A stretch of 64,000 nucleotides of DNA, taken from assembly GCF_030817355.1 (NCBI RefSeq), contig NZ_JAUSZH010000001.1, positions 2,412,501 through 2,476,500 of the forward strand, read 5' to 3'. Below, in pieces: positions 1 to 64,000 of the stretch. Position numbers and translations under genes: made by a program. The notes under the pieces were generated by a model that had not been told where the DNA came from, ran no database searches, and saw only the letters and a list, made by a program, of their open reading frames with translations. Position 1 is the stretch's first letter, and each line of letters begins with the position of its first letter. This DNA comes from Streptomyces sp. V1I1 (GTDB lineage: Bacteria > Actinomycetota > Actinomycetes > Streptomycetales > Streptomycetaceae).

Positions 1-1
1 C

Positions 2-430
2 ACGCTGCGCCTGGAGGCGGGCATGCCGCTGTACGGGCACGAGCTGACGACCGCGCTGACCCCGTTCGACGCGGGCCTGGGCCGGGTCGTGAAGTTCGAG
101 AAGACGGCCAATGGCGGGCGCTTCGTCGGCCGTGAGGCCCTTGAGGCCGCCGCCGAGCGCGCCGGGAGCAACCCCCCGCGCAAGCTCGTCGGCCTGATCG
201 CCGAGGGGCGCCGGGTCCCCCGCGCCGGTTACCAGGTCCTCGTAGGCGGTCAGGTGATCGGCGAGGTCACCTCGGGCGCCCCGTCGCCGACGCTGGGCAA
301 GCCGATCGCCATCGCGTACGTGGACGCGGCGCACGCCGCTCCCGGCACCGAGGGCGTCGGCGTCGACATCCGCGGCGCCCACGAGCCGTACGAGGTCGTC
401 GCGCTGCCGTTCTACAAGCGCCAGAAGTGA
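2..430 (+). CDS. gcvT: Aminomethyltransferase, glycine cleavage T protein (3' part only)
   Basis: C-terminal part of the T protein, which transfers the methylene group from the H-protein-bound intermediate to tetrahydrofolate and releases ammonia. The frame is open from base 2, so the gene begins before the window; the first residues read [15 protein letters not shown], a typical GcvT stretch, and an ATG at 23 is internal. The rest has the usual C-terminal barrel ([17 protein letters not shown], then [20 protein letters not shown]). It lies 61 bases before gcvH on the same strand, as expected for a gcv operon. Any glycine riboswitch would lie upstream and cannot be seen here. Confidence 0.95.
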
Positions 431-491
431 TCTTCAGCACCACACCACGCCCGTTCAGCAGCACTCCCCCGCGTACAGGAGAATTCAGGCC

Positions 492-869
492 ATGAGCAAC
501 CCCCAGCAGCTGCGCTACAGCAAGGAGCACGAGTGGCTGTCGCCCGCCGAGGACGGCGTGTCGACGGTCGGCATCACGGAGCACGCGGCCAACGCGCTCG
601 GCGATGTGGTGTACGTACAGCTCCCGGAGGTCGGTGACACGGTGACCGCGGGCGAGACCTGCGGCGAGCTGGAGTCGACCAAGTCGGTCAGCGACCTGTA
701 CTCGCCGATCAGCGGTGAGGTCGTCGAGGCCAACCAGGACGTGGTGGACGACCCTTCGCTGGTGAACTCCGCCCCCTTCGAGGGCGGCTGGCTCTTCAAG
801 GTTCGCGTCGCGGAGGAGCCGAAGGACCTGCTCTCCGCCGACGAGTACACCGAGTTCTCCGGCTCCTAA
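492..869 (+). CDS. gcvH: Glycine cleavage system H protein
   Basis: Lipoyl carrier protein of 125 residues, the usual length, which shuttles the aminomethyl group between the P, T and L proteins. The lipoylation site is Lys64 in the motif [12 protein letters not shown]. The N-terminal [10 protein letters not shown] is the family signature. The ATG is preceded by AGGAG at 477-481. The gene sits between gcvT and glyA, 11 bases before the glyA start, so the three are probably cotranscribed. Confidence 0.97.
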
Positions 870-880
870 GGACGTATGGC

Positions 881-2143
881 ATGTCTGTTCTCAACACCCC
901 TCTCCATGAACTGGACCCCGACGTCGCCGCCGCTGTCGACGCCGAGCTCCACCGTCAGCAGTCCACCCTCGAGATGATCGCCTCGGAGAACTTCGCTCCG
1001 GTCGCGGTCATGGAGGCGCAGGGCTCCGTCCTCACCAACAAGTACGCCGAGGGCTACCCCGGCCGCCGCTACTACGGCGGCTGCGAGCACGTCGATGTCG
1101 TCGAGCAGATCGCCATCGACCGCATCAAGGAGCTCTTCGGCGCCGAGCACGCCAACGTCCAGCCGCACTCGGGCGCCCAGGCGAACGCGGCCGCGATGTT
1201 CGCGCTACTCAAGCCGGGCGACACGATCATGGGTCTGAACCTCGCCCACGGCGGGCACCTGACCCACGGCATGAAGATCAACTTCTCCGGCAAGCTTTAC
1301 AACGTGGTCGCGTACCACGTCGACGACGCCACCGGTCAGGTCGACATGGCCGAGGTCGAACGGCTCGCCAAGGAGTCGAAGCCGAAGCTGATCGTGGCCG
1401 GCTGGTCCGCGTACCCGCGTCACCTGGACTTCGCGGCCTTCCGCCGGATCGCCGACGAGGTCGGCGCGTATCTGATGGTCGACATGGCCCACTTCGCGGG
1501 TCTCGTCGCCGCCGGACTGCACCCCAACCCGGTGCCGCACGCCCATGTCGTCACCACGACCACGCACAAGACCCTCGGCGGTCCGCGCGGCGGTGTGATC
1601 CTGTCCACGCAGGAGCTCGCCAAGAAGATCAACTCAGCAGTCTTCCCGGGCCAGCAGGGCGGTCCGCTGGAGCACGTCATCGCGGCGAAGGCGGTCGCGT
1701 TCAAGGTCGCGGCGTCCGAGGAGTTCCAGGAGCGCCAGCAGCGCACCATCGACGGCGCCCGGATCCTCGCCGCGCGTCTCGTCCGGGACGATGTGACCGA
1801 GCACGGCGTCTCCGTCCTGTCGGGCGGCACCGATGTGCACCTGGTCCTGGTCGACCTGCGCAACTCCGAGCTGGACGGCCAGCAGGCCGAGGACCGGCTC
1901 CACGAGGTGGGCATCACCGTCAACCGGAACGCCATTCCGAACGACCCGCGGCCGCCGATGGTCACCTCGGGTCTGCGGATCGGCACCCCGGCGCTGGCCA
2001 CCCGCGGTTTCCAGGACGAGGACTTCCGTGAGGTTGCCGACATCATCGCCGAGGCGCTGAAGCCGTCGTACGACACTCAGGCGCTGAGCGCCCGGGTCTC
2101 GGCGCTGGCCGCGAAGCACCCGCTTTACCCCGGCCTGAAGTAG
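881..2143 (+). CDS. glyA: Serine hydroxymethyltransferase
   Basis: PLP enzyme of 420 residues that interconverts serine and glycine with tetrahydrofolate as the one-carbon acceptor. The Schiff-base lysine lies in [14 protein letters not shown]. Other SHMT hallmarks are [17 protein letters not shown] near the N-terminus, [16 protein letters not shown], and [13 protein letters not shown] with the PLP-contacting Asp and His. Length and start agree with the family. It follows gcvH by 11 bases, which couples glycine cleavage to serine synthesis. A perfect tandem repeat follows the stop directly, then a hairpin. Confidence 0.97.
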
Positions 2144-2149
2144 TTCCGT

Positions 2150-2179
2150 ACGCTTTTGTACGAAACGCTTTTGTACGAA
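2150..2179 (+). repeat. Perfect 15-bp tandem duplication behind the glyA stop
   Basis: ACGCTTTTGTACGAA occurs twice head to tail (2150-2164 and 2165-2179), starting seven bases after the glyA stop. No function is apparent. It is one of several short tandem repeats in this window that follow a stop codon. Confidence 0.9.
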
Positions 2180-2184
2180 CCCGT

Positions 2185-2222
2185 GGGGCACCGCGCACAC
2201 TGGACAGTGCGCGCGGTGCCCC
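2185..2222 (+). terminator. Hairpin between glyA and sdaA
   Basis: GGGGCACCGCGC (2185-2196) pairs with GCGCGGTGCCCC (2211-2222) across a 14-base loop. There is no T run, which is common for Streptomyces terminators. It probably ends or attenuates the gcv-glyA transcript ahead of sdaA. Confidence 0.65.
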
Positions 2223-2305
2223 GCACCGTGTGCCCCGCTGTACCCCGCTCGCTTCTGCACCACCCCGGCAGACAACGGCGTCTACCAACCATCTAGGAGT
2301 TCTCC

Positions 2306-3673
2306 GTGGCCATCTCGGTCTTCGACCTGTTCTCGATCGGCATCGGCCCGTCCAGCTCCCACACGGTCGGCCCGATGCGCGCCGCCGCCATGTTCGCCCG
2401 GCGGCTCAAGAACGAGGGCATGCTGGCCCACACCGCCGCCATACGCGCAGAGCTCTTCGGCTCCCTGGGCGCGACCGGCCACGGCCACGGCACTCCCAAG
2501 GCGGTCCTGCTCGGCCTGGAGGGCAATTCTCCCCGTACCGTCGACGTCGAGACCGCGGACGCGCAGGTCGAGCGCATCCGTACCAGCGGCCGGATCAGTC
2601 TGCTCGGCAGCCACGAGATCGGCTTCGACTTCGACAAGGATCTGGTCCTGCACCGCCGCAAGGCGCTGCCGTACCACGCCAACGGCATGACGATCTTCGC
2701 GTACGACGCCGAGGGCGCGACGGTGCTGGAAAAGACGTACTACTCGGTGGGCGGCGGCTTCGTCGTTGACGAGGACGCTGTCGGCGAGGACCGGATCAAG
2801 CTCGACGACACCGTGCTGAAGTACCCCTTCCGCACCGGTGACGAGCTGCTGCGGCTCGCCCAGGAGAACGGTCTGTCCATCTCCGCGCTGATGCTGGAGA
2901 ACGAGAAGGCCTGGCGCTCCGAGGAGGAGATCCGCGAGGGCCTGCTGGAGATCTGGCGGGTCATGCAGGCCTGTGTCTCGCGCGGCATGTCCCGCGAGGG
3001 CATCCTGCCCGGCGGTCTCAAGGTCCGCCGCCGTGCGGCCAACTCGGCCCGCCAGCTGCGCGCCGAGGGCGACGCGCTGGCCCGCTCCATGGAGTGGATC
3101 ACGCTGTACGCGATGGCCGTGAACGAGGAGAACGCCGCGGGCGGCCGGGTGGTCACCGCCCCCACCAACGGCGCCGCGGGCATCATCCCGGCCGTGCTGC
3201 ACTACTACATGAACTTCGTGCCCGGCGCCGACGAGGAGGGCGTGGTCCGCTTCCTGCTGGCCGCGAGCGCGATCGGCATGCTCTTCAAGGAGAACGCCTC
3301 CATCTCCGGCGCCGAGGTCGGCTGCCAGGGCGAGGTCGGTTCCGCCTGCTCGATGGCTGCGGGCGCGCTCGCCGAGGTGCTGGGCGGGACCCCTGAGCAG
3401 GTCGAGAACGCCGCGGAGATCGGCATGGAGCACAACCTCGGCCTGACCTGCGACCCGGTCGGCGGCCTGGTCCAGATTCCGTGCATCGAGCGCAACGGCA
3501 TGGCTGCGGTGAAGGCCGTGACGGCGGCGAGAATGGCGATGCGCGGCGACGGCAGCCACAAGGTCTCGCTGGACAAGGTCATCAAGACGATGAAGGACAC
3601 CGGCGCGGACATGTCGGTGAAGTACAAGGAGACCGCGCGCGGCGGCCTCGCGGTGAACATCATCGAATGCTGA
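2306..3673 (+). CDS. sdaA: L-serine ammonia-lyase (iron-sulfur type)
   Basis: Converts L-serine to pyruvate and ammonia with a [4Fe-4S] cluster. The protein has 455 residues, the single-chain type with N-terminal beta domain and C-terminal alpha domain. Candidate cluster cysteines lie in [15 protein letters not shown] and in [15 protein letters not shown]. The N-terminal [19 protein letters not shown] is diagnostic. The GTG start at 2306 has TAGGAG at 2294-2299. It is downstream of glyA, so the cell can make serine from glycine and drain it to pyruvate. The stop lies inside the first unit of a degenerate tandem repeat. Confidence 0.96.
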
Positions 3674-3728
3674 GCATCGTCGGTGCTGAGCTTCATCGAG
3701 TGCTGAGCATCATCCGCTGCTGAGCCGG
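3668..3728 (+). repeat. Degenerate ~17-bp tandem repeat over and behind the sdaA stop
   Basis: Four copies begin TGCTGAGC (3668, 3684, 3701 and 3718), spaced 16 to 17 bases apart; the first three share TGCTGAGCWTCRTC and the last is short. Each unit contains TGA, and the first supplies the sdaA stop codon. Confidence 0.75.
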
Positions 3729-3903
3729 TGCGAAGACCTCGGCGGGTCAAGTCGGTTCACGCGAATTCACCCGCACGGGGGAGTTTTCTGAGCTCCGAAC
3801 GTTTTTTCACCCCCGTGCGCCCGAAACCTCGCACTAGCCTCCCAGCCAGTACGCCCAACCCCAGGTGGCCACATCGGGCTCGCCGCAGCAAGGAGAAACA
3901 GCC

Positions 3904-4296
3904 ATGGCCGAGGGGCTGACTTCCACGTCGTCCGGCTTACACGCACCCCTCCCCGGACCGTACGGCCGGGCCTACCGCACCCGGGGCCGTACCGTCGTCG
4001 AGCTGCACGGGGAGGTCGACATCGCCGCGGCGAAGCCCATCGGGGCCTATCTGGACGTGGTCACCGCCGTCCGCGGCCACCATGTGGTGGTCGATCTGAC
4101 GCATGTGGCGTTCTTCGACTGCTCGGGACTGGCCCTGCTGTGCCGCGCGCGGCGGCGTACCGCCGAGAACGGCGGGCGGATGTGGGTGGTGTGCGACCGC
4201 CCGGCGATTCTGCGCGTGTTCCGGGCGGGCGCGGTGCTCGAAGTGCTCCGTACGCTGCCGACGCTGGACGGGGCCCTGGCGGCCGAGGACTGGTGA
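3904..4296 (+). CDS. STAS-domain anti-sigma-factor antagonist
   Basis: Small SpoIIAA/RsbV-like protein of 130 residues. Its core reads VVELHGEVDIAAAKPIGAYL and VVVDLTHVAFFDCSGLALLCRARR, where the DCSGL loop carries the serine that is phosphorylated by a partner kinase in this family. I chose the ATG at 3904 because AAGGAG lies at 3890-3895; an in-frame ATG at 3865 has no such site. Proteins of this kind release a sigma factor by binding its anti-sigma kinase. No partner is adjacent; the nearest RsbW-like ATPase is at 10124-10627, and a link is only a guess. Confidence 0.88.
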   Translation: MAEGLTSTSSGLHAPLPGPYGRAYRTRGRTVVELHGEVDIAAAKPIGAYLDVVTAVRGHHVVVDLTHVAFFDCSGLALLCRARRRTAENGGRMWVVCDRPAILRVFRAGAVLEVLRTLPTLDGALAAEDW

Positions 4297-4324
4297 ACTC
4301 CGGCGGTCCGGGGCCTGGCCGGGG

Positions 4325-4363
4325 AGCCTCCCCCAGAGCCTTCGGCCTGGGAGGTGCCCCCCG
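4325..4363. repeat. Dispersed C-rich hairpin repeat, copy A
   Basis: CTCCCCCAGAGCCTTCGG followed by CCTGGGAGGTGCCCCC folds into an imperfect hairpin. Related copies lie at 7503-7532, 7691-7720 (inverted) and 14525-14564. All are intergenic. It may also help terminate the convergent STAS and EF-hand transcripts. Confidence 0.6.
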
Positions 4364-4380
4364 GTGGATCATGCCTTGCT

Positions 4381-4420
4381 CAGCCCTTGTCAGCCCTTGT
4401 CAGCCCTTGTCAGCCCTTGC
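4381..4420. repeat. 10-bp tandem repeat, four copies, at the end of the EF-hand gene
   Basis: CAGCCCTTGT is repeated three times exactly, followed by CAGCCCTTGC. Read on the minus strand each unit contains TGA, and the EF-hand gene stops inside the array. A flanking AGCCTTGC-like sequence at 4373-4380 suggests a fifth decayed unit. Confidence 0.88.
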
Positions 4421-4625
4421 TGAGCGAGGCCCAGAACTCCTCGAACGTCAACTGACCGTCGCCGTTCGTGTCCTTGGTCTTGATCACTGCCTCGGCGACC
4501 GTCTCGGTGACATTGAAGTCCCCCAGCTGCGCCATCACGCTCTTGTACTCCGCCGCCGTGATCAGGCCGTCGCCGTTCACGTCGTACCGCTCGAACGCCC
4601 GGCGCGCCTCTTCGATGTCGGCCAC
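4410..4625 (-). CDS. EF-hand calcium-binding protein (CabC-like)
   Basis: Small acidic protein of 71 residues with two EF-hands: DVNGDGLITAAE at residues 15-26 and DTNGDGQLTFEE at 52-63, both with the Asp/Asn/Asp and terminal Glu needed for Ca2+. I chose the GTG at 4625, read as VADIEEARR, because AAGGGG lies about 8 bases upstream on that strand and it matches the CabC N-terminus as I recall it; an ATG at 4649 would add eight residues. S. coelicolor CabC influences spore germination and aerial growth by buffering calcium. The 3' end runs into a tandem repeat. Confidence 0.9.
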   Translation of the reverse strand: MADIEEARRAFERYDVNGDGLITAAEYKSVMAQLGDFNVTETVAEAVIKTKDTNGDGQLTFEEFWASLSKG

Positions 4626-4707
4626 TGCTTCCGCCCCTTCTTGGTGCATTACTGACGGAGGTCAGATTAACGGCCTGGTGGAGACTTGGGGCGAGGAGGT
4701 ACGCGGG

Positions 4708-5346
4708 ATGAGCGACGCACTGGCGAGGATCCTGGCAGCCGCGGCGGCCGGGGAGTTCCCGCCACCGGACGGTTCCACAACCGTGGTCGGGCAGCCGAAC
4801 GCGCGCGACGCGGGCGTGGTGGCGTTCACCGCGCACTCGGTGATCTTCACGGACGAGGATCCGGAGTGGGTACGGGCCGAGCTCGCCGCGACCGACTCCG
4901 ACCGGCTTGCCGCCGCGATGAACCCGGCGTTCCTGGCCGCCATGCTGGCCCGCACCGGCCGCTCGATGAACACCATCGACATGCTGACGGTCGCCGCGGC
5001 GCTGCCGGGCAGGCCCGATCTCGAGCTGCGTGAGATCGAGGACCCGGACCACCCGCGAGTGGCGCGGGCCCTGAAGTTCCGTGACGGCGTACGGGTCTGG
5101 GCCGCCGCAGGCGGAGTGGTGGTGCTCGGCCGGGGTGTGGCCGGCCGCTGGGAGACCGCGATCGAGGTGGACGAACGGGCACGCGGCCTCGGTCTGGGCG
5201 TGGCGCTCGCTCTGGCGGCACGCCATCTGGTGCCGGACTCCGTGGTGTGGGCCCAGCAGTCGCCGGGGAACGCCCGCAGCGTGCGGACGTTCCAGGCCGC
5301 GGGCTTCAGACCGGTGGGCTCCGAGGCGCTGTTCGTGGCCGGCTGA
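4708..5346 (+). CDS. GNAT-family N-acetyltransferase
   Basis: Predicted acetyl-CoA-dependent acetyltransferase of 212 residues. The acetyl-CoA loop is RARGLGLGVALALAARHL, followed by the last strand and helix NARSVRTFQAAGFRPVGSEALFVAG, typical of GNAT. The N-terminal half is an Ala-rich helical region less like other GNATs. The ATG at 4708 has GAGGAGG at 4693-4699; the reading frame stays open back to 4468, but that part lies opposite the EF-hand gene. The substrate cannot be told. A hairpin follows the gene. Confidence 0.85.
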   Translation: MSDALARILAAAAAGEFPPPDGSTTVVGQPNARDAGVVAFTAHSVIFTDEDPEWVRAELAATDSDRLAAAMNPAFLAAMLARTGRSMNTIDMLTVAAALPGRPDLELREIEDPDHPRVARALKFRDGVRVWAAAGGVVVLGRGVAGRWETAIEVDERARGLGLGVALALAARHLVPDSVVWAQQSPGNARSVRTFQAAGFRPVGSEALFVAG

Positions 5347-5380
5347 ACAGACGACAGAAAAGGCTTCAACTACCTTTTCC

Positions 5381-5409
5381 GTAGGGCGGAAGATGATTTT
5401 CCGCCCTAC
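5381..5409 (+). terminator. Hairpin between the acetyltransferase and the CDPS gene
   Basis: GTAGGGCGGAA (5381-5391) pairs perfectly with TTCCGCCCTAC (5399-5409) over a 7-base loop. It separates the GNAT gene from the CDPS transcription unit and suggests the CDPS has its own promoter in 5410-5474. Confidence 0.75.
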
Positions 5410-5474
5410 TGGATGCAGTTCTGGCCAAATCCCCGAGGAGAATTCGTCACTCTCCGCCGACGGGAGATAACTTC

Positions 5475-6707
5475 ATGCCGTCGCCGCCACACCAGGAGCA
5501 CAGGGCTCCCAGGGACAAGCGGCGCAAAGGTGATGTCATCGTGACGATCACAACCGACTCCTTCTCGGTCCGGCCCTTCACCCGTAACTGTCACATCATT
5601 TGGGACGAGGGCGACCATGTCCTGATCGAGGTTTCCCCGGGGAACAGCTATTTCTCCGCCCGCCGGATCACGGAACTCACACGCTGGGCGGCCCCGCGTT
5701 CCACCGCGGTGGACATCGTCTACGCCGATCTGCATGTGGCAGCCGTCTTCGCTTCATTGGGCCACGCTCCCGAACAAGCCGCCCGGCGCGCGGCCAAGGA
5801 GCTCAAGGCGGTACGCAGGCGAATTGTCGGCGGAGTGGCGGCGGCCGGGCCGCCGGGCCGCCGGATCGGTGTGCGGGCGCTGTCGGAGTTCTCCGACGAT
5901 CGGGTCTACGCGCTGCTGCACCGGCGGGTCCAGCACTTCCTCGCCACCGACGATGAATTCCGCAAGAGCTGCGACCTCATGGTTCAGCAGTTCCTGGCGC
6001 CCAAACTGGCAGCCGGTGAATCCATCTCCCCCGAGCAGCGGTCCGCCTGTCTCGACTACATAGCCGCCGAACTCCCCTTCTTCCTCGACACTCCGGGGAT
6101 TCTCGGCGTCCCTTCCTCCGTCTCCTGCTATAACGCGCTGATGCCGCTGACGGAACTTCTCTTCTCGAAGGGCGGCGGGCTACGAGTCGCCCGCAATCAG
6201 GCCTATGCCGTCGTACGGCCCGAAGCACCCGAAGCACCCGAAAGGAGCGCGCGGACCATGACCCCCAATCCCGAGCAGCTTGATTTCCCGCTCTCCCGGC
6301 GCGGTGATGTGCTCCCCGCCGAGTGCTCCTGGCTGCGCGAGAAACAGCCGGTGGCCAGGGTGCGTACGCTCACCGGCGACAGCGCCTGGCTGGTGAGCAG
6401 TTACGCGCTGGCCAAGCAAATTCTGGATGACGAGCGGTTCAGCCTCAAGGACACGGCCGCTCCCGGAGTGCCCCGGCAGTACGCGCTGACGATCCCGCCC
6501 GAGGTCGTCAACAACATGGGGAACATCAGCAGCACGGGGCTGCGCGGCGCGGTGATGAAGGCGCTCAGCCCACGGGCCGACGGCCTGCAGGAGTGGCTGC
6601 GCGCCAAGGCCGACGAACTCGTCGACGGCCTGCTGGCCGAGGGACCCCGGTCGACTTCCGGGCGGGGTTCGCAGACCCGTTCTCGGCTGCCCTGCACTGC
6701 AAGGTGA
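5475..6707 (+). CDS. tRNA-dependent cyclodipeptide synthase in frame with a P450 N-terminus
   Basis: CDPSs join amino acids from two aminoacyl-tRNAs into a diketopiperazine. Residues 38-249 align with AlbC as I recall it: HVLIEVSPGNSYFS holds the nucleophile Ser54 (AlbC Ser37) and Asn57; YIAAELPFF gives Tyr195 and Glu199 (AlbC Tyr178, Glu182); VPSSVSCYN gives Tyr219. The His after that Tyr in NYH-type enzymes is Asn220 here. There is no stop after AYAVVRP: the frame runs through EAPEAPERSART into the P450 start (Met262) and ends at 6707 only because of a frameshift near 6641. GGGAG precedes the ATG at 5475; a GTG at 5541 with AAAGGTGAT is an alternative start. Cyclo(Tyr-Tyr) is a possible product by analogy with Rv2275, but specificity is not readable here. 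Confidence 0.88.
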   Translation: MPSPPHQEHRAPRDKRRKGDVIVTITTDSFSVRPFTRNCHIIWDEGDHVLIEVSPGNSYFSARRITELTRWAAPRSTAVDIVYADLHVAAVFASLGHAPEQAARRAAKELKAVRRRIVGGVAAAGPPGRRIGVRALSEFSDDRVYALLHRRVQHFLATDDEFRKSCDLMVQQFLAPKLAAGESISPEQRSACLDYIAAELPFFLDTPGILGVPSSVSCYNALMPLTELLFSKGGGLRVARNQAYAVVRPEAPEAPERSARTMTPNPEQLDFPLSRRGDVLPAECSWLREKQPVARVRTLTGDSAWLVSSYALAKQILDDERFSLKDTAAPGVPRQYALTIPPEVVNNMGNISSTGLRGAVMKALSPRADGLQEWLRAKADELVDGLLAEGPRSTSGRGSQTRSRLPCTAR

Positions 6708-7444
6708 TCGGGGTGCCGTTCGCCGACTGGCGGCGGCTGATGTCGGGGCTCGACATCGCCTTCATGACCAGCGTCCGGCCTTTCGACGGGGCGAGCCTCA
6801 ACTGGTACAAGGACCTCGGCCATATGGTCGACCGGCTCAACTCCCCCGAGCGCACCGGTCTACTGGCCGCGCTGGCGGCGCTGCGCGAGGACGCGGAATC
6901 CGCGCATCTTACGGACGAGATGCTGGCGACCGTCGCCGTGTCGCTGTTCGGCGCGGGCGCGGTCTCCACCTCCGCCTTCCTGGTCCTGGCCGTGCTGGCG
7001 CTGCTCCAGCGCCCCGAGCTGATCGGGTACCTGCGGGACCACCCGGAGCGCATGGGGCCCGCCGTCGACGAGCTGCTGCGCTGGAATCTCTCGATCGGCG
7101 ACGGACTGCCGCGGCTCGCCCTCGCCGATGTCCGGCTCGGTGAAGTCCTCGTCCGCAAGGGCGAGTTGGTGCTGGTCCTGGTGGAGGGGGCGAACTTCGA
7201 CCCGGAGGTCTTCGAGAACCCCGAGCGCCTCGACCTGGAGCGGGCGCACAATCCGCATCTCTCGTTCGGGGGCGGCCGCCACTTCTGTCCGGCGTCCGGC
7301 CTGGGGCGGCTGCACGCCGAGACCGCGCTGGCGGCGATCGTGGAGCGGCTGCCGCGGCTGCGGCTCGCCGTACCGGATGAGCAGTTGGTGTGGCGTACGG
7401 GCTTCATCAAACGGCTGCCGGAGCGGCTGCCGGTGCTGTGGTGA
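6258..7444 (+). pseudogene. CYP121-like cytochrome P450, one-base frameshift
   Basis: P450 expected to oxidise the cyclodipeptide. With one extra G in the GGG run at 6641-6643 the two frames join as AEGTPVDFRAGFADP and give 395 residues, close to the CYP121 length as I recall it. Motifs: I-helix FGAGAVSTSAFL, which resembles CYP121; ELLR for ExxR; heme loop LSFGGGRHFCPASGLGR with the Cys codon at 7286-7288. CYP121 has HFCPGSALGR at this place. Its own ATG at 6258 is preceded by AAAGGAG at 6241-6247, so it can be translated alone as well as by read-through from the CDPS. The break lies before the I-helix, so as written no heme domain is made. Sequencing error, recent mutation or frameshifting are all possible. 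Confidence 0.85.
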
Positions 7445-7502
7445 GGCGGGGCCCTGCGGTGAGCCGTTAACCGGGGCTCCGCCCCAGACCCCGCGCCTCA
7501 AA

Positions 7503-7720
7503 CTCCCCCAGACTTCGTCCGGGGGGACCCCCACGAGGCTGATTTTCGGGGCTCCGCCCCGGGCCCCGCTCCTCCGCCGGAGGGGCTTGATTTCAGCCCG
7601 TCCGGAACCGCGACTCAATCGCCGGCGGGGCTTGAATTTCCCGCCGGTCGGCCTGAAACTCCAGGCCGACCGGCGGAAATCAAGCCCGTTGGGGTCCCCC
7701 GGACGAAGTCTGGGGGGGGA
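7503..7720. repeat. Inverted pair of C-rich hairpin repeats (copies B and C)
   Basis: CTCCCCCAGACTTCGTCCGG followed by GGGGACCCCC at 7503-7532 recurs in reverse orientation at 7691-7720. Together they bracket about 160 bases that also hold a perfect hairpin. The stretch 7445-7776 contains no gene; it separates the P450 from a convergent gene and is built almost wholly of such elements. Confidence 0.75.
7631..7686. terminator. Bidirectional terminator-like hairpin between convergent genes
   Basis: CCGCCGGTCGGCCTG (7641-7655) pairs perfectly with CAGGCCGACCGGCGG (7662-7676) over a 6-base loop. Beyond a mismatch the pairing resumes with TTT/AAA and GGGCTTGA/TCAAGCCC. It sits between the plus-strand P450 and the minus-strand propeller gene. 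Confidence 0.85.
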
Positions 7721-7776
7721 GATTGAGGACACGGCCGGAGGCCGTACGGGGGCCGGGGACTCGCACCGCACTCGTC

Positions 7777-8967
7777 CTAGCGGAAGACACCCGTGTGGCC
7801 GAGCGAGTAGCGGCCGGGCTGCGGGTAGACCGCGAGTCCGTGCGGGCCGCCGCCCACCGCGATACGGGCCAGCTGCTTGCCGGTGGTGGTGTCGATCGCG
7901 TACACCTCGGAGTCGTAACGCCCGGACAGCCACAGCACCTTGCCGTCCGCCGAGACACCGCCCATGTCGGGGCTGCCGCCGTCCGGCAGCCACCACTTCT
8001 TGGTGAGCCTGTTCTGCTTGAAGTCGAAGATCGAGATGGAGCCCTCGCCCCGGTTGGGGATGTACATCTCCTTGGAGTCACGGCTGATGTAGAGGCCGTG
8101 GCAGCCCTTCCCGGTGGGCAGCAGCCCGGGCGTCAGGAAGCTGTCGCCGTCGAGCACCCAGATGCCGTGCGCCATCATGTCGGCGATGTAGAAGGTCTTG
8201 CCGTCCGGGGAGAGCTTCACGTCCTGCGGCATCGCGCCCTGGAAGGGCAGCTTCAGCCGGCCGATGACCTCCATCTTCTCCGTGTCGACCTTCAGCAGCT
8301 GGCCGGAGAACTCGCAGGAGACGACGAAGTACCTGCCGTCGGCGGAGAAGTCCGCGTGGTTGACGCCGTAGCAGGAGACCGGGGTCGACTTGACCTTCTT
8401 CATGGTGTGCGGGTCACGGAAGACGAGTTCGCGGTCCAGGGAGGCCATCACGATGGCGTACTTGCCGTTGGGCGTGAAGTAGAGGTTGTAGGGGTCGTGC
8501 ACCTCCACCGCCTGGCCCGCGATGCCGGTGGCCGGGTCGATCGGGGTGAGCGTGTGGCCACGGTTGTTGTTGACCCAGAGCGTCTTCATGTCCCAGGACG
8601 GGACGACGTGCTGCGGCTGGACGCCGACCGGGATCGTCCCGATGACCTTGTACGTGGTGGGGTCGATGACCGAGACGGTGTTGGAGCTGGTGTTGGGGAC
8701 GTACACCCGGGACGGGAAGCCCCTGACCACCGGCGAGAGCCTGCCCGGCCGGTCCGCGGAGTAGATGTCGTCCGGGTCGAGCACCGGCGGCATGCCGGGC
8801 AGTCCGGCCGGGGCAACGGCCTTGGGCCTGGCGGGCAGCGCGGCGGACTTGGTGCGGCGCTCCTCGTCGCCGTGTGAGCTGCAGCCCACGAACAGGGCGA
8901 ACAGGGCGAACAGCGCGCCGGCGAGGAGCGCGGTGGTTCTCTTGGTGAGCGGAATGAGCGGGTGCAT
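7777..8967 (-). CDS. YncE-like beta-propeller lipoprotein
   Basis: Secreted lipoprotein of 396 residues. The N-terminus (MHPLIPLTKR, then a hydrophobic run) ends in the lipobox LFVGC. The rest is a repeat protein of the YncE / seven-bladed propeller type: SNTVSVIDPTTYKVIGTIPVG, DVKLSPDGKTFYIADM and GVSADGKVLWLSGRYDSEVYAIDTTTGKQLARIAVGG are blade motifs. Such proteins bind ligands or cell-wall material outside the membrane; the actual role is not known. Its ATG shares one base with the stop of the upstream NodB-like gene (TGATG), so the two are translationally coupled. Confidence 0.87.
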   Translation of the reverse strand: MHPLIPLTKRTTALLAGALFALFALFVGCSSHGDEERRTKSAALPARPKAVAPAGLPGMPPVLDPDDIYSADRPGRLSPVVRGFPSRVYVPNTSSNTVSVIDPTTYKVIGTIPVGVQPQHVVPSWDMKTLWVNNNRGHTLTPIDPATGIAGQAVEVHDPYNLYFTPNGKYAIVMASLDRELVFRDPHTMKKVKSTPVSCYGVNHADFSADGRYFVVSCEFSGQLLKVDTEKMEVIGRLKLPFQGAMPQDVKLSPDGKTFYIADMMAHGIWVLDGDSFLTPGLLPTGKGCHGLYISRDSKEMYIPNRGEGSISIFDFKQNRLTKKWWLPDGGSPDMGGVSADGKVLWLSGRYDSEVYAIDTTTGKQLARIAVGGGPHGLAVYPQPGRYSLGHTGVFR

Positions 8968-9725
8968 CAGGTCAGCAGCTCCGTGGTCGTCACCGCGCGC
9001 AGTCCGCGGCGGTCGAGGTCGTCGAGGAGGCCGGGTAGTGCGGCGACGGTGTCCGCATAGCCGAAGTGCAGGCTCACCACGGATCCGCGCTGGATCTGCC
9101 GGGTGACGTTGCGGGTGACGGCCGTGGCGCCGGGCGAGGTGAAGTCGAGGGAGTCGACGTCGTACGAGAGGACGTGCGGGTAGCCGGCCCGGTGGGCCAG
9201 TCCGGCGACGAGGGGGGTCGCGTACTGCGTACGGGAGGGGCGGAACCAGCTGCCGATGGAACCGGTGAGCCGGCGCAGCCGCTCGGCGCAGTCGGTGATC
9301 TCGGCGTACGCCTCGGTCTCGGACATCGATGAGATGCCCAGATGGCGCTGGGTGTGGTTGCCGAGGTCGTGGCTGCCGTCGAGGATCCGGCGGGCAAGCT
9401 CGGGGTGCTGGTCGAGCCAGTCGCCGACGACGAGCACGGTGATGCGGGCGCCGGCCCGCTCGGCCTCGGCGAGCACGGCCTTGGCGATGTCCGGGCCGCC
9501 CTGGCCGTGGAAGGTGAGGGCCACCCTGTCGCGGTCGCGTGGGCCGTGCGCGATCTCGGCGGGCTGCCCGGGGGAACGGCGCGGGGCAGGTGCGGGACGG
9601 GGACCGCGGGACGGCCGGGCAGACGCGACGGGCGGCGCCGGGGCGGGACCGCCGTCGGTGCAGCCTGTGGCGGCGGCGGCCCCCACCCCTGCGCGCAGTG
9701 CGCTGCGGCGGTCGATCGAGCTCAC
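8967..9725 (-). CDS. NodB-type polysaccharide deacetylase-like lipoprotein
   Basis: Predicted extracellular protein of 252 residues. The GTG at 9725 gives VSSIDRRSALRAGVGAAAATGC, a twin-arginine-like signal ending in a lipobox. The NodB fold is clear (VALTFHGQGGPDIAKAVL, LGNHTQRHLG, SWFRPSRTQYATPLVAGLAHRAGY, VVSLHFGYADTVAALPGLLDDLDRRG). The His pair of motif 2, HTQRH, is kept, but the catalytic TFDDG of motif 1 reads TFHGQG, so both aspartates are missing. It may be a non-classical deacetylase or a binding protein. It is upstream of and coupled to the propeller lipoprotein, so the pair probably acts together at the cell surface. Confidence 0.82.
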   Translation of the reverse strand: MSSIDRRSALRAGVGAAAATGCTDGGPAPAPPVASARPSRGPRPAPAPRRSPGQPAEIAHGPRDRDRVALTFHGQGGPDIAKAVLAEAERAGARITVLVVGDWLDQHPELARRILDGSHDLGNHTQRHLGISSMSETEAYAEITDCAERLRRLTGSIGSWFRPSRTQYATPLVAGLAHRAGYPHVLSYDVDSLDFTSPGATAVTRNVTRQIQRGSVVSLHFGYADTVAALPGLLDDLDRRGLRAVTTTELLT

Positions 9726-9945
9726 GGGAAAGCACAGTAGGGGCGAACCAGGCAAAAAATAACGATTGAGCCAATTCGGGATATTCGCAGGTCGGACCGC
9801 CGGAGCCCGGTCTTCAATCGGCGAGGCAATGAAACACTCGCCAAACCCTATATTTATTCAGCATTTACTAGGCAGGTGGCCCATCTCACCTACGATTCAC
9901 TTCCAAGTTGCTTCGCTTTGCTCACGTATGCCCGAGTAAGGACTT

Positions 9946-9975
9946 TTGGCAGTGCGGTTTCCCGTCTGCCATAGT
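9946..9975 (+). promoter_or_regulatory. Sigma-70-like promoter for the candidate small RNA
   Basis: TTGGCA (9946-9951) and CATAGT (9970-9975) are 18 bases apart. A start near 9982 would put the first hairpin of the RNA at its 5' end. The stretch 9726-9945 before it is unusually AT-rich and holds no gene. Confidence 0.55.
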
Positions 9976-9981
9976 CGATGA

Positions 9982-10085
9982 CACGACCCCCATTGACCCG
10001 GGCCAGGTCGTCGCAAGCTGCCGTGGATACACCCCCCAATCCACGGCGCTCCGCAGAAGCCCCCGCTCAGGGGGCTTCTGTGTGT
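9982..10085 (+). ncRNA. Candidate 6C-type small RNA
   Basis: About 100 bases with three hairpins and no convincing ORF. Hairpin 1: ACGACC (9983-9988) with GGTCGT (10006-10011), a run of five Cs at its 5' side. Hairpin 2: GCCGTGGAT (10020-10028) with ATCCACGGC (10039-10047), whose loop ACACCCCCCA holds six Cs. Hairpin 3: CAGAAGCCCCC (10054-10064) with GGGGGCTTCTG (10070-10080), a strong terminator. Two C-rich-loop hairpins followed by a terminator is the layout of the actinobacterial 6C RNA family. It lies on the plus strand, convergent to the RsbW-like gene. The family assignment is from memory of the motif and has not been searched. Confidence 0.6.
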
Positions 10086-10123
10086 CCGGGTCGCACTGTC
10101 CGGGGCAAGCCGTCCGGGTCGTG

Positions 10124-10627
10124 TCAGCGGTCTGAGACCCGCATCTCGAACCACGTGGTCTTGCCGCGCGGCAGCAGATCCACGCCCCACCGGTCGGAGA
10201 GTTTGTCGACGAGGAAGAGCCCACGGCCGCTGATGTCCATCTCCTGGACCGGCATCAGACAGGGCAGACCCCGCGAGGGATCGCGGACCTCGATCCTGAT
10301 CCAGCCGCGGCGGCGCAGCATCCGCAGCCCGAAGACCCGTGCCCCGGTGTGCCGTACGGCGTTGCCGACGAGCTCCGAGACCAGTAACACCGCGTGCTCG
10401 GCGGTCTGCGGGGAGAGTGCCCACTGGCGCAGCACCACGCACTGGGTCAGCCGGCGCGCGGTGGCGGCGGACTCGGGGCGGGAGGGGAGCTTTATTTCCT
10501 CGTCCGTGGGATCGCCGAACAACTCCAGTGCCCTGAGCGCCTGTTCGTCCTCGACGGCAGGCAACCACCGCGCCGCGGCCGCGTTGCCGCGCTGCCGCGG
10601 CTGTTCCACACCTTCGAGGCCCGCCAT
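10124..10627 (-). CDS. RsbW-like ATP-binding protein (anti-sigma-factor kinase family)
   Basis: GHKL ATPase of 167 residues, similar to the many RsbW/SpoIIAB-like proteins of Streptomyces. The N box is ELVGNAVRHTGARVFGL, the G1 box VRDPSRG, and the G2 region SGRGLFLVDKLSDRWGVD, followed by GKTTWFEMRV. The first 45 residues are an extra segment of low complexity. These proteins either phosphorylate an STAS antagonist or sequester a sigma factor. No sigma factor is next to it; an STAS protein lies 6 kb away (3904-4296). The candidate 6C RNA ends 38 bases from its stop on the other strand. Confidence 0.88.
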   Translation of the reverse strand: MAGLEGVEQPRQRGNAAAARWLPAVEDEQALRALELFGDPTDEEIKLPSRPESAATARRLTQCVVLRQWALSPQTAEHAVLLVSELVGNAVRHTGARVFGLRMLRRRGWIRIEVRDPSRGLPCLMPVQEMDISGRGLFLVDKLSDRWGVDLLPRGKTTWFEMRVSDR

Positions 10628-10889
10628 GCCCCCATCATGGCCGCAACGAGCGAATTCCGGGGCCGTTCCGGCGGAATAGGGCCCCCGGAATCGGCTGCTC
10701 CGGGGGGATCTGACGGCATATGACTATGGCCGTATGCAGGCCCTCACGCCCGTCCTGAGCTGCCCTGACGCCTTGCTTATGAATGATCGCCAAGCGCTGC
10801 GGACCGATAGGACTTAAGGCTGCTTTAAGGCCCAGCTAAGCTGCACACAGGGTTGACGCGGACAGCCGATGTATCCAACTGACTTGAAC

Positions 10890-11657
10890 TCAGAGGAACT
10901 TGGCCTTGCCCGGGCCCTCTTCCACAAAGCTGCGCATCCCGCGCTCGCGGTCCTCTGTCGCGAACAGGCCCGCGAACCAGTTGCGTTCAATGGCGAGGCC
11001 CGTCTCGATGTCCGTCTCAAGACCCGCGTCGATGGACTCCTTGGCGGCGCGCAGTGCCAGCGCAGGTCCCTGGGCGAGCTTCGCGGCCCAGGCGTGGGCC
11101 TGCTCGTACACCTCGGCGGCCGGTACGACACGGTCCACCAGGCCCAGTTGGAGCGCCTCGTCCGCCTTCACCATGCGGCCGGTGAAGATCAGGTCCTTGG
11201 CTTTGGACGGGCCGATCAGCCGCGACAGCCGCTGGGTGCCGCCGGCGCCCGGGATCAGGCCCAGCAGGATCTCCGGCTGACCGAGCTTGGCGTTGTCCGC
11301 GGCGATCCGGAAGTCGGCGCAGAGCGCCAGCTCGCAGCCACCGCCCAGCGCATAGCCGGTGACGGCCGCGACGACGGGCTTGGGGATGCGGGCGACGGCG
11401 GTGAAGGATTCCTGGAGTGCCCGGGACCGCACGACCATCGCCGTGTGGTCCATCGCCTGCATCTCCTTGATGTCGGCGCCGGCCGCGAACACCTTCTCGC
11501 CGCCGTACAGGATCACGGCCCGTACGTCGTCCCGGCGGGCCGCCTCATCGGCGAGCTCGCGCAGCCGGTCCTGGACTGCGATGTCCAGCGCGTTCATCGG
11601 CGGGCGGTCGAGACGGATGGTGCCGACACCTTCGGAGACCTCAAGATTGACTGTCAT
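10890..11657 (-). CDS. Enoyl-CoA hydratase/isomerase family protein
   Basis: Crotonase-fold protein of 255 residues, predicted to hydrate trans-2-enoyl-CoA in fatty-acid or amino-acid breakdown. The oxyanion-hole segments are FAAGADIKEM and YALGGGCELALCADFRIA; the two catalytic glutamates are present, in GGCELA and in QPEILLGLIPGAGGTQRL. The ATG start and length fit the family. Substrate cannot be inferred. It stands alone, with a 262-base spacer to the RsbW-like gene on one side and a terminator of the next gene on the other. Confidence 0.92.
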   Translation of the reverse strand: MTVNLEVSEGVGTIRLDRPPMNALDIAVQDRLRELADEAARRDDVRAVILYGGEKVFAAGADIKEMQAMDHTAMVVRSRALQESFTAVARIPKPVVAAVTGYALGGGCELALCADFRIAADNAKLGQPEILLGLIPGAGGTQRLSRLIGPSKAKDLIFTGRMVKADEALQLGLVDRVVPAAEVYEQAHAWAAKLAQGPALALRAAKESIDAGLETDIETGLAIERNWFAGLFATEDRERGMRSFVEEGPGKAKFL

Positions 11658-11685
11658 GGACCGAGGTTAGCCCGCGTTAACGGCA

Positions 11686-11722
11686 ACGGACCCGGTGCTC
11701 TCCGTCACAGCACCGGGTCCGT
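11686..11722 (-). terminator. Terminator of the first L,D-transpeptidase gene
   Basis: ACGGACCCGGTGCT (11686-11699) pairs perfectly with AGCACCGGGTCCGT (11709-11722). It lies 17 bases past the stop of the minus-strand gene at 11739 and before the enoyl-CoA hydratase start region. Confidence 0.85.
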
Positions 11723-11738
11723 TCTCGTCGTACAGGAA

Positions 11739-12983
11739 CTACTTGGTCCACTCCGCCCAGGACATGTTCCAGCCGTTCAGGCCGTTCTCCGGGGATATCT
11801 GCTTGTCCTTGGAGTTCTTCACGATCACCACGTCGCCGATGATCGAGCTGTCGAAGAACCAGGCCGCCGGAGTGGAGCCGTCACCGGCGCCGCGGGCGTC
11901 GCGCAGGCCCACGCAGCCGTGGCTGACATTCGCCGATCCGAAGGTCCCGGACGAGGCCCAGTAGTTGCCGTGGACGAAGGTGCCCGAGTTGGACAGGCGC
12001 ATCGCGTGCGGCACGTCCTTGATGTCGTACTCGCCGCCGAAGCCGACGGTGGCGCCGTTCATCCGGGTCACCTTGTACTTCTCGCTGATGACCATCTGGC
12101 CGTTGTACGTCGTGGTCGACGGCGCGCCGGCGGTTATCGGGATGTTCTTGATCTGCTTGCCGTCGCGTACGACCTTCATCCGGTGCGACTTGGCGTCCAC
12201 GGTGGAGACCTGGCTGCGGCCGATGGTGAACTTCACCGTCTTGGACTGCTTGCCGTACACACCCGGGCGGCCCTCGACGCCGTCCAGGTTCAGCTTCACG
12301 GTCACCTTGGTGCCCGCGGCCCAGTACTTCTCCGGGCGGAAGTCGAGGCGGTCGTTGCCGAACCAGTGGCCCTCGACCGGCACCGACGGCTCGGCCGTCA
12401 CCTTGATGGCCCGCTCGACGGCGGCGGGGTCGGTGATGCCACGGGTGAAGTTGATCGAGACCGGCATGCCGACGCCGACCGTCGAACCGTCCTCGGGGTT
12501 GTAGTGCCCGATGAAGGTGTTCTTCGGGACGAGCGTGGTGAAGCTGGTGTCCTTCGCCGACTCACGGCCGTCCGCGTCCTTGGCGACGGCGTGCACCTTG
12601 TACTTGGTGGAACCGGCCAGATGCTGCAGCGGCTGCCAACTGGCGCCGTCCGCGGCGAGCTTGCCCTCGACCGGGGCGCCCTTGTCGTCCTGGACCGTGA
12701 CCGTGGTCAGCTTGCCCTTGGCCGCGGTGACCTTCAGCGCGCCACTGGTGGCGACCGAGTCGGCGCCGTCCTTGGGCGCTATGGTCACCACCGCCTGGGA
12801 GGCCGCGTTCCCGACCTTCCCGCCGTCCTTATTGCCCTTGCCGTCGCTGTCCTTGTCGGAGTCACCGCCCCCGCAGGCCGTGACCAGCACCAGCAATGCC
12901 CCCAGCGCCAGAGCCCGCAGCGGGGCGCCCCCACGCCCGCGTCCCGCCCCGGCCGACGCCCCCGATATCGGCTGCCCGTTCAA
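11739..12983 (-). CDS. L,D-transpeptidase lipoprotein with Ig-like domains
   Basis: YkuD-family enzyme that makes 3-3 cross-links in peptidoglycan. The best start is TTG at 12983, with AGGGGAGAG just upstream; it gives 414 residues and a signal ending in the lipobox LVTAC. After a charged linker come two Ig-like domains (about residues 60-250, similar to mycobacterial LdtMt2), then the YkuD domain. The catalytic motif is VSHGCVGLRD with the upstream His in VHGNYW. The next gene on this strand, upstream, is a paralogue with the same layout. Confidence 0.92.
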   Translation of the reverse strand: MNGQPISGASAGAGRGRGGAPLRALALGALLVLVTACGGGDSDKDSDGKGNKDGGKVGNAASQAVVTIAPKDGADSVATSGALKVTAAKGKLTTVTVQDDKGAPVEGKLAADGASWQPLQHLAGSTKYKVHAVAKDADGRESAKDTSFTTLVPKNTFIGHYNPEDGSTVGVGMPVSINFTRGITDPAAVERAIKVTAEPSVPVEGHWFGNDRLDFRPEKYWAAGTKVTVKLNLDGVEGRPGVYGKQSKTVKFTIGRSQVSTVDAKSHRMKVVRDGKQIKNIPITAGAPSTTTYNGQMVISEKYKVTRMNGATVGFGGEYDIKDVPHAMRLSNSGTFVHGNYWASSGTFGSANVSHGCVGLRDARGAGDGSTPAAWFFDSSIIGDVVIVKNSKDKQISPENGLNGWNMSWAEWTK

Positions 12984-13166
12984 AATGGTCTCTCCCCTCG
13001 CACGGCCTGGCCCCGCCAAAGCCCGCACCCCCGCGCGCCTCACGCACGCACGGCGATAGATAATCACACCGCGGGTAGTTGATCCTCCCCGCGAATGTCA
13101 CCGTTCAGTCCCAACTTGTCCGGTGGGCTCATCTGAACGGTGCGGGCCTTGCAGGTCAGGCGAGGG

Positions 13167-14381
13167 TCAGCCCAGCGCGGAACCGGCCTTCCACGTCTTC
13201 CAGTCCAGGTTCCAGCCGCCGAGGCCGTTACTGGGGTCGACCTTCTTGTCACGCGAATTGAAGACCTCGACCACATCGCCGATCAGCGTCCGGTCGAAGA
13301 ACCAGCCGGCCGGGGTGTCCCCGCTGCCGCCCTTCACATCACGCAGTCCGACACAGCCATGGGACACATTCGCCGAGCCGAACGTCTCCGGCGCGGCCCA
13401 GTAGTTGCCGTGCAGGAAGGTGCCGGATTTGGTCAGCCGCAGCGCGTGCGGCACATCCTTGATGTCGTACTCGCCCCTGCCGTTCCGCCTCTTGAAGCCG
13501 ACCGTCGCACCGTTCATCCGGGTCACGTCGAACATCTCCATGACCACCATCTTTCCGTTGTACGTCGTCGACTTCGGTGCTCCGGCCGTGATCGGCAGGG
13601 TCGCCAGAACCCCGCCGTCGCGCCGTACCTCCATGGTGTGCTTCGCCGCGTCGACGAGCGAGACCTGCGAACGGCCGATGGTGAAGGCGACGGTCTTCTG
13701 CTGGATGCCGTACACCCCCGGCGCGCCCTCGACGTCGCGCAGCCGCAGCTCGACGGTGACCTTGGTGCCCGGCTTCCAGTAGTCGCGCGGACGGAAGTCG
13801 AGGCGCTCGCTACCGAACCAGTGGCCTGCGATCTCGACCGGCGGGTCCGAGCTGATGCGGATGGCGCGCTCGACGGCCTCGCGGTCCTCGATCTCCCGGT
13901 TGAAGTCGAAGGAGACGATCATGCCGGTGCCGACGGTCGAGCGGTTCTCGGGCTTGAAGTAGCCGATGAAGCGGCGCTCGGGGACCTGCGTGGTGAAGGT
14001 CGTATGGCGCGCCGAGCGGCGGCCGTGCCCGTCCAGCGCGACCACGTCGACGCTGTACTTGGCGGCCAGGTCGAGGCGGGTGCCCTCGTCCGGCTTCCAG
14101 CTCAGGCCGTCCTCGGAGATCTCGCCGTGGATCTCGGTGGGCTGGGCGTCCTCGACCTGCGTCACCTTGACCCGCTCGAGCCGCCCGCTGGGCAACCGCA
14201 CCTCGAGGGGGCCGTCGGGGCCGACCCCCTTCGCGCCGTCCTCGGGGACAACTCGGATCGTGTCCTCGATCGACCGCGGCTTGCTGCCGATGTCCAGCTT
14301 CTCGCTGGTGCAGCCGGTCAGCCCGGCCATGAGTCCTGCCCATGTCAGGGCGATGGCCACGCCCTGCCCTGCCCGCTTCAT
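13167..14381 (-). CDS. L,D-transpeptidase lipoprotein, second copy
   Basis: Paralogue of the downstream gene: 404 residues, lipobox LTGC after a short signal (MKRAGQGVAIALTWAGLMAG), Ig-like domains, then YkuD with VSHGCVGLRDVKGG and LHGNYW. The two share long stretches such as SANVSHGCVGLRD, so they arose by tandem duplication, but each keeps its own signal peptide. I chose the ATG at 14381; a GTG at 14393 is also possible and no strong ribosome binding site decides between them. It is divergent from glgX, and 14382-14596 must hold both promoters. Confidence 0.9.
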   Translation of the reverse strand: MKRAGQGVAIALTWAGLMAGLTGCTSEKLDIGSKPRSIEDTIRVVPEDGAKGVGPDGPLEVRLPSGRLERVKVTQVEDAQPTEIHGEISEDGLSWKPDEGTRLDLAAKYSVDVVALDGHGRRSARHTTFTTQVPERRFIGYFKPENRSTVGTGMIVSFDFNREIEDREAVERAIRISSDPPVEIAGHWFGSERLDFRPRDYWKPGTKVTVELRLRDVEGAPGVYGIQQKTVAFTIGRSQVSLVDAAKHTMEVRRDGGVLATLPITAGAPKSTTYNGKMVVMEMFDVTRMNGATVGFKRRNGRGEYDIKDVPHALRLTKSGTFLHGNYWAAPETFGSANVSHGCVGLRDVKGGSGDTPAGWFFDRTLIGDVVEVFNSRDKKVDPSNGLGGWNLDWKTWKAGSALG

Positions 14382-14524
14382 TACGTGTCTCACGTACCGC
14401 CCAACGACCACGCCCCTCCAGGGGAAACGTGAGAGCAGGGCCATGTTGGGACAAGAGCAGCGCGGGCAGAACAGGTGGGAGGCCACGCGTGGGCTGCCGC
14501 GGCCGGGACGCCGTGAGCAGCCGT

Positions 14525-14564
14525 ACTCCCCCAGAGCCTTCCGGCGCCTGGGGAGGTATCCCCA
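14525..14564. repeat. Dispersed C-rich hairpin repeat, copy D
   Basis: CTCCCCCAGAGCCTTCCGG with GCCTGGGGAGGTATCCCC, clearly related to copy A at 4325-4363. It lies 33 bases before the glgX start, so it would be part of the glgX leader. Confidence 0.65.
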
Positions 14565-14596
14565 GCGTGGCCCGACGAGCCGCGGGAGGCCGGCAG

Positions 14597-16864
<2,268 letters not shown>

Positions 16865-16967
16865 GCCTGGCACCGGCGGGCTCGGCGCGGCGGCTGCGGC
16901 AGGCGGGGCTGCGGTGCGGCCAAAATCGGATGAGCGCTGTCAGTGGTGAACCGTAGGCTCGCGACTG

Positions 16968-19013
16968 ATGCCCGAAACACATGCAGCTGCCAAGGACCGG
17001 TCCGCCGTACGATCGCTGCTACGGCTGTGGCCGTATGTACGCCCCGTCCGAACTCGCCTGTTCAGTGCGGCATTTGTCGCCGTCGTGGCCTCCTGTCTGG
17101 GCCTGGTCATTCCCCTGGTGCTGAAGTGGCTCGTGGACGGCCCGGTGGCGGGCCGGGACCCCGGCGGGGTCTGGCTCGGAGCGCTGGCCCTGCTGTTGCT
17201 GGGGGTCGCCGAGGCGGGGCTCTTCGGATTGAGGCGGTGGCTGGTGGCCCGGCCGCTGGCCGGGGTCGAGTCGGCGATGCGGGCGGACCTCTACCGGCAT
17301 CTGCAGCGGCTGCCGGTGGCCTTCCACGACCGGTGGCCGTCGGGCCAGTTACTGTCGCGCGGCACGACGGATCTGATGCTGCTGCGGATGTTCTTGGCGT
17401 TCCCATTGACCTTTCTGCTGGTCAACGCGGTGACGATTCTGGCCGGGTTTGTGATTCTGCTCGGCCAGGAGTGGACGCTGGGTCTGGTGCTGCTCTCGCC
17501 GATCGTGCCGCTGGTGATTCTCTGCTCGCTGTTCGAGTCGCGGTACGCGGTCGTCGCGCGGCAGGCGCAGGACCAGGTCGGCGATCTGACGACGGTTGTC
17601 GAGGAGAGCGTGCTCGGCATCCGCATCATCAAGGGCTTCGGCCGCCACCGCAGCCAGACGCTGGCCTTCCGCGAGCTGTCGGAACGGCTGCGGGGCACGG
17701 AGCTGGGCAAGGCGCGGCTGCTGGCGGGGATCTGGGCGCTGATCACGACGATCCCCGAGGTGACGATCGGCGCGGCTCTGGTGCTCGGCACCGTCCAGGT
17801 CGCGGACGGCGGCCTGTCGGCGGGCACGCTGGTGGCGTTCCTGTCGACGGCGCTGGCGCTGCGGTGGCCGGTGGAGTCGATCGGCTTTCTGCTGGCGATG
17901 AGCCAGGAGGCGGCGACGGCTACGGAACGGTATTTCGAGGTGATGGACGCGGCGGAGGAGTCGGACACGGTACTCCCGGCCGAGGCGACGGCCGAGGGTG
18001 CGGACGGGCTACGGTTCGAGGCCGTCGAATTCCGCTACCCGGACGCGCCCGCCGACGCACCGCCTGTGCTCGCCCGTATCGATCTACGGGTGCGGCCCGG
18101 GGAGACCATGGCCCTGGTGGGGGGCACGGGCTCCGGGAAGACGACGCTCACCGCGCTCGTACCGCGGCTGCACGAAGTGAGTGCCGGGCGGATCACGCTG
18201 GACGGGGAGAACATCGCCGCGATGCCACGGGAGCGGCTGCGGCGGCTGGTGTCGGTGGCGTTCGAGGAGCCGACGCTTTTCTCGGCGAGCGTCGGCGAGA
18301 ACGTCCTGATGGGCGCGGAGGGCGCGGGCGAGGGAGAGTTGGGCCGGGCGCTGGACATCGCGCAGGCCGGTTTCGTGCGTGCGCTGCCGTACGGCGCGGA
18401 CACCCAGGTCGGCGAACAGGGCCTCAGCCTCTCCGGCGGCCAGCGTCAACGCCTCGCCCTGGCCCGGGCGGTGGTCGGCCGTCCGCGCTTCCTGGTCCTC
18501 GACGACCCGCTGTCGGCGCTGGACGTGCACACGGAGACCCTGGTGGAGGCGGCCCTGCGCAGAGTGCTGGAAGGCACGACGGCCCTGGTGGTGGCGCACC
18601 GCCCGTCGACGGTGATGCTGGCGGACCGGGTGGCGCTGCTGTCGGGGGGCCGGATCGCGGCGGTGGGCACGCATCGGGAACTGCTGCGTACGAATGCGGA
18701 GTACGCGTGGCTGATGTCGGGAGCGGAGTCGCTGCCGCGCGAGGCCCGACCCGAGGTGGGGGCCGGTGGGTCGACAGGCGCCGAGGCCGGCCGGCCCGCG
18801 CCAGAGAGCGGCGGGACGGCAGTCCTGGCGGCAGCGGCTGCCACCGGGGAGGACGCTGCCGGGCCGGCGTGCGGCGAAGCCGCAGCCCTCGCCGGGCGGG
18901 ACGTGGCCGACGGGGCACTCGGTGGCCGGGGGCCCCGGGACGTGCCTTCCCATGGTGCGGCCCAACTGCCCCCGGCCACCTCGTCCGGCCACGCTGAAGG
19001 GAGTCCCCGATGA
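16968..19013 (+). CDS. ABC exporter half-transporter with degenerate ATPase site
   Basis: Type IV ABC exporter subunit of 681 residues: six membrane helices (about residues 30-310), then an ATPase domain with Walker A GGTGSGKTT, signature LSGGQRQ and H-loop AHRPST. Walker B reads FLVLDDPLSALD, with Asp where the catalytic Glu is expected, and the Q-loop reads FEEPTLF with Glu for Gln, so this is the degenerate half of a heterodimer. An Ala/Gly-rich tail of about 90 residues follows the ATPase. Its stop overlaps the next start by ATGA. Exported substrate unknown. Confidence 0.93.
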   Translation: MPETHAAAKDRSAVRSLLRLWPYVRPVRTRLFSAAFVAVVASCLGLVIPLVLKWLVDGPVAGRDPGGVWLGALALLLLGVAEAGLFGLRRWLVARPLAGVESAMRADLYRHLQRLPVAFHDRWPSGQLLSRGTTDLMLLRMFLAFPLTFLLVNAVTILAGFVILLGQEWTLGLVLLSPIVPLVILCSLFESRYAVVARQAQDQVGDLTTVVEESVLGIRIIKGFGRHRSQTLAFRELSERLRGTELGKARLLAGIWALITTIPEVTIGAALVLGTVQVADGGLSAGTLVAFLSTALALRWPVESIGFLLAMSQEAATATERYFEVMDAAEESDTVLPAEATAEGADGLRFEAVEFRYPDAPADAPPVLARIDLRVRPGETMALVGGTGSGKTTLTALVPRLHEVSAGRITLDGENIAAMPRERLRRLVSVAFEEPTLFSASVGENVLMGAEGAGEGELGRALDIAQAGFVRALPYGADTQVGEQGLSLSGGQRQRLALARAVVGRPRFLVLDDPLSALDVHTETLVEAALRRVLEGTTALVVAHRPSTVMLADRVALLSGGRIAAVGTHRELLRTNAEYAWLMSGAESLPREARPEVGAGGSTGAEAGRPAPESGGTAVLAAAAATGEDAAGPACGEAAALAGRDVADGALGGRGPRDVPSHGAAQLPPATSSGHAEGSPR

Positions 19014-20848
19014 CCACGACCACCACCTCGACCGGCCCCGGTGGCGTCCAGGGCGGGGACGATCCCTTCGACCGGGATGCCCTGCCCGCGTCCCAGGGAG
19101 CGACCGGTGCGCTGCTGCGGTCTCTCCTCGCCGCCCGACGCGCACGCGTCGTCCTGGCCGCGCTCCTCCTGCTGCTCCAGCAGGCCGCCGTCCAGGCCGG
19201 GCCCCTCCTCGTCGCGTACGCCATCGACCGCGGCGTACCCGCCTTCCGGCGGCACGACTACGGGCCGCTCATCGCCGTCGCCACCGGGTACGCCGTATCC
19301 GCGCTCGGCGCCGGACTTCTCCAGTACTCCTTCATCCGCACCTCCGCCCGCGTCAATCAGGACGTCCTCCTCGACATGCGCGGCCGGATCTTCCGCCAAG
19401 CCCAGGCCCTGAGCGTCGACTTCCACGAGCGCTACACCTCCGGCCGGTTGATCTCCCGCTCGACCACCGACGTGGAGTCCCTGCGGGAGCTGCTCAGCGA
19501 AGGGCTCCAGGAGCTGATCACGGTCGTCCTCGCCTTCGTCTACATCTCGGCCATGCTGCTCTGGCTGGACCTCGGGCTCGGCGCGCTCGCCGTGCTCTCC
19601 TTCGTACCGCTGTATCTGCTGGTACGCCGCTACCGGCGCCGCGTCGCCGTCGTCTTCCGCACCCGCTCCACCCTGATCGCCACGGTCATCGTGAAGTTCG
19701 CGGAGACGATGAACGGCATCCGCCCGGTGCGCGCGTTCCGGCGCGAGCACTCCAACGACGTGGAGTTCCGGCGCCTCAACCACAGCCATGAGCGCAGCAA
19801 CGGCGACGGCCTGCTGGAGATGGCGCGCTATGTCATCGGCTCCCGGCTCGTCGCCAACACCGCCGTCGCCGGGATCGTCCTCTGGGGCGCGTACCGCGTC
19901 GCCTCCGGCACCCTCGCGCTCGGCGTGCTGGCCGCCGCCGTGCTGTATCTGCGCCGGCTGTACGACCCGATCGACCGACTCGGGATGTTCCTCAACTCCT
20001 ACCAGTCCGCGGCCGCCTCGCTCGAGAAGATCGCTGGTCTGCTGGCCCAGACGCCGTCCGTACCGGAGGCGCGGGACCCCAAGAAGCTGCCCGCCCGGCA
20101 CAGCGACCATCCGGGCCGCGAGGTCGTCTTCGAGGGCGTCCGCTTCGCCTACGGCACCGGCGGCGAGGTGCTGCCCCGCTTCGACCTGATGATCCCGGCC
20201 GGCCAGACGGTCGCCGTCGTCGGCTCGACCGGCGCGGGCAAGTCCACGCTGGCCAAGCTGCTGGCCCGCTTCTACGACCCCACCGAGGGCCGGGTCCTCC
20301 TCGACGGCGTCGAGCTGCGCGATCTGGCCACGCCCGAACTGCGGCGCGGGGTCGTGATGGTGACGCAGGAGGCGTTCCTGTTCTCCGGGACGGTCGCGGA
20401 GAACATCGCGATCGGACGACCGGACGCTTCGCGGGCTGAGATCGAGCGCGCCGCGAAGGCGATCGGCGCACACGATTTCATCAGCGGCCTGCCGGACGGC
20501 TACGACACCGACGTGCGCAAACGGGGCGGCCGGATCTCGGCCGGCCAGCGCCAACTGGTCGCATTCGCCCGCGCGCTGCTCGCCGACCCGGCGGTGCTGA
20601 TCCTCGACGAAGCGACGAGCTCGCTCGACATCCCGGGCGAACGGGCGGTGCAGCGGGCGATGGACACGGTGCTGCACGGGCGTACGGCTGTCGTGATCGC
20701 GCACCGGCTGTCGACGGTGGAGATCGCGGACCGGGTGCTGGTGATGGAGCATGGGCGGATCGTGGAGGACGGGTCACCGGCCGAACTCATAGGCGGAGAG
20801 GGGCGGTTCGCGGATCTGCACCGGGCCTGGCGGGACAGCCTGGTCTGA
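19010..20848 (+). CDS. ABC exporter half-transporter with consensus Walker B
   Basis: Partner of the preceding subunit: 612 residues, six membrane helices then ATPase. Walker A GSTGAGKST, Q-loop VTQEAFLF, Walker B VLILDEATSSLD with the catalytic Glu, H-loop AHRLST. The signature is ISAGQRQ rather than LSGGQ. In a heterodimer the LSGGQ of the first subunit pairs with this intact Walker site, and this weaker signature pairs with the degenerate site, so one consensus and one non-consensus ATP site result. Coupled to the first subunit by a 4-base overlap. Confidence 0.93.
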   Translation: MTTTTTSTGPGGVQGGDDPFDRDALPASQGATGALLRSLLAARRARVVLAALLLLLQQAAVQAGPLLVAYAIDRGVPAFRRHDYGPLIAVATGYAVSALGAGLLQYSFIRTSARVNQDVLLDMRGRIFRQAQALSVDFHERYTSGRLISRSTTDVESLRELLSEGLQELITVVLAFVYISAMLLWLDLGLGALAVLSFVPLYLLVRRYRRRVAVVFRTRSTLIATVIVKFAETMNGIRPVRAFRREHSNDVEFRRLNHSHERSNGDGLLEMARYVIGSRLVANTAVAGIVLWGAYRVASGTLALGVLAAAVLYLRRLYDPIDRLGMFLNSYQSAAASLEKIAGLLAQTPSVPEARDPKKLPARHSDHPGREVVFEGVRFAYGTGGEVLPRFDLMIPAGQTVAVVGSTGAGKSTLAKLLARFYDPTEGRVLLDGVELRDLATPELRRGVVMVTQEAFLFSGTVAENIAIGRPDASRAEIERAAKAIGAHDFISGLPDGYDTDVRKRGGRISAGQRQLVAFARALLADPAVLILDEATSSLDIPGERAVQRAMDTVLHGRTAVVIAHRLSTVEIADRVLVMEHGRIVEDGSPAELIGGEGRFADLHRAWRDSLV

Positions 20849-20857
20849 CGTGGCCTG

Positions 20858-22687
20858 TCAGCCAAGGGCGCGGTCGAGGTTGAACGCGGCGCTGATCAGT
20901 GAGAGGTGGGTGAACGCCTGTGGGAAGTTGCCGAGCTGTTCGCCGGTCAGTCCGATTTCCTCGGCGTACAGGCCGACGTGGTTGGCGTAGGTAAGCATCT
21001 TCTCGAAGGCCAGCCGGGCCTCCTCCAGCCGTCCGGCGCGGGCGAGCGCCTCGACGTACCAGAAGGAGCAGATCGAGAAGGTGCCCTCGGCCCCCCGGAG
21101 GCCGTCCGGGCTGGCTTCGGGGTCGTAGCGGTAGACCAACGAGTCTGAGACCAGGTCCGCGGTGAGCGCGTCCAGGGTCGCGAGCCATTTGGGGTCGGTT
21201 GGTGAGATGAATTTGGCCATCGGCATCATCAGCACAGAGGCGTCGAGTACGTGGGCGTCGAGGTGCTGAACGAACGCCCCTCGTTCAGGGCTCCAGCCGC
21301 GTTGCATGATCTGCCGGTAGATCGCATCACGGCTCTGCCGCCACCGGGGGAGGTCTGCGGGCAGGCCGCGCCGGTTCGCCATCCGGATGGCTCGTTCTAT
21401 CGCCACCCAGCTCATCAGCCGCGAATACAGATAGTTCCTGCGTCCCCCGCGCGTTTCCCACACGCCGTCGTCGGGTTGGTCCCAGTGGTCGCAGAGCCAG
21501 TCCACCAGTACACCGATCTCCTCCCACCGGTCGCTGCTGATGGGTTGTCCCCACTTGTCGTACAGATACACGGAGTCGATGAGCGCTCCGTAGATGTCCA
21601 GCTGGAGCTGGCCGGTGGCGGCGTTTCCCACCCGCACCGGGGCGGACCCCATGTAGCCCTCGAGGTGGGGCAGCTCGCGCTCGGGCAGCTCGCCGCGCCC
21701 GTCGATTCCGTACATGATCTGCAGCGGACCCGCGGGACCGCTGCCCCGCATGATGCCCCGCTCGGACAGGAAGCGCATGAACGCCTCGGCCTCTCCGGTG
21801 AACCCCAGCCTGAGCATGGCGTAGACACAGAAGGCGGCGTCACGGACCCACACGAACCGGTAGTCCCAGTTGCGCTCGCCGCCGACCAGCTCGGGCAGGC
21901 TGGTCGTCGGGGCAGCCACGATCGCACCGGTGGGCGCGTAGGTGAGCAGCTTCAGCACGAGCGCGGAGCGGTGCACCATCTCCCGCCACCGTCCCTGGTA
22001 GCGGGAGCCGGCCAGCCAGTTGCGCCAGAACCTGACTGTCGTCTCGAACTGGTCCTCCGCCTCGGCCTCGGGACAGGCCCGCGGGATGACGTCATCACTG
22101 ATCTGGTCAAGGGCGAACACCGCGGACTCGCCTTCGAGGAGCTTGAAGCGCGACCGCACGTCCAGGCCGTCGCACTCCAGCGGCGCGGTGGCGGTCAGCC
22201 CCAACGACAGACTCTCGGACCGGAACATTGCATAGTTGCCCTGCAGCTCCGCGGAATGCGGTTCGGCCCCGTAGCCGAAGCGGGGAGCCACCCGCGCTGT
22301 GAACGGAAGCGATCCCCGAACGCAGATCACCCGCCGGATCAGCCGGTGCCGGGCCGCCGCGCCCGAGTCGTCCTTGACCGGCATGAAGTCCTGGATCTCG
22401 GCCACCCCGTCGGAGGCGAAGAACCGGGTGATGAGGACGTTGGTGTCGGGAAAGTAGAACTGCCGAGTTCGCGTCGGCACTTCGGCGGCCAGCTCGAAGG
22501 ATCCGCCCCGGTTCGTGTCCAGAATGGAGGCGAACACGCTCGGCGAGTCAAAGCGCGGGCAGCAGTACCAATCGATGGTGCCGTTGGTGCCCACGAGTGC
22601 CGCGGTGTGAAGATCACCGATAAGGCCGTGCTCGGCGATCGGCAGATAGGGCGAGAGGCCCTCTCGTCCGAATCCGGCGTTCGCCAT
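20858..22687 (-). CDS. GH15 glycoside hydrolase (glucoamylase/trehalase type)
   Basis: Cytosolic GH15 protein of 609 residues with no signal peptide. An N-terminal beta domain (SPYLPIAEHGLIGDLHTAALVGTNGTIDWYCCPRFDSPSVFASILD) is followed by an (alpha/alpha)6 barrel. Diagnostic motifs are GGERNWDYRFVWVRDAAF, DGVWETRGG with the likely acid Glu, and EGTFSICSFWYVEALARAGRLEEA. Actinobacterial members of this type include trehalases as well as glucoamylases, so trehalose is a plausible substrate given the glg/tre region nearby; this is inference. It converges on the ABC exporter with only 9 bases between the stops. Confidence 0.9.
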   Translation of the reverse strand: MANAGFGREGLSPYLPIAEHGLIGDLHTAALVGTNGTIDWYCCPRFDSPSVFASILDTNRGGSFELAAEVPTRTRQFYFPDTNVLITRFFASDGVAEIQDFMPVKDDSGAAARHRLIRRVICVRGSLPFTARVAPRFGYGAEPHSAELQGNYAMFRSESLSLGLTATAPLECDGLDVRSRFKLLEGESAVFALDQISDDVIPRACPEAEAEDQFETTVRFWRNWLAGSRYQGRWREMVHRSALVLKLLTYAPTGAIVAAPTTSLPELVGGERNWDYRFVWVRDAAFCVYAMLRLGFTGEAEAFMRFLSERGIMRGSGPAGPLQIMYGIDGRGELPERELPHLEGYMGSAPVRVGNAATGQLQLDIYGALIDSVYLYDKWGQPISSDRWEEIGVLVDWLCDHWDQPDDGVWETRGGRRNYLYSRLMSWVAIERAIRMANRRGLPADLPRWRQSRDAIYRQIMQRGWSPERGAFVQHLDAHVLDASVLMMPMAKFISPTDPKWLATLDALTADLVSDSLVYRYDPEASPDGLRGAEGTFSICSFWYVEALARAGRLEEARLAFEKMLTYANHVGLYAEEIGLTGEQLGNFPQAFTHLSLISAAFNLDRALG

Positions 22688-22899
22688 ATCGGCCTCCCTA
22701 CGACCGCAGGGCGCATAGTGCGTACACGTGATACTAGATCTTCACGGCCGCGGATGCCATCGCGGCCCAGTGGCGCTCCTGAATGACATCACAGGGTCTG
22801 ACCTGGCATGACGTTACTCAGGACTGGGGCTGCGGCAAGGTCGGCGGCTACCTCCCGTCCCGGGGAGCGACCTTGCCGACGAAATCCCTGAGCGTGGTC

Positions 22900-23460
22900 T
22901 CAGGCGGCGCGCAGCGGGGCCAGCGCCAGGCTCCACGACACGACCTGGTCGAGCGTGGCGGTGAGCGACTCGCGCTGGAAGTCGCCGGGCTTGAAAACAC
23001 TGAAGTTCTCGAAGTCGGTGAACAGGGACAGCGCAACCTGGGCGCGTACGTCGGCCATCTGGAGTTCGCCGGCGATCAGGCGCAGGTGCTCCACGGCACG
23101 GGTGCCGCCGGCCGAGCCGTAGCTGACGAACCCGACGGCCTTGTTGTTCCACTCGGCGTAGAGGTAGTCGATGGCGTTCTTCAGCGCGCCGGAGGTGGAG
23201 TGGTTGTACTCCGGCGTCACCATCACGTAGCCGTCGAACGAGGCGATCTTGTTGGCCCAGCGCAGGGTGTGCGGCTGCGTGTACTGGCCCAGTGACGGCG
23301 GGTACGCCTCGTCGAGGTGGGGGAGCTTGTAGTCGAGCAGGTCGACAAGCTCGAACTCCGCGTCGGTGCGCCGCGCGGCGACCTCGTGCACCCAGCGGGC
23401 GACGGCCTCCCCGTTGCGTCCGGGGCGGGTGCTGCCAAGGATGATCCCGATCTTGGTCAT
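22900..23460 (-). CDS. NADPH-dependent FMN reductase family protein
   Basis: Flavodoxin-fold reductase of 186 residues. The FMN-phosphate loop is GIILGSTRPGRNGEAVARW and the isoalloxazine loop TPEYNHSTSGALKNAIDYL, as in quinone or azo reductases. The ATG at 23460 is preceded on its strand by AGAGGAAC. It is divergent from a marR gene over a 100-base spacer that has an inverted repeat, so it is probably under MarR control, in keeping with quinone or oxidant response. It could supply reduced flavin to other enzymes, but nothing here ties it to the HpaB gene 13 kb away. Confidence 0.9.
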   Translation of the reverse strand: MTKIGIILGSTRPGRNGEAVARWVHEVAARRTDAEFELVDLLDYKLPHLDEAYPPSLGQYTQPHTLRWANKIASFDGYVMVTPEYNHSTSGALKNAIDYLYAEWNNKAVGFVSYGSAGGTRAVEHLRLIAGELQMADVRAQVALSLFTDFENFSVFKPGDFQRESLTATLDQVVSWSLALAPLRAA

Positions 23461-23529
23461 GAGTGTTCCTCTATGACTTTCTGTTGATCGATCTACGAAA
23501 GTAATTGCTCCGTCAATCAATCATGTGGC

Positions 23530-23545
23530 GCTTGCTGCGTCAAGC
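23530..23545. promoter_or_regulatory. Inverted repeat, candidate MarR operator
   Basis: GCTTG-CTGCGT-CAAGC (5-bp arms, 6-base spacer) lies 16 bases before the marR start, between the two divergent genes. A second AT-rich part of the spacer, TTGATCGATCTACG, is near the reductase start. Confidence 0.45.
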
Positions 23546-23560
23546 AACTAAGATGGACGG

Positions 23561-24052
23561 ATGTCCACCGCCGAGCAGCCACTGCAACCCATGAGCACGG
23601 ACGAGGAAGCGCTGGTGCGCGAGCTCGGCCGGGTGATGATCGTCCTGCCCCGCGTCGTCGACGCCGACATGATGCGCGAGCAGCACCTGCCGCTCTCCGA
23701 GTACACGACACTCATGTATCTGTCCGAGGCCCCGCACCGGCTGATGCGCATGAGCGAGCTCGCCGCCGTCAGCAACCTCTCACTGAGCGGGATGACCCGC
23801 ATCGTCACCCGCCTGGAGAAGCAGGGACTGGTCGAACGGGTCAGGTGCGGCGAGGACGGCCGCGGGTGGAACGCCGTCCTCACCGATGCGGGCCTCGCCC
23901 GGCTGCAACAGGCATGGCCCGCCCACCTGGCCAGCGTCCGGCGCCACGTCCTCGACCACGTCGAAGGCACCGACCTGACCCAGCTCATCCGCGCATTGAG
24001 GCGCATCGCGACTGACACACCCGGTGACGCGCATCCGAGGAGTACGTCATGA
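23561..24052 (+). CDS. MarR-family transcriptional regulator
   Basis: Winged-helix repressor of 163 residues: LPLSEYTTLMYLSEAPHRLMRMSELAAVSNLSLSGMTRIVTRLEKQGLVERVRCGEDGRGWNAVLTDAGLARL is the whole MarR DNA-binding region in outline, with the wing at RCGEDGRG. The ATG at 23561 is used here; one at 23591 would also fit. It overlaps the next gene, a luciferase-like oxidoreductase, by ATGA and is divergent from an FMN reductase, so both flavin enzymes are likely targets. No cysteine pair that would mark an oxidant sensor is evident. Confidence 0.9.
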   Translation: MSTAEQPLQPMSTDEEALVRELGRVMIVLPRVVDADMMREQHLPLSEYTTLMYLSEAPHRLMRMSELAAVSNLSLSGMTRIVTRLEKQGLVERVRCGEDGRGWNAVLTDAGLARLQQAWPAHLASVRRHVLDHVEGTDLTQLIRALRRIATDTPGDAHPRSTS

Positions 24053-25113
24053 ACAGCCCTTCGACCGGCCAGACCGGTGGGGGAGACATCACGCTTGGGC
24101 TGGACACGTTCGGTGATGTGACGAACGACGCCGAAGGCAAGTCGCTGTCGCACGGCCAGACCATCCGCCATCTGGTCGAGGAAGGCGTCCTTGCCGACCG
24201 GGTCGGCCTGGACTATTTCGGCATCGGCGAGCACCACACCGATTCGATGCCGCTCTCGGCTGCCGACGTGGTGCTCGCGGCCATCGCTTCGCGCACATCG
24301 CGCATCCGCCTCGGTTCGGCAGTGACAGTGATCAGCTCCGACGATCCCGTCCGCGTCTTCCAGCGCTACGCCACTCTCGACGCCGTTTCCGGCGGTCGCG
24401 CCGAGGTGATCCTCGGCAGGGGATCGAGCACCGAGTCCTTCCCGATCTTCGGCTATGACCTGAGCGACTACGAGGAACTGTTCGAGGAGAAGGTCGGCCT
24501 CTTCGCCGAGCTGCTCCGGGAGAAGCCCGTCACCTGGTCCGGCAACACCCGCGCGTCCCTCGACGGTCTCTCCATCTACCCGCACAGCGAGTCGGGATCG
24601 ATCCCGACCTGGATCGGCGTCGGCGGCAGCCCCCAGTCGGTCATCCGGACCGCCCGGTACGGGTTCTCGCTGATGCTCGCGATCATCGGGGGCGAGACAG
24701 CCCGCTTCGCGCCGTTCTCACAGCTGTTCCAGCAGGCGCTGGAGAAGTTCGGACAACCCCCGCGGCCCGTCGGCGTCCATGCGCCCGGCCATGTCGCCGC
24801 CACCGACGAACAGGCGGTGGAGGAGTTCCTGCCCGCCTTCGAAGCCGTGATACGAAGCGTGTCCAAGCAGCGCGGCTTCCGCACCCCCACCCGCGAGAGC
24901 CTCATGCGCGATGTCGGCCCCGGCGGCGCGCTGCACGTCGGATCGCCCGAAACCGTAGCCAGCAGGATCACGGCGACGCTCAAGGACCTCAACGCGACCC
25001 GCTTCGATCTGAAGTACGGGATGAACGGAATGCCTCACAGCGCACTCATGACCAACATCGAGCTGTTCGGCACCAAGGTGGCACCGCTGGTACGCGAGAT
25101 GATGGGCTCCTGA
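24049..25113 (+). CDS. LLM-class flavin-dependent oxidoreductase
   Basis: Luciferase-like TIM-barrel monooxygenase of 354 residues using FMNH2 or F420. Segments LGLDTFGDVT, DYFGIGEHHTDSMPLSAADVVLAAIASRTSRIRLGSAV and SGGRAEVILGRGSSTESFPIFGYD match the family (EHH and GRGS motifs). It is coupled to marR by ATGA and lies beside a divergent FMN reductase that could supply FMNH2. Substrate unknown. Confidence 0.9.
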   Translation: MNSPSTGQTGGGDITLGLDTFGDVTNDAEGKSLSHGQTIRHLVEEGVLADRVGLDYFGIGEHHTDSMPLSAADVVLAAIASRTSRIRLGSAVTVISSDDPVRVFQRYATLDAVSGGRAEVILGRGSSTESFPIFGYDLSDYEELFEEKVGLFAELLREKPVTWSGNTRASLDGLSIYPHSESGSIPTWIGVGGSPQSVIRTARYGFSLMLAIIGGETARFAPFSQLFQQALEKFGQPPRPVGVHAPGHVAATDEQAVEEFLPAFEAVIRSVSKQRGFRTPTRESLMRDVGPGGALHVGSPETVASRITATLKDLNATRFDLKYGMNGMPHSALMTNIELFGTKVAPLVREMMGS

Positions 25114-25152
25114 CACCACGAGCGCCGGCCGCGGCCGCTTACCGTGGAGTTC

Positions 25153-25884
25153 ATGACTGACTCGACGCCTGACGTGATCCTGGTGCCGGAGCTGTATACC
25201 GGCTATCCCGAGGTGGCTTTCGGCGGCTTTGTCGCAGGCGTGCTGGCTGAGCGGTCCGGGGCGAAGACCGTACGAGTGGAATTCCGCGGCCCTGTGCCTG
25301 TCGGGGTGCCCGTGCGGATCGCCGGAACAGCGGACGGTGGCTGCGAGTTGGGCGACACCGGGCGGCCGCTCGCGATGGCTGCCCCTGCCGAACTGGACCT
25401 CGACCCTCCGGCCGCGCCGAGCTGGGACGAGTCGGTCGCCGCTGCCGAGGCGTTCCGGGCCGCGCCGCCCGCCGGGCTCGTCGACTGCTTCGGCTGCGGC
25501 CTGGACCGTACGCCCGACCGCGGACTGCGCCAGCACTGCACCCCGGTGCCAGGGCGGAACGTGGTGGCCTGCGACTGGACCCCGGATCCGGCGCTCGCGG
25601 ACCCGGACGGCCTGCTCCCGCCCGAGCTGGTCTGGGGCGCACTTGACTGCCCGGGCAACTGGGCGGGCCGACTGCTCGGCACCCAGCGCCAGGGCGCGGT
25701 GACGGCTTCCCTCACGGCCACGCTCCTGCGCCCGGTCGCCGCGGCGGCACCGCACATCTCGTACGCGTGGGTCCTTGCCGAGTCGGGCCGCAAGCACACG
25801 CTGGGCGTGGCACTGGCAACGGCCGACGGCGAGTTGTGCGCCGTGGCCGAGGCCCTGTGGCTGGACCCGAGGCCCGCGGCCTGA
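25153..25884 (+). CDS. Hotdog-fold thioesterase-like protein
   Basis: Protein of 243 residues that I can place only at fold level. The N-terminal YPEVAFGGFVAGVLAER, then a beta-rich half (VRVEFRGPVPVGVPVRIAG), a Cys-rich VDCFGCGLDRTPDRGLRQHC, and a second half (WGALDCPGNWAGRLLG, TASLTATLLRPV, SYAWVLAESGRKHTLGVALATADGELCAVAEALWL) look like a double hotdog acyl-CoA thioesterase. I chose the ATG at 25153 because GGAG lies just ahead; a GTG at 25144 is in frame. The C-x2-C with a later Cys could bind a metal, which is not usual for the fold. Confidence 0.6.
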   Translation: MTDSTPDVILVPELYTGYPEVAFGGFVAGVLAERSGAKTVRVEFRGPVPVGVPVRIAGTADGGCELGDTGRPLAMAAPAELDLDPPAAPSWDESVAAAEAFRAAPPAGLVDCFGCGLDRTPDRGLRQHCTPVPGRNVVACDWTPDPALADPDGLLPPELVWGALDCPGNWAGRLLGTQRQGAVTASLTATLLRPVAAAAPHISYAWVLAESGRKHTLGVALATADGELCAVAEALWLDPRPAA

Positions 25885-26285
25885 CTCATCCCGACGCGCA
25901 CGCGCGAGGACACCGGTACGCCGGACGACGGATGGCACGGAACTAGCCACAGTTCGATGTGATCGCCGCGACGGGGATCCGTCCACTGCTCAACACCCCG
26001 TTCACACAGTCGAGTTCGAGCTGCACCTTGAAACCCGTTCTATTTCGGGCTCCGGTGAACCCTCGCCGGCATCGCGGCAATGATCGACGAAACGTCCGCT
26101 TAACGAACATGACCAATCGGGCAGCGAACGATTTCCGGCCAACTTCTTGACGCGCCCCTGACATAAACCGTTCAGGGCTGTCACTCTTCCTCCGATCCAC
26201 GCTCCACACGCCCGACACGCTCCGCTTGCTCTGCCCGGCCGACCTCACCCAGTCGCCCGGTACCCCCCTCGCAGAAGGAGTTCGC
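25885..26285 (+). promoter_or_regulatory. Leader and promoter region of the metalloprotease gene
   Basis: No gene is visible in these 401 bases. CTTGACG at 26148-26154 could be a -35 element, followed by CCCTGA-N10-TCAGGG. The ribosome binding site is AGAAGGAG at 26273-26280. Confidence 0.4.
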
Positions 26286-28322
26286 GTGAGACCCACGCAT
26301 CGCCGGCGCACCACCGCGACCGGAGCTCTTATAGCCACCGCTGCCCTCCTCGCGGTCGGATTCCAGACAGGCACCTCCTCAGCCGACCCGGCGCGAACCG
26401 CCGCGCCGGCGGCGGCGAAAGCGGGGAAGGCCGACCCCGGCGCCCTGCCGCTGAACCTGACCCCCGCCCAGCGCGCCGAGCTGATCCGCAAGCAGAGCGC
26501 CACCACGGCGGCCACCGCCAGGGAACTGGGCCTCACCGCCCAGGAGAAGCTCGTCGTCCGGGACGTCACCCAGGACCGCGACGGCACCACGCACACCCGT
26601 TACGAGCGCACCTACGCCGGACTCCCGGTGCTGGGCGGCGACTTGGTGGTCGCCGAGACCAAGGCGGGCGCGACCGAGTCGGTCACCAAGGCGTCCAGGT
26701 CGGCCCTGGGGAACATCGACACCAGCGCCGACATCGCCCCGGCCACCGCCGAGAAGCAGGCGCTGGGCGCGGCCAAGGCTGAGGGCTCGGCGAAGACCAA
26801 GGCCGACCGCGCACCGCGCAAGGTGGTCTGGCTGGCGCAGGGCGCGCCGACTCTCGCGTACGAGACGGTCATCGGCGGCATCCAGCACGACGGCACCCCG
26901 AACGAGCTGCACGTCGTCACCGACGCGACGACGGGCAAGAAGCTCTTCGAGTGGCAGGCCGTCGAGAACGGCACCGGCAACACGCAGTACAGCGGCCAGG
27001 TGACGCTCGGATCCACGCAGTCGGGATCGACGTACAACCTGACCGACGGCGGCCGCGGCAACACCAAGACGTACAACCTCAACCGCGGCACCTCGGGCAC
27101 CGGCACGCTGTTCTCGGGCCCCGACGACGTCTGGGGCAACGGCCAGGCCTCCGACCTGGAGACCGCGGGTGCCGATGCCGCGTACGGCGCCGGGATCACC
27201 TGGGACTACTACAAGAACGTGCACGGCCGCTCCGGCATCCGCGGTGACGGCGTCGGCGCGTACTCCCGCGTGCACTACGGCAACAACTACGTCAACGCGT
27301 TCTGGCAGGACAGCTGCTTCTGCATGACGTACGGGGATGGCTCGGGCAACGCCAAGCCGCTCACCTCGATCGACGTGGCGGCGCACGAGATGACCCACGG
27401 CGTCACCTCCGCCACCGCGAAGCTCGTCTACAGCGGCGAGTCCGGCGGTCTCAACGAGGCGACCTCTGACATCTTCGCCGCCGCGGTCGAGTTCTACGCC
27501 AACAGCGCCCAGGACAAGGGTGACTACCTGGTCGGCGAGAAGATCGACATCAACGGCGACGGCACCCCGCTGCGCTACATGGACAAGCCGAGCAAGGACG
27601 GCGCGTCCAAGGACGCCTGGTACTCGGGCATCGGCAATATCGACGTCCACTACTCCTCGGGCCCGGCGAACCACTGGTACTACCTGCTCTCCGAGGGCAG
27701 CGGCGCCAAGACCATCAACGGCGTCAACTACGACTCGCCGACCTCCGACGGTCTGCCCGTGACCGGCGTCGGCCGGGACAAGGCCTCGCTGATCTGGTTC
27801 AAGGCGCTCACCACGAAGTTCAACTCCACGACGAACTACGCGGCTGCCCGCACCGGCACCATCGCGGTCGCGACGGAGCTGTACGGAGCGACCAGCGCCG
27901 AGGTCAAGGCCGTGACCGACGCGTGGGCCGGCATCAACGTCGGCGCCCGCCCCGGCGGCGGCGACCCCGACCCGGGCACCGTCTTCGAGAACACCGCTGA
28001 CGTCTCCATCCCGGACAACGGCGCCGCGGTCACCTCGTCGGTCAGCGTCACCGGCCGCACGGGCAACGCCCCGGCCACCCTCAAGGTCGGCGTGGACATC
28101 ATCCACACCTGGCGCGGCGACCTGGTCGTCGACCTGCTCGCCCCGGACGGAACGGTGTACAACCTGAAGCCGTTCAGCTCCTCCGACTCGGCGGACAACG
28201 TCCAGGCGACCTACACGGTCAACGCCTCCTCCGAGGTCGCCAACGGCGCCTGGAAGCTGCGCGTCCAGGACAAGGCGGCGTACGACACCGGCTACATCAA
28301 CAGCGTCAAGCTCACCTTCTGA
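26286..28322 (+). CDS. Secreted M4 (thermolysin-type) metalloprotease with P domain
   Basis: Pre-pro-enzyme of 678 residues. The signal peptide follows the GTG (RPTHRRRTTATGALIATAAL, ending near SSA). An FTP/PepSY propeptide comes next (LVVRDVTQDRDGTTHTRYERTYAGLPVLGGDLV). The catalytic domain has the zinc site HEMTH with the third ligand in GGLNEATSDIF. The final 110 residues (ADVSIPDNGAAVTSSVSVTG to GYINSVKLTF) form a P domain as in proprotein convertases. The GTG has AGAAGGAG 6 bases ahead. It degrades extracellular protein. A strong hairpin follows the stop. Confidence 0.95.
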   Translation: MRPTHRRRTTATGALIATAALLAVGFQTGTSSADPARTAAPAAAKAGKADPGALPLNLTPAQRAELIRKQSATTAATARELGLTAQEKLVVRDVTQDRDGTTHTRYERTYAGLPVLGGDLVVAETKAGATESVTKASRSALGNIDTSADIAPATAEKQALGAAKAEGSAKTKADRAPRKVVWLAQGAPTLAYETVIGGIQHDGTPNELHVVTDATTGKKLFEWQAVENGTGNTQYSGQVTLGSTQSGSTYNLTDGGRGNTKTYNLNRGTSGTGTLFSGPDDVWGNGQASDLETAGADAAYGAGITWDYYKNVHGRSGIRGDGVGAYSRVHYGNNYVNAFWQDSCFCMTYGDGSGNAKPLTSIDVAAHEMTHGVTSATAKLVYSGESGGLNEATSDIFAAAVEFYANSAQDKGDYLVGEKIDINGDGTPLRYMDKPSKDGASKDAWYSGIGNIDVHYSSGPANHWYYLLSEGSGAKTINGVNYDSPTSDGLPVTGVGRDKASLIWFKALTTKFNSTTNYAAARTGTIAVATELYGATSAEVKAVTDAWAGINVGARPGGGDPDPGTVFENTADVSIPDNGAAVTSSVSVTGRTGNAPATLKVGVDIIHTWRGDLVVDLLAPDGTVYNLKPFSSSDSADNVQATYTVNASSEVANGAWKLRVQDKAAYDTGYINSVKLTF

Positions 28323-28336
28323 GCCTTGTCGCAAGG

Positions 28337-28367
28337 AGCTGCCCGGGGGCCGAGCCCCCGGGCAGCT
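28337..28367. terminator. Terminator between convergent protease and lyase genes
   Basis: AGCTGCCCGGGGG (28337-28349) pairs perfectly with CCCCCGGGCAGCT (28355-28367) across CCGAG. It serves the protease gene and, by symmetry, perhaps the convergent lyase, whose stop lies just beyond. Confidence 0.88.
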
Positions 28368-28373
28368 TCCGCG

Positions 28374-29597
28374 TCAAGCGGGGTTGTTCGCGTGCGTCAG
28401 CGTCTCCCATGCCACAAACAGGTTGTTGGAACCCGCCGGCCGCTGCTGCTCCGTGAGGCGCTGGGTGTTGCTCATGCCGAAGCCCATGCGGTTGTGCAGC
28501 GCGTTGAATCCGACCTCGGTGACCGGGCCGAGCTTGTCCTTGAGGCTGCCGTTGCAGAGGTTCCCCGGCACGGGCTCGCCCAGCTGGTACCTGGCGTGCA
28601 GGCCCAGCGCGTGGCGCAGCCGGTCTGCGATCTCCGGGTAGAGGTCCTGGCCCTGGATGCGGCTGGTCTCGGCGATGTGCGAGATGGCGGAGAGACCGTA
28701 TCCCGTGTGAGTGAGGTCGCGGCAGGTCTCCTGGCTGAGCCCGTTCATGAAGGTCGACTGGCCCTGCCAGTACTTGATGATCTCGTCGCGGGTGTCGAGG
28801 CCCGAGCCGGGCGCGGTCTTCGGCAGAGAGCCGTCCGAGGTGAGATAGATGTACGCCGGGACCCGGCCGCGGACCTTGGCGACGGCCTTGTCGTACGCCC
28901 CGCGGTCCTCGAGGAAGACCGCGATACCGATCGCCGCCTCCATCATGCTCAGCTCCCAATTTCCGTTGGAGTGCGAGCCGTTGATCACCTTGGGGAGGTA
29001 CACATTGCGCAGCATCGTGCCGAAGCGGCCGGAGTTCGGCCAGGAGCTGTACGTGTACTTGACGATCTCGGCGGCCCGCGGCCAGGAGGAGCCCGCCCAA
29101 CCGGTCTGCAGCGGGGCGTTGCTGTTGGTGTGATCCTTGATCACCGCGGACCAGGCGTCCATGATCTCGATCGACTTCTTGGCGTAGCGGCTGTCTCCGC
29201 CGATGTACCAGGCAAGCGCCAGGGTGTACGCGGCGATTGCGTCCTCGCGCTCGTCCGTGCAGCCGTAGTTGGGGTTGGAGTACGAACCGCACTCGACGAC
29301 GGCGCGCGGTTTGGCGGTGCGCGACAGTGAGCCGTACTTGCTCGCGAGCATCTGGTCGTGGGCGGACTTCCATGGCTGGGCGCCCGCGTTGACCTTGGCC
29401 TTCACAAAGTCGAGCTGGGGGCGGCTGATGAGCACGCCGGGGTGGGTGAAGTTCGCGGGCGCGGCGGCCTGTTGGGCGGTGTCTTTCACGGCCGAGGCCG
29501 GGGCTATGAGCACCGCGGCCAGGACTGCGGCCAGGACGGTGCCGAGGGCGAGCAGAAGCGCTTTTGGTCTGCGCAGTGCGCGAGATCCGGTACGCAT
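28374..29597 (-). CDS. Secreted alginate-lyase-superfamily polysaccharide lyase
   Basis: Exported protein of 407 residues: Arg-rich start MRTGSRALRRPKALLL, hydrophobic core, cleavage near PASAV. The rest is an all-helical (alpha/alpha) barrel typical of the Alginate_lyase Pfam family, with HPGVLISRPQLDFVKAKV at the start of the domain and NSNAPLQTGWAGSSWPRAAEIVKYTY, NGSHSNGNWELSMMEAAIGIAVFLED and LTHTGYGLSAISHIAET inside. Those Asn, Trp, His and Tyr residues would form the active site. The ATG at 29597 has GGAAGG ahead. The true polymer (alginate, glucuronan or other) cannot be told. Confidence 0.82.
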   Translation of the reverse strand: MRTGSRALRRPKALLLALGTVLAAVLAAVLIAPASAVKDTAQQAAAPANFTHPGVLISRPQLDFVKAKVNAGAQPWKSAHDQMLASKYGSLSRTAKPRAVVECGSYSNPNYGCTDEREDAIAAYTLALAWYIGGDSRYAKKSIEIMDAWSAVIKDHTNSNAPLQTGWAGSSWPRAAEIVKYTYSSWPNSGRFGTMLRNVYLPKVINGSHSNGNWELSMMEAAIGIAVFLEDRGAYDKAVAKVRGRVPAYIYLTSDGSLPKTAPGSGLDTRDEIIKYWQGQSTFMNGLSQETCRDLTHTGYGLSAISHIAETSRIQGQDLYPEIADRLRHALGLHARYQLGEPVPGNLCNGSLKDKLGPVTEVGFNALHNRMGFGMSNTQRLTEQQRPAGSNNLFVAWETLTHANNPA

Positions 29598-29752
29598 GGG
29601 GGGGCCTTCCGGTGGGGGGTTGCTCTCCAACTGGGTTCACCCATATGAACATTGGGCGTGGGAGTGAACCCCGCAGTGAGTCAGGAAGCTAAAGGCATCC
29701 CATGGGCACGTCAAGACTCTGAGTTCAAGGCGTGAAAAAAGCCAATGCAAAA

Positions 29753-29790
29753 GGGCGGCGTGGTGGTGCACCCGCACCACCACGCCGCCC
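29753..29790 (-). terminator. Terminator of glgP
   Basis: GGGCGGCGTGGTGGTGC (29753-29769) pairs over 17 bp with 29774-29790. On the minus strand it is followed by TTTTGCATTGGCTTTTTTC, giving a textbook intrinsic terminator right after the glgP stop. The stretch 29598-29752 holds the lyase promoter. Confidence 0.93.
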
Positions 29791-29798
29791 TCCCCTCC

Positions 29799-32474
29799 TC
29801 AGCGCATCAGCACTCCCGCGCCCTCCCCCGTCGCCTCCGTCGGCAGCGCCACCAGACCCAGGTCCGCGCTGGCCGCAAGCAGCGGGTGAGCCGGCAGGAT
29901 GCGCACCGTGTAGCCGAATGGGCCCGTGCGGTCCAGACAGAGCGGCCCCTCGTAGACCCAGCGGCCCTCCAGGTCCGGGCCGCCCGCCGGCTTCAGCGGG
30001 GAGGTCTGGGCGTCGGCGATCGCGTCGTCGGAGTCGACGCGGCCGGCCACCGCCTGCACCTCCACGTCGTCCGGCTGGAGTTCGCCGAGGGCGACCCGCA
30101 CCCGCAGCGCGAGCGTCGCGCCCAGCTCCGCCGTGCCCTCCGCCGCGGCCTCCTCCAGGGCCTCCACATGGTCGACGGCCACCTGTGGCCAGGCCACCCG
30201 CACCCGTGCCTTCCAGGCCGCGAGTTCCCGTGCCGCGTCCGCGTCCATGGACCGGTGGGCCCGGGCGGCGGGGGCGTACAACCGCTCCACGTACTCCCGC
30301 ACCATGCGGCCCGCGAGCACCTTGGGGCCGAGTGTGGTCAGCGTGCGGCGGACCATCTCGATCCAGCGCTGCGGCAGCCCGCCGGCGCCCCGGTCGTAGA
30401 AGCGGGGCGCCACCCGGTTCTCGATCAGCTCGTACAGCGCGCCCGCCTCCAGATCGTCACGGCGGTCCTCGTCGGTCGCCGAGCCGTCGGCGGTCGGAAT
30501 CGCCCAGCCGAAGTCCGGCTCGAACCACTCGTCCCACCAGCCGTCCAGCACGGACAGATTGAGGCAGCCGTTGAGCGCGGCCTTCATCCCGCTCGTCCCG
30601 CACGCCTCCAGGGGTCGGAGAGGGTTGTTGAGCCAGACGTCGCAGCCGGGATACAGCTTCTGCGCCATCGCCATGCCGTAGTCCGGCAGGAAGACGATCC
30701 GGTGCCGCACCCGCGGATCGTCCGCGAATCGCACCAGCTCCTGCACGAGACGCTTGCCGCCGTCGTCCGCCGGGTGCGCCTTGCCCGCGACGACGATCTG
30801 GATCGGCCTGGTCGGATGCAGCAGCAGTTCCATCAGCCGGTCGCGGTCGCGCAGCATCAGGGTGAGCCGCTTGTACGAGGGGACCCGGCGGGCGAAGCCG
30901 ATGGTGAGCACGTCGGGGTCCAGCACCCCGTCGATCCAGCCCAGTTCCGCGGCGCCCGCGCCGCGCTGCCGCCAGGAGGCCCGCAGCCGGTCCCGTACCT
31001 CCATGACCAGCTGTTCGCGCAGATCGCGGCGGAGCTCCCAGATGTCGTTGTCCGGGATGTCGGCGACGGAGTCCCAGCGTTCGGAGCCGCCGACGGACAG
31101 GGCGTCCTCGGTCCGGCTCGTGCCGATCTGGCGCGCGCCGAGCCGGAACACCTCGGGGGCCACCCAGGTCGGTGCGTGAACACCGTTGGTGACGGAGGTG
31201 ATGGGCACCTCCTCGGCGTCGAAGCCGGGCCACAGTCCGGCGAACATGCCGCGGCTGACGGCACCGTGCAGGGTGGAGACGCCGTTGGCACGCTGGGCGA
31301 GCCGCAGCCCCATCACCGCCATGTTGAACAGGTTGGCCTCGCCGCCCGGATAGGTCTCCATGCCGAGCTGGAGCACCTTCTCGACCGGCACTCCGGGCAG
31401 TTCCCCGCGGTCCCCGAAGTGCCGGGCGACGAGCTCGCGGTCGAAGCGGTCGATCCCGGCGGGGACCGGGGTGTGGGTGGTGAACACGGTCCCGGCGCGC
31501 ACGGCCTCCAGCGCGGAGTCGAAGTCCAGGCCCTGGCCGCCGCTTTCCGGGGGTTCCCCCAGTTCGCGGATGCGTTCAAGGCCGAGGAAGCCGGCGTGTC
31601 CCTCGTTGGTGTGGAACACCTCGGGGGCCAGATGGCCGGTCAGGCGGCAGTACGTCCGCACCGCCCGTACGCCCCCGATCCCCAGCAGCATCTCCTGCAA
31701 CAGCCGGTGTTCGCTGCCGCCGCCGTAGAGCCGGTCGGTGACGTCGCGCTCGCCGGGGCCGTTCTCCTCGACGTCCGAGTCGAGCATCAGCAGTGGTACG
31801 CGGCCGACCTGCGCCACCCAGATGTGGGCGTGCAGCGAGCGCCCGCCGGGGAGCGCGAGAGACACCCGGGCGGGTGTCCCTTCGGGCTCCCGCAGCAGGC
31901 TGACCGGCAGCTCGTTGGGGTCGAGGAGGGGGTAGTGCTCCTGCTGCCAGCCGTCGCGGGACAGCGACTGGCGGAAGTAGCCGTGGCGGTAGAGCAGCCC
32001 GACGCCGATCAGCGGTACGCCGAGGTCGCTGGCGGCCTTGAGGTGGTCGCCGGCGAGGATGCCGAGGCCGCCGGAGTACTGGGGCAGTGCGGCGGTGACG
32101 CCGAACTCGGGCGAGAAGTAGGCGACCGCTGCCGGGAATTCGGGCCCGGTGGGCCCGCTGTTCCCGGCGGAGCCGCTGTGTGCCTGGTACCACCTGCGCC
32201 CGTGCAGGTAGTCGTCCAGGTCATCGGCGACGGCGGCCAGTCTGCGCAGAAAGCGGCGGTCTCCGGCCAGTTCTGCCAGCCGGACGGCGGACGCGGACCC
32301 GAGCAGCCGCACGGGGTCACCTCCTGCCGCCTGCCACCCCTCGGGGTCGACAGCCTGGAAGAGGTCACGGGTCTCGGTGTGCCAGGACCAGCGCAGATTG
32401 CGCGCTAGGTCGCTGAGCGGTCGGAGCGGTTCGGGGAGGACGGGGCGGACGGTGAATCGACGAATGGCCTTCAC
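29799..32474 (-). CDS. glgP: Alpha-glucan (glycogen) phosphorylase
   Basis: Releases glucose-1-phosphate from glycogen. The protein has 891 residues and belongs to the long actinobacterial type with an extra N-terminal domain (KAIRRFTVRPVLPEPLRPLSDLARNLRWSW). The PLP lysine lies in EACGTSGMKAALNGCLNLS; substrate-site stretches VFHTNEGHAGFLGLERIREL and VTNGVHAPTWV are present. I chose the GTG at 32474 because AAAGGTGGG lies ahead; an ATG at 32504 would add ten residues. In S. coelicolor, as I recall, glgP lies next to and divergent from glgE; here about 8 kb of other genes separates them. Confidence 0.94.
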   Translation of the reverse strand: MKAIRRFTVRPVLPEPLRPLSDLARNLRWSWHTETRDLFQAVDPEGWQAAGGDPVRLLGSASAVRLAELAGDRRFLRRLAAVADDLDDYLHGRRWYQAHSGSAGNSGPTGPEFPAAVAYFSPEFGVTAALPQYSGGLGILAGDHLKAASDLGVPLIGVGLLYRHGYFRQSLSRDGWQQEHYPLLDPNELPVSLLREPEGTPARVSLALPGGRSLHAHIWVAQVGRVPLLMLDSDVEENGPGERDVTDRLYGGGSEHRLLQEMLLGIGGVRAVRTYCRLTGHLAPEVFHTNEGHAGFLGLERIRELGEPPESGGQGLDFDSALEAVRAGTVFTTHTPVPAGIDRFDRELVARHFGDRGELPGVPVEKVLQLGMETYPGGEANLFNMAVMGLRLAQRANGVSTLHGAVSRGMFAGLWPGFDAEEVPITSVTNGVHAPTWVAPEVFRLGARQIGTSRTEDALSVGGSERWDSVADIPDNDIWELRRDLREQLVMEVRDRLRASWRQRGAGAAELGWIDGVLDPDVLTIGFARRVPSYKRLTLMLRDRDRLMELLLHPTRPIQIVVAGKAHPADDGGKRLVQELVRFADDPRVRHRIVFLPDYGMAMAQKLYPGCDVWLNNPLRPLEACGTSGMKAALNGCLNLSVLDGWWDEWFEPDFGWAIPTADGSATDEDRRDDLEAGALYELIENRVAPRFYDRGAGGLPQRWIEMVRRTLTTLGPKVLAGRMVREYVERLYAPAARAHRSMDADAARELAAWKARVRVAWPQVAVDHVEALEEAAAEGTAELGATLALRVRVALGELQPDDVEVQAVAGRVDSDDAIADAQTSPLKPAGGPDLEGRWVYEGPLCLDRTGPFGYTVRILPAHPLLAASADLGLVALPTEATGEGAGVLMR

Positions 32475-32614
32475 GGGTCCCACCTTTGCAGGGGAGGTAC
32501 ACATCCGAGGGGACGCACGACGGTGTGCGCCTCTCCGTCACCCACAGACGGTAGTGCCGGCCATGCCCCCGCAACCACGGCGCACGGCCGTCCGGCGGAT
32601 TCCCGCCGGGGCAT

Positions 32615-33901
32615 TCAGCGTGGCGCGCGCACCGTCGGACCGTAGGGAGAGCCCTGGTTGACGCTCTGCGGGTCGAACGCCCCGGTGGCCGCGTACCGGG
32701 CGGCAATCTCGTCCAGTTCCGCCTGCGGGATCACCTCGTGGATGTCGGTGAAGCCGCCGGGGGCCCGCTCGTGGGCGAGGTTGATGACGACCTCGGGGCC
32801 CAGCTGCCGATTGGCCCGCTGAAGCTCTGTCATGGCGGGCCTGCGCCAGGCCTCGTACGCGGCGAGTGCGTCGGCCGGGTCGGCGTGCAGGGCCATGGCG
32901 TGCGCGAGGGCGCGGGCGTCGACGATGGACTGGGTCGCGCCGTTGGAGCCGATCGGGTACATGGCGTGGGCGGCGTCGCCGATCAGCGTCGTACGGCCGA
33001 GGGACCAGCGCGGCAGCGGCTCACGGTCCACCATCGGGTACTCGAAGGCACTCTCGGCGGCCTGGAGCACTTCGGGGACGCTGACGCCGTCGAAAACCCA
33101 GCCCTCGTAGTGGTGCAGGAATTTGGCGACCGGCACCGGCCGGTTCCAGTCTCCGCGCGTAGCGTCGTCGACGGATTCGGCGGGCATTGCGAGCGCCCAG
33201 TTGACCAGCACCTCGCCGGTGTCCGTGGCGGGCTCGCTCAGCGGGTAGACGACGGCCTTTTGGCGGTCGTCGCCCGCGATGAACATGAAGGTGCCGATCC
33301 GGTGGGCGGGCAGCGAGGACACTCCGCGCCACACGAGCATGCCGTTCCACGGCGGCTCGCCCTCGCCCGGGTTGAGGGCCGCGCGGACCGTCGAGCGGAT
33401 GCCGTCGGCGCCGATGAGGACGTCCGGTTCGAGGGACGCCTTGCCGCGGCGGGCGCCGTCGCGGTGCTCCAGCTGGACGCGGGGGCGGCCGTCGGGGAGC
33501 GGTTCGACGCCGGTGACCTTGACGCCGCCCACCAGCGCGCTGGGGCCGAGCCGGGTGCGTACCACTTCGGCCAGCGCGAGCTGGAGTTCGCCGCGCTGGA
33601 TGGAGAGCTGCGGCCAGTGGTATCCGGCGCCGAGGCCGCGCGGCTCGCAGGAGATCAGGCCGCCGCTGCGGTGGTAGTAGCGCAGCTCGCGGGTGCGTAC
33701 GGCGCGTTCTTCGAGGCGGTCGAGGAGCCCGAGCGCGTCGAGTTCGCGTACCGCGTTGGGCATGATGTTCAGCCCGGCGCCGACCGGCTGGATCTCGCAG
33801 GCCGTCTCGACGACGGTGATGCGCTCGAATCCGGCGGTGTGCAGTGCGAGTGCGGCGGTGAGCCCGGCTATTCCACCGCCGGCGATCATGATGTGGGTCA
33901 T
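32615..33901 (-). CDS. PhzS-like FAD-dependent monooxygenase
   Basis: Class A flavin monooxygenase of 428 residues. FAD-binding IMIAGGGIAGLTAALALH at the N-terminus; VLIGADGIRSTVRAALNP (DG motif); GDAAHAMYPIGSNGATQSIVDAR for the second flavin site. The run YPMVDREPLPRW, then GRTTLIGDAAH, is very like PhzS, which hydroxylates 5-methylphenazine-1-carboxylate, and like related aromatic-acid hydroxylases. No phenazine core genes are here, so another aromatic substrate is likely. It uses NAD(P)H directly. The ATG at 33901 lies 23 bases after the stop of the PrnB-like gene, and it is the last gene of a run of four on this strand. Confidence 0.9.
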   Translation of the reverse strand: MTHIMIAGGGIAGLTAALALHTAGFERITVVETACEIQPVGAGLNIMPNAVRELDALGLLDRLEERAVRTRELRYYHRSGGLISCEPRGLGAGYHWPQLSIQRGELQLALAEVVRTRLGPSALVGGVKVTGVEPLPDGRPRVQLEHRDGARRGKASLEPDVLIGADGIRSTVRAALNPGEGEPPWNGMLVWRGVSSLPAHRIGTFMFIAGDDRQKAVVYPLSEPATDTGEVLVNWALAMPAESVDDATRGDWNRPVPVAKFLHHYEGWVFDGVSVPEVLQAAESAFEYPMVDREPLPRWSLGRTTLIGDAAHAMYPIGSNGATQSIVDARALAHAMALHADPADALAAYEAWRRPAMTELQRANRQLGPEVVINLAHERAPGGFTDIHEVIPQAELDEIAARYAATGAFDPQSVNQGSPYGPTVRAPR

Positions 33902-33924
33902 GGGTGTCGGACCTCCTGGGACAG

Positions 33925-35070
33925 TCAGGCAGCGGGGGTGCGCGGCCGCTCGACGGAGCGGCGTACGAGGGTCTCGTTGTCCCGGGTCAGGTCGAGCACC
34001 GAGCGCAGCAGCGCGATCGGGGCGCCGCCGCTGCCCACGTCGTACAGCCGTACCTCGTCGCTGTACGCCTTGCGGGCGATGGTCATGTGGCGGGCGCGGA
34101 AGGTCTTGAGGATGCGCAGCACGCGGGCGAGGGAGAGTGCGGACGCGGCGAGCTGCGGGGGCAGCCGGTCGGTCGCCTCCCAGCTGACGGCGGCGGACAG
34201 CTTGTAGACCGCGGAGGTGCCGCCCTTGTGCTTGGCGTAGTGGTCGCGCCAGGACGGGAGGCTGTACTGCACCGAATCGTCGAGGAAGGCGTCGTAGGCG
34301 GGATTGCTGCGGTCGCACTGCCACAGCGTCAGATCGACCAGCCAGAGGGGCACCTGGGCGGCGGCCGGGCCGAGGTAGTCGACGCCCGCGATGTCGATCT
34401 CCTCGAAGTAAGAGCGCATCTCCCGCGCGAAGAAGACCGGGGAGACATTGGCGACGGTGAAGTCGATGGAGTCGACCATGGACTGCACATGCTGGGCGGT
34501 GCGGTCGAGAGCGAGGGCGAAGCCCGGGTCGTACGGTTCGAGGCGGGCGAGCTCCGCGCAGGTGTCGAGCGAGGCGACCAGGCTGGGGAAGACCATCCGG
34601 ACGGCGTCCTGGAGATTGCTCTCCATCCGGTCGCCGGTGTACATCCGCCGCCGGCCGCCGAGGGGGTTCCACGTCGTGTAGTGGTGCACGGTGTCGCGCG
34701 GCACCATGTCGGTGCGCCGGCCCAGCTCTTCGAGCACCGGCAGGACTTCGGGCACTGCGGCGACGGGCTCGACGCCGTGCCGTTTGAGCGAGCCGAGGAG
34801 GATCCCGATGTCTCGCATGGCGGCGAGCGCGTCGGTGATGGCGAGGGCGGCGACCCGGTCCGGGTCGGGCACCAGGGTGCGCAGGGCGACAGTGAGCGCG
34901 GGCGCATCGGCGTCGGCGTTCATACCGGGCAGCGCGGCGAGCAGGGCATCGGCGCCGAGCGGGTCGGCCGCGCGTATCTCGGCTATCCGGTAGCGCGGTT
35001 CGCCGTGCAGATCGAGACCGGGCGCGACAAGGTCGTACAAGGTCAACGGAATGCCCCCCTCGGGCAACAT
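33925..35070 (-). CDS. PrnB-family heme enzyme (tryptophan-dioxygenase superfamily)
   Basis: Protein of 381 residues similar to monodechloroaminopyrrolnitrin synthase PrnB, which rearranges 7-chlorotryptophan in pyrrolnitrin formation. Shared stretches with PrnB as I recall it: AAMRDIGILLGSLKRHG at 84-99, RDTVHHYTTWNP, FEEIDIAGVDYLGPAA, and FRARHMTIARKAY with His328, the likely proximal heme ligand (PrnB His313), followed by DVGSGG. The superfamily covers TDO and IDO, so tryptophan or an indole is the expected substrate. The ATG at 35070 lacks a ribosome binding site; TTG at 35046, preceded by GAGGGGGG, may be the real start. No halogenase or Rieske enzyme is nearby, so this is not a prn cluster. 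Confidence 0.85.
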   Translation of the reverse strand: MLPEGGIPLTLYDLVAPGLDLHGEPRYRIAEIRAADPLGADALLAALPGMNADADAPALTVALRTLVPDPDRVAALAITDALAAMRDIGILLGSLKRHGVEPVAAVPEVLPVLEELGRRTDMVPRDTVHHYTTWNPLGGRRRMYTGDRMESNLQDAVRMVFPSLVASLDTCAELARLEPYDPGFALALDRTAQHVQSMVDSIDFTVANVSPVFFAREMRSYFEEIDIAGVDYLGPAAAQVPLWLVDLTLWQCDRSNPAYDAFLDDSVQYSLPSWRDHYAKHKGGTSAVYKLSAAVSWEATDRLPPQLAASALSLARVLRILKTFRARHMTIARKAYSDEVRLYDVGSGGAPIALLRSVLDLTRDNETLVRRSVERPRTPAA

Positions 35071-35169
35071 CGGTTGATTGGCTGGGATGCGGGCCTGGTC
35101 GCGTCACACGGTCACCGGACGCTTTCGCCGCATGCGTATGCGTACATCGCACGCTCTCGCCGCACACGG

Positions 35170-36585
35170 TCACTCCACGGTGCCGCCCACAGGGTCCTGG
35201 CGCCGTGGCGCCATGGCGGGCACGGGCAGCCGTAGCCGTACGGAAAGCAGGGCGGCCAGGGCCGCGAAGGCGGCCCCGGCCAGCAGCGCGGAGCGGAAAC
35301 CGGAGGTCTGGGCGGCGGCCGACGATCCGCCTGAGGCGGTGGCGACAGCCACCAGGACGGCGAGTCCCAGCACCGAGCCGAACTGCTGGCTGGTGTTGAT
35401 GAGTCCGGAGGCGAGCCCGGTCTCCTTGGGCGCGGCCTCGGCGGTGGCGGCCACATTGGTGGTGACCATGACGAGCGGCAGGGCGACGCCGAGGACAAGG
35501 CTGGGCGCGAGGACGGTGCCGGCGAAGGTGCCGTCGGCGGTGAGCGCGAGCGCCAGCCACACCATGCCGGCGAAGAGCAGCGCGAAGCCGAGCGTCATGG
35601 TGGATCTGAGCCCGAACCGGAAGATGAGGCGGCCGGTCTGCGGCGCGACGGCGACGACGACGAGTGACAGCGGCAGCAGTCCGAGGCCGCCGGTCAGCGG
35701 GGACTGTCCGAGCACGCTCTGCAGATAGAGGCTGACCAGGAAGAACATCGGGAAGAGCGCCATCTGGGCGAGCGCGCTGAGGATGTTGGCGTCGCGCAGC
35801 GCGGGCCGCCGCAGCACGGCGGGCGGCACGAGCGGGTGGGCGATCCTCGATTCCAGTACGGCGAAAGCGGCCAGCAGCACGAGGCCGGCGCCGCCCGCTA
35901 CGAGGGTGCGGGCACTGGTCCAGCCCGACTCGCCCGCGCCTACGAGTGCGTAGGCGACGAGCCCGAGGCCGCCGGTGGCCGTGAGCGCGCCACCGAGGTC
36001 GAAGCCGGGCTGTGTGCTGCGCGTCCCCCCGTCGAGAAGGCGCAGTGCGAGCAGCCCGAGCGCCAGCCCGACGAGCACATTGAGCCAGAACGTGGAACGC
36101 CAGCCGAGCAGATCGGTGAGTACGCCGCCGAGGACGGTGCCCAGCACGCCGCCGAGTCCGCCCATCGCGGCGAACGCGCCGAGGGCCTTGTGCCGCCCTG
36201 GCCCGTCCGGGAAGAGGCCCAGGAGCAGCGCGAAGGCGGCCGCCGCGGCGAGGGCTGCCCCCACGCCCTGCGCGGCCCGCGCGGCGATCAGCGTGCCCGC
36301 CGTCCCGGCGAGGCCGCCGGCCGCGGAGGCGGCGGCGAGCAGGCCGAGTCCGGTGAGGTAGAGCCGCCGGTGGCCGAGGAGATCGGCCGTGCGGCCGCCG
36401 AGCAGCAACAGCCCGCCGAAGGTGATCAGATAGGCGTTGGCGACCCAGGAGAGCCCGGCCGAGCCGGAGCCGAGGTCCTCGCCGACCGACGGCAGCGCGA
36501 CGTTGATGATCGCGGTGTCCATGATCAGCAGCAGCTGGGTGGAGGCGAGCAGCGCGAGCGCGGCGCCCGGGCGGGCCGAGGTCAC
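35170..36585 (-). CDS. MFS multidrug-type exporter (DHA2, 14 helices)
   Basis: Membrane protein of 471 residues with about 14 hydrophobic segments, of the EmrB/QacA type. First helix ends MDTAIINVALPSVGEDLG (motif D1), motif A is GGRTADLLGHRRLYL, and motif C-like GGLGGVLGTVLGGVLTDLLGWRSTFWLN follows. The GTG at 36585 overlaps the HpaB stop by GTGA, so the two are coupled. In a cluster of oxygenases an exporter of this type usually gives self-resistance or secretes the product. Longer versions of the frame run into HpaB and are not real. Confidence 0.93.
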   Translation of the reverse strand: MTSARPGAALALLASTQLLLIMDTAIINVALPSVGEDLGSGSAGLSWVANAYLITFGGLLLLGGRTADLLGHRRLYLTGLGLLAAASAAGGLAGTAGTLIAARAAQGVGAALAAAAAFALLLGLFPDGPGRHKALGAFAAMGGLGGVLGTVLGGVLTDLLGWRSTFWLNVLVGLALGLLALRLLDGGTRSTQPGFDLGGALTATGGLGLVAYALVGAGESGWTSARTLVAGGAGLVLLAAFAVLESRIAHPLVPPAVLRRPALRDANILSALAQMALFPMFFLVSLYLQSVLGQSPLTGGLGLLPLSLVVVAVAPQTGRLIFRFGLRSTMTLGFALLFAGMVWLALALTADGTFAGTVLAPSLVLGVALPLVMVTTNVAATAEAAPKETGLASGLINTSQQFGSVLGLAVLVAVATASGGSSAAAQTSGFRSALLAGAAFAALAALLSVRLRLPVPAMAPRRQDPVGGTVE

Positions 36586-38030
36586 TTGTCGGTCCCCAGG
36601 TCCTGTCCGGTCCCCAGGCCGTAGCCGTCGAGACACTCCTGGGCCAGCTGCTCGCAGCTCTCGGCGCCGCCCGCCCACGTCTGCATCGTCAGATAGACGT
36701 GCGGGGCGCCGTGGTAGAAGCGCTCGTACTGCTCATGGCGTCCGGCGAACTCCGAACCGAGCGCGTCCCAGACCAGTTTGAGCAGCTTGATCCGGTCCTC
36801 GGCCGGGGTTCCGGGCGCGCGCAGATACTTCCTCACGACGGGCCCGAGCTCGGGGTGGCGCAGATCCCCGCCGGACGCGGGCAGCTGGATGACCCCGCCG
36901 CCCGCCAGCAGCTTGATCTCCTGGACCGCGCGCGGGTAGAGCTCGCCGGCCATGATGCGCTGGGCGAAGGAGATCTCCTGGCCGGGCATGACGCCGCCGC
37001 GGCCGCCGTCGACCTGTTCGCAGTCGGCCTCGGCGGCCAGCACGAAGGCCTTGGCCTGGGCGACCATGCCGAGCAGCCGACCGACCGCCTGGGTGACGGA
37101 CGGCAGTTGGTACGTCTTGTTGGTGCGGGTCAGCAGGATGGCGAGACCGGTGAGGAATTCGAGCTTGGTCCAGAAACGGGTGGCCGCCTGGTGCCCGAAG
37201 TTGAGGTAGGCAGGGGTCTGCCACCACATCGCGGCCGTCGCCTCGACGTTGCGGTAGGTCAGCACCCGCTCCCACGGTACGAAGACGTCGTCGCACACCA
37301 GCAGCGCGTCGTTCTCGTCGAAGCGGGAGGAGAGCGGGTTGTCGAAGACGCTGCGGGCCTGTGCCTCGTACGACGTACGCGAGACGAACTTCAGGCCGGG
37401 AGTGTCGACGGGCACCGAGAAGCACAGCGCGTGCTCCACGTCCTCCAGGGCCAGCGGCTCGATCGTGCCGACGATCACCTCGTCGGCGAAGACCGCGCCG
37501 GTGCCGATCATCTTGGCGCCGCGCACCACGATGCCGCCGTCCTTCTCCGCGACGACCCGCACCACGAGGTCGTCGTCCCCCTCGCCGGACTGCGGGTTGC
37601 TGATGGTGAAGGCCGAGTACAGGCCACCCTCGGCGAGCCTGCGGTGGTACGCGAGAGCATTCTCGGCGCCGTCGAAGGAGTCGGTGGTGAACAGCTGGGG
37701 CACGGCGGCGAAGCCCGCGGCGCCGCCCGCCATGTAGTCGGGCGTACGGCCCAGGAAGCCGAAGCTCGACTCGGCCCACACTTTGTACGCCCTGCGCCGC
37801 GCGACCAGGTCTTCGTAACTGCGGGGCACGACGAAGGCGCGGTGTACCCCGCCGGAGGTGAGCACATCGCGGTGCTCGGAGTCGTGTGCCAGGTCGTAGA
37901 GGTGCGCGATCGACGCCGCGGTGTTGCGGAAGGCGTGGTGCCGGGTGACGTCCTTGACCCGTTCGCCGTCGAGCCACACCTCGCGCCCGTCACACAGCGA
38001 TTCGAGGTATTCCTGGCCGGACCTGGTCAA
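36582..38030 (-). CDS. HpaB-type FADH2-dependent monooxygenase
   Basis: Large component of a two-component flavin hydroxylase, 482 residues, 4-hydroxyphenylacetate 3-hydroxylase family with an acyl-CoA-dehydrogenase-like fold. N-terminal domain GQEYLESLCDGREVWLDGERVKDVTRHHAFRN; middle strand region GAKMIGTGAVFADEVIVG; C-terminal helices with RTNKTYQLPSVTQAVGRLLGMVAQAKAFVLAAE. The start is TTG at 38030 with GAGGAGAG 6 bases ahead. It is the first gene of the four-gene run, coupled to the MFS gene. A flavin reductase (HpaC type) is needed but none is in the cluster. Likely substrate a phenol or hydroxyindole, by family only. Confidence 0.92.
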   Translation of the reverse strand: MTRSGQEYLESLCDGREVWLDGERVKDVTRHHAFRNTAASIAHLYDLAHDSEHRDVLTSGGVHRAFVVPRSYEDLVARRRAYKVWAESSFGFLGRTPDYMAGGAAGFAAVPQLFTTDSFDGAENALAYHRRLAEGGLYSAFTISNPQSGEGDDDLVVRVVAEKDGGIVVRGAKMIGTGAVFADEVIVGTIEPLALEDVEHALCFSVPVDTPGLKFVSRTSYEAQARSVFDNPLSSRFDENDALLVCDDVFVPWERVLTYRNVEATAAMWWQTPAYLNFGHQAATRFWTKLEFLTGLAILLTRTNKTYQLPSVTQAVGRLLGMVAQAKAFVLAAEADCEQVDGGRGGVMPGQEISFAQRIMAGELYPRAVQEIKLLAGGGVIQLPASGGDLRHPELGPVVRKYLRAPGTPAEDRIKLLKLVWDALGSEFAGRHEQYERFYHGAPHVYLTMQTWAGGAESCEQLAQECLDGYGLGTGQDLGTDK

Positions 38031-38127
38031 CGTCTCTCCTCAAACGGCGCAAGCGGAATGGCTCTCGACTCGGTCGAGCCTGGCTCCCGCCAAGGACGCA
38101 GGGCAATGAACGACCGTCCAGCGGTGA

Positions 38128-39096
38128 TTAAGAACCGGCCAGTCGTGCAGCTGAGGGGCTTCCCGATCGGTACTCGCCCGGCGTCATCCCGTACCACTTG
38201 CGGAAGGCGAGGTGGAAGCCGACGGCGCTCTGGTAGCCGACGCGCTCCGGCACGGCCGACTGGGGCAGCGAGGTCTCGCCGAGCAGCCGGGCGGCCTCCT
38301 GCATCCGACGCCCGGTCAGATGCCGGGCGGGCGCCTCGCCGACGAGCTCCCGGAAGGCGGCGGTGAACGCGGAGCGGGACATGCCGACCTCTCGGGCGAG
38401 TGACTCGATGGTCCAGGGCTCCGCGAACCGGGTCGCGATGATCACCATCGCCTTGCTGATGCCGGGATGGCGCAGCACGGGCAGCGCGGAGGGGTTGTCG
38501 GCGAGTTCGCGCAGCAGCGGGCGCAGTGCGAGCACCAGCGCCATCTCGAAGGCGCGCAGTGTGACCAGCCGGTCGCCGGGGCCCACCGGGCGGTCGGTGG
38601 CGGCGAGCAGCCGCAGCGTGTCGCGCAGCAGCGGCTCCTTGTCCACCTGGGAGCCGTCGAGCACCAGCGCCCAGGGCAGCGCCTGGTAGAGGCCGGTGGC
38701 GGCGGACGCGTCGTAGTGCAGCCCGGCGCAGAGCAGCCGGCTCTCCGGCCCCTCCCCCTCGATCCTGATCTCGCCGGAAGTGCCGGGCTCCCGCTCGGGG
38801 AGTACGGCGCCGAGCGCGACGCCCCGCCGGTCGGGCCGGTCGGAGAGCCGGTGGGCCGTGCCGGTCGGGAAGACGGCGAGGTCGCCTGCGTGAAGTTCGA
38901 GCGGGTTCTGGTCCTCGCCGGTGATCCAGCAGCCGCCCTCGGTGATGAAGTGGAGGACGGCGCAGCTCTGTTCAGCGTCGCCCTCGATGGCCCAGGGAGC
39001 GCTGACGTGCCATCGGCTGTCGAAGACCCCGGTCAGACGCAGGGGTTTCAGCAGCTCGCTGAGGAGGTCGTCGCTTTCGCTGTCCGTCGCTTCCAT
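38128..39096 (-). CDS. AraC-family transcriptional regulator (cupin plus HTH)
   Basis: Regulator of 322 residues. N-terminal AraC_binding_2/cupin half (VFDSRWHVSAPWAIEGDAEQSCAVLHFITEGGCWI, LELHAGDLAVFPTGTAHRL) that would sense a small molecule, and C-terminal double HTH (WTIESLAREVGMSRSAFTAAFRELVGEAPARHLTGRRMQEAARLL, VGYQSAVGFHLAFRKWYGMTPGEYR). The ATG at 39096 has AAGGA 7 bases ahead. It lies upstream of hpaB on the same strand and divergent from the NmrA gene, so the 120-base spacer 39097-39216 is the likely control point for the block. Confidence 0.92.
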   Translation of the reverse strand: MEATDSESDDLLSELLKPLRLTGVFDSRWHVSAPWAIEGDAEQSCAVLHFITEGGCWITGEDQNPLELHAGDLAVFPTGTAHRLSDRPDRRGVALGAVLPEREPGTSGEIRIEGEGPESRLLCAGLHYDASAATGLYQALPWALVLDGSQVDKEPLLRDTLRLLAATDRPVGPGDRLVTLRAFEMALVLALRPLLRELADNPSALPVLRHPGISKAMVIIATRFAEPWTIESLAREVGMSRSAFTAAFRELVGEAPARHLTGRRMQEAARLLGETSLPQSAVPERVGYQSAVGFHLAFRKWYGMTPGEYRSGSPSAARLAGS

Positions 39097-39216
39097 TGGA
39101 CGATCCTTCAACCTCCGCCCCGGTTTGTTAATTGATCGGCCGAACTCACCGACGCGAGCCTGGAAGAGCCGTTCACGGCAGGCAGCCACACCCTATCGAA
39201 GGGGCCCTTAAGACAC

Positions 39217-40146
39217 ATGTCCGATCACATTCCCATGCGCGTAGCGGTCGTGGGGGCGACCGGCTTCCAGGGCGGTGCGACGGCCCGCCTGCTGGCCGAA
39301 CGGAAACACCGGGTCCGCACGCTGAGCCGCAAGCCCGCGGCGGACCGCCCGGAGCTCCCCGGTGTCTCTGTCGCCGGCGGCGACCTCGGGCGGTACGAGG
39401 ACGTACGCCAGCTCTTCGAAGGGGCCACACACGCGGCGGTGATGCTGCCGCTGGTGTACCAGGCGGAGAAGGTGATGCGGTACGCCCAGTACATCGCGAA
39501 GGCGGCGCGCGAGTCCGGGGTACGCCGGCTGGTCTACAACGCGAACACCCGCATCCCGGACCGGACCACGAATGTCGCGGCCTTCGAGACCCGGCGGCTC
39601 GCCGAGACGGTGTTCCGCGAGAGCCTCGCGCAGAGCGGCGTGGAGGTGGTGGTCGTACGCCCGCCGGTCTATCTGGACAACCTCTTCAGCCCGTGGAACG
39701 GACCGGCCCTGGTGAACGAGGGCGTGCTCGCCTACCCGCTGCCGGCTGACACGCCGACCGCGTGGATCTCCCACCGGGACCTGGCCGAGGCGGTCTACGC
39801 GGCGCTCACGGTGGACGGCGTGGCGGGCCGCACCTTCGACATCGGCGGCGCACAGACGCTGACGGGCCATGAACTGGCGACGGCGTTCGGCCAGGGCCTC
39901 GGGCGCGAGATCCGCTACGTACCGCTGGAGCCACTCGTCTTCGAGCAGGGTCTCACGCAGATCCTGGGCGCGGAGCCGGCGGCCGGGATTGCGGGGATCT
40001 ACCACTACATGGCGACGGGCCTGGAGCCGCGTCTGATGGCGGGCGACACGGGTGCGTCGGCGGGAGCGCTGTCGGTGAAGCCGGCGCCGGTGGACGAGTG
40101 GGTGGCGCGCCAGCCGTGGCAGATGTGGTCGGGGGAGCAGTCATGA
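39217..40146 (+). CDS. NmrA-like NAD(P)-binding oxidoreductase or sensor
   Basis: Atypical short-chain dehydrogenase of 309 residues. Rossmann motif RVAVVGATGFQGGATARLLAERKHRVRTLSR; the body follows NmrA/isoflavone-reductase proteins (ARESGVRRLVYNANTRIP, VVVVRPPVYLDNLFSPW, WISHRDLAEAVYAALT, RTFDIGGAQTLTGHELATAFG). Lacks the YxxxK catalytic pair in the usual place, as many NmrA proteins do, so it may reduce a quinone-like compound or only sense NADPH. The ATG at 39217 has no clear ribosome binding site; an ATG at 39235 (MRVAVVG) is possible. It is divergent from araC, and its stop overlaps a 21-codon ORF by ATGA. Confidence 0.88.
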   Translation: MSDHIPMRVAVVGATGFQGGATARLLAERKHRVRTLSRKPAADRPELPGVSVAGGDLGRYEDVRQLFEGATHAAVMLPLVYQAEKVMRYAQYIAKAARESGVRRLVYNANTRIPDRTTNVAAFETRRLAETVFRESLAQSGVEVVVVRPPVYLDNLFSPWNGPALVNEGVLAYPLPADTPTAWISHRDLAEAVYAALTVDGVAGRTFDIGGAQTLTGHELATAFGQGLGREIRYVPLEPLVFEQGLTQILGAEPAAGIAGIYHYMATGLEPRLMAGDTGASAGALSVKPAPVDEWVARQPWQMWSGEQS

Positions 40147-40208
40147 GGGCGACGAGGAGGCCCGAGCCGAGCTGGGGCACGGAGCCCAGCTGGGGCACGG
40201 TGTTCTGA
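40143..40208 (+). CDS. Possible 21-residue peptide with two EPSWGT repeats
   Basis: A short ORF starts inside the NmrA stop (ATGA) and reads MRATRRP, then EPSWGT twice sharing the ring of Pro, then VF and a stop at 40206-40208. The two 18-base units differ at a single base, ccG versus ccC, a synonymous proline change. AGGAGG at 40156-40161 is inside the ORF, so translation would rely on coupling. It may be a real micropeptide, even a modified-peptide precursor, or only one of the stop-adjacent tandem repeats seen elsewhere in the window. Nothing proves expression. Confidence 0.35.
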   Translation: MRATRRPEPSWGTEPSWGTVF

Positions 40209-40452
40209 GGCGGTACGGGAGGTACGGGTGCGGGCCTCGGCGCGAAATGCGTCGGGGCTCGCGTGCTGTCCGGGTCAGCAGAAACCCGATCGTGCATCGC
40301 GAAGTCCTTGTGCACCCACCTACGCCCTAGTAGTTAACAATCCACCGGATTGCCCACCCGAACCCCATGGGAAGGCTCATCCGGTACGCAGGCCACCGCA
40401 CCCCTCTCAACATTCTTTCCGCCCACCCGAGTGAACGCGGACAGGAGCGGCC
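40209..40452 (+). promoter_or_regulatory. Leader and promoter region of glgE
   Basis: No gene seen. Contains AT-rich TAGTAGTTAACAATCCACC around 40330, unusual for this DNA and a possible promoter part, and the glgE ribosome binding site AGGAG at 40443-40447. This would be the remains of the glgP-glgE intergenic region after insertion of the accessory block. Confidence 0.4.
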
Positions 40453-42573
40453 ATGCCCGCAGCACGCCAGTCGTCGACCGAGCAGCTACAAAGAAGCACC
40501 CGTATCCCTAAAACGGCACATCCCGCCCAATCCACCCTGCTCGCACAGCCCTCAGGTGATCTCATGATCGGTCGCATCCCCGTCCTGGACGTCCGCCCCC
40601 AAGTCGACTGCGGAAGAAGGCCCGCAAAAGCCGTGACCGGTGAGACCTTCCAGGTCACCGCCACCGTGTTCCGCGAGGGCCATGACGCGGTGGCCGCCAA
40701 CGTCGTCCTGCGCGACCCGAGCGGACGCCCCGGACCCTGGAGCCCCATGCGCGAACTCGCGCCCGGCACCGACCGGTGGGGCGCCGATGTCACGCCCGAC
40801 TCCGAAGGGCGCTGGACGTACGCCGTCGAGGCCTGGAGCGACCCGGTCGCCACCTGGCGGCACGACGCACAGATCAAGATCCCCGCAGGCATCGACACCG
40901 CGCTGGTGCTCGCCGAGGGCGCCGCGCTGTACGAGCGCGCCGCCGCCGGGGTGCCCAAGCGCGACGGCCGGGAGGCCGTGCTCGCCGCCGTCGACGCGCT
41001 GCGTGACGAGGCGCGGCCCGCCGCCGCCCGGCTCGCCGCGGCCCTCGCCCCCGACGCCCGCGCCGCGCTCACCCGCAACCCGTTGCGCGAACTGGTCACC
41101 GCCTCCCGCCCGTTGACGCTCATCGTCGAGCGCCGGCGCGCACTCTTCGGCTCCTGGTACGAGCTGTTCCCGCGCTCCGAGGGCGCCGTCGTCACCGAGG
41201 GCGAGCCGCCCGTGTCCGGCACCTTCCGCACCGCCGCCGAGCGGCTGCCCGCGGTCGCCGCGATGGGATTCGACGTCGTCTATCTGCCGCCCGTCCACCC
41301 CATCGGCACCACCCACCGCAAGGGCGCCAACAACACCCTCTCCCCCGGCGCCCACGATGTCGGCGTCCCCTGGGCCATCGGCTCCGCAGACGGCGGCCAC
41401 GACGCGCTCCACCCCGACCTCGGCACGTTCGACGACTTCGACCACTTCGTCGAGACCGCGCGCGGCCTGCGCATGGAGGTCGCCCTGGACTTCGCGCTCC
41501 AGTGCTCGCCCGACCACCCCTGGGTGGAGAAGCACCCCGAGTGGTTCCACCACCGCGCCGACGGCTCCATCGCCTACGCCGAGAACCCGCCCAAGAAGTA
41601 CCAGGACATCTACCCGGTCGCCTTCGACCAGGACTTGCGCGGGCTGGTCAACGAGACCGTGCGCATCCTGCGCTTCTGGATGGACCACGGCGTACGGATC
41701 TTCCGCGTCGACAACCCGCACACCAAGCCCGTCGTCTTCTGGGAGAAGGTGATCACGGACATCAACCGCTCGGACCCGGACGTGGTCTTCCTGGCCGAGG
41801 CGTTCACCCGCCCGGCGATGATGCACACCCTCGCCGCCATCGGCTTCCAGCAGTCGTACACGTACTTCACCTGGCGCAACACCAAGCAGGAGCTGACCGA
41901 GTACCTCACCGAGCTCTCCGGCGACGCCGCCTCGTACATGCGCCCCAACTTCTTTGTGAACACCCCGGACATCCTGCACGCCTACCTCCAGCACGGCGGC
42001 CGCCCGGCGTTCGAGGTGCGGGCGGTGCTCGCCGCGACGCTGTCGCCTTCCTGGGGTGTGTACGCCGGCTACGAACTGTGCGAAAACGCCCCCCTGCGAG
42101 CCGGAAGCGAGGAGTATCTGGACTCCGAAAAATACCAACTACGGCCGCGCGACTGGGAGTCGGCGGAGCGGGAGGGTCGCACCATCACACCCCTGATCAC
42201 CGCCCTCAACCGGATCCGGCGCCGTCACCCCGCGCTGCAGCAGCTGCGCGACATCCACTTCCACCACACCGACAACGACGCGGTGATCGCCTACTCGAAA
42301 TCCGCCGAGGGCCCTTCGGGACCGAACACCGGCGACACCGTCATTGTGATCGCCAACCTCGACCCCCACCACACCCAGGAGGCCACGGTCTCGTTGGACA
42401 TGCCGCACCTCGGCCTCGACTGGCACGAGAGCGCACCGGTGCGCGACGAGCTCACCGGCGAGACCTATCACTGGGGCAGGGCCAACTATGTGCGCCTCGA
42501 GCCGGGCATCACGCCCGCGCACATCGTCGTTCTGCGACCGTCCCCGCCGATCGGAGGGTCACCCACATCATGA
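40453..42573 (+). CDS. glgE: Maltose-1-phosphate maltosyltransferase
   Basis: GH13_3 enzyme of 706 residues that adds maltosyl units from alpha-maltose-1-phosphate to linear alpha-1,4-glucan. N-terminal domain ([39 protein letters not shown]) then a helical insert and the barrel. Key motifs: [39 protein letters not shown] with the nucleophile Asp, [10 protein letters not shown] with the acid Glu. The ATG has AGGAG 5 bases ahead. First gene of glgE-treS-mak-glgB; the stop overlaps treS by ATGA. Confidence 0.95.
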
Positions 42574-44276
42574 TCGTCAATGAACCCGTCCACGACCTGT
42601 TCGAGGACACCCCCGCCAAGGACCGCGACCCCGACTGGTTCAAGCGGGCCGTGTTCTACGAAGTCCTGGTCCGATCCTTCCAGGACAGCAACGGCGACGG
42701 CATCGGCGACCTCAAGGGCATCACGGCCAAGCTGGACTATCTGCAGTGGCTGGGCGTCGACTGCCTTTGGCTGCCACCTTTCTTCAAGTCCCCTCTGCGG
42801 GACGGCGGTTACGACGTCTCCGACTACACCGCCGTCCTTCCCGACTTCGGCGACCTGGCCGACTTCGTGGAGTTCGTGGACGCCGCGCACCAGCGCGGCA
42901 TGCGCGTCATCATCGACTTCGTCATGAACCACACCAGCGATCAGCACCCGTGGTTCCAGGAGTCCCGCAGCAACCCTGAGGGACCCTACGGCGACTACTA
43001 CGTCTGGGCGGACGACGACAAGCAGTACCAGGACGCCCGGATCATCTTCGTCGACACCGAGACGTCCAACTGGACCTTCGACCCGGTGCGCAAGCAGTAC
43101 TACTGGCACCGCTTCTTCTCCCACCAGCCGGATCTCAACTACGAGAACCCCGCGGTGCAGGAGGAGATCGTCTCGGCGCTGCGCTTCTGGCTGGACCTGG
43201 GCATCGACGGCTTCCGTCTTGACGCCGTGCCGTACCTGTACCAGGAGGAGGGCACCAACTGCGAGAACCTCCCCGCCACCCACTCCTTCCTCAGGCGGGT
43301 GCGCAAGGAGATCGACGCGCACTACCCGGACACCGTGCTCCTCGCCGAGGCCAACCAGTGGCCGGAGGACGTCGTCGACTACTTCGGCGACTTCACGGCC
43401 GGCGGCGACGAATGCCACATGGCATTCCACTTCCCGGTGATGCCGCGGATCTTCATGGCCGTACGGCGCGAGTCCCGCTATCCGGTCTCCGAAATTCTCT
43501 CCAAGACCCCGGCGATCCCGCAGAACTGCCAGTGGGGCATCTTCCTGCGCAACCACGACGAGCTCACCCTCGAGATGGTCACGGACGAAGAGCGCGACTA
43601 CATGTACGCGGAGTACGCCAAGGACCCGCGGATGCGCGCCAACATCGGCATCCGCCGCAGGCTCGCCCCGCTGCTGGACAACGACCGCAATCAGATCGAG
43701 CTGTTCACGGCTCTGCTGCTGTCGCTGCCCGGATCGCCGATTCTGTATTACGGCGACGAGATCGGGATGGGCGACAACATCTGGCTGGGCGACCGGGACG
43801 CCGTGCGGACCCCTATGCAGTGGACGCCCGACCGGAACGCCGGATTCTCCTCCTGCGACCCCGGCCGGCTCTATCTGCCCACCATCATGGATCCGGTCTA
43901 CGGCTACCAGGTCACCAATGTCGAGGCGTCGATGGCCTCGCCGTCCTCGCTGCTGCACTGGACCCGGCGGATGATCGAGATCCGTAAGCAGAACCGCGCC
44001 TTCGGGCTCGGCTCGTACACCGAACTACCGTCGTCGAACCCGGCCGTGCTCGCCTTCACCCGCGAGTACAAGGACGATCTCGTGCTCTGCGTGCACAACT
44101 TCTCCCGGTTCGCGCAGCCCACCGAGCTCGATCTGCGGGCGTTCAACGGACGGCATCCGGTCGAGCTGATCGGCGGGGTGCGGTTCCCGGCCATCGGCCA
44201 GTGGCCCTATCTGCTCACTCTCGCGGGCCACGGCTTCTACTGGTTCCGGATCAGGAAGGACACCGCGGCCGGCTGA
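42570..44276 (+). CDS. treS: Trehalose synthase
   Basis: GH13_16 enzyme of 568 residues that interconverts maltose and trehalose; in the GlgE pathway it feeds trehalose as maltose to the maltokinase. N-terminus [45 protein letters not shown]; catalytic parts [22 protein letters not shown] (nucleophile Asp), [19 protein letters not shown] (acid Glu), [13 protein letters not shown]. The ATG overlaps the glgE stop; CGGAGGG at about 42552 serves as the ribosome binding site. It is separate from the maltokinase, not fused. Confidence 0.95.
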
Positions 44277-44440
44277 CCCACAAGTAACGAGAGGTACCTC
44301 CCGCGGGGCGGTTTCCGCCGCCCCGCACCGGGCACTCTCCCCTTCATCCCCGCGCGCCGCCGGACAGCCACAGCTGTAATCCGGGACACTCTGCGCATAC
44401 AGCGCCATTGGAGTGCATCTCGGGGAAAGGACGCGATGCC

Positions 44441-45829
44441 ATGTCGGAGGCTGCATCCACCCGGACTCCCGTCGCTCTTCTCCCGTCGCTCGCCCCTCTG
44501 CTGCACGCCTGGCTGCCCCACCAGCGATGGTTCGCCGGCAAGGGGCACCCGGTCACCGGCTTCTCGCTCGTCTCGGCGACCGAGCTGCTGCCGCTGGACG
44601 GCGGGTCGGGTCCCGGGCTGCTGCATATGCTCGTACGGGTGAAGCAGCCGGGGCTTCCGGCCCCCTCCTCGCAGGACTGCTACCAACTCCTCCTCGGCGT
44701 ACGCGAGACACTGCCGCCGCATCTCGCACCCGCGCTGATCGGCCATCTGGCCGAGGGCCCGCTGGCCGGGCGGACGATCTACGAGGGCCTGCACGATCCG
44801 CGGCTCGCGGAGCTGATCCTGGAGCGGCTGCGTACGCCGGGCGCTCTCGGGCCGCTCCGCTTCGACCGGTTCGACCGCGCCCCCGCCATCCCCGCCTCTC
44901 TCGCCGCGCGCCCGCTGAACGCCGAGCAGTCCAACTCCTCGCTGGTGTACGGCGATGCGTACATCCTCAAGTTCTTCCGCCGCGTTCACCCCGGCCCCAA
45001 CCCCGATCTGGAGCTGCCACTGGCGCTGGCCCGCGCAGGGTGCGACCGGGTGCCGGTTCCGGTCGCCTGGTACGAGGCCACCTCGCCCGAGCCGTACACC
45101 CTCGGCGTGCTGCAGCCGTTCCTGCGCGGCTCGCAGGACGGCTGGCTGCTCGCGCTGGACTCGCTGGCCGCCGGGCACTCCTTCACGGACGAGGCCCGCG
45201 CGCTCGGCCGCGTCACCGCCGAAGTGCACACCGCACTGGCGGGCGAGCTGCCCACCGTGATGCTGCGCCGGCCGCAGACCGAGCACCTGGCGGACGCGAT
45301 GGCCCAGCGTCTTGAAGCGGCCGCGCAGGCGGTGCCCGCGCTGCTGCCGTACGTGCCACAGCTGCGGGCCGCCTTCGACGCACTGGCCGCGCTGGGCAGT
45401 CGCGGCCGCGCCTGGCGGGCCCAGCGTGTCCACGGCGATCTCCATCTGGGGCAGACCCTGCGCGGCGGCGGCCCGCACGGCGACGGCCACTGGTCGGTCA
45501 TCGACTTCGAGGGCGAGCCCGCCCGGCCGCTCGGTGAACGCCGCAGGCCGCAGCCCCCGGTGCGCGATGTCGCCGGCATGCTCCGCTCGTTCGACTACGC
45601 GGCCCGCACGCACCGCCCGTGGAACCCCGACTGGGCGGAGCTGTGCCGTACGGCGTACTGCGAGGGCTACGCCGAGGCCGGCGGCGACGATCCGCGCGCC
45701 GAGGCCGAACTGCTGCGCGCGTACGAGACGGACAAGGCCGTGTACGAGGTCGTCTACGAGGCCCGGCACCGCCCCGACTGGCTTCCGGTGCCGATGGCGG
45801 CGATCGACCGCCTGGCCGCAACAACCTGA
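44441..45829 (+). CDS. mak: Maltokinase
   Basis: Phosphorylates maltose to maltose-1-phosphate with ATP (Pep2/Mak). Protein of 462 residues with an aminoglycoside-phosphotransferase-like fold: N-cap [35 protein letters not shown] as P-loop and Lys region, catalytic loop [11 protein letters not shown], and metal motif [18 protein letters not shown] chose the ATG at 44441 because GGGAAAGGA lies ahead; the GTG at 44408 is unlikely. It follows treS by 164 bases, a larger gap than the others in this operon. Confidence 0.93.
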
Positions 45830-45858
45830 TCCCCCACTGCCCAAGGAGGCCGACCCCC

Positions 45859-48195
45859 GTGAGCGCCCGCCCCCCGTCCCGCAATTCCTCCGACCCCGAT
45901 GTACCCAAACAGGTGGCCGACACCGCGCCCCTGGGGAAGAAGACGGCAGCGCCGAAGCCGCGTGCCGGCGCCAGCCATGGCGTGCGGGCCGCCCGGCCGC
46001 TCGATGACGGTGACCGGGAGCGGCTGCTGGCCGGCGCGCATCACGATCCGCACGCGCTGCTCGGCGCGCACGAGATGCGGGGCGGTGTGGAGCTGCGCGT
46101 ACTGCGTCCGTTCGCACGGTCGGTGACCGTGCTCGCCAAGGGGCTGCGGGCCGAGCTGCACGAGGACGGCGGCGGGTTCTTCTCGGGTGTGCTGCCGCTG
46201 CGCGCGGCCCCGGAGTACCAGCTGCTGGTCGCGTACGACGACGGCACCGACGCCGGGACCGAGATCGAGATCGAGGTGCAGGATCCGTACCGCTTCCTGC
46301 CCTCGCTCGGCGAGCTCGATCTGCATCTGATCGGCGAGGGGCGGCACGAGGAGCTGTGGCGGGCGCTGGGCGCGCATCCGATGGCGCACCAGGGCGTCAC
46401 CGGCACCCGGTTCACGCTGTGGGCACCCAATGCCCGCGGGGTGCGGGTCGTCGGCGACTTCAACTACTGGGACGGCACCGGCCATCCGATGCGTTCGCTC
46501 GGCTCCACGGGCATCTGGGAACTGTTCGTTCCCGGCGCCGGCGAGGGGGCGCTCTACAAGTTCGACATCACTCGCCCGGACGGTTCTCACACCCTGCGGG
46601 CCGACCCGATGGCGCGGCGCGCCGAGGTGCCGCCCGCCAACGCCTCGATCGTGACCGAGTCACACCATGTGTGGCACGACGAGGAGTGGATGGCGCAGCG
46701 CGCCGAGCGGCCGGTGCACGAGTCGCCGTTCTCCGTCTACGAGGTGCATCTGTCCTCCTGGCGACCGGGCCTGACCTACCGACAGCTGGCCGTCCAACTC
46801 CCGGCGTACGTAAAGGATTTGGGCTTCACGCATGTGGAGTTCATGCCGGTCGCCGAGCACCCCTTCGGCGGCTCGTGGGGCTATCAGGTCACCGGCTTCT
46901 ACGCCCCGACCTCCCGGATGGGCACCCCCGACGACTTCCGCCATCTCGTCGACGCCCTGCACCGGGCGGGCATCGGCGTGATCGTCGACTGGGTGCCGGC
47001 GCACTTCCCGAAGGACGACTGGGCACTCGCGGAGTTCGACGGCCGCCCGCTGTACGAGCACGAGGACCCGGCGCGTGCCGCGCACCCCGACTGGGGCACC
47101 CTCGAGTTCGACTACGGCCGCAAGGAGGTGCGTAACTTCCTGGTCGCCAACGCGACGTACTGGTGCGAGGAGTTCCACATCGACGGGCTGCGGGTGGACG
47201 CCGTCGCCTCGATGCTCTACCTCGACTACTCCCGCGAGCAGGGCGAATGGACGCCGAATGTGCACGGCGGCCGGGAGAACCTGGACGCGGTCGGCTTCCT
47301 GCAGGAGATGAACGCCACCGTCTACCGGCGCTGCCCCGGTGTCGTGACGATCGCCGAGGAGTCCACGGCCTGGGACGGGGTCACCCGCGCCACCCACCAT
47401 GTCGGCCCGGGCGGCTTCGGCGGCCTCGGCTTCGGCCTGAAGTGGAACATGGGCTGGATGCACGACTCACTGGGCTATGTCTCGCACGAGCCGGTGCACC
47501 GCAAGTTCCACCACAACGAGATGACGTTCTCGATGGTGTACGCGTACAGCGAGAACTATGTGCTGCCGATCTCGCACGACGAGGTCGTGCACGGCAAGCG
47601 GTCGCTGGTGAGCAAGATGCCCGGCGACTGGTGGCAGCAGCGCGCCAACCACCGCGCCTATCTGGGCTTCATGTGGGCCCACCCGGGCAAGCAACTCCTC
47701 TTCATGGGCCAGGAGTTCGCGCAGGGCGCGGAGTGGTCGGAGGGCCACGGCCCGGACTGGTGGCTGCTCGACCCGTCGTACGCGGCGGAGGCGGACCACC
47801 GCGGGGTGCGGCATCTGGTGCGCGATCTGAACACGGTGTACGGCGCCACCCCCGCGCTCTGGCAGCGGGACACCGACCCCGGGGGCTTCGCCTGGGTGGA
47901 CGGCGACGCCGCCGAGGACAATGTCTTCGCGTTCCTGCGCTACGACGCATCGGGCTCGCCGCTGCTCGCCGTCTGCCACTTCTCGCCGGTGGTGCGGCAC
48001 GAGTACCGGCTGGGTGTGCCGGACGCGGTCCAGGCGTGGACGGAGGCACTCAACACGGACGGGGCGCGGTACGGCGGCAGCGATGTGCTCAACCCGGACC
48101 CGCTGAAGCCGGAGTCGGTACCGTCGCACGGCCGCCCGGCGAGCATTCAGCTGACGCTGCCGCCGCTGGCGACGTTGTGGCTGCGACCGGCGTGA
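45859..48195 (+). CDS. glgB: 1,4-alpha-glucan branching enzyme
   Basis: GH13_9 enzyme of 778 residues that puts alpha-1,6 branches into the glucan made by GlgE. It has a basic N-terminal tail of about 45 residues, two CBM48-type modules ([23 protein letters not shown] and [23 protein letters not shown]), and the barrel with [45 protein letters not shown] (nucleophile), [16 protein letters not shown] (acid) and [12 protein letters not shown]. The GTG at 45859 has AAGGAGG at 45843-45849. It ends 38 bases from the convergent HelD-like gene. Confidence 0.95.
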
Positions 48196-48233
48196 GCGCC
48201 GCGCCCGGCCGGCCTTGCCGGAGCGCCTGAGAC

Positions 48234-50519
48234 TCAAGCCCGTCGGGTGACTGAGGACACCACCCCCAGACGCTGGGTGGCCCGGGTGAGCGCCACATAG
48301 AGGTCGTTCGTCCCGTGTTCCGAGCCGGAGCGGATCAGCTCCGGTTCGACGACGATCACCGTGTCGAACTCCAGGCCCTTCGCCTGCCGCGGGTCGAGCA
48401 GCACGACGGGCCGGGTGAGGTCCGGTTCGGCCCCTTGGCCGGCATCGGGCAACTCTGCCGCGAGGGCGGCGTGGAGCCCGCCCGGGGCGATCACCGCGAG
48501 CCGTCCCTCGTGGGGCGCCCCGGCCACCCGCTCGGCGACCGTACGGGCCACTTCGTCCGGGGACACGGACGCCTCCCACGGCTTCACGCCCGTCGAGCGC
48601 ACGGAGCGCGGCGGCTCGAAGGCCGGGTCCTCGCTCCGCCGCACGTCCGCCGCCAGCTCCATGATCTCGGCGGGCGTACGGTAGTTGACCTCGAGGCGGG
48701 TGTGCTGCCAGCGGTCGCCGACGTACGGCTCGAGAATGCGCTGCCACGAGCCGCAGCCCGCCGCGTCGCCGGTCTGGGCAGGGTCGCCGACCAGGGTCAT
48801 GGAGCGGGTGGGGCAGCGGCGCATCAGCAGCCGCCACGCCATCGCGGACAGCTCCTGCGCCTCGTCCACGATGATGTGCCCGAAGGCCCAGGTCCGGTCG
48901 GCGGCGGCGCGTTCGGCGGCGCTGCGGTGGTCGGCCTCCTCCTGGCGCTCCGCCATCCGCTCGGCGTCGATGATGTCGTGCGCGGCGAGCACTTCGGACT
49001 CCTGGTCCTCGAACTCGAACGTCTTCGAGCCCTCGGACAGCTCCAGCACGCCCTGCGCGTAGGCGATCCGCTCCTGCCGCTCGGCCTCTTCGGCGGCGCG
49101 CTCGGCGCTGTCGTCGACGCCGAGGAGTTCGGCGGCCTCGTCGAGCAGCGGCACATCGGCGGGTGTCCAGGGCCCGGCGATACGCCGGACCAACTCGGCG
49201 TCCTTCTCAGCCAGTTGCGCCTCTGGCACGGCGAGGAAGTCCGCGACGAGCTGCTCCGGGGTGAGCGGGGGCCACAGCTCGTCGATCGCCGCGTGCACCT
49301 CGGCACTGGTGGCGATCTCCTTGCCGAGCTGGGCGATGTCGTCGGGGCCGAGGAGGTTCGGCCCTCCGAGGGGATCCGCGCCGAGCCGGTCGGTGAGCTG
49401 GGCGGTCAGCGCGTCGATGATCCGGAAGGCGAAGTGCGGCCGGGCGAGATTGTGCGGCAGCCCGGTGGCACGGGCACGGTCGCGGGCGTCGTACGCCATC
49501 TCACGGTCGAGCCGCAGGATTCCGTACTCCTCGTGGTCGATCTCCAGCGCGGGCCCGGGCAGGTGGTCCGGGTCCTCCTGGTCAATCTCGCGGTCGGACT
49601 CCGGCGCGGACTCGGGCAGCGCCTGCCGGTCGCGTACGACACGGGCCAGCACATCGGCCATCTCGGCGCGGCCCTTCACCTCGGCGGCCTCGGGGGTGTC
49701 GGCGCCGGTGGCCCGTACACCGGGGAAGAGCTCGGCCATCGTCGACAGCAGCACGCCCGTCTCACCGAGCGAAGGCAGCACCTGGCCGATGTAGCCGAGG
49801 AACGCGGGGTTGGGCCCCACGATCAGCACGGCGCGCCTGGCCAGCTGCTCGCGGTGCGCGTAGAGCAGATACGCCGCCCGGTGCAGCGCGACCGCGGTCT
49901 TACCGGTGCCGGGCCCGCCCTCGACGACGAGGACGCCGTGCCGCGGTGCCCGGATGATGCGGTCCTGCTCGGCCTGGATGGTCTGCACGATGTCGGCCAT
50001 CCGCCCGGTGCGCGCGGCCCCGAGCGCGGCGAGCAGCACGGCGTCCGCGTCATGCTCCTCGTAACCGGTACGGGTGGTGTCGGCGAGGTCGAGAATCTCG
50101 TCGTGGAGGGCGGTGACGGTGCGCCCCTTGGTGGTGATGTGGCGCCGCCGGCGCAGCCCCATCGGCTCATGCCCGGTGGCGAGGTAAAAGGGCCGGGCAA
50201 CGGGTGCGCGCCAGTCGATGAGCAGCGGGGTACGTTCCGTATCGCCCTCCCGCATTCCGATACGCCCGATGTGGTGGTGCACGCCGTCCTTGAGATCGAT
50301 ACGTCCGAAACACAGCCCGGAGTCCACTGCATTCAGCCCCGAGAGCAGCCCGGACTGCTCGGCGACGAGCACATCCCGCTCGACCCGGGCCTGCAAACCG
50401 GTGCTGACCTGCCCGATCGTGGTCCGGACTGCGGCTTCGGCCTGCTCGCGGAGTGCGTCGAGGCGCTCGTAGAGCAGAGAGACGAATTGCTGTTCATTAT
50501 GCAATTCCTCGGTTGACAA
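48234..50519 (-). CDS. HelD-like RNA polymerase-associated helicase-family ATPase
   Basis: UvrD/Rep-type ATPase of 761 residues. N-terminal coiled coil (MSTEELHNEQQFVSLLYERLDALREQ), then LLIDWRAPVARPFYLATGHEP, Walker A VVEGGPGTGKTAVALHR, motif II HIIVDEAQELSAMAWRLL, motif III LVGDPAQTGD, motif V/VI KGLEFDTVIVVEPEL and LYVALTRATQRLG. This is the actinobacterial HelD class, whose members remove stalled RNA polymerase from DNA and in some cases (HelR) give rifamycin tolerance. The start is TTG at 50519, with CAGGAG 6 bases ahead. Its leader has an inverted repeat. Confidence 0.88.
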   Translation of the reverse strand: MSTEELHNEQQFVSLLYERLDALREQAEAAVRTTIGQVSTGLQARVERDVLVAEQSGLLSGLNAVDSGLCFGRIDLKDGVHHHIGRIGMREGDTERTPLLIDWRAPVARPFYLATGHEPMGLRRRRHITTKGRTVTALHDEILDLADTTRTGYEEHDADAVLLAALGAARTGRMADIVQTIQAEQDRIIRAPRHGVLVVEGGPGTGKTAVALHRAAYLLYAHREQLARRAVLIVGPNPAFLGYIGQVLPSLGETGVLLSTMAELFPGVRATGADTPEAAEVKGRAEMADVLARVVRDRQALPESAPESDREIDQEDPDHLPGPALEIDHEEYGILRLDREMAYDARDRARATGLPHNLARPHFAFRIIDALTAQLTDRLGADPLGGPNLLGPDDIAQLGKEIATSAEVHAAIDELWPPLTPEQLVADFLAVPEAQLAEKDAELVRRIAGPWTPADVPLLDEAAELLGVDDSAERAAEEAERQERIAYAQGVLELSEGSKTFEFEDQESEVLAAHDIIDAERMAERQEEADHRSAAERAAADRTWAFGHIIVDEAQELSAMAWRLLMRRCPTRSMTLVGDPAQTGDAAGCGSWQRILEPYVGDRWQHTRLEVNYRTPAEIMELAADVRRSEDPAFEPPRSVRSTGVKPWEASVSPDEVARTVAERVAGAPHEGRLAVIAPGGLHAALAAELPDAGQGAEPDLTRPVVLLDPRQAKGLEFDTVIVVEPELIRSGSEHGTNDLYVALTRATQRLGVVSSVTRRA

Positions 50520-50612
50520 TTCAGCTCCTGACGCGATATGGTGTCATCAATCAACCTCTCCATGCGCTTAGTTGTGCATGGACGTGAAACACTCAATATT
50601 CGCAGAGGAATA

Positions 50613-50642
50613 CCCCGGCCGTCAATTCGGTACCGGGGTGTT
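50613..50642. promoter_or_regulatory. Inverted repeat over a possible -35 of the HelD-like gene, or a plus-strand terminator
   Basis: ACCCCGG and CCGGGGT form the arms of an inverted repeat. Read on the minus strand TTGACG, a -35 candidate, lies between them; read on the plus strand the structure is followed by GTTTTTGTG and would terminate. The spacer 50520-50885 holds no other clear element. The two readings cannot be separated from sequence alone. Confidence 0.5.
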
Positions 50643-50885
50643 TTTGTGCGCCGAGAAGTCCGGTGCACAAGCCACTGACGGTCTGGGGCGCGCGGCCGGA
50701 GCTGCGGCCGGCGGGCCCGTGCCATGCGTTCCGGCCCGTGCACGACCTGGTGGGTGCCAGCCGCTGCCATGCCCCGGCCCGCTCGCTACACCGCGCCGAC
50801 TCCTGCGTGGCATCCGCGTGCTGAGCGAGCGTGATTGATCAAGACTGACGCTAGGCTCGGCGGCAACGTCACGCGGGAGTGTTTG

Positions 50886-51190
50886 ATGCGCAAATGCCTT
50901 CCGGTCTTCAGCATTGTGCTGGCTTCGGCAGCACTGATCGCATTGTCGGGGTGTGACAGCACACCGCTCGAAACCAACACCGCAGCCGCCCGCGCCCCTA
51001 CGCCGGCGGCCAAGGAGTTCTCCGGTCAGGTCGATGTAGGCGGCGGTCGGAAAATCTATCTGCACTGCAAAGGAAGCGGGAGCCCCACGGTCGTTCTGGA
51101 ATCCGGGTTCCACGACTCGTCCGACACCTGGAACGTGACCGATACACAACCGCCCGTGCCGAAGTCCCCAGCGGTCTTCCCCGGTGTCCC
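50886..51190 (+). pseudogene. Truncated alpha/beta-hydrolase lipoprotein
   Basis: N-terminal third of a secreted hydrolase. The ATG with GGGAG ahead starts a lipoprotein signal (MRKCLPVFSIVLASAALIAL) with lipobox LSGC, then VDVGGGRKIYLHCKGSGSPTVVLESG, the start of an alpha/beta-hydrolase fold, and HDSSDTWNVTDTQPPVPKSPAVFPGV. After that, at about 51190, the family pattern is lost; the nucleophile elbow and the rest are missing, although the frame stays open to 51479 through unrelated sequence. A 13-base direct repeat CGGACCGTGCCGC occurs just past the break. Confidence 0.7.
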
Positions 51191-51264
51191 CGGACCGTGC
51201 CGCAACAACCTCGCGATCGCGGACCGTGCCGCCAAGGGGCTGACGGGCGGCTTGGGGGAGCTCG

Positions 51265-51640
51265 TTAACGACAACAGATCGAGGAGGAGTAGACCGCTCC
51301 TGAGGTCCGCGCGGTGGAAGGCCTCCCACAGATCGGGTGCATCCGGGTCGATCGCCACGTCACGGGGTATCGCGTCGGCTGACTCTGCGGCGGCCAGCGC
51401 GAGGCGCCAAGGGTACGCGTCGGGTCGGCCTTTACCCGGCTCATTGGGAACGAACCCGCCTTCCCCAATGAGCACGTGAACGCCCATGGCGCGGAGGGTG
51501 GCAATGCTCTGATTGAACTGCGTGTGCTGTACGTACGCGGCGTTGAACGCAGGGCATCGTGATCACGGGGATGCCCTCGCGCTGGCCAATTGGGGCATCA
51601 ACGCGGTCGAGGACGCGGCCCAGACCGACTTGCCGACCCC
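51265..51640 (-). pseudogene. Decayed flavoprotein (phosphopantothenoylcysteine-decarboxylase-like) fragment
   Basis: On the minus strand, three frames must be joined to read TALMPQLASA, GIPVITMP, and then FNAAYVQHTQFNQSIATLRA followed by MGVHVLIGEGGFVPNEPGKG and RPDAYPWRLALAAAESA. This is the C-terminal part of a DFP-family flavoprotein with at least two frameshifts (near 51575 and 51555), and the N-terminal half is absent. The end merges with the antisense of the truncated hydrolase. It is not expected to be functional. Confidence 0.6.
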
Positions 51641-51715
51641 ATCCCGGTCGTCGAAGGCCATCGGTTGGACAGGGCCTCGGTTCCGGTGATCGGTAAACCG
51701 GCCCGGCACATCCGT

Positions 51716-52018
51716 GTCGTCATCCCGCAGCCTGCCGATCAGATTGGCCACCGCCTACGGCGCGGCCGTCGCGGAGGCAGGCCGCCCGGCTTTGACAGTG
51801 AGACCTACAAGCAGCGCAACACCGTCGAACGGTGCATCCATCGGATCAAGCAGTGGCGCGGCCTGGCCATGCGGACCGACAAACTCGCCATCGCCTACCG
51901 GGCCGCACTCCACCTCGCCGCCATCCTCATCTGGACCCGACGCCGGCCAAAGAGACAGACCCTGGCCGCCGTGCTGGCTTCTTGTCGGCACGCACGGCGG
52001 CCAGGTCCTAGCTGCTGA
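51716..52018 (+). pseudogene. IS5-type transposase, C-terminal fragment
   Basis: The last 100 residues of a DDE transposase: VVIPQPADQIGHRLRRGRRGGRPPGFD, then ETYKQRNTVERCIHRIKQWRG with the third catalytic residue (the Glu of DDE) and a final hydrophobic IAYRAALHLAAILIW. The parts carrying the two catalytic aspartates are missing and the frame upstream does not match. No inverted terminal repeats were recognised. It marks an old insertion in this decayed stretch. Confidence 0.8.
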
Positions 52019-52048
52019 GGTCCGCGCGCCGGGGAGGGCACGAGCGGT

Positions 52049-52777
52049 TCAGGAGAGCCAGTCGGCGTAGCGGGTGGGGGCGAGGTGGGCGTCCTTGTCG
52101 GTGAGGACGTCACCCTTGATGACGGCGAACATGCCGGCGGTGGGGTCGGTGACGACGGTGCGGCCGTCGGACTTGTGGGACAGGGTGACCCGGCCCAGCT
52201 CGTCCAGGGAGAAGACCTCGGGGCCGGCGATGTTGCGAATGCCCCCCAGCGGGGCGCCCGCGGCGACTTCCGCCACCGCGTCGGCCACGTCCTTGGAGGC
52301 GATCGGCTGGACGGGCGTGGCGGGCAGCCGGACGGTGTCGCCGTCGGCGGTCCAGGACAGGACCGCGTCGATGAACTCCATGAACTGCGTCGCGCGGACG
52401 ATCGAGTAGGGGATCGGTCCGGCCGCGAGGATGTCCTCCTGGAGCATCTTGGCCCGGTAGTAGTCCAGCTCCGGCACCTGGTCCACGCCGACGATCGAGA
52501 GGATGACGAAGTGACGGACGCCACCCTTCCGGCCCGCGGCCAGAAGGTTGTCCATCGAGGTCTGGAAGAAGGCCAGGGATGCTTCGTCGAAGGTCGGGGA
52601 GTTCGTCAGGTTGACAATGACGTCGGCGCCCGCCACCGCCTCGCCCAGTCCCTGGCCGCTGATGACGTCGATTCCGGTGGACTGCGAGTGCGGTACCGCC
52701 TCGTGCCCGGCGGCGTTCAGATTCTTGACGACCTGTGACCCGATCAGCCCAGTACCGCCGATGACCGCGAACTTCAT
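52049..52777 (-). CDS. NAD(P)H-binding SDR (NmrA-like) oxidoreductase
   Basis: Atypical SDR of 242 residues: MKFAVIGGTGLIGSQVVKNLNAAGHEAVPHSQ, then ADVIVNLTNSPTF, GVRHFVILSIVGVDQVPELDYYRAKMLQEDILAAGPIPYSIVRATQFMEFID, and QPIASKDVADAVAEVAAG. YYRAK is compatible with the YxxxK pair. The ATG at 52777 has AAAGGCG ahead. It is divergent from an Rrf2-type regulator over 147 bases, a common pairing in actinobacteria. Confidence 0.9.
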   Translation of the reverse strand: MKFAVIGGTGLIGSQVVKNLNAAGHEAVPHSQSTGIDVISGQGLGEAVAGADVIVNLTNSPTFDEASLAFFQTSMDNLLAAGRKGGVRHFVILSIVGVDQVPELDYYRAKMLQEDILAAGPIPYSIVRATQFMEFIDAVLSWTADGDTVRLPATPVQPIASKDVADAVAEVAAGAPLGGIRNIAGPEVFSLDELGRVTLSHKSDGRTVVTDPTAGMFAVIKGDVLTDKDAHLAPTRYADWLS

Positions 52778-52924
52778 GACACGCCTTTCGTCGGGAGGCA
52801 TATCCGCAAATATGGCATATGACCCCCATACGGGCGTTGCATGCACCGAACTGGGACACGTTCTGTCCGAGACTTACTTGGATTTGCGCAGTCCGAGTCA
52901 AACGCATCTGGTTGGAGTGACCGA

Positions 52925-53257
52925 GTGAAGATGTCCGGCGGAGTCGAGTGGGCCCTGCATTGCTGCGTCGTGCTCACGTCGGTTGAGGAGCCCGTCCCCG
53001 CGACCCGGCTGGCGGAGTTGCATGACGTCTCGGCGAGCTATCCGGCCAAGCAGTTACAAGCGCTTTCTCGCGCCGGGCTCGTGCGTTCGGTGCAGGGCAA
53101 GGCGGGCGGCTACGTGCTCACCCGGGAACCCGCCTCGATCACGGTGCTCAATGTGGTCCGGGCCGGCGCGGGTCGACCTCCGCCTACAACCCAGCTCCGG
53201 GGCATGCTCGGCACAGCGCCAGCCGCAGGCGTAGAAGCGCGAAGGCTGCCCACATGA
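52925..53257 (+). CDS. Rrf2-type regulator, C-terminally altered
   Basis: The first 80 residues are a clear Rrf2 winged helix: KMSGGVEWALHCCVVLTSVEEPVPATRLAELHDVSASYPAKQLQALSRAGLVRSVQGKAGGYVLTREPASITVLNVVRA. Normal members continue with a sensor region and have about 150 residues. Here the sequence after position 53170 (GAGRPPPTTQLRGMLG onward) no longer matches, and the protein ends at 110 residues. None of the usual three cysteines is present. It may still bind DNA or may be broken. Start GTG 52925 or ATG 52931. Confidence 0.65.
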   Translation: MKMSGGVEWALHCCVVLTSVEEPVPATRLAELHDVSASYPAKQLQALSRAGLVRSVQGKAGGYVLTREPASITVLNVVRAGAGRPPPTTQLRGMLGTAPAAGVEARRLPT

Positions 53258-53546
53258 CGTAACGCCGGCACCGCACCGGTCGCGAACACTCGCGCGCCCG
53301 GGGCGCGTGTGGCCGGTAAGCGTAAGGCGGCCGCCTGAGCGGCAAAGGACGTACGTCACAGTCGGGGTGCCCGTCGCCGCCCACGGCCGCGCGCCGTGGC
53401 GGTGCGGCCACGGCCTCACTCCCTCAACTCGGTCAAGACCTGCCGCGGCCGGTGACGAAGTCACGCGCGCGGTCCAGGAGCCCGGCGCCGAGAGCCAGCA
53501 GCTTGTTGGCACCGGACCAACGATCAGATGCTCCGGACGAAGCGGC
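53258..53546. other. Stretch without recognisable genes
   Basis: About 290 bases between the Rrf2-type gene and thioredoxin. All ORFs lack family matches. It may be the remains of a deletion that also cut the Rrf2 gene. Confidence 0.5.
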
Positions 53547-53879
53547 CTAAATCACGTCCTCAAGTTCCTTCAGCAGCCGCCGCTTCGGACGCGCGCCCAC
53601 CATCGACTTCACCGGTTCGCCCGCCCGGAACACCATCAGCGTCGGCATCGACAGCACGCCGTACCGCGTCGTGATCTCCGGGTTGGTGTCCACATCGAGC
53701 TGCACGACCTTCAGCCGGCCGGTCTCCTCGCTCGCGAGCGCGCTCAGCACCGGCGCGAGCTGGCGGCACGGGCCGCACCAGTCCGCCGTGAACTCGACCA
53801 GGACCGGGCGGTCCGCCCCCAGCACCTCGGCGTCGAAGTCCGCGTCCGTCACCGCGGCGACGCCCTCTGCCTGAATCAT
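53547..53879 (-). CDS. Thioredoxin
   Basis: 110-residue thioredoxin with active site WCGPC (Cys35, Cys38), cis-proline loop SMPTLMVF and the usual fold (VLVEFTADWCGPCRQLAPVLSALA). General protein-disulfide reductant in the cytosol. It lies 3 bases after the stop of a merR gene on the same strand, so they are cotranscribed. Confidence 0.95.
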   Translation of the reverse strand: MIQAEGVAAVTDADFDAEVLGADRPVLVEFTADWCGPCRQLAPVLSALASEETGRLKVVQLDVDTNPEITTRYGVLSMPTLMVFRAGEPVKSMVGARPKRRLLKELEDVI

Positions 53880-53882
53880 TCG

Positions 53883-54275
53883 TCAGCCTCCGAATTCACA
53901 ACGTGGTTCCGGGCCGGCCGGCAGCTCCGCCTCGGCCCGCGCGAGCTGTGCCCCGACCTGGGCGCGCACCGACTGCACCTGCTCGATCAGCGTGTCCAGT
54001 TCGCCGAGCTTCGCCCGGTACACGGCGAGCGAGGCGGGGCATGAGTCCCCCGCCGGATGCCCGGCGCGCAGGCAGTCGACGAACGGTCTGGTCTCCTCCA
54101 GGTCGAACCCGAAATCCTGCAAGGTCCGGATCTGCTGGAGCAGCCGCAAGTCGTCCTCGTCGTAAGTGCGGTAGCCGTTCACCGCGCGCCGGGCGGGCAG
54201 GAGCCCGCGGGACTCGTAGTAGCGCAGGGTGCGTGTGGTGGTGCCCGCTCGCTCCGCCAGCTCGCCGATTCGCAT
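53883..54275 (-). CDS. MerR-family transcriptional regulator
   Basis: Regulator of 130 residues: HTH MRIGELAERAGTTTRTLRYYESRGLLPARRAVNGYRTYDEDDLRLLQQIRTLQDFGFDLEE and a short coiled coil. The C-terminal part has Cys in FVDCLRAGHPAGDSCPASL, which could sense thiols or metals. I chose ATG 54275 (MRIGELAE). An 8-bp inverted repeat lies 16 bases upstream. First gene of a merR-trxA pair. Confidence 0.92.
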   Translation of the reverse strand: MRIGELAERAGTTTRTLRYYESRGLLPARRAVNGYRTYDEDDLRLLQQIRTLQDFGFDLEETRPFVDCLRAGHPAGDSCPASLAVYRAKLGELDTLIEQVQSVRAQVGAQLARAEAELPAGPEPRCEFGG

Positions 54276-54290
54276 GTCTTCGACAGTAAT

Positions 54291-54310
54291 CCTTGACGTC
54301 GGCGTCAAGG
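54291..54310 (-). promoter_or_regulatory. MerR-type operator upstream of merR-trxA
   Basis: CCTTGACG-TCGG-CGTCAAGG is a perfect inverted repeat of 8-bp arms, containing TTGACG as a -35 candidate. This is the usual look of MerR-family operators and lies in the 43-base gap before merR, so autoregulation is likely. Confidence 0.75.
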
Positions 54311-54318
54311 CAAGCGGC

Positions 54319-55221
54319 TCAGTCCCGCAGTGCCTCGTACGTGCTCGCCCAGTCGTCGGAGCCGTGGCCCTTCGCGATCGCCCGGTCCGCGACGGACTTG
54401 ACGGCCTCCAGTTGGGAGACGTCGAGCCCGCGGGTGCGCGCGGCGTGCAGGATGTGCTCGACGCCCGCGGCCATCATGCCGAGGTTGGCCTGCGCCCCCG
54501 GATAGCTGCCCGCGTCGATGTTGGCCGCCGTGTACTCCGCGATGGGCGGCAGGATCTGGACGATGGTGTTCAGATACGGGGCGATGTCGGCGGCCTTGAC
54601 CCCGTCTGCCGTGGCCAGTGCGTACGCGTGCACCAGGCCCGAGATGCTGCCGTAGAAGAAGTCGAGCAGCGACAGGTCGTAGAGCGCGGCGAGCCCGGGA
54701 TCCGTGCCGACGAACGCGGCTTTGCCGCCCAGCGACTTCAGGGTGGACTCGTAGCGCTCGAAAGCCCCCTGCGCGCCTGAGTAGAAGAGCAGCGCATCGG
54801 GCGAGCCGATCAGCGGGGTCGGCACCATCACCGCGCCGTCCAGGTAGCTGATGCCGCGGGACTCCGCCCAGGCCGCCGCCTCGCGGGAGCGCTCGGGGGT
54901 GTCGGAGGTGAGGTTGACCAGGACGCGGCCCGCGAGGGCGTCGGCGAGCGGGGCCAGGATCGCGTGGGACGCGTCGTAGTCGACCACGCAGACAATGGTC
55001 AATTCGCTTGCGCGCAAGGCCTCTTCGGCGGTGGCGGCGCGGACCGCGCCATGTGCGACGAGCTCGTCACCCTTGCCGTGAGAGCGGTTCCATACGGTGG
55101 TGGGGTGGCCTGCGTCGAGGAGGGCGCCGGCGAGCGCCTGGCCCATCGCGCCGAGGCCGATGACGGTGACAGAAGTGATGGCGGTGGCAGAAGTACGGGG
55201 GCTGTTCTCGGTGGTGGACAT
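54319..55221 (-). CDS. NAD(P)-binding beta-hydroxyacid dehydrogenase / imine-reductase-like protein
   Basis: Protein of 300 residues with an N-terminal Rossmann domain (TVIGLGAMGQALAGALLDAGHPTTVWNR) and an all-helical C-terminal dimer domain (GLAALYDLSLLDFFYGSISGLVHAYALATADGVKAADIAPYLN). The GSPDALLFYSG loop and the lack of the 3-HIBADH catalytic Lys point to the imine-reductase group. The ATG at 55221 is chosen because upstream residues (MWGSAGRRSIAV) look untranslated. A palindromic element lies 37 bases upstream. Confidence 0.88.
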   Translation of the reverse strand: MSTTENSPRTSATAITSVTVIGLGAMGQALAGALLDAGHPTTVWNRSHGKGDELVAHGAVRAATAEEALRASELTIVCVVDYDASHAILAPLADALAGRVLVNLTSDTPERSREAAAWAESRGISYLDGAVMVPTPLIGSPDALLFYSGAQGAFERYESTLKSLGGKAAFVGTDPGLAALYDLSLLDFFYGSISGLVHAYALATADGVKAADIAPYLNTIVQILPPIAEYTAANIDAGSYPGAQANLGMMAAGVEHILHAARTRGLDVSQLEAVKSVADRAIAKGHGSDDWASTYEALRD

Positions 55222-55257
55222 GACCGCAATGCTTCTTCGCCCCGCACTCCCCCACAA

Positions 55258-55280
55258 GTACCTACAAATAGGTCAGGTAC
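55258..55280. promoter_or_regulatory. Inverted repeat upstream of the imine-reductase-like gene
   Basis: GTACCT-N11-AGGTAC, with an extra inner AGGT, 37 bases before the start at 55221. It has the spacing expected for a dimeric HTH repressor such as HxlR; no such gene is next to it. The rest of 55281-55516 holds no gene I recognise. Confidence 0.45.
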
Positions 55281-55516
55281 CCACCGAAAGGTAAACATCA
55301 AGGTCAGCGCGGTCAGCTCTGCGACGGCAGTAGCGGTTTGGCTTCCGCTCCAGCGGCGACGGGAGCACGATCGACGTCGCCGTACGCCCCAGCGCCGAGA
55401 TCTGCTCCAGCACGCACCCGCTCTTGACCAGCCATTCAGCACAACTACCCGATGCCTTCAGGAAGTTAACGGTGTGCAGCCATTGACGGCCGGACTGTAT
55501 ACATCTACAAAACTGT

Positions 55517-55532
55517 TTGAGAGCGCTCTCAA
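55517..55532 (+). promoter_or_regulatory. Perfect 16-bp palindrome, LacI-type operator
   Basis: TTGAGAGCGCTCTCAA is fully self-complementary with the central GCGC common to LacI-family sites. It lies 45 bases before the GH16 start. It resembles the CebR box TGGGAGCGCTCCCA but differs in the arms, so a different LacI regulator, perhaps one responding to laminari-oligosaccharides, is likely. Confidence 0.7.
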
Positions 55533-55576
55533 CCCTCCCGACACCACCCTCGGCACCACCCTCCCGGAGGTGTTCC

Positions 55577-57049
55577 TTGAGCACGAGCCGCATCAAACGC
55601 ACCCCCTTCCTCACCATCCTCGTCGCCCTCGTCGTCGCCCTCGCCGGCTTCATCGCCGTCACCGGCGCCGGGTCGGCGCGCGGCGACGTACCCCCCACGC
55701 CCGGCTGGAACCTCCAGTGGAGCGACGACTTCAACGGCGCCAACAGAACCCTGCCCTCGTCCGCCAACTGGCAGATCGACCTCGGGCACGCCTACCCCGG
55801 CGGGCCCGGCAACTGGGGCACCGGTGAAATCCAGAACTACACCAACAACCCCGACAACCTCAGCCACGACGGCAACGGCAATCTGCGCATCACCCCGCTC
55901 CGGGACGGCGCGGGAAACTGGACCTCCGGCCGTATCGAAACCCAGCGCGCCAACTTCAAGGCCCCGGCCGGCGGCACCCTGCGTATCGAGAGCCGTATCC
56001 AGATGCCGAATGTGACCGGCCAGGCCGCGCTCGGCTACTGGCCCGCGTTCTGGGCCCTCGGCGCCCCGTACCGCGGCAACTTCTGGAACTGGCCGTCCAT
56101 CGGCGAGTTCGACATCATGGAGAACGTCAACGGCATCAACTCCGTCTGGGGTGTGCTGCACTGCGGGGTGAACCCCGGCGGCCCCTGCAACGAGACCAGC
56201 GGAATCGCCAACAACCGCGCCTGCCCCGGCGCCAGTTGCCAGTCCGCCTTCCACACGTACCGCTTCGAGTGGGACCGCTCCGTGTCCCCCAATGAGCTGC
56301 GCTGGTACGTGGACGGCCAGCTCTTCCACAGCGTCAACCAGAACCGGTTGGACGCCGGGACCTGGGCGAACATGACCGATCACGCGGGCTACTTCATTCT
56401 GCTCAATGTCGCGATCGGCGGCGCGTTCCCCGACGCCCTGGCCGGCAAGACCCCCACAGCCGCGACCGTCCCCGGCCGCCCCATGTTCGTCGACTACGTC
56501 GCCGTCTGGACCAGGGGCGGTGGCGGCGACCCGACGACCCCGCCCACCACCGACCCGCCCACCACCCCGCCGCCGTCCGGCTCCTCGCAGCTGTATCTGC
56601 GGACGGGAGGCGGCGCGGGCGACGCCGCGGCATCGGCCTCGACGGTGAGCCTGGCGTCGGCGGGCGGCGCCAACTACGACGGCGCCCCGCACAACCCGCA
56701 GGTCTTCACCTCTTCCGGGATCACCCGGAAGTACAACGGCGGGTCGACACAGTTCGATCTGTTCGTCGACGCGGGCTCGACGGTCGCCAACGGCCAGCAG
56801 ATCAGGGTGAGTTACGACCGTACGGGCGACGGCACCTGGGACCGGACGGAGACGTACAACTACTTCGCCACCGACCCCGTGGCGGGTTATGAGCACTACA
56901 CGCAGGCGAAGGGCCTGAAGTCGTCCACCGGATCGCTCGGCGATCTGGCGAACGGCAAGGTCCGGATCGAGGTCTGGAGCGCCATCGGCGGCGGCCCCAG
57001 CACGGTCGGCGTCGGCAACCAGTCCGTCGTACGCATCCCCTTCGACTGA
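55577..57049 (+). CDS. Secreted GH16 endo-beta-1,3-glucanase with carbohydrate-binding module
   Basis: Laminarinase-like enzyme of 490 residues. Start is TTG at 55577 with GGAGG 6 bases ahead; an Arg/Lys-rich start and one hydrophobic helix form the signal (cleavage near GSARG). The GH16 domain (about 35-300) has WSDDFNG, the catalytic GEFDIMENVNG (two Glu around Asp), and NELRWYVDGQLFH. A Pro/Thr linker (PTTPPTTDPPTTPPPSG) joins it to a C-terminal module (SQLYLRTGGGAGD to SVVRIPFD) that looks like CBM56, a beta-1,3-glucan binder. A DUF1996 gene follows by 17 bases. Confidence 0.92.
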   Translation: MSTSRIKRTPFLTILVALVVALAGFIAVTGAGSARGDVPPTPGWNLQWSDDFNGANRTLPSSANWQIDLGHAYPGGPGNWGTGEIQNYTNNPDNLSHDGNGNLRITPLRDGAGNWTSGRIETQRANFKAPAGGTLRIESRIQMPNVTGQAALGYWPAFWALGAPYRGNFWNWPSIGEFDIMENVNGINSVWGVLHCGVNPGGPCNETSGIANNRACPGASCQSAFHTYRFEWDRSVSPNELRWYVDGQLFHSVNQNRLDAGTWANMTDHAGYFILLNVAIGGAFPDALAGKTPTAATVPGRPMFVDYVAVWTRGGGGDPTTPPTTDPPTTPPPSGSSQLYLRTGGGAGDAAASASTVSLASAGGANYDGAPHNPQVFTSSGITRKYNGGSTQFDLFVDAGSTVANGQQIRVSYDRTGDGTWDRTETYNYFATDPVAGYEHYTQAKGLKSSTGSLGDLANGKVRIEVWSAIGGGPSTVGVGNQSVVRIPFD

Positions 57050-57066
57050 CCGATCAGGAGGAACAC

Positions 57067-58017
57067 ATGCTCCGCCGACTGCTCGCGACCACCGCCGCCG
57101 TGATCTTCCTGGTCACGGCGGGATGGGTGACCACGAGGATCGACTCACCAGCCCCCAATGCGGCCTCGCGCCACCCGGGCCACGCGGGCCACGCGTACAC
57201 CTTCACCAAGGCCCAGCAGGCCGCGATCGTCGCGCAGGCGGCGGCCCCGTTGCGCGGCAGCGAATTCCGCGCGGACTGCTTCTCCAGCCACCGTCAGGGC
57301 GACGACCCGATCGTCTTCCCCGGCCAGGCGGGCCGCTCGCACATCCATGAGTTCTACGGGAACAGGACCGCCAACGCGGCCTCCACGCTCCAGTCGCTGG
57401 CCGCCGGCACCACCAACTGCACGCCGAAGACGGACCTTTCCTCGTACTGGACCCCCACCCTCTACCAGAACGGAGCCCCGGTGGCCCCCGAGCGGGTCAC
57501 CGTCTACTACCAGGGCATCACCGACCACACCCGTGCCGTCGCCCATCCGCGCGGTCTGCGGTACGTCGTCGGCAACGCCCTGGCCGCCTCTCCCGACCAG
57601 AATCCGGCCGCACGCTGGTCGTGCGTGGGCCGGCCGGAGTCCAGCCGGGACTTCATCAACTGCCCGCCCGGCACCAAGCTGGAGAACTATCTGGACTTCC
57701 CCACCTGCTGGGACGGGAAGAACCTGGACAGCGCGAACCACCGGGACCACATGACATACGCGGCGGGGCAGACCTGCCCGGCCTCGCACCCCGTGGTCGT
57801 GCCGCGGCTCGAGCTGCTGATCACCTGGCCGGTCAACGGCGGCGGGCTCACCCTCGCGGGCACCAGGAACGGCGCCAATGTCACCAACGCGCCCGGCTAC
57901 ACCTTCCACGGCGATTTCTTCAACGCCTGGGACGACGGTGAGCTGAAGCGCCGGGTGGCCAACTGCATCAACGCGGGCTACATCTGCGGGACGGACGGCA
58001 ATCCGATCCAGCAGTGA
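57067..58017 (+). CDS. Secreted DUF1996 protein
   Basis: Exported protein of 316 residues with signal peptide (MLRRLLATTAAVIFLVTAGW). The DUF1996 pattern is clear: FRADCFSSHRQGDDPIVFPGQAG, HIHEFYGN, PTLYQNG, LDFPTCWDGKNLDSANHRDHMTYA, FHGDFFNAWDDG. Several His and Asp could bind metal, but I know no biochemical role. It is mostly found in fungi and actinobacteria that degrade polymers. It shares a transcription unit with the GH16 glucanase, so a role in beta-1,3-glucan use, e.g. on fungal walls, is inferred. Confidence 0.85.
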   Translation: MLRRLLATTAAVIFLVTAGWVTTRIDSPAPNAASRHPGHAGHAYTFTKAQQAAIVAQAAAPLRGSEFRADCFSSHRQGDDPIVFPGQAGRSHIHEFYGNRTANAASTLQSLAAGTTNCTPKTDLSSYWTPTLYQNGAPVAPERVTVYYQGITDHTRAVAHPRGLRYVVGNALAASPDQNPAARWSCVGRPESSRDFINCPPGTKLENYLDFPTCWDGKNLDSANHRDHMTYAAGQTCPASHPVVVPRLELLITWPVNGGGLTLAGTRNGANVTNAPGYTFHGDFFNAWDDGELKRRVANCINAGYICGTDGNPIQQ

Positions 58018-58152
58018 CTCATCCGTTTCCGGGTCCGGGACGCCCAGCGGCCTGCGGGTCGGGGCGTCCCGGACAACGGTCGGCGGCTGGTCGGTGGACC
58101 GGCCCGTCAGGCCGCCCACCGCCCAGCCGCTTCACGCCTCGGCCGCCAACCG

Positions 58153-59550
58153 TCAGACCTTCGCGCGCACCCCGTCCGTGTCCCGCTGCTCCGGCACGTC
58201 CGTGTCCGCGCCATCGGCCACAGCCACGTCCTCGACCGTCTCCGGCGTCCCGTGACCGTCGTCGAGCAGCGTCTTCTCGTCGAACGGCAGCCGCCCGGCC
58301 AGCACCTCTTCGACCTGCGCCTTGTCGATCTCCTTCGTCCACGTTCCGATCAGCACCGTCGCGACCGCGTTGCCCGCGAAGTTGGTCAGCGCACGCGCCT
58401 CGCTCATGAAGCGGTCGATACCGACGATCAGTCCGACGCCGTCGACCAGCTCCGGCCGGTGCGACTGCAGACCGCCCGCAAGCGTGGCCAGCCCGGCTCC
58501 GCTGACGCCTGCCGCTCCCTTCGACGCGACGAAGAGGAAGAGGAGGAGCGGGATCTGCTCCCCGAGCGACATCGGGTTGCCCATCGAGTCCGCGATGAAG
58601 AGCGAGGCCATCGTCATGTAGATCATCGTGCCGTCGAGGTTGAAGGAGTAGCCCGTCGGGACGGTGATACCGACCACCGGCTTGCTCACGCCCAAGTGCT
58701 CCATCTTTGCGATGAGCCGCGGGAGCGCGGACTCGGAGGAGGAGGTGGAAAGGATCAGCAGGAACTCACGGCCCAGGTACTTGAAGAGCGTGAGGATGTT
58801 GAGACCCGCCACGATGCGCAGCAGCGCGGCGAGCACGATGAAGACGAAGAGGAAGCAGGTGATGTAGAAGCCGATCATGAGCACGGCGAGGCTCTTGAGG
58901 GCGTCCAGACCGGCGGAGCCGGTGACGGCGGCGATCGCGCCGAAGGCACCGATCGGCGCGGCCCACATCACCATGGCGAGGATGCGGAAGACGAGTCGCT
59001 GAATGTGCTCGACACCGCGCAGCACCGGCTCACCGACCGAACCCATGGCCTGCAGCGCGAAGCCGACGAGCAGCGCGACGAGGAGAGTCTGCAGGACCTC
59101 GCCCGCGGTGAAGGCGGAGACCATCGTGGTCGGGATGATCCCGAGCAGGAATTCGACCGTGTCCTTGGCCTCCTCCGCCACCTGGCCCTGGCCCGCCTCC
59201 TTGACCGCGTCGGTCACCGCCAGGCCGTCACCCGGGTGCAGGATGTTGCCGACGACCAGGCCGATGGTCAGGGCGACCAGCGACATGACCATGAAGTAGC
59301 CGAGCGCGATGCCGCCGACCGCGCCGACCTTTGCGGCCTTTCGTACCGAGCCGATGCCCAGCACGATCGTGCAGAAGATGATCGGCGAGATCATCATCTT
59401 GATCAGGTTCACGAAGCCGGTACCGAGCGGCTTGAGCTCAGTGGCGAACTCGGGGGCGACCAGGCCCACGGCGATGCCGAGCACGACCGCGATGATCACG
59501 GCGATATAGAGATAGTGGGTACGATCCCGCCTGACGGCTCCAGCAGCCAC
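58153..59550 (-). CDS. dctA: C4-dicarboxylate / amino-acid:cation symporter
   Basis: DAACS-family membrane protein of 465 residues. Typical stretches: GTGFVNLIKMMISPIIFCTIVLGI, FKYLGREFLLILSTSSSESALPRLIAKMEHLG with the Ser-rich reentrant loop, and GYSFNLDGTMIYMTMASLFIADSMG for the cation site. It imports succinate, fumarate or malate with H+ or Na+. The start is GTG at 59550 with GAGGAGG ahead. It is divergent from a CitA/DcuS-like sensor, which probably controls it. The last 50 residues form an acidic cytosolic tail. Confidence 0.92.
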   Translation of the reverse strand: MAAGAVRRDRTHYLYIAVIIAVVLGIAVGLVAPEFATELKPLGTGFVNLIKMMISPIIFCTIVLGIGSVRKAAKVGAVGGIALGYFMVMSLVALTIGLVVGNILHPGDGLAVTDAVKEAGQGQVAEEAKDTVEFLLGIIPTTMVSAFTAGEVLQTLLVALLVGFALQAMGSVGEPVLRGVEHIQRLVFRILAMVMWAAPIGAFGAIAAVTGSAGLDALKSLAVLMIGFYITCFLFVFIVLAALLRIVAGLNILTLFKYLGREFLLILSTSSSESALPRLIAKMEHLGVSKPVVGITVPTGYSFNLDGTMIYMTMASLFIADSMGNPMSLGEQIPLLLFLFVASKGAAGVSGAGLATLAGGLQSHRPELVDGVGLIVGIDRFMSEARALTNFAGNAVATVLIGTWTKEIDKAQVEEVLAGRLPFDEKTLLDDGHGTPETVEDVAVADGADTDVPEQRDTDGVRAKV

Positions 59551-59677
59551 GGGGTGCCTCCTCGTTGATTTGGGCGTCCATGTCCCGATGGATGTCCGTG
59601 ACTATTCACGAGGCTGTGACAGGGGTCACCGTTGCGTGCGTTTCGTTCACATGAAAACGGCCAGGCAGACTTGTTAC

Positions 59678-61324
59678 ATGCGCATACCTGTTGCCCGCAG
59701 CCTCGCCGGCCAGCTCTTCGCCATGCAGGTCGTGCTGGTCGCCGCGATCGTGGCGGGCTGCGCGCTCTTCGCGTACTTCACCGACCGCTCGCAGGCCGAG
59801 GAGACCGCGCGCCTGCAGTCCAGGGCCACGGCGGCGGCCGCCGCGCGCTCACCCTCCGTCATCGAGGCCGCGCGCTCCGACAACCCGTCGCGCCGGCTCC
59901 AGCCGTACGCGGAGGCACTGCGCAAGACCACGGGGGTCAACTTCGTGGTGATCATGGCCCCGGACGGGACGCGCTGGACGCACCCGGAGCCGGGCCAGAT
60001 CGGCAAGACGTATCTGGGGCACATTGGCCCTGCGCTGCGGGGCAAGGTGCACAGCGAGACATACGTGGGCACGCTCGGCTCCTCGGTGCGGACGGTGGTC
60101 CCCGTATACGACGGCAAAAAGATCACCGGGCTCGTCAGCGCGGGCATCACCGTCCAGAAGATCAGCGAGCAGGCGCGCAAGCAGGTCACCGCGCTGCTCG
60201 GCGTTGCGGGGGCGGCGCTCGCACTGGGCGGCATCGGCACATACGTGATCAACGCGCGGCTGCGGCGGCATACTCACGGCATGAACGCGGCCGAGCTGAG
60301 CCATATGCACGACTACCACCAGGCCGCGCTGCACGCCGTGCGCGAGGGGCTGATGATGCTCGACGGGCAGCGGCGGATCGCCCTGTTCAACGACGGCGCG
60401 CGCGAGCTCCTCGGACTGGACGACGACGCGGTCGGCCGCCCGGTGGCCGAGCTCGGGCTGCCGGCCCCACTCATGGGCGCGCTGCTGGCGTCCGAGCCGC
60501 GGGTCGACGAGGTGCATCTGACCGCCGACCGCGTCATCGTCGTGAACACCAGCCCCGTCGTCGGTGCCAAGCAGCGCGGGACCGTGGTCACGCTCCGCGA
60601 CCACACCGAACTCCAGGCGCTCTCGGGGGAGTTGGACTCCGAGCGCGGCTTCACCCAGGCCCTGCGCTCACAGGCGCACGAGGCGGCCAACCGCCTCCAC
60701 GCGGTCGTCTCGCTGATCGAGCTCGGCCGTGCGGACGAGGCGGTCGACTTCGCGACCGCCGAGCTGGAACTGGCCCAGGACCTGACCGACCGGGTCGTCG
60801 GCGCGGTCGGCGAGCCGGTGCTGGCCGCGCTGCTGCTCGGCAAGACGGCGCAGGCGAACGAGCGCGGCGTTGAGCTGGTCATCACGGAGGACAGCCGGAT
60901 CGACGACGGGGTCCTTCCGCCGTCGCTGCCGGCGCGTGACCTGGTGACGATCCTGGGCAACCTGATCGACAACGCGGTCGACGCGGCGTCGGAGGCGGCG
61001 ACGGGGTGGGGCAGCGACCCGCTCGAACCCGGGCCCGTGTCCGGGCGGCCGCTGCGCGCCCGGGTCGCGGTCACGGCGCGCGCGGACCAAGACGAACTGC
61101 TGCTGCGCGTCGCGGACTCGGGCGCGGGCATCGACCCGGCCGACGCGGACGAGGTGTTCCGGCGCGGCTGGTCCACGCACGGCGCGGGGCGCGGGCTTGG
61201 CCTCGCGCTGGTCAAGCAGGCCGCGCACCGCAGCCGCGGCACGGTGACCCTGGCCCGGGGACCGGACGGCGGCGCGGAGTTCACCGTACGACTGCCGCTG
61301 CACACGGCGGAGGTCCCGGCATGA
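59678..61324 (+). CDS. CitA/DcuS-type sensor histidine kinase
   Basis: Membrane sensor of 548 residues: TM1 at about 10-30, an extracytoplasmic sCache/PASp domain (YAEALRKTTGVNFVVIMAPDGTRWTHPEPGQIGKTYLGHIGPALRG), TM2 (LLGVAGAALALGGIGTYVI), a cytosolic PAS, then the kinase: phospho-His in SQAHEAANRLHAVVSLIELGR, N box GNLIDNAVDAA, G boxes DSGAGID and GRGLGLALVK. It should sense citrate or C4-dicarboxylates. The ATG at 59678 is used, although no strong ribosome binding site is seen. Its stop overlaps a tiny ORF by ATGA. Confidence 0.92.
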   Translation: MRIPVARSLAGQLFAMQVVLVAAIVAGCALFAYFTDRSQAEETARLQSRATAAAAARSPSVIEAARSDNPSRRLQPYAEALRKTTGVNFVVIMAPDGTRWTHPEPGQIGKTYLGHIGPALRGKVHSETYVGTLGSSVRTVVPVYDGKKITGLVSAGITVQKISEQARKQVTALLGVAGAALALGGIGTYVINARLRRHTHGMNAAELSHMHDYHQAALHAVREGLMMLDGQRRIALFNDGARELLGLDDDAVGRPVAELGLPAPLMGALLASEPRVDEVHLTADRVIVVNTSPVVGAKQRGTVVTLRDHTELQALSGELDSERGFTQALRSQAHEAANRLHAVVSLIELGRADEAVDFATAELELAQDLTDRVVGAVGEPVLAALLLGKTAQANERGVELVITEDSRIDDGVLPPSLPARDLVTILGNLIDNAVDAASEAATGWGSDPLEPGPVSGRPLRARVAVTARADQDELLLRVADSGAGIDPADADEVFRRGWSTHGAGRGLGLALVKQAAHRSRGTVTLARGPDGGAEFTVRLPLHTAEVPA

Positions 61325-61404
61325 CCACCGCCCCACCCGCGCCTCCCCCGCGCCCCGCCGCGCCAAGTCCCCGGCAGCCGCGCACCGCGGAGGTGGCCGA
61401 GTGA
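61321..61404 (+). CDS. Possible 27-residue Pro-rich linker ORF between sensor and regulator
   Basis: It starts inside the sensor stop (ATGA), reads MTTAPPAPPPRPAAPSPRQP then RTAEVAE, and its stop overlaps the regulator start by GTGA. Its translation would carry ribosomes from sensor to regulator and it contains GGAGG for the latter. A role in coupling is more likely than a peptide function. Confidence 0.35.
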   Translation: MTTAPPAPPPRPAAPSPRQPRTAEVAE

Positions 61405-62088
61405 GCAGCGAGCCCATCAGAGTTCTCGTCGTCGAGGACGACCCCGTCGCCGCCGACGCGCACGCGCTCTACGTCGGCCGCGTCGCCGGGTTCACCGTCG
61501 CCCGGGGTCGCGCACTCGCGCGCCGAAGCCGTACGGATTCTCGAACGCGCCGAGGTCGATCTGCTCCTCCTCGACCTGTACCTTCCCGACGGGCACGGCC
61601 TGCACCTCGTACGGTCGCTGCGCGCCGCCGGGCACTCGGCCGACGTCATCGCCGTCACCTCCGCCCGCGACCTCGCGATCGTCCGCGAAGGCGTCTCCCT
61701 CGGGGTCGTCCAGTACGTCCTGAAGCCCTTCACCTTCGCCACCCTCCGCGACCGCCTCTGCCGGTACGCCGAGTTCCGCGCCGCCGCCGGTGAGGCCAGC
61801 GGCCAGGACGAGGTCGACCGGGCGCTCGCCGCGCTCCGGGCGCCCGAGGGCGGCGGGCTGCCCAAGGGGCTCAGCGCCCCCACGCTGGCGGCCGTCACCC
61901 GTACCCTGCGCGAATCCGCTACCGGGCTCACCGCCGCCGAGGCCGGCGCCGCCGTCGGCATCTCGCGGATCACCGCGCGCCGCTATCTCGAGCATCTCGT
62001 CACCGAAGGGCGGGCCGTGCGCAGCCCGCAGTACGGGCAGATCGGACGGCCCGAGCTCCAGTACCGCTGGAAGCCCGCCGCACATTGA
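61401..62088 (+). pseudogene. CitB-type response regulator, one-base frameshift
   Basis: Partner of the adjacent sensor. The GTG frame gives EPIRVLVVEDDPVAADAHALYVGRVAGFTVA, the receiver start with its acidic pair. One extra C or G in the run CCCGGGG at 61501-61507 then throws the frame; removing it continues GVAHSRAEAVRILERAEVDLLLLDLYLPDGHGLHLV (phospho-Asp in LLLDLYLPDG), VIAVTSARD and QYVLKPFTF, and a C-terminal HTH ending ELQYRWKPAAH at 62088. The repaired protein would have 228 residues, normal for the CitB/DcuR family. Error in the sequence is as likely as a real mutation. Confidence 0.85.
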
Positions 62089-62219
62089 GTGGCCGCCCCA
62101 ACGACCTTGGCCTGCACGGGGATTGACCTTGTGAACGGAGGGGTCCTACGGTCACCGGGCAGCCCCCGTGCCCGCAGCCCTCCGGCTCGGACGCCCCCGG
62201 CTCAGAGGAGGTCGTGCCC

Positions 62220-63581
62220 GTGCGCCCCACCGCCCCACTGATCCTCGTCACCACTGTCACCGCACTAGCCGCGGCAACGCTCACTGCCTGCGGCGGCGAC
62301 GCCGGAGGCGACCCCGACACCGTCAAGGTCGCCTACAACCGGTCCACCGACAACAAGATCCGCTTCAAGGATGCCCATCTCGAGGCCGCCAAGAAGCAGT
62401 TCGAGAAGGAACACCCGGGCAAGAAGATCAAGCTCATACCGATCCAGGCCCCGGACAACGACTACGCCACCAAGGCACAGCAGATGATGCGCTCCCCCAA
62501 GACCGCCCCGGATCTGGTCTACGAGGACACCTTCCGCATCAACTCCGACATCAAGGCCGGGTACTTGAAGCCGCTGGACGACTATCTCCCCAAGTGGGAC
62601 CAGTGGAGCCAGTTCGTCGACACGGCGAAGGCCGCGGCCAAGGCGGAGGACGGCAAGACGTACGGCATCCCCGACGGCACCGACACCCGCGGCCTCTGGT
62701 TCAACAAGGCGATCTTCGCGAAGGCGGGCCTGCCCGCCGACTGGCAGCCCAAGAACTGGGCGGAGATCCTCACCGCGGCCCGTACCGTCAAACAGAAGGT
62801 CCCCGGCGTCATCCCGCTCAATGTCTACACCGGCAAGGGCCCCGGCGAGGCGGCCGTGATGCAGGGCTTCGAGATGCTGCTGTACGGCACCGGCGAGGAT
62901 CCCCTCTACGACGCCTCCGCCAAGAAGTGGGTCACGGGCGGCAAGGGCTTCAAGGACTCGCTCGACTTCGTACGGACGGTGTACGCGGAGAAGCTCGGCC
63001 CGGACGTCTCGGACGCCCTGGACCCCAACGTCGGCACACGCGTCGCCACCGAGTGGCTTCCCGAGGGCAAGCTGGCGATCTCCCTGGACGGCTCCTGGAT
63101 GGGCCAGAACTGGATCAATAAGGGCCCCAAGGAGTGGCCGGACTGGAGCAAGGAGCTCGCCCAGACCCCGATGCCGACGCAGACCGGGCAGGCGCCCGGC
63201 AAGGTGTCCATGTCCGGCGGCTGGGCCTGGTCGATCCCGCAGAAGGCCAAGAACCCCGATCTCGCCTTCGACTTCATCAAGACGGTCCAGACGGCAGAGA
63301 ACGCGACGCGGTGGTGCGTGGTCGCCGCGCAGATCGCCGTACGCAAGGATGTGGCGGCCGACCCGAAGTATCTGAAGTCCATGCCGGGCATCGACTTCTT
63401 CACCGGTCTTGTGCAGTACACCCACTACCGGCCGGCGCTGCCCGTCTATCCGCAGGTCTCGACGGCCATCGGCGAGGCGATGGAGAAGGTGACGACGGGT
63501 GACGCATCGGCCGCGGACGCGGCGAAGGCGTACGACGACCAGCTGAAGACGATCGTCGACGGCGCGGTCCTCACCAAGTGA
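62220..63581 (+). CDS. Sugar ABC transporter substrate-binding lipoprotein
   Basis: Family 1 extracellular solute-binding protein of 453 residues with lipobox LTAC after a short signal. MalE/CUT1-type features are PGKKIKLIPIQAPDNDYATKAQQMMRSPKTAPDLVYEDTF, GIPDGTDTRGLWFNKAIFAKAGLPADWQPKNWAEILTAAR and KLAISLDGSWMG. The GTG at 62220 is preferred because AGAGGAGG ends 8 bases upstream; a GTG at 62214 is too close. Its stop overlaps the permease start by GTGA. The sugar is not evident. Confidence 0.93.
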   Translation: MRPTAPLILVTTVTALAAATLTACGGDAGGDPDTVKVAYNRSTDNKIRFKDAHLEAAKKQFEKEHPGKKIKLIPIQAPDNDYATKAQQMMRSPKTAPDLVYEDTFRINSDIKAGYLKPLDDYLPKWDQWSQFVDTAKAAAKAEDGKTYGIPDGTDTRGLWFNKAIFAKAGLPADWQPKNWAEILTAARTVKQKVPGVIPLNVYTGKGPGEAAVMQGFEMLLYGTGEDPLYDASAKKWVTGGKGFKDSLDFVRTVYAEKLGPDVSDALDPNVGTRVATEWLPEGKLAISLDGSWMGQNWINKGPKEWPDWSKELAQTPMPTQTGQAPGKVSMSGGWAWSIPQKAKNPDLAFDFIKTVQTAENATRWCVVAAQIAVRKDVAADPKYLKSMPGIDFFTGLVQYTHYRPALPVYPQVSTAIGEAMEKVTTGDASAADAAKAYDDQLKTIVDGAVLTK

Positions 63582-64000
63582 GCGCCACCAGAACGGGATG
63601 GTGGCGGTGGGTACCGCTCGCCCCCGCCACCATCCTTCTGCTTCTCTTTCTGGCAGGACCGATCGGCTACTGCGTCTGGATCGCGTTCACCAACACGCAG
63701 CTGACGGGTGCGTCCGGCTCCGACTTCGTCGGCCTGGACAACTTCCGCCGGGCCTTCGCCGACGACGATTTCCGTAACGCCGTCTGGCTCACGCTCGTCT
63801 TCACCTTCGTCTCGGCCGTGGTCGGCCAGAACACGCTGGGCCTGGCGCTGGCCGGTCTGATGCGGGCCGCGTCCCGTCCCGTACGGACTCTCACCGGCAC
63901 CCTCGTCATCACGGCCTGGGTGCTGCCGGAGATCGTCGCGGCGTTCCTGCTGTACACCTTCTTCCGCCGCGAGGGAACGCTGAACGCCCTGCTGGACTGG
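63578..64000 (+). CDS. Sugar ABC transporter permease (5' part only)
   Basis: First 141 residues of a MalF-type permease: GTG at 63578, then TM1 VPLAPATILLLLFLAGPIGY, NTQLTGASGSDFVGLDNFRRAF (the usual periplasmic loop), TM2 NAVWLTLVFTFVSAVVGQNTLGLALAGLM and TM3. The gene continues past the window end. Coupled to the binding protein by a 4-base overlap, so a CUT1-type importer operon begins here. Confidence 0.93.
   Translation, partial: MSATRTGWWRWVPLAPATILLLLFLAGPIGYCVWIAFTNTQLTGASGSDFVGLDNFRRAFADDDFRNAVWLTLVFTFVSAVVGQNTLGLALAGLMRAASRPVRTLTGTLVITAWVLPEIVAAFLLYTFFRREGTLNALLDW

Follow-up and report, generated by a model that had tools for sequence, protein, structure and literature searches.

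A six-gene unit between glgP and glgE

The six genes lying between glgP and glgE in Streptomyces sp. V1I1 form one real unit. It is probably a compact cassette of specialised metabolism that has been inherited together with its flanks and converts tryptophan to an oxidised aromatic product for export. Within the window (the whole stretch of DNA analysed, 64,000 nucleotides), the unit occupies ~7.5 kb and comprises five collinear genes on one strand, araC-hpaB-mfs-prnB-fmo, and a divergent nmrA. Its features are listed below; we presume the names glgP and glgE for the flanking ORFs, following a sequence-only reading of this DNA.

glgP, flank: 29799..32504, minus strand, ORF of 901 aa; orthologues adjoin the block in relatives
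fmo: 32615..33901, minus strand, PhzS-type flavin monooxygenase, 428 aa (Pfam FAD_binding_3)
prnB-like: 33925..35046, minus strand, heme enzyme, 373 aa from TTG
mfs: 35170..36588, minus strand, exporter of the DHA2/EmrB-like family, 472 aa (Pfam MFS_1, 148 bits)
hpaB-like: 36582..38030, minus strand, FADH2-dependent monooxygenase, 482 aa, Phe141 replacing His (Pfam HpaB_N and HpaB)
araC: 38128..39096, minus strand, regulator with Cupin_6 and AraC helix-turn-helix, 322 aa (Pfam)
Conserved 24-base element CGCCCCGGTTTGTTAATTGATCGG: 39116..39139, plus strand, in the araC-nmrA spacer (39097-39216), from 49 aligned loci
nmrA: 39217..40146, plus strand, NmrA-family NAD(P)-binding protein, 309 aa (Pfam NmrA, 93.7 bits)
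glgE, flank: 40453..42573, plus strand, ORF of 706 aa; orthologues adjoin the block in relatives

The sequence-only reading had described four same-strand genes with a separate AraC regulator. All six genes are present, but araC shares the strand of the four and immediately precedes hpaB, giving five collinear genes and the divergent nmrA. The families that had been named were all recovered with Pfam (PrnB, 122.8 bits; HpaB_N, 276 bits; MFS_1; Cupin_6 with AraC; NmrA). The end of hpaB overlaps the start of mfs through GTGA. For araC, we used the start position conserved in relatives, while the TTG start of prnB is preceded by a good ribosome site, an alternative ATG at 35070 giving 381 aa.

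Distribution of the block and its relatives

Orthologous PrnB (at least 55% identity) was found in 16 of 246 genomes of the genus, the same 16 that carry orthologous HpaB (at least 68%), which argues that the gene set is not a chance assembly. Across the class, 8 of the 345 genomes searched have PF08933, and two of these also belong to the genus set. We then compared the glg interval. Both glg genes are listed in at least 85 of the 246 genomes, and 81 of these were used; left out were G017 and G032, whose two genes fall on separate contigs, as well as G101 and G172, which have two GlgE copies with the listed one far from glgP. Seven of the 81 have a gap of 7.9-9.8 kb filled by the block, and 74 have a gap of 0.3-3.4 kb; where two GlgE copies were listed, the copy near glgP was taken, so that the glgP-glgE neighbourhood in all 81 is partly a selection effect. 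Thus, the block is accessory at this interval, as had been proposed from the sequence, and is not found in all Streptomyces, 74 genomes having glgP and glgE within 3.4 kb.

Relatives were gathered with two PrnB motifs, which favours the PrnB family and counts against the preferred reading. Homology or family tests support the assignment of their genes, except where these are marked as identified by eye. The named set (L063-L142) holds the best 80 of 102 relatives, many of them ended by contig boundaries; some genomes are represented twice in counts over 99, 90, 76 or 108 loci (e.g., L046/L063 and L033/L120). All six families occur in 51 of the 80 named loci (best 80 of 102), including the beta-proteobacterium Crenobacter, so the co-occurrence suggested for checking extends beyond the genus; in Crenobacter and S. 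iconiensis, the six stand together without extra genes. Against the preferred reading we count six of these 80 (best of 102) in which prnB has none of the other five genes.

A PrnB-FMO pair forms the core of the cluster family

Judged by sequence and predicted fold, the window protein belongs to the PrnB family. Its score against Pfam PrnB (PF08933, IDO/TDO-like fold) passes the curated cut-off of 27 bits, its nearest solved chain is PrnB 2v7i (5.6e-60), and it is 32-35% identical to solved PrnBs, whose fold it is predicted to adopt. In columns mapped by hand on the alignment to the solved chain, the window protein has both the His that we take to be axial and the carboxylate-contact Ser, each of which is kept in 97 of 99 loci, and the pocket Tyr is found in 99 of 99 (alignment columns, duplicate genomes included). 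The Ser contacts the carboxylate in PrnB, according to the available part of PMC11791213. The same source, as far as available, states that PrnB structures have been solved, yet no activity was seen with the purified enzyme in that study, and its authors propose a missing component.

The fmo gene directly follows prnB in 70 of the 80 named loci (best 80 of 102), in both actinobacteria and proteobacteria; the core of the cluster family is PrnB followed by FMO. The window FMO passes the curated cut-off of NCBIfam PRK07538 (504.5 bits against 400), a subfamily model titled "hypothetical protein". Its nearest solved relatives are 2rgj (labelled flavin-containing monooxygenase, 8.2e-84) and 3c96, both of which we take to be PhzS, the pyocyanin enzyme; unlike the pyocyanin system, the block has no phenazine genes by Pfam. 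A weak Trp_halogenase match (25.6 bits, residues 27-85) reflects the FAD motif only. It is possible, and we put it forward tentatively, that outside pyrrolnitrin an enzyme of the PrnB type mostly forms a two-enzyme module with a PhzS-type FMO, which would take on or help to complete an otherwise unproductive PrnB reaction to give a hydroxylated, rearranged tryptophan skeleton. Such a module would be the shared root of a family of natural products from actinobacteria and proteobacteria, with the compact cassette at the glg locus as its minimal complete form.

Accessory enzymes, exporter and control region

The nearest solved chain of the HpaB-like protein is 4oo2 (labelled chlorophenol-4-monooxygenase, 6e-85), which we take to be SgcC. 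The protein shares the HpaB_N and HpaB domains of the HpaB/SgcC two-component monooxygenases and their conserved Arg, present in all 76 cluster HpaBs (duplicate genomes included). In contrast to these enzymes, it falls below the curated cut-offs of the 4-hydroxyphenylacetate 3-monooxygenase models (TIGR02309, 293.1 against 480.2; TIGR02310, 304 against 885.2), and it has Phe141 in place of the His found in the five solved chains compared. Phe occupies this column in all 76 cluster HpaBs (duplicate genomes included); the His presumably contacts the substrate phenol in solved HpaBs. HpaB requires reduced flavin, and the window block holds no flavin-reductase gene. We count this against the preferred reading, as we do the change of the Tyr beside the Arg to Cys in 11 of the 76 cluster HpaBs (duplicate genomes included).

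The MFS protein scores 197 bits against TIGR00711, below the cut-off of 230; product export is predicted from the pump family. The NmrA protein matches PDB 5f5l (5.4e-19). The two commonest variants of the 24-base element cover 36 of the 49 aligned loci, and a 20-base part of it has no second match in the genome even when three mismatches are allowed. When the non-glg loci were scanned with the whole element, scores were low, and the 9-base core alone was common to 4 of 22.

Some relatives suggest a link to tryptophan

Two long Streptomyces clusters carry a second copy of trpC, as does Aquabacterium. TrpD and TrpC exceed their cut-offs in L045 and L139, and TrpE also does so in L139; the S. 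parvulus relative has a DAHP synthase over cut-off. A relative of tryptophan 6/7-halogenases adjoins prnB in Glycomyces. In Aquabacterium, prnB-fmo lies among ScyE-family, EboA-domain and EboE proteins, weaker ScyC- and EboC-like ones, and TrpE, TrpG, TrpD and TrpC. Because relatives thus add second-copy trp genes, a tryptophan halogenase, or trp with scytonemin-type genes, tryptophan is the suggested source, in agreement with the tryptophan- or aromatic-derived product proposed in the sequence-only reading. Two or more of TrpC, TrpD and TrpE were found in just 9 of the 80 named loci (best 80 of 102, at the length and identity limits chosen), so most relatives have no such link, which counts against the preferred reading; the window block itself has neither a trp nor a halogenase gene, which we also count against the preferred reading.

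The same enzymes might instead use a different aromatic amino acid or amine (hydroxytryptophan, or a kynurenine- or tyrosine-derived compound) supplied from elsewhere in the genome. The additional trp genes seen in the long relatives are indeed missing from the compact form, the HpaB subclass differs by Phe for His from the five solved chains compared, and the wider heme-enzyme superfamily of PrnB includes tyrosine hydroxylases (PMC11791213, available part). We nevertheless consider this unlikely, since the pocket Tyr and Ser of PrnB and the partner genes are the same in compact and tryptophan-linked forms.

A detoxification route, raised previously, would have an AraC-switched set oxidise and expel a foreign aromatic or a harmful indole. 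The drug-exporter-type pump, the cupin-AraC regulator and the NmrA protein would suit a stress set; however, second-copy trp, DAHP synthase, tryptophan halogenase and scytonemin-type genes in relatives supply a biosynthetic substrate, and the pump is missing from some glg copies (L118 and L124). This makes detoxification the less likely account and, in our estimate, an improbable one.

The block is probably inherited with its flanks and is under purifying selection in four pairs

Recent horizontal insertion was not supported. The G+C of the block (0.69-0.75) is within the range of its surroundings, the chosen glg-type rows form one clade in each of the PrnB, HpaB and FMO trees, and in three of four pairs the block genes have dS values close to those of the flanking glgP and glgE. 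The remaining pair (L036) shows lower values for prnB and fmo (0.30 and 0.42 against 0.60-0.62), which could reflect exchange.

Several glg copies are incomplete, which we count against the preferred reading: besides L118 and L124 without mfs, L119 and L142 have neither a full hpaB nor mfs, fmo is absent from L116 and broken in two in L040, and prnB is split in L044. In G218, what remains between glgP and glgE is an FMO with the C-terminal part of a PrnB. This remnant, together with the several named loci that are short of some genes, could suggest that the block is the decaying remainder of a longer tryptophan pathway and has lost most of its function. We regard this as very improbable: dN/dS of the block genes is 0.09-0.46 in the four pairs, against 0.11-0.23 for glgP and glgE, so the genes are under purifying selection in these pairs; moreover, the promoter element is nearly unchanged in 49 loci, and the six families occur by themselves in Crenobacter and S. 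iconiensis.

Proposed pathway and comparison with known systems

In the tryptophan cassette that we favour, we infer the substrate in the window strain, the step order, the NmrA role, export and the product. The PrnB-family heme enzyme would attack tryptophan first; by analogy, this would yield a compound like 3-(2-aminophenyl)pyrrole or some other product of oxidative rearrangement. Hydroxylation by the PhzS-type FMO would come next, possibly with loss of CO2, and the Phe141 HpaB would then add a further hydroxylation. NmrA may serve as the reductase for a quinone- or ketone-type intermediate, the MFS pump would export the product, and the AraC protein may act as the switch for the gene set at a single promoter region shared by the divergent genes.

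The block shares with the pyrrolnitrin cluster (prnABCD) a PrnB-family heme enzyme and tryptophan as the likely source. Yet a pyrrolnitrin cluster is ruled out: as noted previously, its halogenases PrnA and PrnC and its Rieske oxygenase PrnD are absent from the six block proteins (Pfam and NCBIfam), and the PhzS-type FMO, HpaB, NmrA, AraC and MFS proteins stand in their place (pathway according to the available part of PMC11791213). Scytonemin is derived from tryptophan (PMC6282210, available part), and the scytonemin/ebo clusters of cyanobacteria are resembled by the Aquabacterium relative with its scy-/ebo-type and Trp proteins; scy and ebo genes are absent from the window block, which has an MFS pump for the predicted export. 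Mansouramycin of S. albidoflavus, which we liken by description and not by gene content, is also a tryptophan-derived Streptomyces product, whose cluster antiSMASH left unannotated; "PrnB", "heme" and "monooxygenase" are absent from the main text of that report, as far as available (PMC12690601). The Paenidepsin cluster has, like the window, a PrnB homologue (pdnC) with an AraC regulator, but it is a lipopeptide NRPS cluster, and its authors deem the role of the homologue speculative; the available part of this paper also names Luz15-type tryptophan hydroxylases (PMC13036774). For the gene set as a whole, searches of the openly licensed literature yielded no published description or product, consistent with the earlier failure to recognise a known cluster.

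The FMO that adjoins prnB in most named loci (70 of the best 80 of 102) is a concrete candidate for addition to the PrnB assay. At ~7.5 kb, the six-gene unit is small enough to be cloned whole. The cluster family, one branch of which is tied to scytonemin-type genes, points to hidden tryptophan-derived metabolites in many Streptomyces and in other genera.

Layout of the block

The minus strand between glgP and glgE carries, in order, araC, hpaB, mfs, prnB and fmo, with nmrA on the plus strand. The window as a whole spans C1:2412501-2476500 of an 8.3-Mb genome. The flanks are:

29799-32504, minus strand, glgP
40453-42573, plus strand, glgE

The family of each block gene was backed by Pfam, NCBIfam and PDB searches, and the nearest named relatives of the PrnB protein are all from Streptomyces. 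The block is tightly spaced: hpaB and mfs overlap by GTGA, and the gaps are 23 bp for prnB-fmo, 97 bp for araC-hpaB and 123 bp for mfs-prnB. The araC promoter, which faces that of nmrA, could serve all five minus-strand genes. On the same strand, 110 bp (32505-32614) separate the fmo stop from the start of glgP further downstream; thus, transcription of the cassette could continue into glgP.

Elsewhere in the window, a cyclodipeptide synthase is encoded at 5475-6707 (plus strand); its residues 30-249 match Pfam CDPS with 268.7 bits. By eye, its C-terminal part resembles the start of a P450, and the gene is possibly a frame-broken CDPS-P450 pair.

The block is accessory in the genus

Among 246 genus genomes, 29 gave a PrnB match of any kind, and 16 of these carried an orthologue (at least 55% identity; one as a split frame). 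HpaB was found at E ≤ 1e-100 in 23 genomes: at 68% identity or more in exactly the 16 with orthologous PrnB, and at 42-45% in seven, all without any PrnB match. Searches of these 246 genomes for GlgE and GlgP allowed the two to be paired in 81, chosen from at least 85 with both genes among the matches listed. Excluded were G017 and G032 (genes on different contigs) and G101 and G172 (two GlgE copies each, the only one listed being far from glgP); where two GlgE copies were listed, the one near glgP was taken, so that the neighbour status of all 81 is partly a matter of choice. The glgP-glgE gap measured 7.9-9.8 kb and held the block in seven paired genomes, versus 0.3-3.4 kb in the other 74. 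In one of these 74, G218, the 2.5-kb gap still contains an FMO at 81% identity together with the C-terminal part of a PrnB (L051 8063-9831), and this remnant is a decayed copy. Given the 7 versus 74 split and the remnant, the block is accessory, as the sequence-only reading had proposed. The chosen glg-type rows formed one clade in the PrnB, HpaB and FMO trees (support 0.986, 1.0 and 1.0); the trees fit a single origin at the glg site followed by losses.

In four pairs, the block genes are under purifying selection (dN/dS 0.09-0.46; flanking genes, 0.11-0.23). At locus L036, dS of prnB and fmo to the window was half to two thirds that of the flanking genes, and prnB dN/dS was 0.46.

A conserved element in the araC-nmrA spacer

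A 24-base stretch is nearly invariant in this spacer in 49 glg-type loci, 36 of which are accounted for by two variants. With up to three mismatches allowed, the genome contains a single copy of a 20-base part of this stretch. The 9-base core of the element, TTAATTGAT, occurs 26 times in 1.58 Mb across the 80 named loci; it is present in 23 of 52 glg-type loci, the others having TTAATTGAA, and in the araC-divergent spacer of four long clusters (L045, L066, L067 and L068). The element may be the AraC site or part of a promoter.

Relatives of the block

Relatives were collected by one scan of genome contigs with nine PrnB-like proteins (best 80 of 102), which used two PrnB motifs and is biased towards the PrnB family. 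By the tblastn map, 51 of these 80 named loci adjoin glgP and/or glgE. Counting a gene as present at 80% length and 40% identity, we found FMO in 71 loci, AraC in 65, NmrA in 63, HpaB in 60 and MFS in 57, many loci ending at contig edges. All six families occur together in 51, a set not identical to the glg-adjoining one. In the beta-proteobacterium Crenobacter oryzisoli, all six genes are adjacent in a different order. In six loci, prnB stands without the other five.

In L052-L055, a conserved protein is encoded after each of the more distant PrnB-like proteins (29-33% identity); the one such protein tested gave a weak GHMP kinase N-domain match. In L076, L078 and L084, PrnB-like genes (52-56% identity) have a methyltransferase-like gene before them (family checked for L076 only) and no FMO.

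Partner enzymes

In 70 of the 80 loci, the gene directly after prnB, and on its strand, is fmo; the two form pairs without other block genes in L047, L048 and L049. HpaB carries Phe in 76/76 loci, a count that includes genomes fetched twice (60/60 named), at a position that is His in the five solved chains shown; seven other Streptomyces relatives, read by eye, have His (three) or Tyr (four). The neighbouring Arg is kept in 76/76 loci and the next Tyr in 65, with Cys in the remaining 11. Judged by sequence, the cluster HpaBs make up a subclass of their own.

Ketosynthases of the long clusters, surveyed at 19 loci, have Gln for the catalytic Cys in 11, Cys in two and a different residue in one; five were missed by the search expression, and L046 and L063 are one genome. 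The Gln-type enzymes, stand-alone KSQ with no carrier protein seen alongside, include, besides relatives:

L045 7563-9044, Gln-type ketosynthase
L046 7589-9013, Gln-type ketosynthase

Gene contexts point to tryptophan

Three gene contexts all point to tryptophan as the probable substrate. The first is the long actinobacterial clusters (S. parvulus, Kitasatospora aureofaciens, S. harbinensis, S. coelicoflavus, Plantactinospora, Actinokineospora and others), whose additional genes encode a ketosynthase and a second FMO together with TrpC, TrpD, TrpG and TrpE-like proteins; most also have a DsbA-like protein, and a berberine-type oxidase is frequent. A DAHP synthase lies within the fetched stretch in four of the six long versions named, besides Plantactinospora; that of S. 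parvulus exceeds its family cut-off. In L045 (the G098 copy), TrpC and TrpD exceed their cut-offs and TrpG its subfamily cut-off; the best matches of the TrpE-like protein are to anthranilate synthase models, below their cut-offs. S. parvulus (G200, a 100% match to L063) and G098 both have their cluster trpC as a second copy of the gene; the window genome has a single trpC, away from the block.

In the second context, the product of the gene preceding prnB-fmo in Glycomyces terrestris is related to tryptophan 6- and 7-halogenases (850 bits to 6ul2), and a flavin reductase gene comes after fmo. The third context is in Aquabacterium:

L139 1380-19623, scytonemin-type genes with PrnB and a PhzS-type FMO

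Here, prnB shares 4 bp with fmo, and both lie inside the larger cluster. A ScyE-family protein, an EboA-domain protein, EboE and a DHQ synthase exceed their cut-offs, ScyC- and EboC-like proteins fall under theirs, and a DsbA-like protein is also present. TrpE, TrpG, TrpD and TrpC each exceed at least one cut-off, and trpC is again a second copy. The cluster looks like a scytonemin-type operon containing PrnB and a PhzS-type FMO; the ebo genes of Nostoc are assigned to precursor transport in scytonemin synthesis (PMC6282210). At the set limits, two or more of TrpC, TrpD and TrpE are present in nine of the 80 loci, so that the tryptophan link is shown for a minority of them.

Proposed route

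The PrnB, PhzS and HpaB families are each already known. In the CC-licensed literature searched, we found no description of a cluster that combines them, of the occurrence of this combination in two phyla or of its tie to trp, halogenase, scy and ebo genes; a 2026 paper links a PrnB homologue with a lipopeptide cluster of Paenibacillus, in a role that its authors regard as speculative (PMC13036774). The most likely route would run from tryptophan through PrnB, FMO and HpaB to export. PrnB is placed first because relatives have tryptophan-supplying and tryptophan-halogenating contexts, FMO second because its position is constant, and HpaB third because the smallest gene sets are without it. Some glg-type copies have lost genes, and the glg-type cassette may have undergone a change of substrate.
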